Source: Clostridia bacterium (GTDB taxonomy: Bacteria; Bacillota; DSM-12270; Thermacetogeniales; Thermacetogeniaceae). From it: a stretch of 57,266 nt of DNA. The stretch lies in contig CADDZA010000002.1 in the NCBI GenBank assembly GCA_902812435.1, positions 1 through 57,266 of the forward strand. The letters run 5' to 3'. This document shows positions 1 through 57,266 of this stretch, piece by piece. Position numbers and translations under genes: made by a program. Numbering within the stretch: position 1 is the first letter of the stretch; each line of letters opens with the position of its first letter. Under the pieces are notes generated by a model, which made no database searches, had not been told where the DNA came from, and saw nothing but the letters and a program-made list of their open reading frames with translations.

Positions 1-604
1 CACCAAGGTGCAGGGGGTACTCTACACGATCCGAAAGAATACGATATGCCTCGATCATCATGAGAACATCTGGGGCTTTCACTGATATTTTAATGTTATA
101 ATAATTTTCTTTTTCAAGGAGCTTCACGTGTGACAGGGCGCTCTCAACCAAACCGATGGCCGTCCTCCCGTATTTGTTCAGAATATCGGTAGCGAGCGAG
201 CCGCTGTTAACCCCAATACGAATAGGAATGCCTCTTTCCGAAGCTGCTCTGACGACCGTACGTATCCGTTTTTGATTTCCAATATTACCGGGATTGATCC
301 TGAGCCCATCTACCCCATTCTTAACAGCCAGGAGAGCAAGCCGGTAATCGAAATGGATATCCGCCACAAGTGGAATAGAGATCTGCTTTTTTATTTCTTT
401 AAGTGCTTCGGCCGCCTCTTCATCGGGAACCGCAACACGGATTATATCGCAGCCCAATTCCTGAAGTTCATGGATCTGACTTACAGTTGCATAAACGTCC
501 CGGGTATCGGTTTTTGTCATCGTCTGGACCGAAATCGGAGCACCGCCACCGACCGGTACGTCTCCCAACATAAGTTGTTTTGTTAACCGCCGCCTTATAC
601 TCAT
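1..604 (-). CDS. ispG: 4-hydroxy-3-methylbut-2-enyl diphosphate synthase, IspG (N-terminal 201 codons, cut by window edge)
   Basis: IspG is the iron-sulfur enzyme of the non-mevalonate (MEP) isoprenoid pathway. It reduces methylerythritol cyclodiphosphate to HMBPP in the cytoplasm. I translated the minus strand from the ATG at 604: it begins MSIRRRLTKQLMLGDVPVGG and carries the family blocks SVQTMTKTDTRDV, IIRVAVPDEEAAEA, PLVADIHFDYRLAL and GLRINPGNIGN in the TIM-barrel part. The C-terminal half with the cluster-binding cysteines lies beyond base 1. The start follows the rseP stop by one base, and dxr is two genes upstream, so two MEP-pathway enzymes flank the protease. An alternative start is the internal ATG at codon 12. 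Confidence 0.95.
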   Translation of the reverse strand, partial: MSIRRRLTKQLMLGDVPVGGGAPISVQTMTKTDTRDVYATVSQIHELQELGCDIIRVAVPDEEAAEALKEIKKQISIPLVADIHFDYRLALLAVKNGVDGLRINPGNIGNQKRIRTVVRAASERGIPIRIGVNSGSLATDILNKYGRTAIGLVESALSHVKLLEKENYYNIKISVKAPDVLMMIEAYRILSDRVEYPLHLG

Positions 605-605
605 T

Positions 606-1640
606 CTAACCACCGGCCAGTATCCGAACGAGATCATTATAAGTAATGAGTAGGAATAAAACCATTAGCAATGCAAAACCAATCAGGTGGATGAAATTTT
701 CTTTTTCGGGATCAATTGGTTTACCTCGGATTCCCTCGATGCAGAGAAACATCAACCTGCTCCCATCCAGCGCAGGAATTGGAAGCAGGTTAACCAGGGC
801 TAAATTAATTCCCAAGATTGCGGTAAAGCTCAACAAATACCCCAGTCCCCCGCGGGCGGCGTCACCGATCATCTGGGTAATACCTACCGGGCCTGCAATC
901 TCGCTGGGGGGAACAGTTCCGGTTATCATCCCTAGAATTCCCACAAGAATCAATTTGGAAAAGCCTAAGGCGCGATCCAAACCCAACCTGACTGCCTGAA
1001 TGAAACCCTGTCTTTCCCATGTAATACCCTGCCGGATACCGATCTGGCTGATCTGCATTTTTGGATCAAACTGGGGAGTAACGTAAAATGTGTAGGTGCG
1101 CCCACTGCGTTCAATCACAAGCCTTACTTTTTGCCCATCGCTTTTATGTATGTTATTGGCAATATCACTCCATCTTGGCGTGTTGACATCATTTACTTTT
1201 ATTATCCTGTCACCGGTTTTTAATCCCGCCCGGTCGGCGGGGCTGCCGGAAATAATATCGCCAATTATATTGGCGTTGGAAGGGGTAGGAATACCAATCA
1301 GGCTAAAAACGATTATGAATAGCACTATCGCCACAAGAAAGTTTGTCAGGGATCCAGCTGAAATAACCGCAAATCGATCTTTCAGGGGCTTTTTATTGAA
1401 GCCATTGATGTGATCATCGTTTGGTTCCATTCCTGCCATTTTAACGTAACCCCCCAGCGGCAAGAGGCGAAAGGAATACCTTGTCTGATCCCGCTGAGAT
1501 TTGACACTCAATAATTTAGGTCCAAAGCCGATACTGAATTCGTCCACCTGAATTCCAACCACCTTGGCAACCACAAAATGGCCGAGTTCGTGAACTACAA
1601 TCAGGAATCCTAGCACCAATAGAGATATGATGATAAACAC
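606..1640 (-). CDS. rseP: Site-2 intramembrane zinc metalloprotease RseP/RasP
   Basis: This is an M50 membrane protease that cuts transmembrane segments of anti-sigma factors and leftover signal peptides. About 344 residues. The zinc site HELGH is at residues 17-21 inside the first membrane segment, a PDZ domain follows at roughly 115-195, and the third zinc ligand motif PIPALDG lies near residue 300 before the last membrane helix. The longest open frame starts at a TTG at 1655, but its next two codons (AGG AGG) form an ideal Shine-Dalgarno sequence, so the GTG at 1640 six bases further on is the better start. It lies between dxr and ispG, as in other Clostridia. Confidence 0.95.
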   Translation of the reverse strand: MFIIISLLVLGFLIVVHELGHFVVAKVVGIQVDEFSIGFGPKLLSVKSQRDQTRYSFRLLPLGGYVKMAGMEPNDDHINGFNKKPLKDRFAVISAGSLTNFLVAIVLFIIVFSLIGIPTPSNANIIGDIISGSPADRAGLKTGDRIIKVNDVNTPRWSDIANNIHKSDGQKVRLVIERSGRTYTFYVTPQFDPKMQISQIGIRQGITWERQGFIQAVRLGLDRALGFSKLILVGILGMITGTVPPSEIAGPVGITQMIGDAARGGLGYLLSFTAILGINLALVNLLPIPALDGSRLMFLCIEGIRGKPIDPEKENFIHLIGFALLMVLFLLITYNDLVRILAGG

Positions 1641-1651
1641 TGTAATCCTCC

Positions 1652-2806
1652 TCAAGATCTTGTATTAATGATTTGTTCTGCATATTGGCGCGCCCACCGG
1701 TCTGCGGCCAAAATATCATCAAGTTCGGTGACTTGTTTTCGATCGTGCCGGGACATAACATCCGAGATAATGTCAGGAATGTCTAAAAATTTAATCCTTC
1801 CATTGAGGAAAGCGTTGACGGCTATTTCATTAGCCGCATTCAATACAACAGGCATTGTACCGCCTGCCTTTCCCGCTTCACGTGCTAAACTCAAACTTGG
1901 GAAGTTTTCAAGATCAGGAGGTTCGAAGGTTAGCTGGCCTGCTTTGACGAGGTCCAGCGGCTCTAAGTTATTGCCTTTTCGCACCGGATAAAGAAGTGCA
2001 TATTGAATTGGCAAGCGCATATCCGGCCAGCCAAGCTGGGCAAGCATCATTCCGTCCTTGTATCTCACAAGGCTGTGAATAATGCTTTGAGGATGAATCA
2101 CGACGTCTATTTGATCATAATCAACACCAAACAACCATTTGGCCTCAATCACTTCGAGCCCCTTATTCATCAAGGTTGCCGAGTCGATGGTGATTTTCGG
2201 CCCCATTTTCCAGGTTGGGTGCTTTAGGGCCATTTCCGGCCTTACATGCTTCAACTGTTCCCTGGTGAACTTCCGGAAAGGCCCCCCTGAACCGGTTATT
2301 ATCAATTCTGCCACGTCTTCTATTTTATCTAAGCACTGGAAAATTGCCGAGTGCTCACTGTCCACCGGCAAAATTTGTACTCCGTTGCGACGAACTGCAT
2401 CCATTATAAGATTTCCGCCCGCCACCAGGGTTTCTTTATTGGCAAGGGCAATATTTTTTTTATGTTTGATTGCTTCAAATGTCGGTTTCAGCCCAACAAC
2501 ACCGGCTACTGCAACCAGGATAAGTTCTGCTTCGGGTAGCCTTACAAGTTCTAAAATGCCCTCAGACCCTTTAAGACATTTGCATTTAGTTCCAGACAGG
2601 CGATACTGCAAAATTTCAGCAGCTTGATCATCCATTACAGCCACGTAAGGTACATCAAAGAACCTGATCTGTTCTTCTAGTAAATCAATGCTGCGGTTGG
2701 CAGCAAGTCCTACTATTCTAAAGTCTTCCGGGAACCGGCTGATTACTTCTAGAGACTGTTTTCCAATGGAACCGGTGGAACCGAGGATGACAACGTTTTT
2801 TTTCAT
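1652..2806 (-). CDS. dxr: 1-deoxy-D-xylulose 5-phosphate reductoisomerase
   Basis: Dxr converts DXP to MEP with NADPH, the committed step of the MEP isoprenoid pathway. The protein is 384 residues, a normal length. Visible motifs are the NADPH loop GSTGSIG at residues 9-15, ALANKETLVAGG, the metal-site stretch PVDSEHSAIFQ, the flexible loop ITGSGGPFR, and the substrate-binding block HPTWKMGPKITIDSATLMNK. It ends 11 bases before the preferred rseP start, and its last codons overlap the rseP Shine-Dalgarno sequence. Placement after cdsA and before rseP and ispG is typical for Firmicutes. Confidence 0.97.
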   Translation of the reverse strand: MKKNVVILGSTGSIGKQSLEVISRFPEDFRIVGLAANRSIDLLEEQIRFFDVPYVAVMDDQAAEILQYRLSGTKCKCLKGSEGILELVRLPEAELILVAVAGVVGLKPTFEAIKHKKNIALANKETLVAGGNLIMDAVRRNGVQILPVDSEHSAIFQCLDKIEDVAELIITGSGGPFRKFTREQLKHVRPEMALKHPTWKMGPKITIDSATLMNKGLEVIEAKWLFGVDYDQIDVVIHPQSIIHSLVRYKDGMMLAQLGWPDMRLPIQYALLYPVRKGNNLEPLDLVKAGQLTFEPPDLENFPSLSLAREAGKAGGTMPVVLNAANEIAVNAFLNGRIKFLDIPDIISDVMSRHDRKQVTELDDILAADRWARQYAEQIINTRS

Positions 2807-2808
2807 TT

Positions 2809-3912
2809 CTAAGTTCCTGCCTTTTGTTCATCGAAAAATGCCTTGTAAGCTATAACTATAGCGGGGCCCAGGATAATACCCCAAAACCCAAAAAGTGAGA
2901 GTCCAAAATAGAGTGCCATTAGTGTAGTAAGAGGATGAAGCCCAATACTTTGGCCAACTATCTTTGGTTCCAGGAGTTGCCTTACCACTACGATTATACC
3001 ATATAGAACCAGGAGACCAATCCCCAGGCGCAGGTTTCCCGAAATGAACAGCCAAATACTCCAGGGAATGTATAGGGAGCCGGGTCCCAAAACGGGTAAA
3101 AGGTCAAACAAAGCTATTACAACTGCCAGAATATGCGCGTAACTGACACCGAGGATTGTCAATCCTATTAAACTAATAAAACCTGATATGCTGATTAAAA
3201 CCAGCACCGCTTTCAAGTAGCCGAACATAGCCTTGTTTAGGCTTGCTACCATCCTGATGAAATTGGGCTGCCACTTAACAGGTATGAATTTTATTGTACT
3301 CTTTTTGATGAGATCGAAATCGCGTGCGAAAAAGAAACTTGCAATTATTGTAATAATTAAGAGAATAAAGTAGTTTGGTAGTGATGTTACAATATGAAGG
3401 AGTTGAGTCAAGAACATTTTGGTTAAATTCTTGATTACATCGAAAACCTGCCAAACGTTCCCGACAGTATTCTGCACAATATCCGGGGGAAGGTGCAGGT
3501 TGATCAATAAAATGCGGAACCTTTCCAACAGCAGGTTAATGTTTAGGTTTCCGATATTTTCAGAAAGTGTACCAAGAACCGCTGAAAGCTGGATCAGTTC
3601 ACGGATAAGGTTGGAAACGAGAAGATATAATAAACCTCCAATTATGGATAGGAAAACGACCAGAGAAAACAGTGCTCCCCAGGTGCGGGAAAGATGAACT
3701 TTTTTTTGTAATAAGATTATCATCGGGTTAAGTAGTGTTCCGAAGAGGTAAGCAACAAAAAAAGGAAGAGCAACTTTGATCCCGGCCGTGAGCGAGTGCT
3801 CAAAAAGCGGCCAGAAATATTTCACGAAAAAGTACAGCCCCGCAACAGCCAGGATTGTGATTACGATTTTTAAGAGCCATAAGAGCATCTTCTCTATAGC
3901 TTGTTGAGACAT
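2809..3912 (-). CDS. AI-2E/YtvI-family polytopic membrane permease
   Basis: About 367 residues with seven to eight hydrophobic segments. The C-terminal block has the family pattern VVRQLLEPKIVGQSIGLHPL followed by two glycine-rich helices. This places it in the AI-2E transporter superfamily, closest in appearance to YtvI-type proteins of spore formers. The transported substrate is unknown. The longest frame starts at a TTG at 3927, but the ATG at 3912 is preceded by TTGAGGAGTGGAAGC, where GAGGAG serves as the Shine-Dalgarno sequence. It is inserted between cdsA and dxr, which are adjacent in B. subtilis. Family call is firm, function is not. Confidence 0.8.
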   Translation of the reverse strand: MSQQAIEKMLLWLLKIVITILAVAGLYFFVKYFWPLFEHSLTAGIKVALPFFVAYLFGTLLNPMIILLQKKVHLSRTWGALFSLVVFLSIIGGLLYLLVSNLIRELIQLSAVLGTLSENIGNLNINLLLERFRILLINLHLPPDIVQNTVGNVWQVFDVIKNLTKMFLTQLLHIVTSLPNYFILLIITIIASFFFARDFDLIKKSTIKFIPVKWQPNFIRMVASLNKAMFGYLKAVLVLISISGFISLIGLTILGVSYAHILAVVIALFDLLPVLGPGSLYIPWSIWLFISGNLRLGIGLLVLYGIIVVVRQLLEPKIVGQSIGLHPLTTLMALYFGLSLFGFWGIILGPAIVIAYKAFFDEQKAGT

Positions 3913-3930
3913 GCTTCCACTCCTCAAGGG

Positions 3931-4734
3931 CTATAAAAAGAACTTTAAGTAAAAGTATGCCGCAGGTGCGCTAAAAAGAAGGCTGTCAAAACGGTCCAGG
4001 ATTCCTCCATGACCGGGAATCAAGTCTCCGGAATTTTTTACTTTGCCCAATCTTTTAAATGCTGATTCTACCAGGTCACCTATCTGGACAACGCTCCCTA
4101 TCAGAATGCCAAGAATCAGTGCATCAAATAGGGAGAACAGCCTGGGATATCTTGTTTGCAATAAAATGGCCGATCCTATACAAAGGATTAAGCCTCCAAT
4201 TGAACCCTCGAGGGTTTTATGAGGACTTAACCTGGGCCACAGCGGTTGGCGTCCCAGCAACCGCCCTGAGAAATAGGCGCCGATGTCACACGCCCATGTT
4301 AAAATCAGGACAATGAGTACATATTGAAATCCGTAGGGAACCATCTTTCTGATGAGAATAATGTAACTTAAAAGTATTCCGATATAACAACTTCCCAGAT
4401 AAGAAGAGGCTAAATCGCCTACCGAATACTTTGGGAAAGTAATCATCAAAATTATCAGATGAATCAATAAAATTAATGTAAGCCCGATGTAAAAGACCCC
4501 GTGGTATTTTTCTATTGAAGAGAAGTAGGCCAGAAGAGGAAAGACCATGCCGCTCCCATATAACAGAAAGGGTGATATCTTCAGGTTCATGCGCAACAAA
4601 ATACGGCGCAACTCGAAAAGGCCGGTAACCGTTAGAAAAATCACCCCGCTAAGAAAGAGCAGTCTTCCTTCATAAACAAGGTAAATAATAATTGGTATAC
4701 CTATCACTGCACTTAAAATTCTTTTTAATAACAA
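3931..4734 (-). CDS. cdsA: Phosphatidate cytidylyltransferase (CDP-diacylglycerol synthase)
   Basis: CdsA makes CDP-diacylglycerol from phosphatidate and CTP at the membrane, the branch point for phospholipid synthesis. The protein is very hydrophobic with about eight membrane segments, and the C-terminus carries the signature KRLGKVKNSGDLIPGHGG followed by ILDRFD. The usual KD of the signature is KN here, while the GHGG and DRFD residues are kept. The longest frame begins at a TTG at 4764 inside uppS. The TTG at 4734 sits nine bases after GGGAGG and is the more likely start (about 267 residues). It is translationally coupled to uppS. Confidence 0.93.
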   Translation of the reverse strand: MLLKRILSAVIGIPIIIYLVYEGRLLFLSGVIFLTVTGLFELRRILLRMNLKISPFLLYGSGMVFPLLAYFSSIEKYHGVFYIGLTLILLIHLIILMITFPKYSVGDLASSYLGSCYIGILLSYIILIRKMVPYGFQYVLIVLILTWACDIGAYFSGRLLGRQPLWPRLSPHKTLEGSIGGLILCIGSAILLQTRYPRLFSLFDALILGILIGSVVQIGDLVESAFKRLGKVKNSGDLIPGHGGILDRFDSLLFSAPAAYFYLKFFL

Positions 4735-4750
4735 AGGACTGATGCCTCCC

Positions 4751-5560
4751 TCAAAGCCCGCCAAAGCGACGTTCTCGCTTCTGAAAATCCACCAATGCTT
4801 GTAAAAAATGTTTGGGTCGGAAATCCGGCCAATAGACGGAGGTACCCCAAAACTCCGTATAGGCTGTCTGCCAGAGCAAAAAGTTGCTGATTCTAAGTTC
4901 TCCCGCCGGCCTGATTAAAAGGTCGGGATCGGGGAGGTCTGCGGTATAAAGGTATTGTTTAAAAAGGGATTCGTCTATGTCGAGGGGATGGAGCTCACCC
5001 TGCTTGACCCGCATTGCAAGCTTGCGGGCGGCATCCACAATTTCCAGCCGTCCGCCATAATTTAAGGCAATGTTCAGGATCAGCTTTTCGTTATTAACTG
5101 TCAGCTTTTGAGCTTTTTCCAGTTCTCTTTGGGCAGGTAGAGGGAGCTCGTCTATGTGTCCAATTGCCCTAATCTGTACGTTGTTCTCGTGAAGTTCATT
5201 AAGTTCCTTTTGAATATATTCGCATAATAAATTCATTAATATATTGACTTCTTCTTGTGGTCTTTTCCAGTTTTCTGTGGAAAAAGCATAAACAGTCAAA
5301 ACCTTGATGCCGAGTTCTAAACAGACGGATACAATGTCTTTGAGGGATTCCACACCTGCACGATGGCCGAGTCCCCGTGGGAGTCCTTTTGCCTGGGCCC
5401 ATCTCCCGTTTCCATCCATGATAATAGCGACATGACGGGGAAGGCGCGCTGGATCAAGCATATTTCGTAAACGATCGGTATTTAAGTTATTTGTATTTCT
5501 TTCATGCCTTATTTTTTTAAAAAAGCCAATGAGGTGCTGAAGCAAACCGTACTCTCCCAT
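4751..5560 (-). CDS. uppS: Undecaprenyl diphosphate synthase (cis-prenyltransferase)
   Basis: UppS condenses isopentenyl diphosphate onto farnesyl diphosphate to give the C55 carrier lipid for cell-wall synthesis. The catalytic aspartate is in HVAIIMDGNGRWA near residue 49. Downstream are YAFSTENWKRP and the substrate-binding region LIRPAGELRISNFLLWQ. The length of 269 includes an N-terminal extension of about 40 residues before the core. The start is uncertain: the ATG at 5560 has its AAGG only two bases away, and a TTG at codon 6, preceded by GGGAGAG, is an alternative. It consumes products of the MEP-pathway genes dxr and ispG nearby. Confidence 0.95.
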   Translation of the reverse strand: MGEYGLLQHLIGFFKKIRHERNTNNLNTDRLRNMLDPARLPRHVAIIMDGNGRWAQAKGLPRGLGHRAGVESLKDIVSVCLELGIKVLTVYAFSTENWKRPQEEVNILMNLLCEYIQKELNELHENNVQIRAIGHIDELPLPAQRELEKAQKLTVNNEKLILNIALNYGGRLEIVDAARKLAMRVKQGELHPLDIDESLFKQYLYTADLPDPDLLIRPAGELRISNFLLWQTAYTEFWGTSVYWPDFRPKHFLQALVDFQKRERRFGGL

Positions 5561-5572
5561 ATCCTTTAATTA

Positions 5573-5597
5573 AGAAAAACCCCCTCCTTGAGGGGGA
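5573..5597 (-). terminator. Rho-independent terminator after the ferredoxin gene
   Basis: On the minus strand a seven-base GC-rich stem, CCCCCTC with GAGGGGG around an AAG loop, is followed by TTTTT. It lies 17 bases after the ferredoxin stop and just before uppS. It would end or attenuate transcription between the frr side and the uppS side of the cluster. Confidence 0.85.
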
Positions 5598-5613
5598 AGA
5601 GAACTAACCTCTT

Positions 5614-5784
5614 TTACTCTTCAGAGATCGCTTCGTTCGGGCAGACATCAAGGCAGCTTCCGCAATCCTCGCACTTATCAGGATTAATCCTGTACTTGCC
5701 GTCTACCTCTTCAATGGCCTCATTCGGGCATTCATCCATGCAGCTGCCACATGCTTCACATTTATCTGTAATCTTGTAAGGCAT
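5614..5784 (-). CDS. 2[4Fe-4S] ferredoxin, 56 residues
   Basis: This is a small clostridial-type ferredoxin, a cytoplasmic low-potential electron carrier. I read it directly from the minus strand: 56 codons starting MPYKITDKCE and ending CPNEAISEE. Two complete cluster motifs are present, C9-x2-C12-x2-C15-x3-C19-P and C38-x2-C41-x2-C44-x3-C48-P, arranged as an internal duplication with CGSC in both halves. The Shine-Dalgarno AAGGAGGTG lies seven bases before the ATG. Its placement between frr and uppS is unusual compared with Bacillus. It has its own terminator. The upstream small gene overlaps its start by 23 bases. Confidence 0.95.
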   Translation of the reverse strand: MPYKITDKCEACGSCMDECPNEAIEEVDGKYRINPDKCEDCGSCLDVCPNEAISEE

Positions 5785-6016
5785 TCTTTTTCACCTCCTT
5801 TTCCATAAGACTTGGATCATCATATATTTCACTTGCTAAGGTTAATTCGACTGTTTTTTCCCCAACCGTCCGCTGGCGTATAACTCTAAGCTGTCCCTTT
5901 AAAGGCAATCCTCTCGGGTTAAGTTGCACCCGGTAACCTGCTTCTACTAACATGCGCTGTGCTTCTTTATAAAGATAACCTACTGTGTTTGGTATCGGTC
6001 CGGTCATCTGCCTCAC
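5762..6016 (-). CDS. Small PASTA-like protein of unknown function
   Basis: 84 residues starting at a GTG. Residues 7-68 resemble a single PASTA repeat: IPNTVGYLYKEAQRMLVEAG, then a variable turn, then a VIRQRTVGEKTVELTLA strand. PASTA repeats usually occur outside the membrane on PrkC-type kinases and penicillin-binding proteins, but no signal peptide or membrane segment is visible here. The C-terminal KEVKKNALQDYR is charged and its coding sequence overlaps the ferredoxin start. The ribosome site before the GTG is weak (GGTG). The gene follows the frr stop by 11 bases. The similarity is by eye and the role is unknown. Confidence 0.55.
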   Translation of the reverse strand: MRQMTGPIPNTVGYLYKEAQRMLVEAGYRVQLNPRGLPLKGQLRVIRQRTVGEKTVELTLASEIYDDPSLMEKEVKKNALQDYR

Positions 6017-6027
6017 GTTTCACCAAA

Positions 6028-7327
<1,300 letters not shown>

Positions 7328-7375
7328 TCATATGTTCTACGGAACCTACTGAATTCCTTTTTAGATTTAAAGGAT

Positions 7376-7972
7376 TTATGCATTTTCTCCCAGACGAAAC
7401 CTGGTGAAACGACGGACAACAATATTTTCTCCAAGTTTTGCGATATATTCGTTTATTAATTCTTTGACTGTTTTCTCCGCATCCCTAATATAAGGCTGTT
7501 CCAGGAGACAAACATCTTGATAAAACTTTTCCAACCTCCCGGCAACAATCTTTTCCACAACCTTTTCCGGTTTACCTTCTGCAAGAGCCTGGTTACGGAG
7601 AATGGTCGCTTCCTTTTCCACCTGCTCCTGAGGAACATCTTCCCTGCTAACGTAACTGGGACTGGCGGCTGCGACTTGCATAGCAAGTTCACGGCAAAGA
7701 TGCTTATAATCTTCGGTATTTGCAACAAAATCTGTTTCGCAATTAACCTCAATAAGCACTCCCAGTTTTGCACCAGGGTGAATATAGGCTTCAATCCTGC
7801 CTTCTTTGGTGGTTCTTCCGGCCTTTTTAGCGGCAGCCGCAAGACCGTGTTCCCGCAGGTAGACAATTGCCTTTTCCATGTCACCGCCGGTTTCTGTAAG
7901 GGCCTTTTTACAGTCCATTATACCGGCCCCAGTTCTCTCTCTTAGCTCCTTTACAAGCTCGGCCTTAATCAA
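7376..7972 (-). CDS. tsf: Elongation factor Ts, short form
   Basis: EF-Ts exchanges GDP for GTP on EF-Tu. The preferred start is the TTG at 7972, six bases after GGAGGGG. It gives 198 residues beginning [21 protein letters not shown] longer open frame runs up to 8128 but its extra sequence overlaps rpsB and is not conserved-looking. The UBA-like N-terminal domain and the EF-Tu contact motif [11 protein letters not shown] are clear. At about 200 residues it is the compact form known from Thermus and many Clostridia, lacking most of the second core subdomain of the roughly 290-residue Bacillus protein. Confidence 0.96.
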
Positions 7973-8006
7973 AAATATCCCCTCCGTCTTCTGTGCACGG
8001 TCACAA

Positions 8007-8735
8007 TTATTCCTCAGCCTGTTCTTGTGGCTGTAGCTGTTCCTGTTGTTGTTCCCCTTGCTTCGCTTCAAGCACCGCATCCGCCATCTTGGATGTAAGC
8101 AAGCGCACTGCCCTGATAGCGTCATCATTTCCAGGTATCACGTAATCAATCTCGTCAGGGTCACAATTAGTATCAACAATTCCAACTGTAGGTATTCCCA
8201 GTTTACGGGCTTCTAAAACAGCAATTCGTTCTTTGCGGGAATCAACAATAAAAAGGGCACCCGGCAACTCTTTCATATCCTTAATTCCCCGCAGGAACCT
8301 CAGCAATTTTTCCTTTTCGGCCCTTAACTTAGTTACTTCTTTCTTCGGAAGCAGATCAAAGTGGCCTGATTCCTCCATGTGTTCAAGTTCACAGAGGCGA
8401 TCCACCCGCTTGCGGATTGTTGCAAAGTTAGTTAGCATTCCGCCAAGCCAGCGTTCATTAACATAAAACATGCCGCATCTTTCCGCTTCTTCACGCACTG
8501 ATTCCTGAGCCTGCCTCTTGGTACCAACAAACAAAACACTTTTTCCTTCCTGTACCACGTCCTTGATAAAAGCGTAAGCCTCGTCAATCTTTTTTACTGT
8601 TTTCTGCAGATCAATGATGTAAATGCCATTCCGCTCAGTAAAGATATAGGGCGCCATTTTAGGATTCCACCGTCTGGTTTGGTGACCAAAATGAACGCCA
8701 GCCTCGAGCAACTGCTTCATGGAAATTACTGACAT
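8007..8735 (-). CDS. rpsB: 30S ribosomal protein S2
   Basis: S2 is a component of the 30S subunit. The protein is 242 residues with the family start [20 protein letters not shown] and the blocks [44 protein letters not shown] and [15 protein letters not shown], then [10 protein letters not shown]. The C-terminal tail is rich in glutamine and glutamate. The start has AAGGAGG at good spacing. It is the first gene of the rpsB-tsf-pyrH-frr operon and is preceded by a promoter and a leader of about 100 bases. Confidence 0.98.
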
Positions 8736-8843
8736 AAAAAAGTTCCTCCTTAAGGTTTTTCCTCCGCTACTTCATCAACAGCCAGAACCCTTAAAGGGAC
8801 CTCCTGGCGTCTTCAGCAGCGTGTGTTTTTTACGCCATCGGTT
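8736..8843 (-). promoter_or_regulatory. 5' leader of the rpsB operon with a hairpin
   Basis: The roughly 100-base untranslated leader between the promoter and rpsB contains an inverted repeat, CCCTT with AAGGG, flanked by CCAG and CTGG. This could form a stem of about nine pairs with internal loops. Leaders of ribosomal protein operons often bind the encoded protein for feedback control. Whether this one binds S2 is inference, as I do not recognise a named leader motif. Confidence 0.4.
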
Positions 8844-8873
8844 AGTATATCATAAAAAGCAAACAACTGGCAA
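8844..8873 (-). promoter_or_regulatory. Sigma-A type promoter for rpsB-tsf-pyrH-frr
   Basis: On the minus strand TTGCCA (8868-8873) and TATACT (8844-8849) are separated by 18 bases. This is close to the vegetative consensus. It lies directly downstream of the terminator that ends the flagellar-side transcription unit and about 110 bases upstream of rpsB. Confidence 0.75.
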
Positions 8874-8903
8874 TAAAAAGGCACCTGCTTTTTAAACAGG
8901 GCC
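8874..8903 (-). terminator. Rho-independent terminator at the end of the fla/che-sigD-swrB unit
   Basis: On the minus strand GGCCCTG and CAGGTGCC form a stem with one bulged T, followed by a run of T residues. It begins about 10 bases after the stop of the SwrB-like gene. It separates the motility operon from the ribosomal protein operon. Confidence 0.8.
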
Positions 8904-8913
8904 TTATTCCATG

Positions 8914-9468
8914 CTAAGAAAGCTTTTTCCCCTTTAATTCCAGCACGAGTTCTACCTCATCATGGCCTAAATTTAATTTCTGGGCAATTTCCTGGGTGTT
9001 TAAGCCTTTTTCAGCCATTTCATAGATTCGTGCATATTTTTCCCCATCATTGATTTTTATAACCTCACCTGTTTTCTGCGATTGATGTTTTGTATCCCGG
9101 CTGCCTCGGGATTTTCCTTTTCCCTGAATTTTGTGGTTTCTCTCCCGTTCTCTGCCTGTTTCTTTTTTATCACCGCTCAAGCTAACAAGTGGGAGACGCT
9201 GCTCGATATGAATCAAGGTGTTCTTTATCTGTTTGATCTGCCCTTCTAGCTGTGAAATAGCGGTGTCGGTGTATCTTTTTGCACTATCAAGCATCTTATC
9301 AAGTTCCTGCTTGTTTTGATAGAAATCATTCAAAATTTCTTCAACCCGATTGATTTCTCTGGCGATTTGTTTTAGCTTCAATTCCCGTCTGTCCCGCCAA
9401 ACAACAAGAGAAACCAATGCAATAATACCGATCGTAAGCAGTCCTAAAACAATAATTAATACTTCCAT
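8914..9468 (-). CDS. swrB: SwrB-like membrane-anchored coiled-coil protein (DUF6115-type C-terminus)
   Basis: 184 residues: one N-terminal membrane helix (residues 4-24), a long coiled coil (about 30-90), a basic low-complexity linker (about 100-135), and a C-terminal helix-turn-helix-like module YARIYEMAEKGLNTQEIAQKL. This is the architecture of SwrB (YlxL), which in B. subtilis promotes flagellar basal body assembly and export-gate activation. Position supports the call: it lies between sigD and rpsB as in Bacillus. Sequence similarity outside the C-terminal module is weak, so orthology rests mainly on architecture and synteny. The ATG follows AGAGGAG. Confidence 0.7.
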   Translation of the reverse strand: MEVLIIVLGLLTIGIIALVSLVVWRDRRELKLKQIAREINRVEEILNDFYQNKQELDKMLDSAKRYTDTAISQLEGQIKQIKNTLIHIEQRLPLVSLSGDKKETGRERERNHKIQGKGKSRGSRDTKHQSQKTGEVIKINDGEKYARIYEMAEKGLNTQEIAQKLNLGHDEVELVLELKGKKLS

Positions 9469-9486
9469 TTATTTTACTCCTCTAAA

Positions 9487-9819
9487 CTAAATTTTTAGAT
9501 CAATATGTCGCCCTAAGTTTGCATTTTCGGTCTTTTCTATAGTTTCCTCGGGCGTTTCAGATGGCGCTTTTTTCTTTTCAAAGGATTTTTCCTGTTGGTA
9601 TTGGAACGACCGTTGATGTTTGCGTTCTTCCTCCTTAATCCTCGCTTCCTTGGTCTGAGAAGGATTTTGCACGGTTCTTTGAGCTATTTCCGCATCATGT
9701 GCAAGATGTGCGGCGAAACATTGCTGCTGAGTCTGTTCATTTGTCTGTTGGATGTGCTGAATCCTGCTAACATCCTGAGCTCTTGGAAGAAGCACCTGGA
9801 GATCAACCGCCTGAGTCAT
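9487..9819 (-). CDS. Small hydrophilic protein of unknown function in the motility operon
   Basis: 110 residues, no membrane segment, very rich in Q, E, K and R. The N-terminal part contains LLPRAQDVSRIQHIQQTNEQ and the rest is a predicted charged helix ending NLGRHIDLKI. I do not recognise a family. It has a G-rich ribosome site (GTGGGGGGG) and lies between the fapA-like gene and swrB, 18 bases from swrB. Co-transcription with the motility genes is likely. The small size and charged coiled-coil character suggest a binding or chaperone-like role, but that is inference. Confidence 0.7.
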   Translation of the reverse strand: MTQAVDLQVLLPRAQDVSRIQHIQQTNEQTQQQCFAAHLAHDAEIAQRTVQNPSQTKEARIKEEERKHQRSFQYQQEKSFEKKKAPSETPEETIEKTENANLGRHIDLKI

Positions 9820-9846
9820 GGTACCCCCCCACGTGGTATGTGCTTC

Positions 9847-11473
9847 CTAGGAACAAGGCATAGCCTTAATTTCTCCCTCCTGTATGGCAAATACCACACA
9901 TTTCATTTCATCACGCACACAATAAGTTAGATTACCTATTCTAATAATAACACCAGGATGGATAGTGTTGTTAACTTTTACTTTTCCTTTTCCGATCAAA
10001 CTAAGGCTTTTAAATAGGTTCTCTTCTGCTTGCAGAACCTCTTCAAATATTAATTATATTAATTTAAGTTCCCCTCGAGTATGCTCCAACTGGCTTAAAA
10101 GTGCTTTCTTCTCCGGCGGCAAAGTCTTTCCTTCTTCCACAAATTCTTTCAGCAAGTGCAGTGTTTTCTCTACTTTATCCAGTTTTTTTTCAATTTCCTT
10201 TCGTTTCTCAACAATCTTGTTATAAGCCACCCTTTGTTCTGGATGTACTCCCACTTCCAGTTCCGTAGCCGTCGCCATGTTTGAACCAATTGTTTTCGCT
10301 TCAATCTCTTGGTTGGCCCTGCAAATTCCGCCAACGAGGAATCCCTTTCTGCCGTCAACAATGATCTTGCCTCCGGCACTTACATTGCTGTGCATGATTG
10401 ACTCTCTTACTATGACATTTTCCCCTGCCTGCACCTTTGCATTTTCAAAGAACTTTGCAAACACGGAGCCCTTAGCGACTACACTCCCCTTTCCTAGACC
10501 GCGAATCCCCTCCTTTGCTATAACGTTGCCCCCGGCGATAATGGAACCCCCTTCGATGGTTTCTCCTACTTCCACATTCTCCATCGGCTTTCACCGTAAA
10601 ACCGGATTTAATGCTCCCAACGATTCGAACACTGCCAACGTATTCGATATTGCCGGTCGAGAAATCCACATCACCGGGTATTATATATGTTGTATAAACA
10701 TTAATCCTGCCATCCTGTATCACTACATGACCGTTTGTTGTTGCCTTGAGGCTCATGCCGTCAGCGGCCAGTTGGGTATTTTTACCCGCTCTAATCAGCA
10801 AGTCTCTCCCGGCGCGTGGCAAGAGCTTTTTCCCTTTGACCGTATAACCTGTTTCTCCCTGGGTTGCCGGGGTTTTTGTAGCCAGAACCTGGCCTTCCTT
10901 TATATTATGAACTAGGTTTAAATTATAGTAGTCAACCCTGCCGTTTTCCAACTCAGCAGGTTTAAGAGGCATTCTTTCAAGGGGAAAGCAATAATTTATC
11001 TCCGCATCTTTCCCATCTACGGCCGGTTTTCCGCGAGCGACAACAACTCTAACATTTGGATTGGCTTCTTGGATAGCCTCGTCCAATTTAGTATGGTCGA
11101 TTCCGAAAACAACTCCTTCTTTCTCCAGGGCTTTTAGAGCTACTTCTCTAGTAACCGGGTTTCCGTTAATGGGTGGTAAAACGGTGAGATAGGCTTCCAT
11201 TTCATCCTGGCTGATACCAACAATAACTTGTCCATCTCTTTTTGAAACTTCCTGGGGTGGCGCGATGAGCCGCCGGGTTGATCTTTCCTGCAACGCTTGG
11301 TTTACAGAATTCCAATCTACACCCGTTACAGAAAGGGTGTTAAGCTCATGTTCCAGATCCGAAAACTTCAACGTACTCGAGGGGTACACGGTTAAATATA
11401 CACCCTCCGGGGTAAATTCCAAGTTACGGAATAGATTTGTGTTTTTATACTCCCGTTCATTGAAGCCGGACAT
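9847..11473 (-). pseudogene. DUF342/FapA-family gene broken by a frameshift and an in-frame stop
   Basis: FapA-type polymer-forming proteins carry an N-terminal domain, a right-handed beta-helix and a C-terminal coiled coil, and are common next to sigD in Clostridia. Three pieces together give a full family member of about 540 codons. From the ATG at 11473 (after AGGGG) to about 10585 the frame encodes the N-terminal and helix regions up to GFTVKADG. It resumes one base out of frame as NVEVGETIEGGSII and runs to a TAA at 10054-10056. The same frame continues after the TAA with FEEVLQAEENLF to a TAG at 9847. Removing one base near 10580 restores the consensus. The TAA lies in a 9-base near-tandem duplication (10048-10065). 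Confidence 0.8.
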
Positions 11474-11565
11474 TTCCGTTCCCCTTGTGTACCCATTGTT
11501 CTGTAAATATAACTTCTCCTTTTCCGAGCCTTTTCCTGCTCTTGTTCCCTCGAAGAGGAACCACA

Positions 11566-12399
11566 TCATACAAACAGGCTCTTTTTTTTCCTGCTTAGGC
11601 GCCCTCTTAACCGTAAAATTGCTTTTGTGTGCAACTGTGAAACACGTGATTCTGAAAGCCCCACTACCTGACCAATTTCCTTCAGAGTTAAGCCTTCATA
11701 ATAGTACAAAGCAATTACCAGCTTTTCTTTTTCTGGAAGTTTCTCAATAGCATCAGCAAGGGTTTGTTTAATTTCTTCAAATTCAAGGTGTGCCAGGGGA
11801 TCATCTGCGTTGGGGTCTGGTATCAGTTCTTCCGGAGACAATCCTTCACTATCCAAATCAGGTGAACGCCAGCATTCCTCAAGAGACACCAGTGTTAGGG
11901 GGGTAACTTCATGTAAAAGCTGGTTCAAGCTTTTTAAATCGAGACCAAGGTATTCCGCCAGTTCTGGCTCTTCGGGGGGGCGTCCCAGTTTCTGTTCCAG
12001 ATCGGCAAAGGCGTTTTCCAGTTTTCTAGCCTTGGCGCGCACCGATTGTGGTATCCAGTTGAGTGAGCGTAGCCAGTCAAGGATTGCACCTTTTACCCGA
12101 GCCAGTGCGAATGTTTCAAACTTGATACCTTTATCAGGATCAAAGCGATCAACCGCATTGATCAAACCATATACCCCCGCGCTGATCAGATCGTCAATCT
12201 CTAAATACCCTTTAAGTCCGATTGCCATCCTTCCCACCAGATATTTTACAAGAGAAATATAATGCAGAATCAACTGTTCACGGGCTTCCAGATCTCTTTT
12301 GTTTTTATATTTATACCAAAGTAATGTTATTTCCTGTTCCCGAGTATTTAACTCCCTCAATGAGTTAACCTCCGGCAAAATTGATTTCTTGTGCATCAT
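11566..12399 (-). CDS. sigD: RNA polymerase sigma factor SigD (FliA/WhiG family)
   Basis: This is the flagellar and motility sigma factor that directs RNA polymerase to late flagellar, chemoreceptor and autolysin genes. The protein is 277 residues. Region 2 has the pattern YLEIDDLISAGVYGLINAVD followed by RFDPDKGIKFETFA; region 3 is around SVRAKARKLENAF; region 4 carries the helix-turn-helix GLTLKEIGQVVGLSESRVSQ. It is the last of the recognised chemotaxis-motility regulators before the fapA remnant, the same position as B. subtilis sigD after cheD. The ribosome site before the double ATG is weak, so expression may depend on coupling to upstream translation or on transcript level. The anti-sigma factor FlgM is not in the window. 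Confidence 0.96.
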   Translation of the reverse strand: MMHKKSILPEVNSLRELNTREQEITLLWYKYKNKRDLEAREQLILHYISLVKYLVGRMAIGLKGYLEIDDLISAGVYGLINAVDRFDPDKGIKFETFALARVKGAILDWLRSLNWIPQSVRAKARKLENAFADLEQKLGRPPEEPELAEYLGLDLKSLNQLLHEVTPLTLVSLEECWRSPDLDSEGLSPEELIPDPNADDPLAHLEFEEIKQTLADAIEKLPEKEKLVIALYYYEGLTLKEIGQVVGLSESRVSQLHTKAILRLRGRLSRKKKSLFV

Positions 12400-12435
12400 G
12401 GAATAACATACGGCGGACTCGTTAACCTGAAAAAA

Positions 12436-12921
12436 TCATATAAACTTTTCCCCATGCTCGATGGTTCGAATATATAACTTCCCGGTCGTTGTACACAGTT
12501 CAATGGTGCGTCCGTAATTGCCTCCAGTATCCTGAGCGGTCAAAGGAATTCTTTCCTCGGCTAATGCTTTCTTTGTTGCATCGACATTGCGTTCTCCAAT
12601 CCGCATGAAGTCTGATGCGCCGGGGAAAACAAACATTTGGGCACCCCCGGCAATTTTTGCTATAATTCTTTCTTTCACTGCACCAAGTTTCAGCATCTCA
12701 GTAACCAGAAAAGGGACGGCGGTATTGGCAAACTTTGCTTTATTGGTGGTATTTCTGGCTTGGTTTGAATCGGGTAGCATGATGTGCGCCAGTCCCCCAA
12801 TTCTTGCACGAGGATCATAAAGGCAGATTCCGACGCATGAACCAAGTCCTGCACTAGAAAGGTTTACGGGGGCTTTAGCTACCTTAAGTTCAGCAATTCC
12901 GACTTTTAATACTTCCCCCAC
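12436..12921 (-). CDS. cheD: Chemoreceptor glutamine deamidase CheD
   Basis: CheD deamidates glutamines on chemoreceptors and, in Gram-positive bacteria, binds CheC and boosts its CheY-P phosphatase activity. 161 residues starting at a GTG that overlaps the cheC stop by one base. The catalytic cysteine is in GLGSCVGICLYD (C29) and the histidine in AHIMLP (H46), with T/S in the following PFLVTEML region. cheC is immediately upstream, so the CheC-CheD pair is translationally coupled. Confidence 0.97.
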   Translation of the reverse strand: MGEVLKVGIAELKVAKAPVNLSSAGLGSCVGICLYDPRARIGGLAHIMLPDSNQARNTTNKAKFANTAVPFLVTEMLKLGAVKERIIAKIAGGAQMFVFPGASDFMRIGERNVDATKKALAEERIPLTAQDTGGNYGRTIELCTTTGKLYIRTIEHGEKFI

Positions 12922-13547
12922 TAACTGTTCACCCCAAGCGTGTTCAAAATCGTTTCAAGGGATTCAGCCTCAGGCAGAAAAAAAAGATATCCCCCGACAT
13001 GCTTGTTTGCTTGGAAACGGAGATCTGTTTTAATGTACAGAACGTGATCACCCATTATTCCAAGATCATGGAGAACAGCGCCCAGTATGGCCCCGGCCAT
13101 ATCGGCACAGAAACCAGGTACGTATGGTATGTATTTCAGCGAAGTCATGGTGGCCAGGGCATTTAAAAAGGAACCCGCCAAAATATTTCCCAATTCCATC
13201 AGGGCGGAACATTCGAGCTGATCAAAAGCTTGTCGGGATAGGATGGAATGCTCCTTTAAAAGGATATAAAGCAATTGTTTGGCATCTTCAACCGGAAACA
13301 ATAACAATATTTCACCAGGCGCCGAACCTGATATTTTTATATAAATGCCGGCAACGAAGCTTTCCGGCCCCCCTACGATTTCAGGGACTTCAGAGAAATG
13401 GCGAACATCAATATGGGGAACTCCCATATCTACCCTCTCACCAATGAGCTCGGAAAGAGCAGTTGCAGCATTTCCCGCTCCAATATTGCCTATCTCTCGC
13501 AGAGCATCGAGTTGAAAGTTGGTCAGTGATTGAAAATCTTTTACCAT
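12921..13547 (-). CDS. cheC: CheY-P phosphatase CheC
   Basis: CheC removes phosphate from CheY-P and takes part in adaptation with CheD. About 208 residues from the ATG at 13547, which follows AAAGGGG; a longer frame to 13583 has no better start. Both active-site motifs of the family are present: LREIGNIGAGNAATALS near the N-terminus and MELGNILAGSFLNAL in the second half, each with the E-x2-N pair. Both sites look intact, as in two-site CheC proteins. It belongs to the cheB-cheA-cheW-cheC-cheD block. Confidence 0.96.
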   Translation of the reverse strand: MVKDFQSLTNFQLDALREIGNIGAGNAATALSELIGERVDMGVPHIDVRHFSEVPEIVGGPESFVAGIYIKISGSAPGEILLLFPVEDAKQLLYILLKEHSILSRQAFDQLECSALMELGNILAGSFLNALATMTSLKYIPYVPGFCADMAGAILGAVLHDLGIMGDHVLYIKTDLRFQANKHVGGYLFFLPEAESLETILNTLGVNS

Positions 13548-13745
13548 CGTTGTATCCCCTTTAATAACGTAAATATTCATCATTGGTATAGTTAAGGGAT
13601 GCTATCTGGTAAAGAGAAGCCTTACTCTCATTGCATACTGCACAGTATAACTTCATACTTTCCGAGGGAAAAAGCATTTAGGACGCCATAAAGATCGCTA
13701 AAGAAGCAACACTGTTCATTTAACAAGCGTATTTTTTTAGAAGCC
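13548..13745 (-). promoter_or_regulatory. Longest gap within the che block, possible weak internal promoter
   Basis: About 200 bases between cheW and cheC without an open frame of note. On the minus strand there is one TATACT at about 13633-13638 that could be a -10 box, but the -35 region 18 bases upstream is poor (TTTTTC). No terminator is evident. An internal promoter for cheC-cheD-sigD is possible but weakly supported. Confidence 0.25.
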
Positions 13746-14222
13746 TTATGAAACTGCTTCAGCTTCATTGAGGTAAAGCAGTGATTCCAGATCCAGCAGC
13801 AGGATCAGGCGTTCATGGAGTTTACCTATTCCCTTTATAAAGGCCGCATCGTTTACACTGCCTGCAGATGCGGGTGGTTCCAGTGCGCTGCGGGATAAAT
13901 AAAGCACTTCCAACACTTGATCAACGATAAGTCCAACGGAAATTCCCTGTACTTCAGTAATAATGATCCGGGTTTGATCAGTATCTTTACGCTGCTCCAA
14001 TCCTAACCGATAGTGCAGGTTTACAACCGGAATTACATTTCCACGGAGGTTGATTACTCCTTCAATAAAAGCAGCGGCTCGCGGTACTCGCGTAATCGGC
14101 AGGAGCCTGATAATCTCTTGAACCTGGCTTACTTCAAGCCCGTACTCTTCGGTGCCTACCGAGAAAACTACTAACTGCACCTCGTCTTTTGATTTTGTTT
14201 TTTCTTCTGACATTTCCCACAC
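13746..14222 (-). CDS. cheW: Chemotaxis coupling protein CheW
   Basis: CheW links chemoreceptors to the CheA kinase at the inner membrane array. 158 residues made of one CheW domain of two five-stranded barrels. Recognisable blocks are VFSVGTEEYGLEVSQVQEII, ITRVPRAAAFIEGVINLRGN and VIPVVNLHYRLGL. The start is a GTG after GAGGG, or an ATG three codons later. It lies nine bases after cheA and begins the CheC-side gap. Confidence 0.97.
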   Translation of the reverse strand: MWEMSEEKTKSKDEVQLVVFSVGTEEYGLEVSQVQEIIRLLPITRVPRAAAFIEGVINLRGNVIPVVNLHYRLGLEQRKDTDQTRIIITEVQGISVGLIVDQVLEVLYLSRSALEPPASAGSVNDAAFIKGIGKLHERLILLLDLESLLYLNEAEAVS

Positions 14223-14231
14223 CGTCCCTCA

Positions 14232-16253
14232 TTAAACTAAACTGTTAACATCAAGGATAAGGGAAACCTGCCCGTTTCCCAAAATGGTGGCTCCGGCAAT
14301 GCCGCGGATTCCGGTCAACAACTGCCCAAGCGACTTGATAACAATTTCTTGCTGGCCTACCAACAGGTCAACCACAAGCCCGACGCGACGCTCTCCCTTT
14401 CTTACAACCACAACGAACAGTTCTCCATTACCTTTATTATCAGAAGGAATGTCGAGCAGCCGGTCAAGCCTCAGAAGTGGTAAGACTGTTCCCCGTAAGA
14501 CCATAACTTCCTGATTCTTTACGGTCTTGATCTGCTCGGGAAGAATGAAAGTTGTCTCATCAATGGAACTCAAGGGAATTGCGTACTGCTCGCCACCGAC
14601 GCCGACCAGCAGTGCCTCGATAATTGCCAAAGTCAAAGGAAGACTGATGATCACCTTCGTACCTGCGTTCCGCTTTGTTTCAATTGCAATGTTTCCATTC
14701 AACGACTCGATTTTAGATCTTACAACATCCATACCGACGCCGCGGCCGGATACGTCGGTAACCGCCTCCGCGGTGCTGAAACCGGGCTGAAAGATAACCT
14801 TTAGAATCTCGCTTTCATCGGTATACTCCCCTTCTTTTCCAGTTAGCAATCCTTTTTCAATTGCTTTCCTGCGGATCTTCTCAATATCAATACCCCGTCC
14901 ATCATCTTCAACCACAATAATCACATTATTGCCATCATGACGGGCGGCAAGCCGCAGTAAGGCCGTTTTCTCTTTGCCTGCCTTAATCCTCTCTTCCGGC
15001 TGTTCAATGCCGTGATCAAGGGCGTTTCTGATCAAATGAATCAGGGGATCGCCGATCTCGTCAATCACGGTCCTGTCAAGCTCCGTCTCCTGCCCTTCCA
15101 TGACAAACCGGACATCTTTATTCAATTCCCGGGCAAGGTCCCGCACCATGCGGGGGAACCTGTTAAAGACCTGCTTGATAGGGACCATCCTTACTTTCAT
15201 CACCAGGTTCTGAAGATCGGTGGTCAACCGGCCCATTTGTTCGATCGCCTCGAGGAGATCCGTGATGCGGTGGTTCAATCCGATCTGCTCAAGCCGGGTT
15301 TTATTGATCACCAGTTCACCTACAAGGTTCATCAAATTATCAAGGCGTCCGATATCCACCCGAACAGTTCTGATCGCCGCTCCCCCGGCTGAGTCGTGCT
15401 GGGCAGCCCCCTGACTTGCAGGCTTTTCCGGCATTTCGGTTTTTTCCGGGTGTGCTGCTTCTATCCGGTTGCTGTCATCTCCTCCAAGCCGGTCGGCATC
15501 AATCGGCTGTAAGGACAGCACGGAAACCTCGGCGATTTTCTCCAGGCTCTGGTATATTTTTGCGGCGGGTTCCTGGGTAAGAAACACGATTTCGAAACTG
15601 TCGTCAAACTTTTCCTCTTCCAAATCCTGAGCAGGCGGCTGGCATTTTATGATCTGGCCGTAATCCTCAAGGGCTCGAAACACCATAAAAGCCCGCACCG
15701 ATTTCATAACCGTTCCCGGAGCCAGTCCTATCTTAATGTAATAAGAGGAATACCGGCTTTTTGCAGCAGCATGCATTACTGATATTTCATATTCGTTAAA
15801 CTCCATTGGCTGGTCCTGCCGTGCTTCCCCCTGTTGCTCTCCCTGCTGCGGGTAAGCCGGGGGTTGTTCACCTCTCATATTGTCGAGCTTTCGCAGGTCC
15901 TCAAGCAGTGGTTGGTAATTATAACTCTGTTCACCCTGTTCAGTTATGTTTTCTATCATCATGTCCAATGTATCCAGGCACCTAAAGAGGACATCCACGA
16001 CTTCCGGGGTAACCGACACCTTACCCTCCTTCAAAAGCATCAAAGCGCTTTCGATTTCGTGGGTTAACTCGGTAATTCCTTCAAAACCCATGGTCGCGGC
16101 CATCCCTTTTAATGTATGAGCAGAACGGAATATTTCATTTAAGACCCTCATATCGCCTGGTTCCTTTTCCAAAGCAAGGAGATTCTCATTAAGAGAATCA
16201 AGGTGCTCTTTGGCTTCCGCTAGGAACAGATCCATGTATTGAGACACATCCAT
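14232..16253 (-). CDS. cheA: Chemotaxis histidine kinase CheA
   Basis: CheA phosphorylates CheY and CheB in response to receptor signals. About 673 residues from the ATG at 16253, which follows AAGGAGG with eight bases spacing; the longer frame to 16298 overlaps cheB. Domains in order: P1 with the phosphorylated histidine in RSAHTLKGMAATMGF (H46), P2 CheY/CheB-binding (about 160-245), a Pro/Glu-rich linker, P3 dimerisation (about 300-360), the P4 kinase with the N box HLIRNALDHGIE, G1 box DDGRGID and G2 box GRGVGMDVV, and the CheW-like P5 at the C-terminus. All key kinase residues are present. Confidence 0.98.
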   Translation of the reverse strand: MDVSQYMDLFLAEAKEHLDSLNENLLALEKEPGDMRVLNEIFRSAHTLKGMAATMGFEGITELTHEIESALMLLKEGKVSVTPEVVDVLFRCLDTLDMMIENITEQGEQSYNYQPLLEDLRKLDNMRGEQPPAYPQQGEQQGEARQDQPMEFNEYEISVMHAAAKSRYSSYYIKIGLAPGTVMKSVRAFMVFRALEDYGQIIKCQPPAQDLEEEKFDDSFEIVFLTQEPAAKIYQSLEKIAEVSVLSLQPIDADRLGGDDSNRIEAAHPEKTEMPEKPASQGAAQHDSAGGAAIRTVRVDIGRLDNLMNLVGELVINKTRLEQIGLNHRITDLLEAIEQMGRLTTDLQNLVMKVRMVPIKQVFNRFPRMVRDLARELNKDVRFVMEGQETELDRTVIDEIGDPLIHLIRNALDHGIEQPEERIKAGKEKTALLRLAARHDGNNVIIVVEDDGRGIDIEKIRRKAIEKGLLTGKEGEYTDESEILKVIFQPGFSTAEAVTDVSGRGVGMDVVRSKIESLNGNIAIETKRNAGTKVIISLPLTLAIIEALLVGVGGEQYAIPLSSIDETTFILPEQIKTVKNQEVMVLRGTVLPLLRLDRLLDIPSDNKGNGELFVVVVRKGERRVGLVVDLLVGQQEIVIKSLGQLLTGIRGIAGATILGNGQVSLILDVNSLV

Positions 16254-16266
16254 GATCTCAACCTCC

Positions 16267-17364
16267 TTAATTCTTTTGGGGGTCCAACAGGCGGACAATC
16301 TCTTGCGCTATTAGAGGAAGCGGGACAATATGATCGGCTAAATTTGCTTCTATGACAGCTTTTGGCATCCCATATACAACAGCGGTCTTTTCATCTTCAG
16401 CGATTATTTTGGCTTGCTTTTCCTTTAAAGCACGAACACCTTCTCTCCCGTCATGACCCATTCCTGTCATAATAACCCCTATAAAATCACAGCAGTCAAT
16501 CCGTGCTGCTGATTTCATCATCACATCCACGGAAGGTCGGTGTCCGTTTACCGGTGCATCCTTGTTCAAACGCAGTAGCAGTTCCGTTTTTTTCGTGGAT
16601 GAACATTCCAGAACCAGGTGATAATCACCGGGAGCGATGTAAGCCGTTCCTGCAACGACCCGCTCATTATCTTCCGCTTCCTTTACATTGATCTCCGAGA
16701 TTTGATCAAGCCGCTCGGCAAGGGATCTGGTAAAGCCGGGTGGCATATGCTGTACAATAACAATTGCAGCCGGTATCTTTTTGGGCAGTTTTGATAGGAC
16801 AGTATGCAATGCCTGCGGCCCTCCGGTCGAGGTACCAATCAAGACCAACTTATTTGTCTCCTGTACTTTCTTGGTTGTAACAAAACTTTTTGTAAGGCTC
16901 TCAGATAGATCACAGTTTGCCACAGGCTCACGCTTGAGCGCCTTGCTTACCTTTACAGTTGCGGCGACCTTGACCTTGCTCACAAGTTCTTCCTTTACAC
17001 TTGCCAGATCGAGTGATATAGTACCGGAAGGCTTGGCGACAAAATCCACAGCACCCTTTTGCAGAGCTTTAATAGTAATCTCGGCTCCCGCCCGGGTCAG
17101 GCTACTCAGCATGATCACCGGTACAGGAGTTTCCTGCATAATCTTTTCCAAAGTGGTTAAGCCGTCCATAATCGGCATTTCAACATCAAGTGTCACAACA
17201 TCGGGATGCATCTCGGCTATTTTTTTTAGAGCATCAATCCCATTGCGAGCCGTCCCAATTACTTTGATTGACGGATCCGAATTCAACAGATCGGTGATCA
17301 CCCTTCTCATAAAAGCGGAATCGTCAACCACAAGCACATTGATCTGCTTATTAATGTCCCGCAA
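16267..17364 (-). CDS. cheB: Chemoreceptor methylesterase/glutamine amidase CheB
   Basis: CheB removes methyl groups from chemoreceptors when phosphorylated by CheA. 365 residues: a receiver domain with phosphoacceptor D60 in VVTLDVEMPIMDG, a linker of about 35 residues, and the esterase domain with catalytic S179 (IGTSTGGPQAL), H206 (VIVQHMPPGFT) and D305 (MTGMGHDGREG). The TTG at 17364 lies immediately after GAAGGGAG, a short spacing. cheR is not adjacent, which is usual in Firmicutes. The end overlaps the upstream part of the cheA frame. Confidence 0.97.
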   Translation of the reverse strand: MRDINKQINVLVVDDSAFMRRVITDLLNSDPSIKVIGTARNGIDALKKIAEMHPDVVTLDVEMPIMDGLTTLEKIMQETPVPVIMLSSLTRAGAEITIKALQKGAVDFVAKPSGTISLDLASVKEELVSKVKVAATVKVSKALKREPVANCDLSESLTKSFVTTKKVQETNKLVLIGTSTGGPQALHTVLSKLPKKIPAAIVIVQHMPPGFTRSLAERLDQISEINVKEAEDNERVVAGTAYIAPGDYHLVLECSSTKKTELLLRLNKDAPVNGHRPSVDVMMKSAARIDCCDFIGVIMTGMGHDGREGVRALKEKQAKIIAEDEKTAVVYGMPKAVIEANLADHIVPLPLIAQEIVRLLDPQKN

Positions 17365-17371
17365 CTCCCTT

Positions 17372-18031
17372 CTAAATCAGTCCTTTTCTTCTCATTTCCC
17401 TTTGTAACTCAAAGACATATTGAATAATCTTCTCCCGGTCTGCTTTATCGATCACCGAAAAATCCACCCCGATCAAATATCTTGGCCCGTATTCGCTTTT
17501 CTTCTTTTCCACCCGCGCCACTCTTCCCATAATTCGAATGGTGCCTCTACGGGGTAGATCCAATTCGATATCCAAAGAGTCATCCCTGGAAAGCTTGACA
17601 GGAGATATGATCAGCGCTCCTCCACCACTGATGTCGAGCGTTTCAGTAGAGTAAAGATCCGAACCGGCAGGCTGCTGCTGATCATCCAATACGAGAAAAC
17701 GGACAGGTATGCTGGCAGGTATTCGTATATAATTTCTCCTCTGTATTTTGGTAACTTTTTGAGGCTTTTGTACTGCAATAAGGGGGAGCTTCTGATAACT
17801 GGCGCCGATCACTTTTGTGGTAAAACTGTAGCCCGCCGTCCGGCCATAATAACTTACCGTGATGGTATCGCCGGCTCTTAAAGGTACAATCACGCCTCTC
17901 TTTAAAGGGGCTGCCAGAACTATGGTATCAGACAGGATCTCTTCAACCCTGCTGGAATATATGCCGGCGTAATATGGGTCCTGAATCCTGATTTCCACTC
18001 TATCATTTATTTTAAGCTCTTCTGCTGCCAA
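17372..18031 (-). CDS. PilZ-domain c-di-GMP receptor, YcgR/YpfA-type flagellar brake
   Basis: 219 residues with two domains: an N-terminal YcgR-like beta-barrel (about 5-95) and a C-terminal PilZ domain (about 98-215). The c-di-GMP binding signature is intact: RRNYIRIPASIPVRF provides the R-x3-R motif and LDISGGGALI the D-x-S-x-x-G motif. Proteins of this type bind the rotor or MotA and slow rotation at high c-di-GMP. It starts at a TTG overlapping the end of flhG by 25 bases, with AGGAGG upstream. In B. subtilis no such gene sits between flhG and cheB, so its inclusion here links second-messenger control directly to the operon. Confidence 0.88.
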   Translation of the reverse strand: MAAEELKINDRVEIRIQDPYYAGIYSSRVEEILSDTIVLAAPLKRGVIVPLRAGDTITVSYYGRTAGYSFTTKVIGASYQKLPLIAVQKPQKVTKIQRRNYIRIPASIPVRFLVLDDQQQPAGSDLYSTETLDISGGGALIISPVKLSRDDSLDIELDLPRRGTIRIMGRVARVEKKKSEYGPRYLIGVDFSVIDKADREKIIQYVFELQREMRRKGLI

Positions 18032-18951
18032 GGCCCCTCTTCACCTCCTGGGTTCTCCCCCTCCCCCTGCAAAAATGAAACAATTTGTCTGATAAAGCCC
18101 TGAATGCCATGTGCGGCTTCCTGCGGCGGAAAACCGCCCAGTGCAGAGGCGATTTTGATTATGTTCAGCGAGGCCGGAGCACGGGGAAAGGCGGTTATAA
18201 AGGATTGGTTTCTCCGGACAGCTTCCTCGACTGCGCGATCGGAGGGAATATAACCTACAACATCAATCTCAAACTTCAGGAATTGAGCGACGACTTTTAC
18301 AAGTTTTTGGGCGACTTCCCGTCCCTCCTGCTCGCTTCTGACCATGTTGACGATTAACCTCAGGCGACCTTTACCATGCCGCTTTTTGAACACTTTAATC
18401 AGGCCATAAGCATCCGCAATGGAGGTCGGTTCCGGGGTGGTGACCAGCAAAATATCCTCCGCCGCCAGAGTAAAGGCCATTACCTGACTGGATATCCCGG
18501 CACCGGTATCGATTATAAGATAATCAAAGTTTTGCTCAAGCGTGGCAACCTCCTCCAGGAGCCTGCTCAATCCCCTTGAATCCAGATTCGCCAGTTCTTC
18601 AACCCCTGAGCTGCCAGGAATTATTTTGAGACCTCCGGGGCCCTCATGAATAATCTCCCTGATCGTCTTTTCTCCACTGACAACATGAGAAAGATTATGC
18701 TCAGGTACAACCCCCAGAATTACATCAACATTGGCCAGTCCCATGTCCGCATCCAGCAGGATCACGCGATACTTCTGATTTGTCAGAGCCAGAGACAGCG
18801 CCAGTGCGAGGTTGGTCTTGCCAACCCCTCCCTTTCCACTTGTTACCGTGATCACACGGCAGGGCGCAGGGGGACTGAATATTTGCTTTCGGATTTTCTC
18901 CTGAAGGGACTTCGCAAGCAATCTTAATTTTTCGGCCTGATCGTTCATCAC
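18007..18951 (-). CDS. flhG: Flagellar number regulator FlhG (YlxH, MinD-like ATPase)
   Basis: FlhG is a ParA/MinD-family ATPase that controls flagellar number and placement together with FlhF and FliM/FliY. 314 residues. The deviant Walker A motif SGKGGVGKTNLALALSLAL lies near residues 39-57, followed by VILLDADMGLANVDVILGV and the Walker B-like DYLIIDTGAG. The N-terminal region before the ATPase domain contains a short basic segment that in FlhG proteins stimulates the FlhF GTPase. It overlaps flhF by four bases and the PilZ gene by 25. Confidence 0.95.
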   Translation of the reverse strand: MMNDQAEKLRLLAKSLQEKIRKQIFSPPAPCRVITVTSGKGGVGKTNLALALSLALTNQKYRVILLDADMGLANVDVILGVVPEHNLSHVVSGEKTIREIIHEGPGGLKIIPGSSGVEELANLDSRGLSRLLEEVATLEQNFDYLIIDTGAGISSQVMAFTLAAEDILLVTTPEPTSIADAYGLIKVFKKRHGKGRLRLIVNMVRSEQEGREVAQKLVKVVAQFLKFEIDVVGYIPSDRAVEEAVRRNQSFITAFPRAPASLNIIKIASALGGFPPQEAAHGIQGFIRQIVSFLQGEGENPGGEEGPWQQKSLK

Positions 18952-20084
18952 TCGCTCACCTGGAGGATCATTCTGGCAATTTTATCTGGGTCCGGCACCT
19001 CAATATCATCAGGCACATTTTGCCCCGTTGTGATATATGCCACCGCCTTGCGTGTTTTGTTGACAATGTTCAAGATGGCGCCGCAATGCCGGGTCTCGTC
19101 AAGTTTCGTAAAAACCAGCTGCTTGATCGGGAGCTGGTTGAAGCGCATTACGGTTTCCAACAGATCGGCATACTTCGTCGTTGCCCCAAGAACGAGAAAT
19201 ATTTCCACGTCCTGGCATGGTTCCAGGAACGCTTTAAGTTCGGTCATTTGCAACTCATTCAGGGGGCTCCTCCCCGCCGTGTCAATCAGGATCAGGTCCT
19301 TATCCTGGTGCTTCCTTAAGGCATCCTCCAGCTCGCCTGGTGTATAAGCAACTTCGAGAGGCACCGAAATAATGTCCGCATAGGTTTTTAACTGATCAAC
19401 CGCAGCAATGCGATAGGTGTCGACGGTTGCAAGGGCAACGCTCTTTTTTTCCAGGATCGCAAAGATTGCCGCGAGTTTTGCGATCGTTGTGGTCTTACCA
19501 ACACCGGTGGGGCCGACAAGCACTATTCTTCTTTTTTCGTCCGTCTTTTTAAAAACTATCGGTTTGGCACGGAAGCGCTCCACGATCAGTCTGGCAACCG
19601 TATGGCATATCTCGTCATAGTCCTGCCAAAGAGAAGGGTTTATCGATTCAAGGGCGTCAGAAATGATTTTACGGGCAAGCTTTTCCTCCACTTCGTTGTC
19701 TATCAGGGTCCTGTAGATACGCTGAAAGTGCTTCGGATATGTCATGGTTGCAGCCTTACTGCTTTCCAGGTCGTCGAGCATCTCCCCAAGCAGTGCTTTC
19801 AGTTCACTGATCTCCTTTTTCACATCCAGCTCCACCCCTGTTTTTGACGCACCTGAAGCGACGGTGTCGGCAGGTGGAGCCGACGGATTGGTTCGATGTT
19901 TCGGATGACGATCCTCCTCGTCAACAGCTGCCGTAACTTCAACCCTGTTACGCCCGAACAAGCCCAGCAAACCGCCCTCGCGGAATCTCCGGGTTTGCAG
20001 GATAATGGCATCGTTGCCCATCATAGACTTGACTTTTGCCAGGGCCTCCTGCATATCGTTAGCAACAAAGCGCCTAATCTTCAA
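18948..20084 (-). CDS. flhF: Flagellar SRP-type GTPase FlhF
   Basis: FlhF is the third SRP GTPase and marks the site of flagellar assembly. 378 residues: the N-terminal B domain with MKIRRFVANDMQEALAKVK, a variable linker, an N domain, and the NG GTPase with G1 [15 protein letters not shown] (191 on), DTYRIAAVDQLKTYADI, DTAGRSPLN and TKLDET. It overlaps the end of flhA by 11 bases and flhG by four. Confidence 0.97.
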   Translation of the reverse strand: MKIRRFVANDMQEALAKVKSMMGNDAIILQTRRFREGGLLGLFGRNRVEVTAAVDEEDRHPKHRTNPSAPPADTVASGASKTGVELDVKKEISELKALLGEMLDDLESSKAATMTYPKHFQRIYRTLIDNEVEEKLARKIISDALESINPSLWQDYDEICHTVARLIVERFRAKPIVFKKTDEKRRIVLVGPTGVGKTTTIAKLAAIFAILEKKSVALATVDTYRIAAVDQLKTYADIISVPLEVAYTPGELEDALRKHQDKDLILIDTAGRSPLNELQMTELKAFLEPCQDVEIFLVLGATTKYADLLETVMRFNQLPIKQLVFTKLDETRHCGAILNIVNKTRKAVAYITTGQNVPDDIEVPDPDKIARMILQVSE

Positions 20085-22137
20085 ACATGCTCACCGTCCC
20101 AAGGGATTCCACCTGTATATTCGGCTGCAGTTCATTAAAGGAAAGAACCACGAGACCTGGTAGGATTCTTTCAGTTAATCGTTTAAGGTGCAACCTTAAT
20201 ACTGGTGCGCACAAAATGATAGGTTGATGCCCCGCTTCCATCATCCGTTGCGCGCTTTCTTTTAATTTTCCTAGAAGACGTTGTGCCTTTTGCGGTTCCA
20301 GCACAAGGTACGAACCCTGTTCACCCTTCTGTATCCCTTCCTTTAAAAACTGTTCTATTTCAGGGTCCAGTGTTAATACGTAGAGCTTGTTATCTTCTAA
20401 ATACTGGTTGACAATTTGTCTTCCAAGGGCTTGACGTATATATTCGGTAAGGAGATCCAGATCCCTTGTCAAGCGTGCATAATCCACCAGTGTTTCCAGG
20501 ATGGTAACCAGATCCCGGATCGAAACCCTCTCCCGCAGGAGGTTGGCAAGGACTTTCTGAATTTCTCCCAGGCTGATCAGATCAGGTGAAAGCTCGTTTA
20601 CCACCGCCGGGTTGGTCTTTTTAATGTGGTCGAGGAAATTCTGGACATCCTGCCTGCTGAGCAACTCATGGGCATATTTTTTAATCACCTCCGTGAGATG
20701 AGTGGCAACCACAGATGTCGGGTCAACGACAGTAAATCCGGCAAGTTCCGCCTCATCCCTGCCGTGCGCCGGGATCCAGAGGGCGGGCAAACCAAAGGTG
20801 GGTTCGCGCGTCGGAATCCCTTCGAGCTTTTCCTGAACATCCGGGCCGAGCGCCAGGAGGTGATCCAACATGAGATCACTGCGAGCAACTTCCACTCCCT
20901 TTACCTTTATCACATAGGAATTGGGATTCAACTGCATATTATCCCTCAAACGCACCGGAGGAACAATAAATCCCAGTTCGAGGGCACACTGGCGCCTGAT
21001 CATCACCACCCGGTCCAGCAGATCCCCACCCTGTTTTGCGTCAACCAGCGGGATTAAATTATATCCCAGCTCCACCTCAAGGGGGTCCACCTGGACGAGG
21101 GACAAGACATGCTCCGGTTTCTTTGATTCTTCAAATTCCTGTGCCCGCCTTTTTTCTTCTTCCTTAAGTTTGTTCTCTTTAGAGGAACGGTTCAGGGAAT
21201 AGGCCAGACCGCCGAGCAGGCCGGACATGATAATAATGGGCACGGGCGGGAGGCCGAGCAAAGCGAGCAGCAAAAGGATGCCGCCTGCCACGCCGAGGGC
21301 TTTTGGATAGCCCAGCAATTGCCTGGAAAGATCAAAACCGAAGCTGGATTCCGAAGCGGCCCGGGTTACGATGATCCCCGCCGAGGTGGAGATCAGCAGA
21401 GCCGGTATCTGGGTGACGAGTCCATCCCCCACGGTAAGCAGCGTGTAGGTCTGAAGCGCCTCCTGAAATGACATGCCCTTCTGGACGAGACCGATCAAAA
21501 ATCCGCCCAGAATGTTGATAACAATAATTACCAGAGCGGCTATGGCATCCCCCCGGACAAACTTGCTGGCACCGTCCATGGCACCGTAAAAATCAGCCTC
21601 TTGCTGGATCTTTTTCCGTCTTTTCCTTGCTTCCGCTTCTGTGATAATACCGGCGTTGAGATCCGCATCGATACTCATCTGCTTGCCAGGCATGGCGTCC
21701 AGGGTGAAGCGTGCGGCAACCTCCGAAACCCGCTCCGCGCCCCTGGTGATTACGATAAACTGGATCACGACTAAGATTAAGAAAATAACAAAGCCGACAG
21801 CAGGGTTTCCTCCGATAACAAACCCGCCGAATTTCTGGACAACTTCACCTGCATAGGCATACAGGAGGATCAGCCGGGCCGTGGAGATATTCAGGCAGAG
21901 CCTGAATAATGTCATAATCAGAAGCAGCGAGGGAAACACGGAAAACTCCAGGGCCTCCTGGGTAAAAAGTGAAACCAGCAGGATAAGAAGCGATAAAGTG
22001 ATATTCAGAATTAGAAGAAAACTCAGCAACCCGGCCGGAACCGGAACAATCATCATCACAACCGACAGGATGACGGCAACCGCAACGGTGATATCGCTGT
22101 ATCTGAAAAATTTTCCGCTAGCCTGTATGCCGGCCAA
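20074..22137 (-). CDS. flhA: Flagellar type III export gate protein FlhA
   Basis: FlhA is the nonameric core of the flagellar export gate. 687 residues: eight membrane segments in the first 330 residues, the conserved FHIPEP loop with FYGAMDGASKFVRGDAIA between segments, then a cytoplasmic domain of about 350 residues that docks export chaperones. Start MAGIQASGKFF with good fit to the family. flhB lies one base upstream and flhF overlaps at the end. Confidence 0.98.
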   Translation of the reverse strand: MAGIQASGKFFRYSDITVAVAVILSVVMMIVPVPAGLLSFLLILNITLSLLILLVSLFTQEALEFSVFPSLLLIMTLFRLCLNISTARLILLYAYAGEVVQKFGGFVIGGNPAVGFVIFLILVVIQFIVITRGAERVSEVAARFTLDAMPGKQMSIDADLNAGIITEAEARKRRKKIQQEADFYGAMDGASKFVRGDAIAALVIIVINILGGFLIGLVQKGMSFQEALQTYTLLTVGDGLVTQIPALLISTSAGIIVTRAASESSFGFDLSRQLLGYPKALGVAGGILLLLALLGLPPVPIIIMSGLLGGLAYSLNRSSKENKLKEEEKRRAQEFEESKKPEHVLSLVQVDPLEVELGYNLIPLVDAKQGGDLLDRVVMIRRQCALELGFIVPPVRLRDNMQLNPNSYVIKVKGVEVARSDLMLDHLLALGPDVQEKLEGIPTREPTFGLPALWIPAHGRDEAELAGFTVVDPTSVVATHLTEVIKKYAHELLSRQDVQNFLDHIKKTNPAVVNELSPDLISLGEIQKVLANLLRERVSIRDLVTILETLVDYARLTRDLDLLTEYIRQALGRQIVNQYLEDNKLYVLTLDPEIEQFLKEGIQKGEQGSYLVLEPQKAQRLLGKLKESAQRMMEAGHQPIILCAPVLRLHLKRLTERILPGLVVLSFNELQPNIQVESLGTVSMFED

Positions 22138-22138
22138 C

Positions 22139-23248
22139 TCAACTCACCCCCCTTCTCCAGAAGTAACCCGGGCGGAGCCTGTAGACAAAGGCCAGTACAT
22201 GCGCCACTGCTTCATAAAGCTCCGGAGGAATCATCTGTCCGATCTCGACGGTTTTATACAGGGTCTGGGCAAGAGGCGGGTCTTCGAAGATGGTTATGTT
22301 GTTTTCCCTGGCAACATCCCTGATCCGCAACGCCAGCTCGTCCACTCCTTTGGCAACGACAGCAGGAGCTTTCATTTCGTCGGGCACATACCTGATCGCC
22401 ACAGCGTAATGGGTCGGGTTTGTAATCACAACATCGGCTTTGGGAAGCTCCTGCATCATCCGGTGAATCGAAATCTGTCTCTGGAGTTGCCTGATTTTAG
22501 CCTTTACCTGGGGATCCCCCTCGTACTGTCGGTACTCTTCCTTCAACTCCTGTTTTGTCATTCTGATAGACTTTTCATATTCCCAGTATTGAAAGGCGTA
22601 GTCAATAATTGCAAGAACCAGGAGAAGGATGCCGATCCTCAAGATAATGTTGCTGCTTAACTTCCCGATCTCCCCGACGGCCCGAGCTACACTCATATCC
22701 AGCAGATCGGGAAATAAGGCCAGGTTGGCCCTCACAGCCGTGTAGGCGAAATATCCAACTATCCATACTTTGACAACCGCTTTAACGAGCTCCAGCATGG
22801 CGCGACGGGAGAAAGTCCTTTTAAAACCCTCAACCGGGTTCAGGCGGTCCAACCTCGGCACAAGCGGCTGTCCGGTGAACAGCACCCCCACCTGCAGGTA
22901 GTTCGCCGCCAGACCTGCACCCAGGGCGATACCCATAATGGGGAGGCAGATCTGAAAGAACACAATGGAAGCAAACAGGATGATGCCGTAAAGGTTTTCC
23001 ATTCCGAGCTCCCGCCTGCCCAGCTCGCTAAGAATTTGCGTGGTGAAATTTCCTATCTGAATCCCCAGCCAGGGGCTGAATGTTTTCAAGAAGAAAAAGG
23101 TGCACAAGAGGAGCACGGCCGAATTGATTTCCATGCTGCGCACTACCTGTCCTCTTTTACGCGCCTCCTCCCGCCGGCGGGGAGTTGCTTTTTCTGTGCG
23201 ATCCTCCGCAAAGAGCTGCAGGTCCAGCTTTTCAAAACCCTCTACCAT
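22139..23248 (-). CDS. flhB: Flagellar export switch protein FlhB
   Basis: FlhB switches export from rod/hook to filament substrates through self-cleavage. 369 residues: an N-terminal amphipathic part DRTEKATPRRREEARKRGQV, four membrane segments, and a cytoplasmic domain with the autocleavage motif NPTH at 277-280, followed by YAVAIRYVPDEMKAPAVVAK. Cleavage should occur between N277 and P278. Note that a separate protein resembling only the post-cleavage C-terminal piece is encoded at 54715-54990. Confidence 0.98.
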   Translation of the reverse strand: MVEGFEKLDLQLFAEDRTEKATPRRREEARKRGQVVRSMEINSAVLLLCTFFFLKTFSPWLGIQIGNFTTQILSELGRRELGMENLYGIILFASIVFFQICLPIMGIALGAGLAANYLQVGVLFTGQPLVPRLDRLNPVEGFKRTFSRRAMLELVKAVVKVWIVGYFAYTAVRANLALFPDLLDMSVARAVGEIGKLSSNIILRIGILLLVLAIIDYAFQYWEYEKSIRMTKQELKEEYRQYEGDPQVKAKIRQLQRQISIHRMMQELPKADVVITNPTHYAVAIRYVPDEMKAPAVVAKGVDELALRIRDVARENNITIFEDPPLAQTLYKTVEIGQMIPPELYEAVAHVLAFVYRLRPGYFWRRGVS

Positions 23249-23254
23249 AAAATG

Positions 23255-24037
23255 TCACCTTCTCAAGATGAGCAGCAGTCTGTTCAAATCATCGAACAGC
23301 CCACCGAAGATCCCGTAGAATATCCAGATAAACAGCGGCATCATGAGCATCAACATTCCCAAACCGACGCCGATCTTGAGCGGCAATCCCACCAGGAACA
23401 CATTCATCTGGGGCACCGTCCGGGCGATGATAGCCATCGCCAGATCGGCTATAAAGAGAGCCCCGAGGACCGGAAGCGCTATTTTGAAGGCGGAATTGAA
23501 CATCTCTCCCGCCAGTGAAAAAATAAAGGAGTAAAAGCTTCCGGTGATGTGGATATTGCCGATCGGCAGGAAGTGGTAGCTTCGTTCAAGGGCCAGCAGA
23601 AGATATTGATGCCCGTTAATCGCGAGAAAAAAGAGCAGGGCAAGCAGGTTTTTAAAATTTCCCAGGACGGGTACCTGAATCCCGTTCTGAGGATCGATCA
23701 CATTTACTACGCCGAATCCGATCTGCATATCCATCAACTGCCCGGCAAACTGGAAGACAGCAAATGTGAACTGGGTAAGAAACCCGATGATTGCTCCTGT
23801 TAAAAATTCCCCGCCGAACTGCAGCAGATAGCCGATTAAATCCCCGGAAACCAAGGTTACGCCGCGTGGGTAAACCATGAAGATAAGATAACTGAACAGG
23901 GCGGCCAGCCATATTTTCGCCTGTAGCAAGAAATTCCTGCTGCTGAAAGGAACTGCCGTCAGGAAGAACCCGGCAACCCTCCCGAACACCAGAAAAAAGA
24001 GATCGATATGCTGAAACACATAGTTCACGAAATCCAT
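23255..24037 (-). CDS. fliR: Flagellar export gate protein FliR
   Basis: FliR is part of the FliP5Q4R1 export-gate complex. 260 residues with about six hydrophobic segments, the normal size. Conserved features include GRVAGFFLTAVPFSS near the N-terminus, the glycine-rich GEFLTGAIIGFLTQF and QIGFGVVNVIDPQNG, and the late VFLVGLPLKIGVGLGMLMLM. It lies three bases after fliQ and six before flhB. Confidence 0.96.
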   Translation of the reverse strand: MDFVNYVFQHIDLFFLVFGRVAGFFLTAVPFSSRNFLLQAKIWLAALFSYLIFMVYPRGVTLVSGDLIGYLLQFGGEFLTGAIIGFLTQFTFAVFQFAGQLMDMQIGFGVVNVIDPQNGIQVPVLGNFKNLLALLFFLAINGHQYLLLALERSYHFLPIGNIHITGSFYSFIFSLAGEMFNSAFKIALPVLGALFIADLAMAIIARTVPQMNVFLVGLPLKIGVGLGMLMLMMPLFIWIFYGIFGGLFDDLNRLLLILRR

Positions 24038-24040
24038 CTG

Positions 24041-24310
24041 TCATCCTACCAGCCGGGGAAGATTCAGGTAAAGGTTTTTCGTAAAAGAAACCAGGATCTT
24101 CAACATCCAGGGCGCGAAGATCACGGCAGTCACAAGCACCGCAATGATCTTGGGTACAAAGCTCAACGTCTGCTCCTGGATCTGGGTGGTCGCCTGAAAA
24201 ATGCTGATGAGCAGGCCGATCAGCAGGCTCGCTCCCAGCAACGGTGCTGAGACAAGCAACACTGCGTACAGGGCATCACGGCCCAATGTTATAATATACT
24301 GCTCAGTCAT
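24041..24310 (-). CDS. fliQ: Flagellar export gate protein FliQ
   Basis: FliQ forms the helical hairpins around FliP and FliR in the export gate. 89 residues with two membrane helices, the usual size. Conserved stretches are LLVSAPLLGASLLIGLLISI and FQATTQIQEQTLSFVPKI. It is located between fliP and fliR, as in nearly all flagellar operons. Confidence 0.97.
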   Translation of the reverse strand: MTEQYIITLGRDALYAVLLVSAPLLGASLLIGLLISIFQATTQIQEQTLSFVPKIIAVLVTAVIFAPWMLKILVSFTKNLYLNLPRLVG

Positions 24311-24323
24311 TTCCCGGCTCCTT

Positions 24324-25103
24324 TCAATGAAAACTCATCACTAAAGAATGAACAAGCAGGTTCCAGCCGTCCACCATGATAAATAAAAGAATCTTTAAAG
24401 GCAGGGAGATCATCATGGGGGGCAGCATCAGCATACCCATTGACATCAAAGTGCTGGCAACGATCATATCGATAACCAGAAAAGGAATGAAAAGCACAAA
24501 TCCTATCTGAAAGGCCGTTTTTAACTCACTTATCGAAAACGCCGGGATTAAGACATAGTTGGGAATATCATTATAGTTGTGCGGCCGGGGAATATGCGCC
24601 AGGGAGACAAAAAGGGCCAGATCCTTTTCCCTGGTCTGTTTGAACATAAACGACCTGATAGGCTCCATCCCGCGCCGGAAGGCCTCCTCCTGTGTTATCT
24701 GGCCTTGTAAGTAGGGTTGCAATGCCTCACGGTTGACCGTCTGCCAGGTAGGCGCCATCACGAAAAAGGTGAGAAATAAAGCCAGCCCGATCAGTACCTG
24801 GTTGGGGGGCATTTGCTGGGTTGCAAGGGCGCTCCGCATAAATGACAGGACGACAATGATGCGCGTGAAGGATGTCATCATGATCAGGATCGCGGGAGCA
24901 AGAGACAGCAATGTAATAAGCAGAAGTATTTGCAGGCTCTGAGAGACCTCTGCCGGATTCCGAGCGGTGTCAATGCCGATATTCAAGCGCGGGACGGGAA
25001 CAGGCTGCGCGCTGGAATGCCGGATGAAAATGAAATAGCAGGCAAAGCCCAGCAATACGGTGACGGTGATCAGGATGCCGACAGCCTTCTTCCTCTCCCT
25101 CAT
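24324..25103 (-). CDS. fliP: Flagellar export gate protein FliP
   Basis: FliP makes the pentameric ring of the export gate. 259 residues with an N-terminal signal-like hydrophobic segment (about 8-28), followed by the conserved [20 protein letters not shown] and [20 protein letters not shown], a periplasmic loop, and two C-terminal membrane segments ending near [14 protein letters not shown]. It overlaps fliO by four bases. Confidence 0.97.
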
Positions 25104-25636
25104 CTTTTATTCTCCTTCTCTGCATCAAAAGTGCCCTCTTTCTCTGCATTGAATACCTGCTGGAAGGGTTTCCCCCAGAATTTGTACAAAAACCCGCCTT
25201 TCCACGGGTAGACACCGGCTTCCAGGCTTTCTTCCAGAATTGCCGCCACCTGCGAAGTATCTTCAATTTCCAGGAGCTTGGAGATACCGTGATCGGTGAC
25301 TCCCAGCACATAGATCCTTCCCGCGATCTCGGACAGAAGCAAGGCCTTGTTGGGGCCAATACCAACCTGATCAATGATTCTGATCCAGCGTCCGGTTTGG
25401 GTGACGAAGGCACGTTTCTGCAAAAATTTGATAACGATGACAGCCAGACCGAGCACAACAACCAGACTGACCACCAAGCGGAACAGAAGGGCCCCGACAT
25501 TCAACTGCGGGTCAGCTTGCGGTTCCTGGTATTCCAGATTTGCCAGAGGAGCGGCCCACGCCGGGGGTGCGACAATGAGAAATATCAGGGATGTTGAGGC
25601 GGTTTTTAAAAGGTTTCTTACTGTCGAAGCGGCCAT
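25100..25636 (-). CDS. fliO: Flagellar biosynthesis protein FliO/FliZ
   Basis: FliO (FliZ in Bacillus) stabilises FliP during export-gate assembly. 178 residues: an N-terminal signal-like segment ending AWA, a short outside linker, one membrane helix (about 44-67, [20 protein letters not shown]) and a cytoplasmic domain with [20 protein letters not shown] typical of the family. It lies between cheY and fliP as in Bacillus. Divergent outside the membrane helix, so the symbol rests partly on position. Confidence 0.9.
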
Positions 25637-25653
25637 GTCCAGGTGACCCCCGG

Positions 25654-26016
25654 TTATCCCAATACCTTGGCCACTGCTTCCAGCACCCTGTCCGGTTGAA
25701 AGGGCTTAACAACAAAATCCTTGGCACCCGCCTGGATTGAGTCGATCACCATCGCCTGCTGGCCCATTGCGCTGCACATGATGATCTTGGCGTTGGAATC
25801 TATGGCGCGGATCTCCTTCACAGCCGTGATTCCATCCATCTCCGGCATGGTGATGTCCATTGTCACCAGATCGGGGCGCAATTCCTTGAACTTTTCCACC
25901 GCAACTGCACCGTTTTCAGCTTCACCGGCCACGATGTAGCCGTTCTTGGTAAGGATGTCTTTCAGCATCATACGCATAAAAGCTGCATCATCAACGATCA
26001 GAACACGCTTTCCCAA
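25654..26016 (-). CDS. cheY: Chemotaxis response regulator CheY
   Basis: CheY carries the signal from CheA to the flagellar switch. 120 residues, a single receiver domain. The acidic pocket is VDDA near residues 8-11, the phosphoacceptor is D54 in VTMDITMPEMDG, the switch T/S is in IIMCSAMGQQ, and the lysine is in DFVVKPFQPD. It sits between fliY and fliO in the Bacillus order. Confidence 0.97.
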   Translation of the reverse strand: MGKRVLIVDDAAFMRMMLKDILTKNGYIVAGEAENGAVAVEKFKELRPDLVTMDITMPEMDGITAVKEIRAIDSNAKIIMCSAMGQQAMVIDSIQAGAKDFVVKPFQPDRVLEAVAKVLG

Positions 26017-26037
26017 TATGTCTCCCTCCCGTAATTG

Positions 26038-27102
26038 CTACTGAAGTTTATCGAGTCGCTCCGCAGAGCTTAAAATTTCGGTTATGCGCACTCCATAATT
26101 CTCGTCGATTACCACAACCTCCCCCTTGGCGATAGGTTTACCGTTCACCAGGACATCGACCGGTTCCCCGGCAAGCTTTTCCAGTTCAACGATCGACCCC
26201 GGCCCCAGTTCGAGTATTTCCTTTATGGTCTTGTGCGTCCTGCCCAGTTCGACAGAAAACTGCAGCGATACGTCCAGGATCAGCGTCAGGTTCGCAGTCT
26301 CTTTCGGTTGAGTCGGAATCGTATCGAACGGGACAAACTGAACCGGCTGGACCGGAACTCCTCCACCACCGCGCACCGGTTGAGCTCTATCCTGAAGAGG
26401 ACGGCTCTCCAGGGCCTCCCCCGGTACCTCCGCATTTGCAGGGGCAGGGCTTTCGTCCAGCTGGCCGAGCAACCCGCGGCTGATCTCCTTCGCAAACTTC
26501 ACCGGCAGAATTTGCATCATCTCGCTGTCAACCAGATCCTCGATGAACATTTTAAAGTTTACCTGGATCAGTTTTTCATCCCCATCTTCCAGATCGTCAA
26601 TCTGTTCTTCGGCAAAGTTGACCAGTCTCAACGACGGTGGAGAGATGTTGACGGTTTTATTGAAAATCGTCGACATAGATGTTGAAGCGGATCCCATCAT
26701 CTGGTTCATCGCTTCACTGATTGCGCTGAGATGCAGCTCATTCAACTCTTCGGGAAGGTTGCTCCCGTCCCCCCCCATCATCAGGTCTACGATCACCGCA
26801 GCGTCACGCTCTTTAATGACGAAAAGATTTTCTCCTATCAAACCGGCGGTATACCGGACATTTACGACAACGTACGGCATGGGATAATCCATCTGGAGCT
26901 GGTTGCGTGTTGTAAGCTTGACACGAGGCGTGGTTATCTCGACCTTCTTCCCGATTAAATTGGAAAGAGTCGTGGCAGCCGTCCCCATTGAGATGTTACA
27001 GATTTCTCCGATAGCATCTTTTTCCAGGTCCGAGATCACTGTCGTGTCTTGCGGCTTGCTGCTCTCCCCTTTAAGCAGAAGGTCGATTTCTTCCTGGGAC
27101 AA
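26038..27102 (-). CDS. fliY: Flagellar switch protein and CheY-P phosphatase FliY (CheC-FliN fusion)
   Basis: FliY replaces FliN in Firmicutes and also dephosphorylates CheY-P at the motor. 354 residues: an N-terminal CheY-binding peptide MSQEEIDLLLKGE, a CheC-like domain with two E-x3-N type sites (GEICNISMGTAATTLSNLIG and ISEAMNQMMGSASTSMS), a proline/glutamate linker (about 215-260), and a C-terminal FliN/SpoA domain with TLILDVSLQFSVELGRTHKT and VELEKLAGEPVDVLVNGK. Both phosphatase centres appear intact. Confidence 0.96.
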   Translation of the reverse strand: MSQEEIDLLLKGESSKPQDTTVISDLEKDAIGEICNISMGTAATTLSNLIGKKVEITTPRVKLTTRNQLQMDYPMPYVVVNVRYTAGLIGENLFVIKERDAAVIVDLMMGGDGSNLPEELNELHLSAISEAMNQMMGSASTSMSTIFNKTVNISPPSLRLVNFAEEQIDDLEDGDEKLIQVNFKMFIEDLVDSEMMQILPVKFAKEISRGLLGQLDESPAPANAEVPGEALESRPLQDRAQPVRGGGGVPVQPVQFVPFDTIPTQPKETANLTLILDVSLQFSVELGRTHKTIKEILELGPGSIVELEKLAGEPVDVLVNGKPIAKGEVVVIDENYGVRITEILSSAERLDKLQ

Positions 27103-27113
27103 AATGTTCTCAC

Positions 27114-28109
27114 TCAGGCCAGGTCTCCTCCTTTCTTTTGAAAGCCGGTGATTTGAACCGCCAGGTGCTTATTTTGAATGCCTGGTTTCGCATAAAATTT
27201 CTGGGAATTTCCTATCAGCACATCCAGGTCCTGTTCGACCCTCCTGTCCAAAGGAACAACATCACCAACCTGTAGTTCAAGAAGCTCCCTTACGGTGATG
27301 GTCGTGGTTCCCAGCAGCACGTGCAGGGGTATCTGCGCCGTTTCGATCCGCCGCTGCAAAGCAAGCCGGTTGGACGGGTTTTGTTCGCTCGACGTCCTGG
27401 CAAACCAGAAGTGCAGGCTCAGCTTGTTGATAACGGGCTCAAGCACGATATAGGGGAGGCAGAAGTTGATTATCCCTTCAGTCTCCCCGATCCTGGTCTC
27501 CAGGGAAATCAAAATGATCATCTCCATCGGCGAGACTATTTGAACGAACTGGGGGTTGGATTCAATAAATTCCACCCTTGGATTGAGGCTGATGATGTTC
27601 TCCCAGGCCTCGCGCAGCAGATCCAGCATCCGCTGGCTCATCCGCTCGATAATGGCCCGCTCTATTTCCGTCAGGGCACGTGTCTGGTTCGGCGCCCCCC
27701 CCGAACCGCCGAAAAGCCGGTCGATCATCACAAAGGCGAGAGGCAGCTGAATCTCGCAGATCCCGTTCCCCTCCAGGGGATTCATGTTGAAGATGACAAT
27801 TATCGAGGGGTCGGGGAGTGAGCGGATGAATTCGTCGTACGTCAGTTGCTCGACCGACAGCACGGACATCTGGACATTGTTTCTCAACTGCGCGGACAGA
27901 AAGGTGGCCAAGGTCCTGGCGTAGTTTTCGTAAATAATCTGCATGCTGTTCATCTGTTCCTTGGAGAACTTGTTCGGCCTCCGGAAGTCGTATGTTCTGA
28001 CCTTTTTGGTTTTTTCCTCTTCTTTTAATTCATCAGGGTTTACCTCTCCCGACGTAAGAGCGGCAAGCAATGCGTCGATTTCCGACTGGGATAAAATATC
28101 TGTCATCAT
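27114..28109 (-). CDS. fliM: Flagellar motor switch protein FliM
   Basis: FliM joins FliG to FliY in the C ring and binds CheY-P. About 331 residues. The N-terminal CheY-P binding peptide LSQSEIDALL is followed by a linker, the CheC-like middle domain with YENYARTLATFLSAQLRNNV and FGGSGGAP, and a C-terminal SpoA domain with VLLGTTTITVRELLELQVGD. Two adjacent ATG codons follow GGGAG; the first, at 28109, is used here. Confidence 0.97.
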   Translation of the reverse strand: MMTDILSQSEIDALLAALTSGEVNPDELKEEEKTKKVRTYDFRRPNKFSKEQMNSMQIIYENYARTLATFLSAQLRNNVQMSVLSVEQLTYDEFIRSLPDPSIIVIFNMNPLEGNGICEIQLPLAFVMIDRLFGGSGGAPNQTRALTEIERAIIERMSQRMLDLLREAWENIISLNPRVEFIESNPQFVQIVSPMEMIILISLETRIGETEGIINFCLPYIVLEPVINKLSLHFWFARTSSEQNPSNRLALQRRIETAQIPLHVLLGTTTITVRELLELQVGDVVPLDRRVEQDLDVLIGNSQKFYAKPGIQNKHLAVQITGFQKKGGDLA

Positions 28110-28127
28110 AACCACTCCCGCTGGAAC

Positions 28128-28631
28128 TTACTGCATGACCAGATCCGGGAAATAGATGTTTTTAATCTTCCCCTTTGTCAGATAGCGGTTAAGGTCATCC
28201 AGGATTTCGGTTTTCAATGCAGTGCGCCGGTCCGCAGCCAGTTCATCGCTTGTCTTGCTGTTTAAAAAGTAGAGCATCCGGTCCTGCAGCACCGGTAATT
28301 TTTCCGTGATTTCCTTTTCCAAAGACTTGTCGCTTAACTCAAAAACAATTTTGATCTTGATGAATTTTTTTTCCCCGCCCGGCGCCAGATTTGTTGCATA
28401 CTCGCCGGTATCGAAAAGAGGGCCTACTTGGGAAATTTCGCTTTTAGCAGTTCCCGAACCGCGCGCAGCCGCAGCATTGTTTGAATTCCTGACAACAAGC
28501 AAAGCCACTAAAAGCGCTGCCACGGCGCAGATGACAATTGCCGCGACTCCCACCACCAGAATCCTTTGATCAATGACAATACCTTGTTTGAGCTGCTTTT
28601 GGTTTTCTACGCCGGATGCTTCCGGAGCCAT
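28128..28631 (-). CDS. fliL: Flagellar basal body-associated protein FliL
   Basis: FliL surrounds the stator and supports torque. 167 residues: a cytoplasmic N-terminus, one membrane helix (about 27-48) and a C-terminal stomatin-like domain on the outside with TGEYATNLAPGGEKKFIKIK and ITEKLPVLQDRMLYFLNSKT. It lies between the flbD-like gene and fliM, the common order. Confidence 0.95.
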   Translation of the reverse strand: MAPEASGVENQKQLKQGIVIDQRILVVGVAAIVICAVAALLVALLVVRNSNNAAAARGSGTAKSEISQVGPLFDTGEYATNLAPGGEKKFIKIKIVFELSDKSLEKEITEKLPVLQDRMLYFLNSKTSDELAADRRTALKTEILDDLNRYLTKGKIKNIYFPDLVMQ

Positions 28632-28668
28632 GAGCTCTACCTCCCGTCAACCAAAGAGTTGTTTCCCA

Positions 28669-28914
28669 TCAATAATTGGGCAAATCCCCGGCCTCCGCCT
28701 CCTGCCCGCTTTCCCCGCCTTTTCTGCACGGCCCCTGCGCAATTGACCGGCGAAAATCAATGATGCGCCTGATTATCTCCGCAACATCTTCCTTCACCAC
28801 GATCTTTTTGCTGGTGGTGAGCGAGAGGACTGTATCGGGCGTTTCCTCGATGAATTCAATTAGATCAGAGTTGACGTAAAACCCTTCTCCGTTTAACCGG
28901 GTAACTTTAATCAT
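28669..28914 (-). CDS. flbD: FlbD/SwrD family small flagellar protein
   Basis: 81 residues beginning MIKVTRLNGEGFYVNSDLIE, the family signature, then FIEETPDTVLSLTTSKKIVV. In B. subtilis the homologue SwrD raises motor power and is needed for swarming. The C-terminal 20 residues are a charged extension. It lies between flgE and fliL as in other Firmicutes. Preceded by a GC-rich hairpin in the gap after flgE. Confidence 0.93.
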   Translation of the reverse strand: MIKVTRLNGEGFYVNSDLIEFIEETPDTVLSLTTSKKIVVKEDVAEIIRRIIDFRRSIAQGPCRKGGESGQEAEAGDLPNY

Positions 28915-28944
28915 TTTTTCTCACCCGCTTTCCTATAGGGTGGG

Positions 28945-28973
28945 GGCGGGCCCGCTCCCCGGCGGGCCGTATC
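28945..28973 (-). other. GC-rich hairpin between flgE and flbD
   Basis: In the 80-base gap the minus strand carries GGCCCGC and GCGGGCC around a CGGGGA loop. There is no T run, so it is not a typical terminator. It may stabilise the 3' end of upstream message or reduce read-through into flbD and fliL. Confidence 0.5.
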
Positions 28974-28994
28974 CCCAAACTCTAACCATTCACA

Positions 28995-30230
28995 TTAGCG
29001 CTTCAGATTAACAAGGTCCTGAAGCATTTCATCAGAAGCCGTGATCACCCGGGAGTTCGCCTGGAATCCCCGCTGGGTGACGATCATGTCGGTGAACTCC
29101 TGGGCCAGGTCGACGTTGGACATCTCCAGGGAGCCGGGCTTGATGGTGCCCAGACCCCCTTTACCGGCGGGGCCGATATTCGCCCCACCAGAGTTGCTTG
29201 ACTCCGAGAAGAGGTTGTTTCCCTCTTTAAAGAGCCCGCCCGGGTTATTGAACGAAGCCAGAGCTACCTGGGCCAGCGCCCGGGTGATCCCGTTGGAAAA
29301 GACTCCGCTCAAGGTGCCGGTGGTGTCAAAGCTGACGCCCTGCAAGCTCCCCGCCGGGTAGCCGTCCTGGCTGGCAGTTGCGGTGGTCTCCCCATCAAAT
29401 TGGGTCATTTGCGAAAAATCAGGAGCAAAGGACACTTGATCAGCACCGTTGTTTGGGGTGAAAGAAAAATTAACATTAGAAGGAGAAGAAGTATCAAATG
29501 TACCATCACCCTTAAAAGTTAGAGTTGGGGTTGGAGTTGGAGTTATATCACTACCATCCACCTTGCAGTACACGCTCCAGGTATTAGAATTAGTATCGCT
29601 CTTCGTGAATGTGAACTCAGCAGTGTGCTTACATCCCAGGCTGTCATAGACGGCCTGGGTGATTATTATAGATTGACCGTTGCTTATTTTGGCATCCAGA
29701 TTGCCGCTAAAATAAATCTTTTCAGTTTGCTTTGCTTTTTCCGTCGTGTTCAAATCAATTTTAATATTAACCATGCTATTAGGGCTGGTGTTGATGACGC
29801 CATTTTCATCTGCCTTCCACCCCATGACGTGCATTCCGTTGGCGTTGACCAGGTATCCATCCCGGTCGAAGTCGAAGGCTCCCGCCCGGGTGTAGTAGTT
29901 CCGGCTGCCGTCGGAAACCACAAAGAATCCATCCCCATCAATGGCCAGATCGGTGTTTTTCCCGGTGTCCTGGGGGCTGCTGCCGGTCATGATGGTATCG
30001 ATGCTGCCTGTACTCACCCCCAGGCCTACCTGCATCGGGTTTGTTCCGCCGCGGCCGCCATCCACCGGGCGGCTTGCCCCCCTGATGGTCTGGTTGAGCA
30101 TGTCCTGAAAGGTGACCCGGCTCTTCTTGAAGCCCGGAGTATTCACGTTGGCAATGTTGTTGCCGATCACATCCATCCGCTGCTGGTGGGCCTTCAGGCC
30201 CGAAACGGCGGAAAAAAGAGAACGCATCAT
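28995..30230 (-). CDS. flgE: Flagellar hook protein FlgE
   Basis: FlgE builds the hook. About 411 residues from the ATG at 30230 preceded by AAGGAGG; the longer frame to 30314 adds a non-conserved start. The N-terminal signature MRSLFSAVSGLKAHQQRMDV and NNIANVNTPGFKKSRV, and the C-terminal AQEFTDMIVTQRGFQANSRV, form the D0/D1 core. The middle part, about 29400-29800, is visibly richer in A and T than its neighbours and contains a TPTPTPTLTF run, typical of the exposed variable D2/D3 domains. Calling it FlgE rather than FlgG rests on length and its place after flgD. Confidence 0.95.
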   Translation of the reverse strand: MMRSLFSAVSGLKAHQQRMDVIGNNIANVNTPGFKKSRVTFQDMLNQTIRGASRPVDGGRGGTNPMQVGLGVSTGSIDTIMTGSSPQDTGKNTDLAIDGDGFFVVSDGSRNYYTRAGAFDFDRDGYLVNANGMHVMGWKADENGVINTSPNSMVNIKIDLNTTEKAKQTEKIYFSGNLDAKISNGQSIIITQAVYDSLGCKHTAEFTFTKSDTNSNTWSVYCKVDGSDITPTPTPTLTFKGDGTFDTSSPSNVNFSFTPNNGADQVSFAPDFSQMTQFDGETTATASQDGYPAGSLQGVSFDTTGTLSGVFSNGITRALAQVALASFNNPGGLFKEGNNLFSESSNSGGANIGPAGKGGLGTIKPGSLEMSNVDLAQEFTDMIVTQRGFQANSRVITASDEMLQDLVNLKR

Positions 30231-30318
30231 CTTGCATAGACCTCCTTCTTTTGGGTGGTTTACTTCGATCGGTCTGTAAACCGGGGCCCCCTCGGAGAGG
30301 TCCGGCCCTATCACCCAT

Positions 30319-30687
30319 TTAAATGATCACAGCACTGTCGATATTGGTAAAGACGTTTCCCCGCAAATCCGTCCCATCCAGGGCAGTGACCACGGTGCGG
30401 TTCTTGACGCTCACCACAAAGGCGAGATTGTCCACCAGGATCAGGGAATCCCGCGCCCCTTTGGCCGCCGCCTTATCCACCGCCTCCTGGATGCGCTGCA
30501 GCCGCCCTGAATCCAGGGGGATCCCCCGCCGGGCGATTCTCTCCTGGGCGTGCCGGGAAAACTTCAGCGACTGCCGGGAGAGGATCTCTGCAAAGGATAT
30601 TTCCTTATTTGCTTCCTTCTGCTTCCCGGCCTGGACAACCTGCGCAGGAGGCAGGATCGGCTGCGGGAAATAAACCCGTTCGGTCAT
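30319..30687 (-). CDS. Flagellar operon protein (TIGR02530-type)
   Basis: About 122 residues from the ATG at 30687, which overlaps the flgD stop by one base (TGATG). The family block SFAEILSRQSLKFSRHAQER and IARRGIPLDSGRLQRIQEAV is followed by a small beta-rich end SLILVDNLAFVVSVKNRTVV. Proteins of this kind are found between flgD and flgE in many Firmicutes. Their role is not established; a hook-assembly function is inferred from position. Confidence 0.85.
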   Translation of the reverse strand: MTERVYFPQPILPPAQVVQAGKQKEANKEISFAEILSRQSLKFSRHAQERIARRGIPLDSGRLQRIQEAVDKAAAKGARDSLILVDNLAFVVSVKNRTVVTALDGTDLRGNVFTNIDSAVII

Positions 30688-31133
30688 CACGCACCACCCT
30701 GCCCGCCGAATACCGCCGTCCTGTAAACCCAATCGAGGGGAAACTCATGCTCCGCGCAACTCAGCCAGATCTCCCCGTCCTTCTGGTAATACCCCTTGAC
30801 CAGATCCCTGTACGTTTCATTCGTTTCCGGGTTCCTGGCCTCGACTTCCCGTCCTAGCAAGCTCGCTGCATAGAGCAGGTCCTGCCTGCCCTTATTCTGC
30901 TCCTGGAGCTCAACCAGTTGATTTATATTTTTGTTTAGCTCTTGCAGCTGTTCGAGGGATGTCAGCTGGGCCATCTGGGCGATAAATTCCGTATTTTGCA
31001 CCGGCGACAGGGGATCCTGCTGTTTCAGCTGTGTTATCAAAAGCTTCAGGAATTCATCCTTGCCTAATGATTTCTGGGATGCAACCGCTGCTTGCTGAGT
31101 TATCGAACCGGTTACCATACCAACCGTTGTCAT
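30687..31133 (-). CDS. flgD: Hook cap assembly protein FlgD, short form
   Basis: FlgD caps the growing hook. 148 residues. The N-terminal family motif is clear, [20 protein letters not shown] followed by [17 protein letters not shown]. The C-terminal part after residue 95 is a short beta-rich region, much smaller than the two-domain FlgD of enterics (about 230), as is usual in Bacillus and Clostridia. It lies 11 bases after fliK. Confidence 0.95.
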
Positions 31134-31144
31134 TTTTCCACCTC

Positions 31145-32656
31145 CTAAACAAGATAATCGACAGCTCCCTTATCCCTGGGATAACTTGCTACCATTGGTT
31201 CTCCCGGCCCGGCCTGCCCGGAGGAGTTGCCGGAAAAGGCGTAAGGGTTCGGCTGCGGCGAGCCCCTTCCTTCGTATTGGGAATGGGCAAATCCCCCGGA
31301 ATGGGCCTGGGCATCCACCGAGACGCTTACCTGGTGCCAGGAAATCCCTCTTTCCGCCAGTGTATGCTGCAGCTCCGGGAGACGAGCTTCAATCAGGTTT
31401 GCCACGGCGGTGTTTTCAGCCGTAAACCTGGCGTGCACCAGACCGTGCTCGACGCTGATTGAAAGCTTTAAATTTCCCAGGAATTCCGGCTTCAGCTGCA
31501 GCTTGAGAGATGCCACGTTCCTGCCCACGATGAGGTGCGCCTTATCCACCACCTGTTTGATTATTTCCCTTGCAGCGACTTCTTCCGACCGCGCATCTTC
31601 CGGCTGCGGGGAAAAAGTACCGGCCTGCGGCGAGGACTCACGAAGTGTGACCTGCACTGCACCGCTCCCGGCGTCATTCCCCTCAACCTTCAACGGCAAG
31701 CGATTATCCGCCTCCGGAGCCTGCGGCTCAGCCGCTCCCCCCCTTGGCGCTGCTTTTTCCGGCTGCCACTGCAATCCAACCTGTTGACCTTGTGCAAGGT
31801 CCGCTTTTTCCCCTCGAGCAGCAGCCGCCGGAGGGCTTCCTGTCCGCGGCTCCCCAGGTTGAGATCCGGCAGTTTTGATATCGCCGGCCATCCGGCCCTC
31901 TCCTGCTTGAACCGGCAGGTCCGGGGAGGGGATGCTACCCGCCACCGGCAGCTCTATGCCCACCACCGCCTTGCCGGCTCCGGCATCGGCTCCCGTTAAA
32001 CCGGGGATTTCCGGGAGGCTCGGGCGATTCCCGGCCAAGGGTTTAACGGTTCCCGGGACTTCAGCGACAGCAGGGCTGCCACCCCGGCTCAAGGGCTGCC
32101 CGATCTTTTCCTCCAGGCCGGGGACGTATCCAGCATCTTGCGGCACCGGTCCAGCCACGGTTGCCTGTAACGGATCTGAGGGCTGAAAGCTTTGTGCATT
32201 CGCCGGGCGGAGTACTTGGACGGGGGGCTCAGCCCCCTGCAGGGGAAGGCTCGGGGAACAGCTCCGGCCGGGGGAAATCAAAACGCCAAAGGTGCCCGCA
32301 TCCCGGGCGGATGTTTCCGACACCGCCAGCGGCTGAAAAAGCGCTGCCGGGACCGCCGGCTGGTCGATCAGATGTGTATTCAGGGCGGATAAGTCGCCGC
32401 TTTTTTCTTTTTGCTCTGGGTTCTGCCCCGGATCGGGAAAATCTCCGGGGGATGCAGCTGCCGGCTGCGGTCCGGACAAACCGGTCACGCCACCCGCATT
32501 AACAGCTTCAACCCGGCTCTCCAGGTTCGCCAGCAGGCTAAGGAACAAGCCGATAAAAGGCGTGCTTTCAGCAGCGTCTTGAACGGCGTTGTCCCCGACA
32601 GGAGCGTTTGCGGTGTTACCGGGCGGCAGCGGGGAAACTACAGGCACGCTGTTCAA
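31145..32656 (-). CDS. fliK: Flagellar hook-length control protein FliK
   Basis: FliK measures hook length and triggers the FlhB switch. 503 residues. The N-terminal 350 residues are low complexity, rich in P, G, A, Q and E, as expected for the molecular ruler. The C-terminal Flg_hook domain (about 375-465) contains [20 protein letters not shown] and [20 protein letters not shown]. The long disordered part explains the G+C-rich codon use here. Confidence 0.95.
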
Positions 32657-32688
32657 AATCGTTCACCTCCTTTCCTGAAGCCTGATGA

Positions 32689-33228
32689 TCACTGGCCACC
32701 GGCTGTGTTTGTACTGCTTGTACTGGTGGCAATCAGTTCTATCAGTCTGGCTGCCTGGGCCGGATCCATGGCTGCCAGGATCTGACCTGCCTCTTCCTTG
32801 TCCATTACCTTTAAAATATCCGCCACCAGCTGGGGATCTAGGTTTTTCAGGATGGCAACCGCAGCCGCTGGCTTCATGCCGGAATAGTAGGCGGCAAGGT
32901 CACGGTAAAGTTTCGTTTTATCCTCAGGTTTAACCGTCGCCCCTGCAGGAGCGGTATTCAACGTTCCCTGTCTCAGCTCCGTTTCCAGCACCGCCACTTG
33001 TTTTTTCAGTTGCTGGTTTTCTTTTCTCAAGGACGCCACGTCCGCAGGGGAATTGCCAGCCTGTTTCTTCTGGCTGGTCTTGCCGATAAACCTGTTTACA
33101 ACCGGAATCTTGGCCGCCATGCTCTTTGGATCAATCCACCCGGTGGTGGATGCGGCCACAATTCCACCGATTAAGATAATTATCAGGCTGACAGCAACTA
33201 TTTTCCAAGAACCGGGAGCCGCCTTCAT
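32689..33228 (-). CDS. MotE-like membrane protein with MgtE-type helical domain
   Basis: 179 residues: an N-terminal membrane helix (about 10-30), a coiled coil (about 60-90) and a C-terminal MgtE N-terminal-like superhelix with YYSGMKPAAAVAILKNLDPQ and ILKVMDKEEAGQILAAMDPA. Similar proteins next to fliJ include MotE of alphaproteobacteria, which stabilises MotC, and YlxF of B. subtilis. Its location between fliJ and fliK matches ylxF. Function in Firmicutes is not settled. A stator or export-chaperone role is inference. Confidence 0.85.
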   Translation of the reverse strand: MKAAPGSWKIVAVSLIIILIGGIVAASTTGWIDPKSMAAKIPVVNRFIGKTSQKKQAGNSPADVASLRKENQQLKKQVAVLETELRQGTLNTAPAGATVKPEDKTKLYRDLAAYYSGMKPAAAVAILKNLDPQLVADILKVMDKEEAGQILAAMDPAQAARLIELIATSTSSTNTAGGQ

Positions 33229-33229
33229 T

Positions 33230-33694
33230 TCAAACTGTTTCCTCCTGCTGTCTGAAAAAACGGATTAGCCCCACTTCATCGAGGTTTTTTTGTTCTTCAC
33301 GAAGAAATTCCCGGTAGTAGGCCGACCACAGCCTCTCATACAAGCGCTCCAACAATTTCCTCTCTTTTTGCGCCCTGACCAGCTCCTGCTGTCGCAGCAG
33401 GACCTGAGCCCTCGCTTCCTCAAGAACCGCCGCCTGCCGGGCCTGCTCTTCCTTCCGTACTTGCAGGTAGCGCTCGCCCATCGTGATCAGATCGAGGTCG
33501 AGCCCGCCTTGCCGCGCTTCCCTCATTTGAACCAGCGCATTTTCCAGCTCTTTTTGAACAGACCGCATGGTGTCTTCCTGTTTCTGGTAATACTGCCGCG
33601 CCCTGGCCAAATTGATAAGCCGTATGCTTTCTTCCTGTTGTTTTAAATTCAGGTATTTCTGCAGCCGGAAACGAAACCGCTTCAGGGAAACCAC
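33230..33694 (-). CDS. fliJ: Flagellar export chaperone FliJ
   Basis: FliJ is the coiled-coil stalk of the FliH-FliI export ATPase. About 154 residues, nearly all helical, with FRLQKYLNLKQQEESIRLIN at the N-terminus. The start is ambiguous: three GTG codons in a row follow AGAGGAG, and the third (33694) has the best spacing. A longer frame to 33754 runs inside fliI and is unlikely. It lies between fliI and the MotE-like gene. Confidence 0.93.
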   Translation of the reverse strand: MVSLKRFRFRLQKYLNLKQQEESIRLINLARARQYYQKQEDTMRSVQKELENALVQMREARQGGLDLDLITMGERYLQVRKEEQARQAAVLEEARAQVLLRQQELVRAQKERKLLERLYERLWSAYYREFLREEQKNLDEVGLIRFFRQQEETV

Positions 33695-33705
33695 CACCAC
33701 TCCTC

Positions 33706-35004
33706 TTAACAGCAGGTGGAGAGCCGTTCCACCGTTTCTGCAAAACTGCAGCATTCATGGATGTCCTGCCGGAGAAAGGCCCGGCACCCTTCAATCAAAT
33801 TGATTGCCTCGTCTATACCGGGATTTGACCCGGTTTTGTAAGCCCCGATTTCAATCAGATCCCTGGCTTCCCTGTAAGTGGCAAGAATGCTTCTAAAACG
33901 GGCGGCTTTGGCCTGATGCTCCGGGGTGACGATATCCAGCATCACCCGGCTGACCGAATTGAGCACATCAATGGCCGGGTAATGGTTTTGGGCGGCCAGT
34001 TCCCGGGATAGGACAATGTGACCGTCCAGCGTGCCCCGAACGGCATCTGTGATCGGCTCGTTGAGATCGTCGCCGTCGACCAGCACGGTATAGAGGCCTG
34101 TGATCGTCCCTCTTTTTGAAGTGCCGGCCCGTTCGAGCAGTTTGGGCAACAGAGCAAAGACCGACGGCGTATAGCCCCGCGTGGCGGGTGGCTCGCCAAC
34201 GGCCAGACCCACCTCACGCTGGGCCATGGCAAACCTTGTCACCGAATCCATCATCAACAAGACATCTTTCCCCTGATCCCGAAAATACTCCGCGATTGTC
34301 GTCGCCACCAGGGCACCTTTTAAACGCACCAGGGCGGGCTGGTCCGAGGTGGCGGCTACTACAACGGAGCGCTGCAGCCCTTCTGTGCCCAGGTCCTTTT
34401 CAATAAATTCCCTGACCTCACGCCCGCGCTCGCCGATCAGGGCGATCACATTGATGTCCGCCTTTGTGTTGCGGGCGATCATACCCAGCAGCACGCTTTT
34501 CCCCACCCCGCTCCCTGCAAAGATCCCGAGGCGTTGCCCTTTTCCACAGGTAAGGAGCCCGTCTATTGCCTTGATTCCTAAGGGTAATACCTCCTGGATC
34601 CTTTTTCTCTCGAGGGGGTTGCGGGCTTCCGCGGTTACGGGGATCCATTCGGTAAACTCAACCGGGCCTTTACCGTCCATGGGTTTCCCCAGCCCGTCGA
34701 GGACCCGCCCAACCAGCCCAGAGCCAACTCCGATTTTAAAGACATCACCCGATGCCACCACCCGGCAGCCCGGTCCCACACTTCGGATCTCACCCAGCGG
34801 CATGAGAATCGTCCGCCTTTCCCGGAAACCGACGATTTCGGCTCTGATGCGACCCGCCGTAGTGATCAGGTAGCAGAGCTCACCGATGTTTCCTCGGGGA
34901 CCTTCGGATTCGATGGTCAGACCGATAATCTGCCCCACCCTGCCCCAATATTTGATGGGTTCATTTCCCCTCAACCGCCGGTAATACTTTTCCAGGTCAA
35001 TCAT
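33706..35004 (-). CDS. fliI: Flagellar export ATPase FliI
   Basis: FliI powers early steps of flagellar export and resembles the F1 beta subunit. 432 residues with Walker A AGSGVGKS at 163-170, the catalytic glutamate region LIGERGREVREFIE, Walker B LLMMDSVTRFAMAQREV and the family sequence GEPPATRGYTPSVF. It overlaps the fliH stop by four bases. Confidence 0.98.
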   Translation of the reverse strand: MIDLEKYYRRLRGNEPIKYWGRVGQIIGLTIESEGPRGNIGELCYLITTAGRIRAEIVGFRERRTILMPLGEIRSVGPGCRVVASGDVFKIGVGSGLVGRVLDGLGKPMDGKGPVEFTEWIPVTAEARNPLERKRIQEVLPLGIKAIDGLLTCGKGQRLGIFAGSGVGKSVLLGMIARNTKADINVIALIGERGREVREFIEKDLGTEGLQRSVVVAATSDQPALVRLKGALVATTIAEYFRDQGKDVLLMMDSVTRFAMAQREVGLAVGEPPATRGYTPSVFALLPKLLERAGTSKRGTITGLYTVLVDGDDLNEPITDAVRGTLDGHIVLSRELAAQNHYPAIDVLNSVSRVMLDIVTPEHQAKAARFRSILATYREARDLIEIGAYKTGSNPGIDEAINLIEGCRAFLRQDIHECCSFAETVERLSTCC

Positions 35005-35759
35005 TGAGAGAGCACCTCTAAGAGTTCATGGGCAACCTCCTTCAGCTGGCCGTCCACCGTCCCGTCAACGGTCCCATACGGGGTTTCGGCAACACAGCCC
35101 CTCTGGATGCTGTTGTCGACCTCCACCTGAACCTTTCTTTGCCCGGCTTCTTCCAGCATAGCGACGATTTCATCATAATCACTGGGGTGCACTTTCAGGA
35201 TCACATCACCCGTTTCCAAAGCCTTGTCAAGGGTGGCCCGGACGAGATTCCTGATCTGTCCGGGGGAAAGGTTCAATTCTGCGTGAACGATCTGCCTGGC
35301 GATATAGATGGCCAGCTGCAGCAGCTTCGGCTCCATCTCCTTGATTAAATTTCGCCTTTCCTCATCCAGCGCGGCGCGGGCCGCAGCCACCTCCCGCAGC
35401 AACTCTTCCCTCTCTCCGGCAAGGGCCTGTTGCCCTGCAGCAAACCCTTCTTCGTAGCCCGCCCTTTCTGATTCCCGCTTTAAACGCTCGAGCTCGGCGC
35501 GCCCTGCTTCCACAAGCCTGTCCGCCTCCCGGCGGGCATCGCTGATGATAGTCTCCGCTTTCGATCTGGCCTCGTTCAGAAGGCTGCTCACCATGACCTC
35601 CGTCTCTGCCAGGATCTCCCTGGCATCAGCGGCGTCAAGGCCGCATTTTTTTCCCTCGCCGCTGTCTTGCTCAAGTTCTCTGCCCGGGATGTTATTGAGA
35701 TAGCTGATCGTCCGCGGTAACGACATTACCAGACTGGTCGCCTTGATCACCTTAGACAA
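35001..35759 (-). CDS. fliH: Flagellar export regulator FliH
   Basis: FliH binds FliI and anchors it to the C ring; it resembles the F/V-ATPase peripheral stalk. 252 residues. A long charged coiled coil with repeated E, R and A (about 45-135) is followed by the C-terminal VIIR-like domain LLQLAIYIARQIVHAELNLS and VILKVHPSDYDEIVAMLEEA. It overlaps fliG and fliI slightly. Confidence 0.94.
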   Translation of the reverse strand: MSKVIKATSLVMSLPRTISYLNNIPGRELEQDSGEGKKCGLDAADAREILAETEVMVSSLLNEARSKAETIISDARREADRLVEAGRAELERLKRESERAGYEEGFAAGQQALAGEREELLREVAAARAALDEERRNLIKEMEPKLLQLAIYIARQIVHAELNLSPGQIRNLVRATLDKALETGDVILKVHPSDYDEIVAMLEEAGQRKVQVEVDNSIQRGCVAETPYGTVDGTVDGQLKEVAHELLEVLSQ

Positions 35760-36753
35760 TGATCTCGTCCCTCCCGCCTCTGGTAATAAAGATCTGGCCC
35801 TGCTCCTCCAGCTTCCTGATCACCGCCACGATCCTCTGTTGGGCATCCTCGACGTCACGCAGGCGGACCGGTCCCATGTACTCGATGTCCTCTTTCAGCA
35901 TCTGGGCCGCCCGCTTGGAGATGTTGTTTTCGATCTTCTTCATCACCTGTTCCCCCGCGCCCTTCAGGGCGAGGGCCAGGTCATGGGAGTCGACTTCCCT
36001 GAGTACCAGCTGTACCGCGCGATCATCCAGCTGCACAATGTCCTCGAAGACAAACATCAGTTTCTTGATTTCTTCTGCCAGTTCGGGGTCCTGCACCTCA
36101 AGCGTTTCAATGATTGTTTTCTCAGTGGCCCGGTCCACCCGGTTTAAAACCTCAACCAGGGATTTAACCCCTCCCGCGCTTGTGTAGTCCTGAGTCACCA
36201 CAGACGAGAGTTTCCTCTCCAGAACCTTCTCAACCTCCCGCAATATTTCAGGTGACGTACGGTCCATCAAAGCCAGCCGACGTGCCACCTCGGTCTGGCT
36301 TTCCGGCGGCAGGGCCGAGATCACTGAGGCGGCCTGTTCCGGTTCCATATACGCCAGAATCAGGGCAATTGTTTGCGGGTGTTCGCCCTGGAGAAAATTG
36401 AGCAGCTGGGAGGGATCTGTCTTTCTTATAAAATCAAAGGGACGCACCTGCAGGGATGCCGTGAGGCGGTCAATAATTTCCGCTGCCTTCTGGGCGCCCA
36501 GGGCCTTCTCCAGCAGTTCCCGGGCATAGTTGATCCCCCCCTGGCTGATATACTCGTTTGCCAGGCACATCTGGTAAAATTCCTGGTAGACCTCATCCCT
36601 TTTCTCCGGAGGCACCTTTCTGATATTGGCTATTTCCAGGGTTAACTGCTCTATTTCCTCCTCTTGCAAATACTTGAAGATTTGGGCAGATATTTCAGGA
36701 CCTAAAGAGATTAACAGAATCGCGGCTTTTTGTTTTCCTGTCAGTTCTTTCAT
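35752..36753 (-). CDS. fliG: Flagellar motor switch protein FliG
   Basis: FliG couples stator force to rotor rotation. About 333 residues from the ATG at 36753, preceded by GAGGTG. The N-terminal domain KELTGKQKAAILLISLGPEI binds FliF, the middle carries the EHPQTIALILAYMEPEQAAS armadillo motif, and the C-terminal torque domain has the charged residues in DDRAVQLVLREVDSHDLALA and RAAQMLKEDIEYMGPVRLRD. All torque residues expected for the family are visible. Confidence 0.98.
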   Translation of the reverse strand: MKELTGKQKAAILLISLGPEISAQIFKYLQEEEIEQLTLEIANIRKVPPEKRDEVYQEFYQMCLANEYISQGGINYARELLEKALGAQKAAEIIDRLTASLQVRPFDFIRKTDPSQLLNFLQGEHPQTIALILAYMEPEQAASVISALPPESQTEVARRLALMDRTSPEILREVEKVLERKLSSVVTQDYTSAGGVKSLVEVLNRVDRATEKTIIETLEVQDPELAEEIKKLMFVFEDIVQLDDRAVQLVLREVDSHDLALALKGAGEQVMKKIENNISKRAAQMLKEDIEYMGPVRLRDVEDAQQRIVAVIRKLEEQGQIFITRGGRDEIIV

Positions 36754-36760
36754 TTCTCTT

Positions 36761-38305
36761 TCACCTCGATTCTTCACCCAGCCAGGTCTTCAACAACTGG
36801 GCAACCTCTTTCGGACTCTGTCGTACCAGATTCTGGATATGCTCAACCATCCGGGCCCTTTCTTTTTCCTCCGGCGATAATTCGGTCTCCTTCGTTGCCA
36901 GCACTTCATCAAGGGACATGGCGGGGCCGGCGATATAATCGATCTCCTCCTCCGCCCGGCGACGCCTCTTGAGGACAAACCACAGGGCCAGACCGAAGCT
37001 GATGATGACTGCGGCGGTCACCCCGAATTTAAGCAACTGTTCTCTGCGCCGGGCTGCTGCCATTTCTTTTGCCATTTGCTGAGACCAGGTCGTGTTAAAG
37101 GGCATGCTGGTTACCGTCAGGTTGTCCCCCCGGCTCTGGTTGATCCCCGCCGCTGCCGTGACCAGATTTTCAATTTCCCGTTGCTTCAGGAGATCCAGCT
37201 GGCCGTCAACCACCACGGCCACGGAAAGCTGCTTGACCTGCCCGGGCGCCACAATTCTGTGCTCGCTGTTTTTATCCACCTCGTAATTCGTAGTCTTTTC
37301 CGTCTTCTGGTACTGGCCGCCGGTTTGCGTGCCCGGCTGGGCATATGTCGGAATGTTGCTGGGCGTGCCGGCCACTCCCTGGGGATTAGCGTTTCCGCTG
37401 GAAATCTCCTCGGTTTGCTGCTGGCTCCTGATCTGCTTGTCCCCGTACACTTCATTATTTATCTCCACCTGGTCGAAATTAAGGGTGGCATTGGCTCGGA
37501 CGACCACCTTCCCCTGTCCGACAACCCTTTCCAGCATCGACTGGATGGACTTCTCCAGCTGCTTTTCGTATTCCTGCACCAACTGCATCTGGTTCGCCGT
37601 TAGCTTCGAAGTTTGTGAAGTCCCCTGGCCGCCCACACCCTCCGATAAAACATTTCCCTGCGTATCCACCACCGTGACGTTCTCCGGCTTAAGCCCCTCG
37701 ACCCCGGCGGCAACAATGCGCATGATACCTTCCACCTGTTGATCTTGCAGGCTGCGGCCGGGTTTCAGCTTGACGAGCACGGCAGCGGTGGCATCCTTCG
37801 TCTGATCGATGAAAAGAGACGGTTCGGGGGCTACGATATGCACCCGCACATCATCCACCGCATCAAGCCTGCGGATGGTTCTCTCCAACTCACCCTGCAG
37901 GGCTATTAAATACCTGGCCTTTCTCTCGCTTTCCGTCTCCCCGAAACGGGTCTGATTTAAGGTTTCAAAACCGACGCTGCCGCCTTTGGGAAGCCCCTGG
38001 TTTGCCAGTTCCAGGCGGAGCTCATATTTTTGCGATTCCGGGACGAGCACGGTGCTTCCGTCATCGCTCAAACGATAAGCGACCTTTTTCCCCTTCAACT
38101 GTTCGACAATCGCCGCAGCATCCTGCTGATCGAGGTTGGTATAGAGGGGCACAAATTTCGGCTTGCTGGCAATTATTATCAGGTACACCGTTACCAGCAA
38201 AATCAGCAGGACCCCACCGGCAAACAAGATACGTTGTTTCGAATCCAGCTTGTTCCAGCGCTCAAGCAGGGTCTCCCTACATTTAAGCAAGAATTCTTTT
38301 ACCAA
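36761..38305 (-). CDS. fliF: Flagellar MS-ring protein FliF
   Basis: FliF is the base plate of the flagellum. 514 residues: a first membrane helix (about 26-48), the ring-building motifs with YTNLDQQDAAAIVEQLKGKK and ETESERKARYLIALQGELER, a large loop, a second membrane helix (about 428-448), and a cytoplasmic tail ending with the FliG-binding EVAQLLKTWLGEE. Normal size for Firmicutes. It ends eight bases before the fliG start. Confidence 0.97.
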   Translation of the reverse strand: MVKEFLLKCRETLLERWNKLDSKQRILFAGGVLLILLVTVYLIIIASKPKFVPLYTNLDQQDAAAIVEQLKGKKVAYRLSDDGSTVLVPESQKYELRLELANQGLPKGGSVGFETLNQTRFGETESERKARYLIALQGELERTIRRLDAVDDVRVHIVAPEPSLFIDQTKDATAAVLVKLKPGRSLQDQQVEGIMRIVAAGVEGLKPENVTVVDTQGNVLSEGVGGQGTSQTSKLTANQMQLVQEYEKQLEKSIQSMLERVVGQGKVVVRANATLNFDQVEINNEVYGDKQIRSQQQTEEISSGNANPQGVAGTPSNIPTYAQPGTQTGGQYQKTEKTTNYEVDKNSEHRIVAPGQVKQLSVAVVVDGQLDLLKQREIENLVTAAAGINQSRGDNLTVTSMPFNTTWSQQMAKEMAAARRREQLLKFGVTAAVIISFGLALWFVLKRRRRAEEEIDYIAGPAMSLDEVLATKETELSPEEKERARMVEHIQNLVRQSPKEVAQLLKTWLGEESR

Positions 38306-38325
38306 TTCCGTCTAACCCCGGTCAC

Positions 38326-38640
38326 CTAAAGTTGGATGCGCATAATTTCCTGATATGCGTCAACCAGTTTGTTCTGAATCTGCGTGAGCAGCTGTAAGGC
38401 CAGCGATGCCTTTTCCGTGGCTATGATTATTTCATGGAAACTGCCTGCGTTGCCCAGAGTCATCTCCCTGATCTTTTGTTCGGCCTCTTGCTGGAGATTG
38501 TTCACGTCCCTGATGGCTTGTGTCAAAAAATCCTTGAACGGTATTTCCGCTCCTTTCTGCTTCTCCGGCCGGGCAACTTCATTCCCTCCGGGGAACCTCA
38601 GCGGCGTAAGCAATGTTCCGGCTAAAATGTCCACCGTCAC
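38326..38640 (-). CDS. fliE: Flagellar hook-basal body protein FliE
   Basis: FliE joins the MS ring to the rod. 104 residues, entirely helical, with IPFKDFLTQAIRDVNNLQQE and the C-terminal ATEKASLALQLLTQIQNKLV followed by YQEIMRIQL, the family end. It lies between flgC and fliF. Confidence 0.96.
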   Translation of the reverse strand: MTVDILAGTLLTPLRFPGGNEVARPEKQKGAEIPFKDFLTQAIRDVNNLQQEAEQKIREMTLGNAGSFHEIIIATEKASLALQLLTQIQNKLVDAYQEIMRIQL

Positions 38641-38665
38641 AACCCCCCTTCAAAGTTTCCGTCTT

Positions 38666-39115
38666 CTATCCCCGCCCGATATCCAGCGCCCGGGTGCACA
38701 TCTCCTTTGAGGCGTTCAATGCAGTAACATTGGCGTCGTAGGCCCTGCTGGCGCTGATCAGATCCACCATTTCCTGCAACACATTAACATTGGGCATCAG
38801 GACATAACCCTGTGGGTTTGCATCCGGGTGATCAGGATTGTAAACAAGCGGAAAAGGACTCTGGTCCTCCACGATTTCCTTGACCCTGACACCTCCCCAG
38901 CTGTTTGCGACACCCCTCATAACCGCACCAAAGTCGGCATTGTTTGCCTCAAAAACAACCCGCTTGCACCGGTAAGGAATGGGACGCCCATTCTGATCAA
39001 CCTGGCCGGATCTGGTCGTTTCCGCATTTGCAATATTGTTCGCAATTACATCCAGCCGCAGGCGCTGAGCGGTCAGACCGCTCCCACTGATTTCAATCCC
39101 GGTAAAAAGACCCAC
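38666..39115 (-). CDS. flgC: Flagellar proximal rod protein FlgC
   Basis: FlgC forms part of the proximal rod. 149 residues. The N-terminal motif GIEISGSGLTAQRLRLDVIA and NNIANAETTR, and the C-terminal NVLQEMVDLISASRAYDANV, are characteristic of the family. It lies three bases after flgB. Confidence 0.97.
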   Translation of the reverse strand: MGLFTGIEISGSGLTAQRLRLDVIANNIANAETTRSGQVDQNGRPIPYRCKRVVFEANNADFGAVMRGVANSWGGVRVKEIVEDQSPFPLVYNPDHPDANPQGYVLMPNVNVLQEMVDLISASRAYDANVTALNASKEMCTRALDIGRG

Positions 39116-39118
39116 CGT

Positions 39119-39517
39119 TTAACGCCTCCCCTCGGTGATTGCCGTGCGCAGCATTCCCAGTTGATCGGATACCAACCTGGTCAGTAGATTGTATTGCAAA
39201 ACGGTTGCCGCCTGGATTGCCATTTCATACTCCAAGTCGACGTTGTTACCGTCATTTCTCATGCTTGTTTTTTCAGGTTGGACCAAAGCCGGCTTCATCA
39301 TTTCTGTTGTTTTTACATTAATATGACGTGGATTTGTCTGAGCCAGAGAAATGTTAGAACTTTCTTTCAATTTCTGAGTAAAGATAACATCCCATCTTTT
39401 GTATTGGGGAGTGTCGACATTTGCAATATTATTGGCAATAACCTGCTGGCGCAGCCAGTTGGCGTTCAACATACCCTGGAGAACAGGGAGGATTGGTTCA
39501 CCCAGTTGCTCCCACAT
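39119..39517 (-). CDS. flgB: Flagellar proximal rod protein FlgB
   Basis: FlgB is the first rod protein and the first gene of the fla/che operon here. About 132 residues from the ATG at 39517; a longer frame goes to 39538. The rod motif LRQQVIANNIANVDTPQYKR is present, and the C-terminus has EYEMAIQAATVLQYNLLTRL. The leader from the proposed promoter is about 40 bases. Confidence 0.96.
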   Translation of the reverse strand: MWEQLGEPILPVLQGMLNANWLRQQVIANNIANVDTPQYKRWDVIFTQKLKESSNISLAQTNPRHINVKTTEMMKPALVQPEKTSMRNDGNNVDLEYEMAIQAATVLQYNLLTRLVSDQLGMLRTAITEGRR

Positions 39518-39563
39518 TTTCCGTGCACCCGCTTTCAAAACATTTATTTAATAATCACTCCAT

Positions 39564-39572
39564 ATTATATCA
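39564..39572 (-). promoter_or_regulatory. Extended -10 promoter for the fla/che operon
   Basis: On the minus strand TGATATAAT gives an exact TATAAT preceded by the TG of an extended -10 box. The -35 region 17 bases upstream (around GGACCT) is poor, as expected for an extended -10 promoter. It lies about 47 bases upstream of flgB and downstream of the codY terminator. B. subtilis fla/che is also read from a sigma-A type promoter in this position. Confidence 0.65.
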
Positions 39573-39617
39573 AACCCAGTAATTCTAGGTCCCCCTATGA
39601 AATTCCTTCTAATTTCG

Positions 39618-39675
39618 ACAAAAAAGAGAAGCGACTGGCAGAATTTTCTCCAGTAATATTTGCCATCGCTTCTCG
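39618..39675 (-). terminator. Strong terminator after codY
   Basis: On the minus strand GAGAAGCGA pairs with TCGCTTCTC, an inner TGGCA pairs with TGCCA, and the stem is followed by TTTTTTG. It ends the dprA-topA-...-codY transcription unit and separates it from the fla/che operon. Confidence 0.9.
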
Positions 39676-39729
39676 ATGCTCTTTAAAAAACTAATATAAA
39701 AGTCATATACAAAGTCCTATACCCTTGTT

Positions 39730-40524
39730 TTAACGGATCTTTTTGTTCCACCGCACTTTTTTCAATTCATCAAGCAGGTTGTCATTCAGGATCCGGATAA
39801 AAGTCCCTTTCATCCCAAGGGACTTTGCCTCGATAACACCTGCACTTTCCAATTTACGCAAGGCATTGACAATTACAGAACGTGTGATTCCTACTCTGTC
39901 CGCTATCCGGCTTGCCACCAGCAAACCTTCCGAGCCGCCTAATTCAGAGAAAATATGTCCTGCCGCTTCCATCTCAGAGAATGAAAGTGTTCCGAGCGCA
40001 ATCTGGACTGCGGCCTTTTTTTTCGTATCTGACTCAACCCGCTCATTTTTAATGCGCAGAATCTCAATTCCCACCACAATTGCTCCGTGTTCCGCGAGCA
40101 CCAAATCACCTGCTCCCAGGTCGGCCCCGGCTTTGGTCAATATCATGCTTCCCAGACGATCACCGCCACCGTAGATGGGAATAATCGTTTTTCTCTTGTC
40201 AACTATCTGGCATTTTTCGTTAGCGTTAAAAATGCAGTAGTCGGCATTCTGCCTGATATTCTCCTGTGTTTCTGTAACCATTAACAACTGCTGATTGTAA
40301 CTCTCAGGGAAACATTCACTGTGTAAAAGAATGTCCGACATGATTGGACAGGTGAACCCTTCAACAAAATGATACCCGAGTATCTTTCCCCGTCGTCCCA
40401 CGAGATATATGTTAGCTCCGATATTTTCACTCAAAACCTGAGCCATTAATTTATAATCAATGCCCCCCTGAGCATTTTGCATCAACTTGTTAATGGTACG
40501 GGTCTTTTCCAGCAGGGCCTCCAT
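39730..40524 (-). CDS. codY: GTP- and branched-chain-amino-acid-sensing global repressor CodY
   Basis: CodY represses stationary-phase and nutrient-scavenging genes when GTP and branched-chain amino acids are abundant. About 264 residues from the ATG at 40524, after a run of G. The N-terminal GAF ligand domain includes LLEKTRTINKLMQNAQGGID and YLVGRRGKILGYHF, and the C-terminal winged helix contains ASRIADRVGITRSVIVNALR and SLGMKGTFIRILN. In B. subtilis CodY represses the adjacent fla/che operon. Whether it does so here is inference; I see no clear CodY box at flgB. Confidence 0.98.
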   Translation of the reverse strand: MEALLEKTRTINKLMQNAQGGIDYKLMAQVLSENIGANIYLVGRRGKILGYHFVEGFTCPIMSDILLHSECFPESYNQQLLMVTETQENIRQNADYCIFNANEKCQIVDKRKTIIPIYGGGDRLGSMILTKAGADLGAGDLVLAEHGAIVVGIEILRIKNERVESDTKKKAAVQIALGTLSFSEMEAAGHIFSELGGSEGLLVASRIADRVGITRSVIVNALRKLESAGVIEAKSLGMKGTFIRILNDNLLDELKKVRWNKKIR

Positions 40525-40541
40525 CTCGCATCCCCCCATTA

Positions 40542-41939
40542 CTAAAGAATATACCTGCTTAAGTCCTCGTCCCTAACAATATCATTTAGCCGCAAGGATA
40601 CATACTCCTTATCAATTATGATTTTTTTCTGGGAGATTTCCGGTGCGTGAAAGGATATATCCTCAACAACCTTTTCCATTACGGTGTGCAGGCGGCGTGC
40701 CCCAATATTTTCAGTACGTGCATTCACGAGATAGGCAATTTCCGCGAGCTCCGCAAGAGCGTCCGGTGTAAATTCAACTTCAAGCCCTTCAGTACGTAAC
40801 AGTTCAGTATACTGCTTTATTAAGGAATTATCAGGCTCGGTTAAAATCCTCAAAAAATCATCTTTGCTCAAAGGCTCCAGTTCTACTCTGATTGGGAAAC
40901 GCCCTTGCAGTTCCGGAATCAAATCAGATGGTTTTGCGAAATGAAAGGCTCCTGCTGCAATAAACAGAATGTAATCTGTTTTTACCGGCCCATACTTCGT
41001 AATCACTGTCGATCCTTCTATGATGGGTAGGAAGTCGCGTTGTACACCGCCGCGCGAGACGTCGGGACCGCAGCTATTTTCTCTCGTTGCTATCTTATCA
41101 ATCTCGTCAAGGAAGATGATCCCGCTTTGTTCAGCACGTTCAATGGCCTCAGAGATCACTTCATCCATATCTATCAACTTTTGAGCCTCTTCTTGAGCCA
41201 GGATGCGCCGCGCCTCGCTGATTTTGACCCGCCGCTTTTTTTTTCTTCTGGGCAAAATATTCCCCAATATATCCTGGAGGTTAAGTCCCATCTCCTCCAT
41301 CCCGCTAAGGGAGAAAATCTCAAGCATCTGAGGGTTTTTTTCCTCGACCTCGATTTCAACGTAAGCATCTTCTAGTTCCCGGTTTTTCAGCTTTTCTGCA
41401 AGGACCTGGCGCTGTTGAATTTTTTCGCTCATTTCATTGTCGTGTTCTATTGGAGCTGGCAGGCTGACCCCCATCTCTTCAAATAATAAATCAAAAGGTG
41501 TTTTCTGGGATTTCTTGCGACGGGATGTGGGATAGAGAAGATCCAGTATGCGCTCTTCCGCCAGCTTCGCTGCCTTTTCAGCAACCGAAGAAATCTTTTC
41601 GTTTTTTACCATCCTGATTGAAACTTCCACCAAATCCCGCACGACCGATTCCACATCGCGCCCCACATACCCTACTTCTGTAAATTTAGTAGCCTCTACT
41701 TTTATAAACGGGGCGTTCACGAGTTTGGCCAGCCGCCTGGCGATCTCTGTTTTTCCTACACCTGTGGGGCCAATCATAATAATATTTTTCGGTACAATCT
41801 CATCCTTCAATTCAGGCGGCAAAAGACGCCTCCTGTACCTATTTCTTAAGGCAATTGCCACTGCTTTTTTGGCCGCTTGCTGGCCGACAATATAACGATC
41901 CAACTCGGCAACAATCTGCTGTGGTGTTAATTCTTCCAT
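40542..41939 (-). CDS. hslU: HslU (ClpY) ATPase subunit of the HslUV protease
   Basis: HslU unfolds substrates for HslV. 465 residues with Walker A GPTGVGKT at 57-64, the pore loop [11 protein letters not shown], Walker [12 protein letters not shown] and sensor motifs [20 protein letters not shown]. The intermediate I domain (about 110-240) is present and rich in K and E. The stop is 18 bases before the preferred codY start. Confidence 0.98.
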
Positions 41940-41950
41940 GTTTCTCTCCC

Positions 41951-42481
41951 TTATAATTTTTCTACTGTAATAAAGTTATTTGTATAAACACAGATTGATG
42001 CTGCAATTTCTAAAGCTGACTGTACTATTTGTGCTGCTTCGAGTGACGTGTGCCGGGTCAAGGCCCGCGCCGCCGCTAGAGCATATGGCCCTCCGGATCC
42101 CACAGCCGCGATACCATCATCGGGTTCAATGACTTCACCGCTTCCGGATATGATCAAAAGATGCTCTTTGTCCATTGCAATGAGCAGGGCCTCCAGGCGC
42201 CGCAAATAGCGGTCAAGACGCCAGTCGCGGGCCAACTCCACCGCCGCCCGCAAGAGGTTGCCCCGGTATTCTTCAAGCTTACGTTCAAATTTGTCAAAAA
42301 GTGTAAGAGAGTCTGCCACAGAACCTGCAAACCCCGCCAATACCTGGTTGTTATATAATCTTCGCACTTTACACGCATGTTCCTTCATAATTGTATTGTT
42401 ACCAAATGTTACCTGGCCATCTCCACCCAACGCAGCCTGCCCCTTGCATCTAACTCCAATGATTGTTGTTCCCGTAAACAA
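41951..42481 (-). CDS. hslV: HslV (ClpQ) proteasome-like peptidase subunit
   Basis: HslV is the two-ring peptidase of HslUV. The preferred start is the TTG at 42481, eight bases after AAGGGAG, giving 176 residues beginning [20 protein letters not shown]; the longer frame to 42541 overlaps xerC. The catalytic N-terminal threonine is the first of the TT pair after processing of the short leader. The [10 protein letters not shown] and [14 protein letters not shown] motifs are clear. The order xerC-hslV-hslU-codY equals codV-clpQ-clpY-codY of Bacillus, where ClpQ instead uses serine. Confidence 0.96.
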
Positions 42482-42497
42482 CGCAAAGACTCCCTTC

Positions 42498-43424
42498 TTA
42501 ATCTTTCTTTGAGGTTTTCGCCCTTGGATGTGCTTTATCATAAATTATTTTAATCTTTTCAACGGAAACGTGAGTATAGATCTGGGTGCTGGACATTCTG
42601 GCATGACCTAAAAGTTCCTGAACAGACCGCAGGTCTGCCCCACCATCCAAAAGGTGGGTGGCAAAGGTATGGCGCAAGGCGTGTGGTGATAGATTCCTGG
42701 TGGGAGCGATTTCTTTCAAATACTTTGTGACAATTCCATAAACGCCCCGTGTAGTCAATCGCTGCCCTCTCCAGTTAACAAAAAACGGTTCATTTATATC
42801 AGGCTTCGGCCTGCCCGTGATAAGGGGCCTTGCCTTGACGTAATAAAGGTTTAAGGCCTCCGCCGCCCGTTTGCCGAAAGGCACCATCCTCTCTTTTTTA
42901 CCCTTTCCTTTGACCAAGAGACACCGTAAGGAAAAGTCAAGATCGCCGATATTAATTTGGACGATTTCTCCGATTCTCAAGCCCGAACTATAAAATAATT
43001 CTAACATGGCCATGTCTCGTATGCCTAACAAATCATTTCGATCCTGTGTTTTCAAAAGTGTATTTACTTCGTGAGGATAAAGAAACTGTGGCAAGCGTCT
43101 CGAACCCTTGGGTGTACGAACCAGTGTCAAAGGATTTGTTTTTACCGCTTTCAATTGGTAAAGATACCTGAAAAAAGCGCGCAAACAGACCAGATGCCTG
43201 GCAATTGTGCTTCGGGCGTAACCTGAGGAGTACAGTTGAGAGAGGTATTCACGCAAATGCTTTGTTTCTATTTGATTGAGATCAAAGATTTGTGTGGATG
43301 ATTTTAAGAATGTGAAAAAGTGGTCCAGATCGGCAGAGTAGTTGATTATAGATTTTTCGCTCAGGTTTTTCTGATTCTTTAGATAATTAATAAAAAGTTG
43401 ACGATATTCCTCTATTTTTTCCAT
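42498..43424 (-). CDS. xerC: Tyrosine recombinase XerC (CodV-like)
   Basis: XerC resolves chromosome dimers at dif with XerD. About 308 residues from the ATG at 43424 preceded by AGAGGATC. An N-terminal SAM-like DNA-binding domain is followed by the catalytic domain. Catalytic residues are the arginine in SGLRIGEI, the lysine in the [12 protein letters not shown] hairpin, the H-x-x-R in [15 protein letters not shown], the H in [11 protein letters not shown] and the tyrosine in IYTHV. Located as codV in B. subtilis. Confidence 0.95.
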
Positions 43425-43458
43425 TTTGATCCTCTGATAGAATGCTAGCACACAATGA

Positions 43459-44784
43459 CTATTTCGGCAAGTTACTGTTATCTAAATTTTCAAGAAATTT
43501 AGACCAGCTCTTGAGGGCGTTATCGGCTAGGACTTTGGTCTTATTGCGACGGGAGGTACGATATGATGGCTCGGGGAAAAGGCCAAAATTTATATTCATG
43601 GGCTGGAAATTTAAACTTGGCGATGTTGCAACATACCAACAAAGGGCGCCATGTGCTGTTTCCGGTGGTGGCGTCAATAGTTGTTTGTTTTGGACATAGC
43701 GTGCACTGTTGATACCGGCGATGAATCCACTTGCCGCGGATTCCACATATCCCTCAACACCGGTAAACTGCCCTGCACAGAAGATACCTGGGTCTGAACG
43801 CATTTGCAAGGTTGGAAGTAAAACCTTGGGCCCGTTGATAAAGGTGTTTTTATGCATTACCCCGAAGCGAACAAATTCTGCGTTTTCCAAACCCGGTATC
43901 ATGCGAAAGACACGCTTTTGCTCCCCCCATTTCAACTGGGTTTGGAAACCGACCATGTTGTATATGGTGCCGGCCCGGTTATCCTGCCGCAATTGGACTA
44001 CTGCATAGGGTTCTTTACCTGTACGGGGATCTATCAGGCCTACAGGTTTAAGGGGGCCATAGCGCATGGTATCAGGGCCCCTTCTCGCCATAACTTCAAT
44101 GGGCAAACACCCCTCGAAGAAAATGTTCTTCTCAAAGGCATGCGGCTCGTGGACATCCGCGGTGACCAGAGCCTGCCAGAATCGCCGGTACTGCTCCTTA
44201 TCCATCGGAGCATTAAGGTACGCAGGTTCTCCTTTCCCGTAGCGGGAGCCCGCAAACAATTTCTCCATGTTAAGTGATTCTCTAGTTACCAGGGGTGCCG
44301 CCGCATCATAAAATGAGAGATATTCCTCACCCGTAAGGGAGGCGATACTCCGAGCCAGGGCTGGGGAAGTAAGTGGGCCGGTTGCAATAACCAGGGGTCT
44401 CTCTTCAGGTAGTTCCCTCACCTCTTTCCTGATCAATGTTATTCGCGGGTTATTAGTGATAGCCTCTGTCACTGCCTCCGCAAATGCAGTCCTGTCCACG
44501 GCAAGAGCACCACCAGCAGGTACTGCCGTCTTAGCTGCACATTCGATGATCAAAGAATGTGCCATTCGCATTTCTTCTTTCAGCAATCCCACGGCGTTCT
44601 GCAGGGATTGGGCGCGCAGGGAATTGCTGCAGACAAGTTCCGCAAGCAGGTCGGTGTGATGAGCGGGGGTTTGCTTCACAGGTCGCATTTCGTATAGTAT
44701 TACTTCAACACCGAGCCGGCTTGCCTGCCAGGCAGCTTCGGAACCGGCCAAACCCCCACCGATAACGATAACTGATGCCATCAT
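43459..44784 (-). CDS. trmFO: Folate-dependent tRNA (uracil-54-C5)-methyltransferase TrmFO
   Basis: TrmFO makes ribothymidine-54 in tRNA using methylenetetrahydrofolate and FADH2. About 441 residues. The FAD Rossmann motif VIVIGGGLAGSEAAWQASRL is at the N-terminus, followed by LYEMRPVKQTPAHHTDLLAE and LVCSNSLRAQSLQNAVGLLK. The C-terminal part includes FCAGQFTGVEGYVESAASGF. The start is one of two adjacent ATG codons after GAGGTG, right behind the topA stop. The earlier frame to 44820 overlaps topA. Confidence 0.97.
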   Translation of the reverse strand: MMASVIVIGGGLAGSEAAWQASRLGVEVILYEMRPVKQTPAHHTDLLAELVCSNSLRAQSLQNAVGLLKEEMRMAHSLIIECAAKTAVPAGGALAVDRTAFAEAVTEAITNNPRITLIRKEVRELPEERPLVIATGPLTSPALARSIASLTGEEYLSFYDAAAPLVTRESLNMEKLFAGSRYGKGEPAYLNAPMDKEQYRRFWQALVTADVHEPHAFEKNIFFEGCLPIEVMARRGPDTMRYGPLKPVGLIDPRTGKEPYAVVQLRQDNRAGTIYNMVGFQTQLKWGEQKRVFRMIPGLENAEFVRFGVMHKNTFINGPKVLLPTLQMRSDPGIFCAGQFTGVEGYVESAASGFIAGINSARYVQNKQLLTPPPETAHGALCWYVATSPSLNFQPMNINFGLFPEPSYRTSRRNKTKVLADNALKSWSKFLENLDNSNLPK

Positions 44785-44785
44785 T

Positions 44786-46858
44786 TCACCTCGGCTGTCC
44801 GGGCAAATTGTTTTCGTCATATGTTTTGCTGCAGATGGGGCATGTAAGCTTCTTTTTCACACGCCCGTGATAAGTCAGAAAATGACCGCATTCTGGGCAT
44901 AAGTGCTGTGACGGTTCATTCCATGATGTAAAATCGCATTCGGGGTAGTTGATACAACCATAAAATTTTTTGCCACGGCGCGTCTTGCGTACCACTATTT
45001 TCCCACCACAGCGAGGGCATGGGATTCCCGTATTCTCGTAATATGGTTGCGTATAACGGCATTCGGGGAATCCCGGGCAAGCAAGGAATTTACCGTATTT
45101 CCCCTGTTTTATCGCCAGGTTACGTCCGCAATTGGGGCATTTCTCCTCACTCAGTTCTTCCTCCACTTCGATCACACCGATCTCGGTTTCGGCGTGTTCA
45201 AGGTCCTGCTTGAACGGCCGGTAAAATTCCGCGACAACCTCTTGCCAGGGGGTTTGCCCCTCTTCGATCTGATCGAGCTTTTCCTCCATCCCGGCTGTAA
45301 ACTCGGTATCGATTATTTTCGGGAAGTATTCTTTCAACAGGTCAACAACGATACAACCCAATTCCGTCGGGTAGAGATACTTGTCTTCCTTCACGACATA
45401 GCCGCGGCTTTGAATAGTGGCGATAATCGGGGCATATGTGCTCGGCCGGCCGATGCCGTTTTCTTCGAGCGTTTTAACCAAACTGGCCTCGGTATAACGC
45501 GGAGGCGGCTGGGTGAAATGCTGCTTGGGCAGCAATTCCTGAAGAATAAGTTTTTCTCCCTCAACGAGAGCAGGTAAAGTCGACTCCTCTTCATCAGTTT
45601 CCGTATAAACTTTCATGAAACCGGGAAAGCGAACGACAGAACCGGTGGCCCGGAAAAGATATGAACCAGCCTCTATGTCCACCGTAGTAGCCTCAAAAAC
45701 TGCGGGACTCATCTGGCTGGCAATAAAACGGTCCCATATGAGCTTATATAATCTGTACTGATCACGGGTAAGCAAAGACTTGACTTTCTCGGGAACCCTT
45801 TCGGTCACTGTTGGACGAATAGCCTCATGTGCCTCCTGGGCCCTGCGCCCTGTTTTGTATTGTGGAGCCTTTTCAGGGACATATTCGGAACCAAAGGTGT
45901 TCTTAATATATTCCCGAGCAGAGTTTTGCGCATCTTCAGAGAGCCTTGTGGAATCGGTTCGCATATATGTGATCAAACCGACAATCCCTTCTTCGCCCAA
46001 ATCAAGACCCTCATACAACTGCTGGGCAATCAGCATCGTCTTTTTCACAGGAAAATTAAGTTTCCGGCTGGCCTCTTGCTGCAGCGTGCTGGTGGTGAAT
46101 GGCGGCAAGGGATTTCGCTTCCGGTCGCGTTTATTTATCTTAACTACGATAAAGTCAACTGTTTTTAGCTCCTCAATTATTCTCTTAACATCTTCCTCTT
46201 TTGCGAGGTTGACCTTCTGCTCCCCTTTACGAAACAGGTTAGCCTCAAATAGGCTTTCCTGCGCCTTTAAACGAGCGGTGAGTGTCCAATATTCTTCCGG
46301 TTTGAAATTTTTGATTTCATCTTCCCGGTCGCAAATCAAACGGACGGCAACCGATTGGACACGACCTGCGCTTAAACCCCTTCTGATTTTCCGCCAAAGC
46401 AAAGGGCTCAAATTATAACCCACCAGCCGGTCAAGAACGCGCCTGGCCTGCTGGGCGTCAACCCGGTTTAAATTGATCAGGTGCGGCCGTCTCACCGCCT
46501 CTTCTAGTGCTTTTTTGGTGATCTCATGGAACTCAATCCGGCATGGTGTATCCGGCGGTATGTCCAGAATATTGCCCAGGTGCCATGCAATGGCTTCTCC
46601 TTCACGATCGGGGTCGGGACCCAGCAGTACTCGATCCGCCTTTTTCGCGGATTCCTTTAAATCCTTGATCAGCTCGCCCTTTCCTCGAATAGTAATATAC
46701 TTAGGTTGAAAGGATCCTTCTATGTCAACACCGATCTGGCTTTTAGGAAGGTCACGGACATGTCCCAAGGAAGCCTTGACAAGATATTTTCTTCCTAACA
46801 GTTTAGAGATAGCACGTGCCTTTGCAGGGGATTCCACAATTACAAGGACCTTGGCCAT
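44786..46858 (-). CDS. topA: DNA topoisomerase I
   Basis: TopA relaxes negative supercoils. 690 residues. The Toprim domain begins VLVIVESPAKARAISKLLG with DPDRE at 82-86, the active tyrosine is Y298 in GLITYMRTDSTR, and the C-terminal part has three zinc-finger type repeats: CPNCGRN...CPGFPEC, CPRCGGK...CINYPEC and CPECGHF...CPIC. It follows dprA by 28 bases. Confidence 0.98.
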   Translation of the reverse strand: MAKVLVIVESPAKARAISKLLGRKYLVKASLGHVRDLPKSQIGVDIEGSFQPKYITIRGKGELIKDLKESAKKADRVLLGPDPDREGEAIAWHLGNILDIPPDTPCRIEFHEITKKALEEAVRRPHLINLNRVDAQQARRVLDRLVGYNLSPLLWRKIRRGLSAGRVQSVAVRLICDREDEIKNFKPEEYWTLTARLKAQESLFEANLFRKGEQKVNLAKEEDVKRIIEELKTVDFIVVKINKRDRKRNPLPPFTTSTLQQEASRKLNFPVKKTMLIAQQLYEGLDLGEEGIVGLITYMRTDSTRLSEDAQNSAREYIKNTFGSEYVPEKAPQYKTGRRAQEAHEAIRPTVTERVPEKVKSLLTRDQYRLYKLIWDRFIASQMSPAVFEATTVDIEAGSYLFRATGSVVRFPGFMKVYTETDEEESTLPALVEGEKLILQELLPKQHFTQPPPRYTEASLVKTLEENGIGRPSTYAPIIATIQSRGYVVKEDKYLYPTELGCIVVDLLKEYFPKIIDTEFTAGMEEKLDQIEEGQTPWQEVVAEFYRPFKQDLEHAETEIGVIEVEEELSEEKCPNCGRNLAIKQGKYGKFLACPGFPECRYTQPYYENTGIPCPRCGGKIVVRKTRRGKKFYGCINYPECDFTSWNEPSQHLCPECGHFLTYHGRVKKKLTCPICSKTYDENNLPGQPR

Positions 46859-46886
46859 TTATTTCACCCTTTTTAAGGAATATCGC

Positions 46887-47993
46887 TCAACGCCGGGGAA
46901 GATCCGCACAGATATAATAATCTCCATTCAATCTCTTTGCAAGCCCCTTGAGTTCCAGCATCGTCAGAATGCTGCCGATTATCGAAACAGGCATACCTGT
47001 AAGTTCCGCCAGTTGATCTATATGAGCCGGTTCCAAATTTAAATACTTGTAAACCGCGGCCTCCTCTGGCGGTAGTTTTGTTCCCTTTGCCGGGCACTCC
47101 CTTGAGACCGGCGAAGCAAAACTTAAATAAGGGTACTCCGCAATCACATCCTCTGCGCTTTCCACAAGCTTTGCACCCTGTTTTATTAAATTGTTAGTAC
47201 CGCGGCTCCAAGTGCTTGTAACGCTTCCGGGGACAGCAAAGACATCCCTCCCCTGTTCAAGGGCAAAGTTGGCAGTTATCAACGCACCACTCCGCTCACC
47301 CGCCTCCACCACAAGCGTCCCCAGGGAACAACCACTGATGATACGGTTTCTTATAGGAAAGTTCTTCGGCTGGGGACCTGTACCAGGTGGAAATTCACTC
47401 AAGAGGCATCCCTTTTCCGCTATCTTATCATAAAGCTTTTGATTTTCTCGGGGATAGCAAACATCCACACCGCACCCGAAAACGGCCAGGGTGTAACCGT
47501 TCCCGGCTATTGCACCCTCATGGGCAGCAGTATCGATTCCTCTCGCCATTCCACTGACAACACCCCAACCGAGACTTGTTAAATCTTCAGCCAGCTTCTT
47601 CGCCATAACCCTTCCGTAGGGGGTTGCCTTTCGTGCTCCCACTATGGCTATCAAAGGCATTTCATGTCCAGGCAGCCTGCCTCTGCTGTAAATCACCACA
47701 GGAGGATCAGGGATTTCTGCAAGAAGCTTTGGGTAATCCGGGTCTCCCAGTACTGTGACCTTGATGTTGTTTGATATAAGTTCCTGAGCGGTTTTTTCAG
47801 GGATAAGAGAATCCCGGGAAGCAATAATTTTTTCAACAATTTGAGGGGAAAGCAAGGGGATATTCCGGAATTCACGGGGATCCGCCTCGAAGACTGCTTT
47901 CCCCGAACCAAAATACCGGTAAAGATATAGCAGAATGCGCGGTCCCAACTCCATACTTATATGTAGTGTAGCCCAATAATAACAATCTTGCAT
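46887..47993 (-). CDS. dprA: DNA processing protein DprA (Smf)
   Basis: DprA protects incoming single-stranded DNA and loads RecA in natural transformation. About 368 residues from the ATG at 47993, after AAGGGAG. The N-terminal helical domain is followed by the Rossmann-like core with GARKATPYGRVMAKKLAEDL, GWGVVSGMARGIDTAAHEGA and GTLVVEAGERSGALITANFA. A C-terminal winged-helix domain (about residues 305-368) includes TGMPVSIIGSILTMLELKGL. It sits between ku and topA, and comM lies nearby on the other strand. Confidence 0.96.
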   Translation of the reverse strand: MQDCYYWATLHISMELGPRILLYLYRYFGSGKAVFEADPREFRNIPLLSPQIVEKIIASRDSLIPEKTAQELISNNIKVTVLGDPDYPKLLAEIPDPPVVIYSRGRLPGHEMPLIAIVGARKATPYGRVMAKKLAEDLTSLGWGVVSGMARGIDTAAHEGAIAGNGYTLAVFGCGVDVCYPRENQKLYDKIAEKGCLLSEFPPGTGPQPKNFPIRNRIISGCSLGTLVVEAGERSGALITANFALEQGRDVFAVPGSVTSTWSRGTNNLIKQGAKLVESAEDVIAEYPYLSFASPVSRECPAKGTKLPPEEAAVYKYLNLEPAHIDQLAELTGMPVSIIGSILTMLELKGLAKRLNGDYYICADLPRR

Positions 47994-48122
47994 AGAAACT
48001 TCTCCCTTTGCGGTGCTTCCCATTTTATTTCTTTTTTCTTTGTTCTGATTTGATTTGCAGAATCCTCCTTCTGTTATTATTTTTTACCACAATTGGCTCA
48101 GAAACTGGAGGCAAGATTCATT

Positions 48123-48941
48123 TTACAGAGACAACCCACCTCTTTTTTCTCTGCGGCGCCCCCTTTCCCCTTTTTTCTCTTTCGTAGCCTCCAGGCTTGC
48201 TTTAAGGGCTTCAACAAGATCAAGCACCTTTGGTGCGGGAGCGGTTGGAGGAACTGCAATTTCCTGTCCCGCTATCTTTGCATCGATTATCTTCTTGAGG
48301 GAGATGCGATACTCATCCTCGTATTTTTCCGGACGAAAATCTCCTGCCAGGTTTTCAATGAGATTTATAGCCATTTTGATTTCATTCTCGTGGAGTTTAA
48401 CATTTTTCCGGAGTTCAGGGATTTCATCTAAAGATCGTATTTCATCGTGATAATACATTATAGCCATCAGCAAGCAATCATTGTAAACCCGTAAAGCCAC
48501 AAGAGATTCCTTGTTGCGGAGTCTTGCCTTGGCAATGGCGACCCGTTGTGTGTTGCGCATGGCATGGAGCAACAACTGATAGGCTTTCTCCCCGCCTTCA
48601 TTGGGAGCGAGGTAATAAGGCTTTGCGAAATAAATCGGGTCTATTTCTACCAATTTAACAAAATCCAAGATTTCAATGCTGTGCAGGTTTTCACCCGGGG
48701 TGGTCAGGAGTTCCTCCTCGACGATTATAAACCTACCCTTTACATACTCATAGGCCCTTTCAATGTCATCCTGTGAGACAACCGTCTCACAGTTGGGACA
48801 CTTTCTCTCGTAAACCAGTGGCGTATGACACTTCTTATGCAGGAAACGGAATTTGTAGTCATGCTCCTCCACGGCGGAGTAAAGCCTGATAGGTATGTTT
48901 ACCAAACCGAAACTGATTGTCCCCCGCCAAAGGGGCCGCAT
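48123..48941 (-). CDS. ku: DNA end-binding protein Ku (bacterial NHEJ)
   Basis: Bacterial Ku binds broken DNA ends and recruits LigD in non-homologous end joining. About 272 residues from the ATG at 48941, six bases after GGGGGG. The Ku beta-barrel begins MRPLWRGTISFGLVNIPIRL and contains VYERKCPNCETVVSQDDIER, FAKPYYLAPNEGGEKAYQLL and ALRVYNDCLLMAIMYYHDEI. The C-terminus is basic and low complexity. No ligD is in this window, so its partner must be elsewhere. Ku is not part of the Bacillus order here and looks like an insertion in the dprA-rnhB block. Confidence 0.95.
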   Translation of the reverse strand: MRPLWRGTISFGLVNIPIRLYSAVEEHDYKFRFLHKKCHTPLVYERKCPNCETVVSQDDIERAYEYVKGRFIIVEEELLTTPGENLHSIEILDFVKLVEIDPIYFAKPYYLAPNEGGEKAYQLLLHAMRNTQRVAIAKARLRNKESLVALRVYNDCLLMAIMYYHDEIRSLDEIPELRKNVKLHENEIKMAINLIENLAGDFRPEKYEDEYRISLKKIIDAKIAGQEIAVPPTAPAPKVLDLVEALKASLEATKEKKGERGRRREKRGGLSL

Positions 48942-48947
48942 TAACAT

Positions 48948-49392
48948 CCCCCCTTCATTTTCTGTTAGCCTTAGTCTGCCCTGAAAATGTTCAGGTCTAT
49001 CCTTGCGCTTGCTCCCGGACTCCGGTTTAACTCGCCCTAAGACTTGTCGCAGACGGCAGCCGACCGGCTCCTATGACGCCATCCATGGCGCATAGTCGCC
49101 TAGCTCAACCTCCTGTTTCGCTTCGGCTGCAGTTAGCTGCTCCTTCGTCAAGGGCGAGTAACAACCTCCGTAGGTCGCTGCGCCTGCAAGGATAAACCAC
49201 TATTTTCATTCTTTTGATGGTGCCGCTTGGGCGGCATGAGCGTCTGCCACGGATCAACAGGATAATACAATCAATCAAGTAATCGAAGACACCCACAACT
49301 TATGCACTCTTATTGAAGCGCTAAAAGCAGGAACAGCATTTTTAATAAAGAATAGATATTAGGTAAGAAGACAGTAAGAGAGGGAATAGACA
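48948..49392. other. Divergent ku-comM intergenic region with a nested imperfect palindrome
   Basis: A 445-base gap between divergent genes with no convincing open frame. It holds a hairpin CCTGAA-AATG-TTCAGG (48980-48995), then a nested set of inverted repeats: ACTCGCCCT (49030-49038) with AGGGCGAGT (49151-49159), GCAGCCGA (49056-49063) with TCGGCTGC (49123-49130), and at the apex CTATG-A-CGCCAT with ATGGCG-CATAG (49071-49095). A further hairpin TGCCGC-TTGG-GCGGCA lies at 49221-49236. The layout fits a structured RNA, a palindromic repeat element, or a regulatory site. See findings. Confidence 0.6.
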
Positions 49393-50949
49393 TTGTTGGG
49401 AATTATCAACAGTTGTTGCTGTTTGGGAATGGACACCAATTTAGTAAGGGTCGAAGTGGATGTTTCACCCGGGCTCCCTTCTTTTACAATCGTAGGTCTC
49501 CCGGATCCTGCCGTTCGCGAGTCAACCGAGAGGGTACGGGGCGCAATTAGAAACGCCGGTTTTGAATTCCCTCTCAAAAGAATCACGGTCAATTTGGCTC
49601 CGGCTGATCTGAGAAAAGAGGGTTCCCTTTTTGACCTCCCGATAGCGGTGGGAATTCTTGCTGCTACAGAGCAGGTTTCACGGGAAAAAGTCGCCCAATA
49701 CATTTTTGTCGGCGAGTTATCCCTTGATGGGACTGTTTGTCCGGTACCGGGCATTCTTCTGATGGCAGGTAACATAGTGAGGGAAAGTGCCGGTTCAACC
49801 CTTATCGTACCTCTCAGCAACCTGGAAGAGGCTTCTTTGGTACAGAATATTTCAGTTCTCGGAGGAAGTAATTTAGGTGAGATCATTAGCTTTTTAAGAG
49901 GTGAAGGTTCCCTCCATGAAGGAATTTCGGATTTTGCTGTAGAAAAAATGAATACATTAGCTAAGACAGTATCCAATGGATATCCCGATTTCGCGGACGT
50001 GAAGGGGCAAGAAAAGGTGAAGCGCGCCCTTGAAATCGCAGCGGCGGGAGGTCACAATGTGCTGTTAATCGGCCCCCCAGGAACCGGAAAAACGCTGCTG
50101 GCAAGGCGGCTTCCATCCATCATGCCTCCCTTGACATGGGAAGAGGCTCTGGAGGTAACGAAAATCTATAGCGTTGCGGGTCTGCTACCAAAAGACAGCC
50201 CCTTAATAACGACACGACCTTTTCGTGCACCCCATCATACCGCCTCTGTAGCGAGTATTATTGGAGGGGGGAGAATACCCCATCCCGGTGAGGTCAGCTT
50301 TGCATCCCACGGCATTCTTTTTCTGGACGAATTACCGGAATTCAACCGGGATGTACTTGAAGCGCTGCGTCAGCCTCTTGAAGAGAAAGTTGTTACAGTA
50401 TCCCGGGCTGCTGGTTCCTTTACCTATCCCGCCAACTTTACATTTGTGGGAGCGATGAACCCCTGTCCGTGCGGGTATTTAGGCGATCCCAAAAGAGAAT
50501 GTACCTGTACGCCTCACCAGGCCCAGCGCTACCGCAACCGTATCTCCGGCCCTATTCTCGACCGCATTGACCTGCATGTGGAAGTGCCCCGAATGGAATT
50601 GAAGGAACTTGCACAAAGCAAACAAGGGGAGCCCTCTTCAGAAATAAGAAAAAGGGTGATAAAAGCCAGGGAGATACAGCGGGAACGCTATCAAGATGAG
50701 GGGATTACTCAAAACTCGGATATGCATAACAAGCAGATAAAAAAATATTGTAAATTGAACAAGGAATCTCAAGACCTGTTATATAATGTTTTTCATAAAT
50801 TAAATCTCAGCATGAGAGCCTTTGACCGCATCCTGAAAGTAGCGAGAACAATTGCCGACCTGGATGCATCAGAGCAGATCAAGTCTATACATCTCGCGGA
50901 AGCCGTCCAGTACCGGCTTTTCGATCGCCCGCTTGATACCGGAGCTTAA
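49393..50949 (+). CDS. comM: ComM/YifB-family Mg-chelatase-like AAA+ ATPase
   Basis: ComM is a hexameric helicase that promotes branch migration during integration of transforming DNA. 518 residues starting at a TTG (49393 or 49396) after AGAGGG. The N-terminal Lon-S5-like domain contains VEVDVSPGLPSFTIVGLPDP and KRITVNLAPADLRKEGSLFD. The AAA+ core has Walker A GPPGTGKTLLARRLP near residue 226, HHTASVASIIGGGRIPHPGE and Walker B GILFLDELPEFNRDV. A zinc-binding loop CPCGYLGDPKRECTC and the C-terminal Mg-chelatase domain follow. It is the first gene transcribed on the plus strand. Confidence 0.95.
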   Translation: MLGIINSCCCLGMDTNLVRVEVDVSPGLPSFTIVGLPDPAVRESTERVRGAIRNAGFEFPLKRITVNLAPADLRKEGSLFDLPIAVGILAATEQVSREKVAQYIFVGELSLDGTVCPVPGILLMAGNIVRESAGSTLIVPLSNLEEASLVQNISVLGGSNLGEIISFLRGEGSLHEGISDFAVEKMNTLAKTVSNGYPDFADVKGQEKVKRALEIAAAGGHNVLLIGPPGTGKTLLARRLPSIMPPLTWEEALEVTKIYSVAGLLPKDSPLITTRPFRAPHHTASVASIIGGGRIPHPGEVSFASHGILFLDELPEFNRDVLEALRQPLEEKVVTVSRAAGSFTYPANFTFVGAMNPCPCGYLGDPKRECTCTPHQAQRYRNRISGPILDRIDLHVEVPRMELKELAQSKQGEPSSEIRKRVIKAREIQRERYQDEGITQNSDMHNKQIKKYCKLNKESQDLLYNVFHKLNLSMRAFDRILKVARTIADLDASEQIKSIHLAEAVQYRLFDRPLDTGA

Positions 50950-50978
50950 CCTAAATTGATTTGGAAGGAGGTAGCAAA

Positions 50979-51458
50979 GTGATTCCAGTTCAGGTGAAGG
51001 AGATTGCCTTTGATCTTACATTAAGTCCTGTTGTCCTGTTATTGGATGAAACCAAAAAGCGTGTCCTTCCTATCTGGGTAGGGCCCTTTGAGGCTCAGGC
51101 AATTGCAATGGCCTTACACGGTACTCCTGCACCTCGCCCGATGACCCATGATCTTATGAAATCGGTTTGTGAACACCTTGGTGTATCAGTACGACGGGTG
51201 ATCATCAATGATGTCCGAGAAAGTACTTACTATGCGGAAATATATTTACAAACCACAACCGGCGAAGTCATTGTTGATTCCCGTCCGAGTGATGCCATTG
51301 CCATCGCCTTGCGAACAGGAGCAAAGATGTTTATTTCCGAGAAGGTTGCAGACTACACCCTTGCAGTGGATGAACTGATAGATGAAGAGCAACAAGAAGA
51401 ATTAAGACACATCCTGGGCCTGGCAAGTCCTGATGAATACAAAAAATCGTTGCATTAA
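50979..51458 (+). CDS. Bifunctional nuclease domain protein (DUF151)
   Basis: About 159 residues from the GTG at 50979, seven bases after GGAGG. The BFN domain pattern is clear: SPVVLLLDETKKRVLPIWVG, EAQAIAMALHGTPAPRPMTH, DLMKSVCEHLGVSVRRVIIN and VIVDSRPSDAIAIALRTGAK. Members of this family have been reported as DNase/RNase in plants, and bacterial forms occur in Thermotoga and Clostridia. The cellular role is unknown. It follows comM with a 29-base gap and shares its transcript, ending at the terminator after it. Confidence 0.88.
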   Translation: MIPVQVKEIAFDLTLSPVVLLLDETKKRVLPIWVGPFEAQAIAMALHGTPAPRPMTHDLMKSVCEHLGVSVRRVIINDVRESTYYAEIYLQTTTGEVIVDSRPSDAIAIALRTGAKMFISEKVADYTLAVDELIDEEQQEELRHILGLASPDEYKKSLH

Positions 51459-51464
51459 GTATTG

Positions 51465-51495
51465 AAGGGGATCTCCTAGGAGAATCCCCTTTCTT
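51465..51495 (+). terminator. Rho-independent terminator after the DUF151 gene
   Basis: AAGGGGAT and ATCCCCTT form the outer stem, with the palindrome CTCCTAGGAG inside, followed by TTCTT. It lies seven bases after the stop codon at 51456-51458 and ends the comM transcript. Confidence 0.85.
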
Positions 51496-51531
51496 GCAAT
51501 GTGAAAGAATTATCTTATAACTCCTGGTTAT

Positions 51532-51834
51532 TTAACGGCTGATGCGGTAGCTCCAGTTCAGGCCGTTATTATTATCCCAGTTATTGGCGCTGTCTTTAAA
51601 GCAGAAGTTGAACTGGCCTTCACGGGTGATTTCTACCGTTTGTTCCCACTCGTTTCCGATTTTTTTCATCGGGTAATCGTAGATGTTCTGCCACGGTCCT
51701 TGACCGTAACCGGTATGAAGCCACACCTGGTCGGCGCCTGCTCCTGCCAAGAGTCCGTGGTAACTGATCTTCACCTTGTCTCCGACACGGCTCGGAGTTG
51801 GTGAAATAGAAAAAGCCGGATGTAAATTGTACAT
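51532..51834 (-). CDS. Stand-alone carbohydrate-binding module protein (CBM25-like)
   Basis: 100 residues with a good ribosome site (AAGGAGGGG). The pattern VKISYHGLLAGAGADQVWLH, then WEQTVEITREGQFNFCFKDS and NWDNNNGLNWSYRI, matches starch-binding modules of family 25. There is no signal peptide and no catalytic domain, so the protein is probably cytoplasmic and may bind glycogen-like or other alpha-glucan polymers. It is the last gene of the small LarA-like/DUF3786/CBM group on the minus strand. The family call is by eye. Confidence 0.72.
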   Translation of the reverse strand: MYNLHPAFSISPTPSRVGDKVKISYHGLLAGAGADQVWLHTGYGQGPWQNIYDYPMKKIGNEWEQTVEITREGQFNFCFKDSANNWDNNNGLNWSYRISR

Positions 51835-51896
51835 TTTGAAAACCCCTCCTTGATCTTTTAGCTATAGTATTGAAAAAGAAAAGGGGTTTTATTCTT

Positions 51897-52574
51897 TTAC
51901 CTAACTGCCTTACACAAGCGCCTGGTCACATTGGCTCCCAAAACGTACAAAGCGGCCGTTGAAAGATAGTTCGGGGCGACAGAATCAAAAACCATGTTAG
52001 CCTTTGCTGAAAACTCCTCATTCCCAACCCATAAAAAAATCGCCACTGTGATATGAGGAAAAACCGGAATAACAACGCCCACATCGCCGATTTTCAGTTC
52101 AGTGGCTCCAAGAGTTTGCGCCACGTCGAGGAGTTTGCCCGGCTGCCCCCCGAATATTTCGGCAAGGGGTTGTACTGCCTCGACCTTAAAAGGGGCGTCA
52201 TGTAGCATTCCGTTAGGAAGTTCCGAAAAGGAAACCCACTTTCCGCTCAACGGTTGCCCGGTTGCCTGGCTGAGGTATTGTAACACGAGTGCTTTCTCGT
52301 CTATAGTGAGAGGTGTGGATTGACCTGCTTCAAGAAAATCCCCGTCGGGAAAAGATATCTGATAGATTTCATTCAAGTACGTGATGCTGATCATTTTCTC
52401 ATCCGGATGGTACCTGCCGCCGCTCAATTCCGCCATTTGCTCCGGTGAACGACTTGTGAATTCTTTCTTGGCCTCAAGCAGGACATCAAGATACAAAACC
52501 CGGTTACCTCCTATCACACGTGTAGCGTCGGTATATGTCATGCTGAGGAGTTCCGTCAGGTGCAGTACCTGCAC
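51897..52574 (-). CDS. DUF3786-type protein of anaerobes, N-terminus probably frameshifted
   Basis: The open frame from a GTG at 52574 gives 225 residues. The C-terminal half has the pattern I associate with DUF3786: KWVSFSELPNGML, then IGDVGVVIPVFPHITVAIFL and WVGNEEFSAKANMVFD, ending with a leucine/alanine helix. The GTG has no ribosome site. In frame upstream are residues SYNLAVNNSK that resemble the usual family start but no start codon. An ATG at 52611 with AAGGAG nine bases away begins one base out of frame. Function of the family is unknown; it occurs mainly in anaerobes, sometimes with iron-sulfur domains. Confidence 0.7.
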   Translation of the reverse strand: MQVLHLTELLSMTYTDATRVIGGNRVLYLDVLLEAKKEFTSRSPEQMAELSGGRYHPDEKMISITYLNEIYQISFPDGDFLEAGQSTPLTIDEKALVLQYLSQATGQPLSGKWVSFSELPNGMLHDAPFKVEAVQPLAEIFGGQPGKLLDVAQTLGATELKIGDVGVVIPVFPHITVAIFLWVGNEEFSAKANMVFDSVAPNYLSTAALYVLGANVTRRLCKAVR

Positions 52575-52641
52575 TTTGGAGTTATTTACGGCAAGGTTGT
52601 AACTCGAGCATGGTAGAAAGCTCCTTGGCTAAAGTGCCCCC

Positions 52642-53886
52642 TCAAATCTCCAGTTCACCGTTGATAAAAGCCATAGTTCGTCCTTCTCCGTTTATTGTCA
52701 GATAAGGAACCTGTCTTGCTTCCGCTAATAGGGCCGATGAAAAGGCAATCTCGTTCAGTTCCAGTGTGTTTTTAATCACAACAATCCTTACATCTTCAGG
52801 GCTCCAGACTCCCAGGCTATCGAGTGCCTTTTTAATGGTAATTTCTTCGGTGGGGAAATGCATGGGTATCATGGCGCGCTGGGTAAAGGTGGTGGTCAGG
52901 ACATTCAGATATGTGGCTTCCCAATCAACCTTTGCCAGGAGCCTGTCGGTAGTAAAGTCTGCCAGTCCTATGCCGGCAGCATTCCCCTCCGATCCATCCG
53001 CCAGGTCGAGCACGGCGATCCGCTTGATCCTGGGTTGATCAGGCTCTTCCTCCCCCTGGATGCGCAGCCTACCGATGACGTTGGTATCCATTCCGGTTCC
53101 GCTGAAGCATTTGCCCATTTCCCTGACAACCAGCAGGTCTATGTCCTGAAAAGGAAGATGCGGCATCAGCGAACGGGCTTTCTCGAGAAGATCCTTTTCC
53201 TTTTCATAAAACTCCTGGGGTTCCAATCCCTCGATCAGAGCGGTCTTATCGCATGCATTCTCTATAATGGCAATGCCATATAGAACAGGCAGTTTTCTAA
53301 TGATATGGTCGGCTACCAGGGGAATATTATTGCGCAGGCCGGAAGGCCCGAATTTATGCAGAGTGTCAGCACCCTGAGGATTCCCCAGGCCGACTGCGAG
53401 CATTTTCATAAGTCCGCTTTCAATGGGCCCATGAAAGGAAGTGTGTGGTTTGACCCGGTTGATTACGATAATGCCGTTGCAGTCTAGAGCAACGCGGTTG
53501 CAATAAACCGGGATTTCAGGAGCAACATGACCAATAATAACCGCTTCACCACTGGCTTTTATGGGAACGCCCATAGTCTCCTCGGTTATTCCCAGCCCGG
53601 CAAGAACCTTTCGCTGTCCTTCCGCCGTTCCTCCACCGTGTGAGCCCATTGCGGGTATGATAAAAGGACGATACCCCTTTTCTTTTAACATGCTGATAAC
53701 AGTCCCCAGAACCGGAACTATGTCAGAAATGCCACGGCTCCCTACTGCAACCGCAATGCTGGCGCCACTTTGCATCCGGTTCCAGAAAGCAGCCTTGCTA
53801 AAAACCTTACATACCCGCGCACGGACATCCTGAACGACAGGTCCGGAAAATTCCAATAACCCTCGGTACATCAAAGGCAATTCCAT
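52642..53886 (-). CDS. LarA-like (DUF2088) nickel-pincer isomerase superfamily protein
   Basis: 414 residues. The N-terminal domain has SIAVAVGSRGISDIVPVLGT and FIIPAMGSHGGGTAEGQRKV, the latter with a histidine in the position expected for LarA-type racemases. The middle contains NRVKPHTSFHGPIESGLMKM, with histidines and a lysine that could attach the nickel-pincer cofactor. LarA itself racemises lactate; other members act on other 2-hydroxy acids or sugars, so the substrate is unknown here. No larB, larC or larE is nearby. An extended -10 promoter lies about 75 bases upstream. It begins the small accessory group with DUF3786 and the CBM protein. Confidence 0.78.
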   Translation of the reverse strand: MELPLMYRGLLEFSGPVVQDVRARVCKVFSKAAFWNRMQSGASIAVAVGSRGISDIVPVLGTVISMLKEKGYRPFIIPAMGSHGGGTAEGQRKVLAGLGITEETMGVPIKASGEAVIIGHVAPEIPVYCNRVALDCNGIIVINRVKPHTSFHGPIESGLMKMLAVGLGNPQGADTLHKFGPSGLRNNIPLVADHIIRKLPVLYGIAIIENACDKTALIEGLEPQEFYEKEKDLLEKARSLMPHLPFQDIDLLVVREMGKCFSGTGMDTNVIGRLRIQGEEEPDQPRIKRIAVLDLADGSEGNAAGIGLADFTTDRLLAKVDWEATYLNVLTTTFTQRAMIPMHFPTEEITIKKALDSLGVWSPEDVRIVVIKNTLELNEIAFSSALLAEARQVPYLTINGEGRTMAFINGELEI

Positions 53887-53955
53887 TAAAATCCCTACCT
53901 TACCTATATAAAACCGTGCCCTTGTCTTAAAGCACGAGCAACTTGCTCTTATTCC

Positions 53956-53964
53956 ATATTAGCA
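53956..53964 (-). promoter_or_regulatory. Extended -10 promoter for the LarA-like gene
   Basis: TGCTAATAT on the minus strand is an extended -10 box, with TTTTTC 18 bases upstream of TAATAT as a poor -35. The leader then contains two short inverted repeats, GAGCAA with TTGCTC and GTGC with GCAC. No known riboswitch was recognised. Confidence 0.5.
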
Positions 53965-54038
53965 TAAGCAAACCAATTAGAAAAAGAAATAAAAAGAAAC
54001 AATCTCCTTGCTTGTATACAACTATTCACGAGAGTGGA

Positions 54039-54398
54039 TCAAAAAACACCTTTTAAATGCTCAATGTTAAAATCACCTGTTTTCAAACACAATACAGCGA
54101 TCACGTCAAAACGGATAGGCTTCTCTTCCAATCCTCTGGAAAGCAAAAAGTTTTGAGCAAGCCGCCTAATCTTTGCCCGCTTTGACCAGCCGACTGCCTC
54201 CTGTGGTAACCCAAAAAGGTAACTGCTCCTCGTTTTCACTTCTATAAAAACTACAGTATTGCCATCCTCGACGATCAGATCTATTTCCCCGAAACGACAT
54301 CGGTAATTTTTCTCGAGCAGGCGATATCCTTGTTCCAACAGGTAAGATAGCGCCATCTCTTCACCCGCTGTACCAAGGCGTCTGCGATAGAGACTCAT
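54039..54398 (-). CDS. YraN/UPF0102 family nuclease-like protein
   Basis: 119 residues with the family's PD-(D/E)XK-like core: YRLLEKNYRCRFGEIDLIVE, then VVFIEVKTRSSYLFGLPQEA. The aspartate and the E-x-K pair of a Mg-dependent nuclease site are visible. YraN commonly neighbours rnhB in bacteria. Biochemical function is not established. The ATG overlaps the end of a 34-codon frame whose reality is doubtful. Confidence 0.93.
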   Translation of the reverse strand: MSLYRRRLGTAGEEMALSYLLEQGYRLLEKNYRCRFGEIDLIVEDGNTVVFIEVKTRSSYLFGLPQEAVGWSKRAKIRRLAQNFLLSRGLEEKPIRFDVIAVLCLKTGDFNIEHLKGVF

Positions 54399-54498
54399 GA
54401 TACCTTATCCTTTCCTTGAGAACTGGTGCTTCCCGTTGACAGCCGGTTTAGATTTATTACTCTTGTGATGAAGAATGTGGGATTTTCCATGAGATCCA

Positions 54499-54714
54499 TT
54501 ACCCCTCTCCCTGATACCGCTCATGGTGTTCATACGATATTAAGGCAGTATTTATGCCGATTTCAGGTTCTTGACAGAGGAGGTGGAAGCCATGTAGGAT
54601 GTTTGCTGACAATTTCGAGCTCCTTTTTACTTTATATAAACATTCTCGGCGAGTTTCATCCCCGGTTTTTCGTAAACAATAGAAATTCGCACAGGGGTTC
54701 CAGGCTTCCTTCAC
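54499..54714 (-). pseudogene. Possible remnant of an HD-GYP phosphodiesterase
   Basis: A 71-codon frame directly after the YlqH-like gene. Its last third, ILHGFHLLCQEPEIGINTAL followed by ISYEHHERYQGEG (about 54502-54603), resembles the second half of an HD-GYP domain, where the pattern is H-x2-xG-x2-LL ... A-x-x-x-x-HHER-x-x-G-x-GYP. The frame then stops where YP is expected. The front part shows no HD motif. No intact HD-GYP gene is in the window. The gap from 54399 to 54498 holds only short frames. A chance match or a small real gene cannot be excluded. Confidence 0.4.
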
Positions 54715-54990
54715 TTAACTGAAGGATTGATGCTTTTTATCGAGCCTGTAAATGAAAACAAGCACCTCTGCCACCGCACGATACAGTTCAGGAGGTATTT
54801 CTGCATTCAACGGCAGGCGCATAAGCAGGTCCACCAGATCATGATCCTCATAAAGCGGTATCCCATGCCTGGCAGCTTCTTCGATGATACGCCGGGCAAT
54901 TTCACCCCGTCCGGCAGCAACCACGCGAGGAGCACGATCTTTATTTTTTCGGTATCTCAAGGCAACCGCTTGTTTTTCTTTACCTGACAT
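54715..54990 (-). CDS. Free-standing FlhB C-terminal-domain protein (YlqH-like)
   Basis: 91 residues resembling the cytoplasmic tail of FlhB after its cleavage site: AVALRYRKNKDRAPRVVAAG, EIARRIIEEAARHGIPLYED, then LPLNAEIPPELYRAVAEVLV. It lacks the N-terminal membrane part and the NPTH motif. B. subtilis YlqH has the same make-up and location between ylqG and sucC. Such proteins may stand in for the FlhB cytoplasmic piece in export, but the role is not proven. It follows the YlqG-like gene by 21 bases. Confidence 0.9.
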   Translation of the reverse strand: MSGKEKQAVALRYRKNKDRAPRVVAAGRGEIARRIIEEAARHGIPLYEDHDLVDLLMRLPLNAEIPPELYRAVAEVLVFIYRLDKKHQSFS

Positions 54991-55011
54991 TTAGTATCAT
55001 GCATCCCTCTC

Positions 55012-56190
55012 CTAAACGATAAGATCCAGTGTTTTATGGACTTTGCCGTCAAAGCACCCCTTTTGTAAATCACGGAAGAAAGACTTGACTATACCCACTT
55101 TACACCCCGACCAAATCAACCTGTATTTAAGTTCTTTTAGAACCTCAGCCAGTTGAGGCCAGGATTTGTCAATCAGTAGTTTTGCAGTCTGTTGCTCAAC
55201 AAGCATCCCTATTTTCAGCAGACTGTCCTGTAAGGTCAACTCCACCTGGATCCATCCCAGGTAACAGGTGGCAAGGTTCAGCAGAAAACGCGTGCCGGTG
55301 GCTCCCTTTTGTTTCGATAACTCAGGATAAATAAATATTTCACCATTGTGGAAATCCTCACCCTTGAAAAGCGCAAAGAGCGGAATGTAATAAAACGGTT
55401 TCTGCTCTTTTACATTCCACTGCCCATAGGCGAAAAGCTGTCCCCCCACCAGGAGCTTTCTCTCATCCTTTTCTCCGTTGCATAAATGCTGCAGTACCTC
55501 TTGCGGGTTGGAGTTGGATTTGACAAAACGACAAAGCATTTCCCGAAGCGTATCGACGGTCTCTTTCAACCGAAAACCAAGGATAGCAGGTCTGTCACCC
55601 TCTCCATCCAGCCCTGGTAGCTTTTCCCTGTTATCATCCATGCTGCTTCCATCTCTATCTTTTTTCAAGGATGCAGCAGTTACAGTAAAATTTTCAACGA
55701 AAGGTGTAAGTATTTGCAACAGGAGTTCGAAAGAAATACCGAGTTTAAGGGATGTGATGGCAACCATCAGATTTGCGGGCGTAAATCCACCTGACTTTTC
55801 CATTAGGCGCTGGATTTTTTGAAGGTTTTCTCCGGTGATAGGAAGTCCCGATTTACTTAAAGTATTTATAATAGAATTGTTTTCCGGACACTCAGGGAGA
55901 CCAAATCTCTTCAGGACTGACTGTTGGGGGGACTCCGCAATCTCCCTTAGCAAATGCCAGGTTACCGTTTCACCATCCTTTTGCCCCTGCCTCACTAAAA
56001 ACACCTGTCCGGGCACAAGAGCGACCCGGGATGTAACTTCCAGGCAGTACCCGTTTACCGAGACAACCACTGTTTCCCCTTTGACTTCAATTACTTTAAT
56101 AGTGAAAGTATCCTGGATCATACCCCGGTCCCAGCTATTCAATTTTGAGGTGTTAACCTGCTCAAAAAGAGTAATCAACCTGACGTTCAC
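55012..56190 (-). CDS. YlqG-like protein, probably FliK-related
   Basis: 392 residues, no membrane segment. The N-terminal 80 residues form a beta-rich domain (TFTIKVIEVKGETVVVSVNG). The C-terminal region (about 280-390) with RFLLNLATCYLGWIQVELTL and LIDKSWPQLAEVLKELKYRL resembles the hook-length domain of FliK. Its position between rnhB and the YlqH-like gene equals B. subtilis ylqG. Together with YlqH, this pair mirrors FliK and FlhB, the length-control partners. Function is unknown. It is inferred to take part in flagellar or related export. Confidence 0.75.
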   Translation of the reverse strand: MNVRLITLFEQVNTSKLNSWDRGMIQDTFTIKVIEVKGETVVVSVNGYCLEVTSRVALVPGQVFLVRQGQKDGETVTWHLLREIAESPQQSVLKRFGLPECPENNSIINTLSKSGLPITGENLQKIQRLMEKSGGFTPANLMVAITSLKLGISFELLLQILTPFVENFTVTAASLKKDRDGSSMDDNREKLPGLDGEGDRPAILGFRLKETVDTLREMLCRFVKSNSNPQEVLQHLCNGEKDERKLLVGGQLFAYGQWNVKEQKPFYYIPLFALFKGEDFHNGEIFIYPELSKQKGATGTRFLLNLATCYLGWIQVELTLQDSLLKIGMLVEQQTAKLLIDKSWPQLAEVLKELKYRLIWSGCKVGIVKSFFRDLQKGCFDGKVHKTLDLIV

Positions 56191-56196
56191 TATCCA

Positions 56197-56859
56197 TTAC
56201 TCCTTTACGCCCCTAAAAGTACGGCGGTGCAAAAAACAGGGCCCGTACCTGGCAATAGCTTCCAGGTGATCAGGGGTTGGATATCCTTTGTTCTGTTCAA
56301 ATCCATATTTTGGGAAGAGCAGTCCGTAGTATGACATTATGGCATCCCTGGTTGTTTTTGCCAGGATCGAAGCAGCAGCTATAACGGCGCTCTGAGTATC
56401 CCCTTTAACAATGGTAGTTTGAGAAACCGGGATATCTTTAATAGGCCAACACCCGTCTATAAGGATATGATCAGGTTTTACTTTAAGTTGTTCCAAGGCC
56501 TTTTTCATGGCCAGAATCGACGCTTCGTGAATGTTGTATTTTTCAATCCAACCGACCGGTACTATTCCTACAGCCCAACCTGCCGCCTTCCGCTTGATTT
56601 CCCGGGATAAAGCAGCGCGAAGCGCAGGATTTACAAGCTTGCTGTCGTTTAAACCAGGAAGCAAGAGTTCCTCCTTTATAACAACCGCGGCTGCTACTAC
56701 AGGTCCTGCAAGCGGACCACGCCCGGCTTCATCAACACCGGCAATCAACGCGGTACCATTTTTCCATAGTTTTTGCTCGAATAGATGTATTTTCATCAAG
56801 CGATCATATTCTTCTTCATCTAAAATGCGAGTTTTTCCTCTACTCAACTTGCCATGCAT
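56197..56859 (-). CDS. rnhB: Ribonuclease HII
   Basis: RNase HII removes single ribonucleotides and RNA primers from DNA. 220 residues. The catalytic D-E-D-D set is visible: D43 and E44 in GVDEAGRGPLAGPVVAAAV, D135 in ILIDGCWP and D154 in VKGDTQSAVIAAASILAKTT. An N-terminal helical extension of about 35 residues precedes the core. The start ATG is about 25 bases downstream of a -10 box, and it is the first gene of the minus-strand cluster in the window. Confidence 0.97.
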   Translation of the reverse strand: MHGKLSRGKTRILDEEEYDRLMKIHLFEQKLWKNGTALIAGVDEAGRGPLAGPVVAAAVVIKEELLLPGLNDSKLVNPALRAALSREIKRKAAGWAVGIVPVGWIEKYNIHEASILAMKKALEQLKVKPDHILIDGCWPIKDIPVSQTTIVKGDTQSAVIAAASILAKTTRDAIMSYYGLLFPKYGFEQNKGYPTPDHLEAIARYGPCFLHRRTFRGVKE

Positions 56860-56884
56860 CCCTTTTCTTCTTTATATTACATTT

Positions 56885-56914
56885 TCTATACCACAAATCC
56901 TGCCAGGATAACAA
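56885..56914 (-). promoter_or_regulatory. Sigma-A type promoter for rnhB
   Basis: TTGTTA (56909-56914) and TATAGA (56885-56890) lie 18 bases apart on the minus strand, and the -10 box is preceded by TGG, which makes it an extended -10. It is 25 bases from the rnhB ATG. Confidence 0.6.
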
Positions 56915-57266
56915 GAACGCCCTTGAGATAGGGGTCTCTGCTTTATTCTGAATACGCCGCTAATATGATCCAGATCCCGGACTGGGTTGAAATCACCCAA
57001 AGCCTCGAGTCAACCGGCTCCGGTGAATTATCTGCGTCTATCATGATATGGAGAGCCGAGCGACGTGAACTTCGTTTCGTTATCCTACCTATGCTCAGGT
57101 CAAGACATCGAAGCTGGTTCTGAAGAAACCTCCCGGATGACTTCTTCAACCGAGATATGATGGATTAAAGATCCATGTTCATACGCATTGTTAGAGTCAG
57201 AGATCTCCGTTACATGCAGATAGCTCACAACTACTATGTTAGCGGAGGGTATCCCAGACAACAAGT
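56915..57266. other. Right-end region without a supported gene
   Basis: About 350 bases with no convincing coding region. A 68-codon frame on the minus strand (56943-57149) and a 52-codon frame on the plus strand (ATG near 56966, MIQIPDWVEITQ) overlap each other and have no ribosome site or family resemblance. A small palindrome ACCGG-CT-CCGGT lies near 57010-57022. The usual upstream neighbours of rnhB (ylqF, lepB, rplS) are not seen. Confidence 0.5.

What the first reader, a model, noticed from the sequence alone, without database searches (positions are those of the whole stretch)
49024..49167. Nested imperfect palindrome in the divergent ku-comM intergenic region: structured RNA or palindromic repeat element
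Three inverted repeat pairs are nested around one apex: ACTCGCCCT/AGGGCGAGT, GCAGCCGA/TCGGCTGC and CTATG(A)CGCCAT/ATGGCGCATAG. Outside them GGTT and AACC could extend the stem. The whole can fold into one long interrupted hairpin of about 140 bases, with further hairpins at 48980-48995 and 49221-49236. There is no open frame that explains it, and it is far more ordered than the other gaps in the window. It lies between a DNA-repair gene (ku) and a recombination gene (comM), so it may be a non-coding RNA, a MITE/REP-like repeat, or a shared regulatory site. The pairings are seen; the interpretation is inference.
Basis: partly seen in the sequence, partly recalled or inferred. Interest (0 to 1): 0.65.

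Follow-up and report, generated by a model that had tools for sequence, protein, structure and literature searches.

The report
Repeated hairpin RNA element near ku
The palindrome is one of about 25 copies in this genome of a small mobile repeat that carries a known but functionally unexplained structured RNA (Rfam's TwoAYGGAY), whose two hairpin loops look like docking sites for the bacterial regulator CsrA, so a jumping element may be spreading binding sites for a global regulator.

Summary
The palindrome is real. Window 48976-49243 is a 268-bp insertion, absent from the same place in a sister genome, and one of about 26 core copies (55 hits with fragments) in a 1.95-Mb Syntrophomonadaceae-like genome. 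Its minus strand matches Rfam TwoAYGGAY (RF01731) end to end at 37.6 bits, just under the 43-bit cut-off; six sister copies (79-87% identical) pass at 47.6-51.5 bits. In 34 genomes of the phylum two hairpins keep GGA in the loop while their stems covary (score 0.74; shuffles 0.18), so the unit of selection is an RNA. The loops fit the CsrA consensus and lie 25-32 nt apart. The genome encodes CsrA with L4 and R44, beside fliW. Genomes with TwoAYGGAY have csrA in 48 of 50 cases, against 244 of 349 without (p = 2e-5). All 26 copies tested here lie between genes. Best reading: a CsrA-binding RNA spread in many copies by a MITE-like palindromic carrier; here it would form a leader of ku. The RNA family and the CsrA idea are published; the multi-copy insertion, changing carriers and csrA association are what this work adds. 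Transcription, CsrA binding and the transposase are not shown.

The parts
48976..49243 (-). Whole inserted repeat unit, 268 bp (limits uncertain within the 7-bp direct repeat GTCTGCC found at 48974-48980 and 49242-49248)
   Evidence: G002 has window 48910-48980 joined to 49242-50500 with a 7-bp overlap; frame ends paired at 269 bp
49017..49173 (-). TwoAYGGAY (RF01731) match, full model 1-168
   Evidence: 37.6 bits, E = 1.9e-4 in 501 bases, below the 43-bit cut-off; paralogues at 47.6-51.5 bits
49103..49121 (-). Hairpin 1, loop ACAGGAGGU (GGA at 49113-49111), CsrA-site-like
   Evidence: sequence; stem covaries across 34 genomes
49071..49095 (-). Hairpin 2, loop CCAUGGAUGG (GGA at 49084-49082), CsrA-site-like
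   Evidence: sequence; stem covaries
49056..49130 (-). Stem GCAGCCGA / TCGGCTGC that closes the two-hairpin domain
49030..49159 (-). Outer stem ACTCGCCCT / AGGGCGAGT
48998..49194 (.). Inner edge of the carrier frame: inverted repeat TATCCTTGCGC (48998) / GCGCCTGCAAGGATA (49180)
   Evidence: conserved in frame types A and B
49222..49235 (-). Left-tip hairpin of the carrier, GCCGCTTGGGCGGC
48980..48995 (-). Right-tip hairpin of the carrier, CCTGAAAATGTTCAGG
48123..48947 (-). ku; the element's RNA strand reads toward it, about 30 nt upstream
   Evidence: Pfam Ku, E = 8e-50
49393..50949 (+). comM (Mg-chelatase ChlI family), divergent
   Evidence: Pfam

Best explanation
The element is one copy of a MITE-like palindromic repeat whose cargo is a TwoAYGGAY-family RNA. 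Shown: it is repeated, was inserted between ku and comM, folds as a conserved RNA on the minus strand, and presents two GGA hairpin loops. Inferred: when transcribed (with ku, or as a separate short RNA) the two loops are bound by the two faces of one CsrA dimer. Copies across the genome would then act together as a CsrA sponge, and any copy lying in an mRNA leader, as here for ku, would place that gene under CsrA. The carrier is moved by a transposase not identified here.
For: Copies: 55 hits, about 26 with the core. Insertion: clean empty site at this locus in G002 and at a second locus, L026 against L163. Family: end-to-end RF01731 match, six paralogues over the cut-off, 34 of 399 genomes of the phylum over the cut-off and none of 14 control genomes. 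RNA: 9 pairs, 92.5% of cells paired, covariation 0.739 against 0.181 shuffled (0/500) and at most 0.181 when slid. GGA in both loops in all 34 genomes, 25-32 nt apart. CsrA: the published SELEX consensus RUACARGGAUGU, the CsrB repeat CAGGA(U/A/C)G, and dimer bridging of sites 10-63 nt apart (PMC7652899) fit the loops CA(N)GGA(Y)G. Own CsrA has L4 and R44 and lies beside fliW. csrA present in 48/50 TwoAYGGAY genomes against 244/349 others, Fisher p = 2.3e-5; by genus 37/39 against 161/231, p = 6e-4. All 26 copies here, all 13 tested in G002 and 40 of 41 in other genomes lie between predicted genes.
Against: No transcript, promoter or terminator evidence (one search finds only weak promoter-like matches and no terminator). 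The window copy is below the Rfam cut-off and its first loop departs from the motif at one position (AGGAG). Three genomes with the RNA show no CsrA even at E <= 10 (G183, G378, G019), though all are incomplete assemblies. CsrA and TwoAYGGAY could share phylogeny rather than function. In Clostridia the known CsrA antagonist is the protein FliW, present here. SELEX favoured short stems; some stems here are long.
Confidence: 0.6

Rival explanations
1. A purely DNA-level parasite: a MITE or REP-like palindrome whose hairpins serve single-strand transposition, with RNA structure and GGA loops incidental or kept for the transposase.
For: Repeated, intergenic, no ORF, hairpins near both tips, no clear target duplication in most copies, other palindromes nested inside.
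Against: Across genomes the carrier ends change completely while two GGA loops stay; a DNA hairpin has no evident reason to keep GGA on one strand only. The covariation is in the cargo. The association with csrA is unexplained.
Confidence: 0.25
2. The RNA is a guide or recognition RNA of the mobile element itself (as bridge RNA or omega RNA are for other elements).
For: The cargo lies in mobile carriers and occurs in either orientation within the frame.
Against: No transposase or nuclease gene was found between frame ends in roughly 1.4 Mb of G000, G002 and G005 sequence; the only Y1 transposase of the genome is flanked by other repeats. The conserved loops are constant and do not vary as guides would.
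Confidence: 0.07
3. A local cis-regulatory leader of ku (or divergent operator of ku and comM) under selection at this site.
For: The element lies on the ku strand about 30 nt before the ku start.
Against: Absent from the same spacer in G002, absent from the ku-comM gaps of L053 and L054, and the same element occurs at dozens of other sites.
Confidence: 0.06

Closest known systems
TwoAYGGAY RNA, Rfam RF01731 (Weinberg 2010, PMC2864571)
   Same: Same two-hairpin domain, end-to-end covariance-model match, same strand; paralogues in this genome exceed the curated cut-off.
   Different: The window copy is below the cut-off. In the passages found, the published family is a probable RNA of unknown function (typed cis-regulatory in Rfam), not described as a multi-copy inserted repeat in changing carriers.
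CsrB / RsmZ type CsrA-sponge sRNAs
   Same: GGA in hairpin loops matching CAGGA(U/A/C)G; spacing allows one dimer to bridge two sites.
   Different: Two strong sites rather than many, spread over many loci rather than one sRNA gene, in Clostridia where FliW is the known antagonist.
REP/BIME elements with RAYT transposase
   Same: Short intergenic palindromes in many copies.
   Different: Longer, no GTAG tag seen, and this genome's single RAYT-like gene is flanked by GGGGACGGTTCT repeats, not by this element.
MITEs and IS200/IS605-derived non-autonomous elements
   Same: Short, no ORF, inverted repeats or hairpins at both tips, clean insertions.
   Different: No related transposase found; no consistent target duplication.

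Membership tests
TwoAYGGAY RNA (RF01731) | Score at or above the gathering threshold (43 bits), window copy | tested here: not met
   37.6 bits
TwoAYGGAY RNA (RF01731) | Score at or above the threshold for the same repeat family in this genome | tested here: met
   Six copies at 47.6-51.5 bits, 79-87% identical to the window copy
TwoAYGGAY RNA (RF01731) | Two adjacent hairpins with GGA loops inside a closing stem, supported by covariation | tested here: met
   window loop 1 departs at one position (AGGAG)
CsrA-binding RNA | GGA in hairpin loops fitting RUACARGGAUGU or CAGGA(U/A/C)G | tested here: met
   for the family; window loops are ACAGGAGGU (one departure) and CCAUGGAUGG
CsrA-binding RNA | CsrA with RNA-binding residues in the same genome | tested here: met
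   L4 and R44 present
CsrA-binding RNA | Physical binding to CsrA | not testable with these tools
   Needs gel shift or CLIP
MITE | Many copies, short, no ORF, inverted repeats | tested here: met
MITE | Target-site duplication | tested here: inconclusive
   7 bp at this site and 8 bp at L026, but overlapping the element's own GGCAG end; most copies show only a shared AG
MITE | Related autonomous transposon with the same ends | tested here: not met
   None among frame-end pairs in roughly 1.4 Mb; not a whole-genome search
REP / RAYT system | RAYT gene flanked by the same repeat | tested here: not met

The most novel reading that the evidence does not exclude
A family of non-autonomous mobile elements spreads high-affinity CsrA sites through clostridial genomes, giving Gram-positive bacteria a distributed, evolvable CsrA sponge and new CsrA-controlled mRNAs, with the RNA cargo moving between unrelated carriers.
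Probability: 0.35. Interest if true: 0.8.

Novelty: new member of a known kind. Interest (0 to 1): 0.55.

Why it matters
TwoAYGGAY has had no established function since 2010, and its proposed role as one of the first CsrA-binding RNAs outside Gammaproteobacteria (PMC4333381) was left unvalidated there. This work adds three testable facts: the RNA is dispersed in many copies by insertion, its carriers change while two GGA loops stay, and it occurs almost only in genomes with csrA. If CsrA binds, mobile elements would be shown to rewire a global post-transcriptional regulator, and FliW would no longer be the only CsrA antagonist considered in Clostridia.

Tried and rejected
Rfam at gathering threshold found nothing in the window; only the E-value search found the family. 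No tRNA. RAYT as mobiliser: rejected for lack of linkage. Autonomous copy: frame ends pair mostly at 113-117, 248-275 and 427-463 bp, none around a transposase. Orientation: in G000 copies between codirectional genes lie antisense 13 to 3 (p = 0.02) and in divergent against convergent gaps 8 to 1; with G002 17 to 4 (p = 0.007); but 14 to 14 in other genomes, so it is not a general property and I draw no mechanism from it. Terminator role: no terminator found. The G002 site first used for the empty-site argument (L168) is homologous on the comM side for only about 30 bp; replaced by L217, which matches on both sides. Gene calls for context come from a simple codon-usage script, not a full annotation. 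A finer fold scan timed out.

Full report
WHAT IS THERE. The minus strand folds far better than its shuffles (z = -5.9), the plus strand less so (z = -4.3). The region holds no convincing gene. Neighbours are ku (minus strand) and comM (plus strand).

IT IS A REPEAT. The window is contig C2 of a 1.95-Mb, 141-contig assembly; 48955-49260 has 55 hits in that genome, many of 85-97% identity over 200-275 bases. About 26 carry the full core. The closest named relatives by Ku are Syntrophomonadaceae MAGs and Syntrophaceticus.

IT WAS INSERTED HERE. In sister genome G002 (contig C69, L217) window 48910-48980 (93% identity) is joined directly to window 49242-50500 (90% over 1265 bases), with a 7-base overlap GTCTGCC. 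So 268 bases are extra in our genome. A second copy (L026) shows the same against L163, with CTGCCCTG on both sides. Because nearly all copies end in GGCAG whatever the flank, these repeats may be target preference rather than duplication; nearly all left flanks end in AG. Several copies sit directly behind the end of another copy. In G001 the same spot beside ku holds the same right end with a different interior (L051).

CARRIER AND CARGO. The carrier frame has a hairpin at each tip (GCCGCC..GGCGGC; CTGAA..TTCAG) and an inner inverted repeat TATCCTTGC/GCAAGGATA. Alignment shows three settings of the same core: frame A, the same frame with the core inverted (B), and a different frame with GGTGAAATTTAAG ends (C). 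Frame lengths cluster at about 250-275 bp with the core, 113-117 without it, and 427-463 with another module. At orthologous sites the interior can differ between genomes, and smaller palindromes are inserted in the loops.

THE CARGO IS A KNOWN RNA FAMILY. The minus strand of 49017-49173 matches Rfam RF01731 (TwoAYGGAY) over the full model at 37.6 bits (cut-off 43). Six copies in this genome pass the cut-off, at 47.6 to 51.5 bits. I therefore file the repeat family as TwoAYGGAY and the window copy as a sub-threshold homologue of it. In 399 genomes of the phylum 34 pass the cut-off and 50 match at E <= 0.001; in many all six scored candidates matched, so it is multi-copy there too. None of 14 control genomes matched.

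IT IS SELECTED AS RNA. I took one sequence from each of 34 genomes plus 8 copies from this genome. RNAalifold found only the two hairpins. On these 9 pairs 92.5% of cells pair, 122 cells change on both sides, and the covariation score is 0.739; shuffles average 0.181 and never reach it, and slid partners give at most 0.181. The structure was predicted from this same alignment, which favours it somewhat, but the excess is large. GGA stands in both loops in all 34 genomes with CA before and mostly YG after, 25-32 nt apart, median 29. Among copies in this genome 9 of 38 predicted pairs show compensatory changes, though these reflect few subfamilies.

LINK TO CsrA. The published SELEX consensus is RUACARGGAUGU with GGA in a six-base loop; CsrB repeats CAGGA(U/A/C)G; one dimer bridges sites 10-63 nt apart (PMC7652899). 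The loops here fit. An earlier paper proposed that TwoAYGGAY binds CsrA but did not validate it (PMC4333381); a 2025 paper calls the motif relatively unexplored (PMC12199142). This genome has csrA with L4 and R44, beside fliW. Among 399 genomes at least 90% complete (the window's own, at 85%, was included), csrA is found in 48 of 50 with TwoAYGGAY and 244 of 349 without (p = 2.3e-5); by genus 37 of 39 against 161 of 231 (p = 6e-4; genus counts derived by me from the tables). Phylogeny is only partly controlled by this. The two exceptions, and G019 in the smaller set, show no CsrA even at E <= 10; all three are draft assemblies.

WHERE COPIES SIT. None of 26 copies here, none of 13 in G002 and 1 of 41 in other genomes overlaps a predicted gene. 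Here copies between codirectional genes are mostly antisense to them, but elsewhere this is 14 to 14, so no general rule follows. The window copy lies on the ku strand about 30 nt before the start codon, so it would be in the ku leader if transcribed from upstream; no convincing promoter or terminator was found.

WHAT MOVES IT is unknown. The genome's single Y1 transposase (RAYT-like) is flanked by GGGGACGGTTCT repeats, not by this element, and no frame contains a transposase.

VERDICT. Established: inserted repeat, TwoAYGGAY-family RNA, covarying GGA hairpins, association with csrA. Inferred: transcription, CsrA binding, sponge and leader effects. Novelty lies in the dispersal and the changing carriers, not in the RNA family.

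Noticed in passing
L143:1444-2247 (G000 contig C18): Single RAYT-like Y1 transposase whose flanks carry GGGGACGGTTCT repeats; one such gene also in G001 and G002.
   Followed up: partly
L036:7400-7850, L037:1980-2420, L033:1980-2360, L181, L152: Smaller palindromes (CCCCGCACTCAAAGG..., CCCGGCACTCACCGAAA...) stand in place of hairpin 1 or the base of TwoAYGGAY copies: nested palindromes that differ between sister genomes.
   Followed up: partly
L024, L010:3480-4010, L015:4980-5460, L021, L030: A second cargo of about 260 nt, repeated in the same carrier frame, with no identified family.
   Followed up: no
L217 (G002 contig C69) about 3300-3500: In G002 a short 5' piece of ku lies beside the comM-side spacer while full ku lies on another contig, suggesting a rearrangement at this site.
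   Followed up: no
copies in G000 and G002, e.g. L026, L016: Copies between codirectional genes are mostly antisense to them (17 to 4), a bias not seen in 41 copies from other genomes.
   Followed up: partly
L013:654-871; L033:1510-1877: A T-box leader and a cobalamin riboswitch, both above Rfam thresholds, near copies of the element.
   Followed up: no
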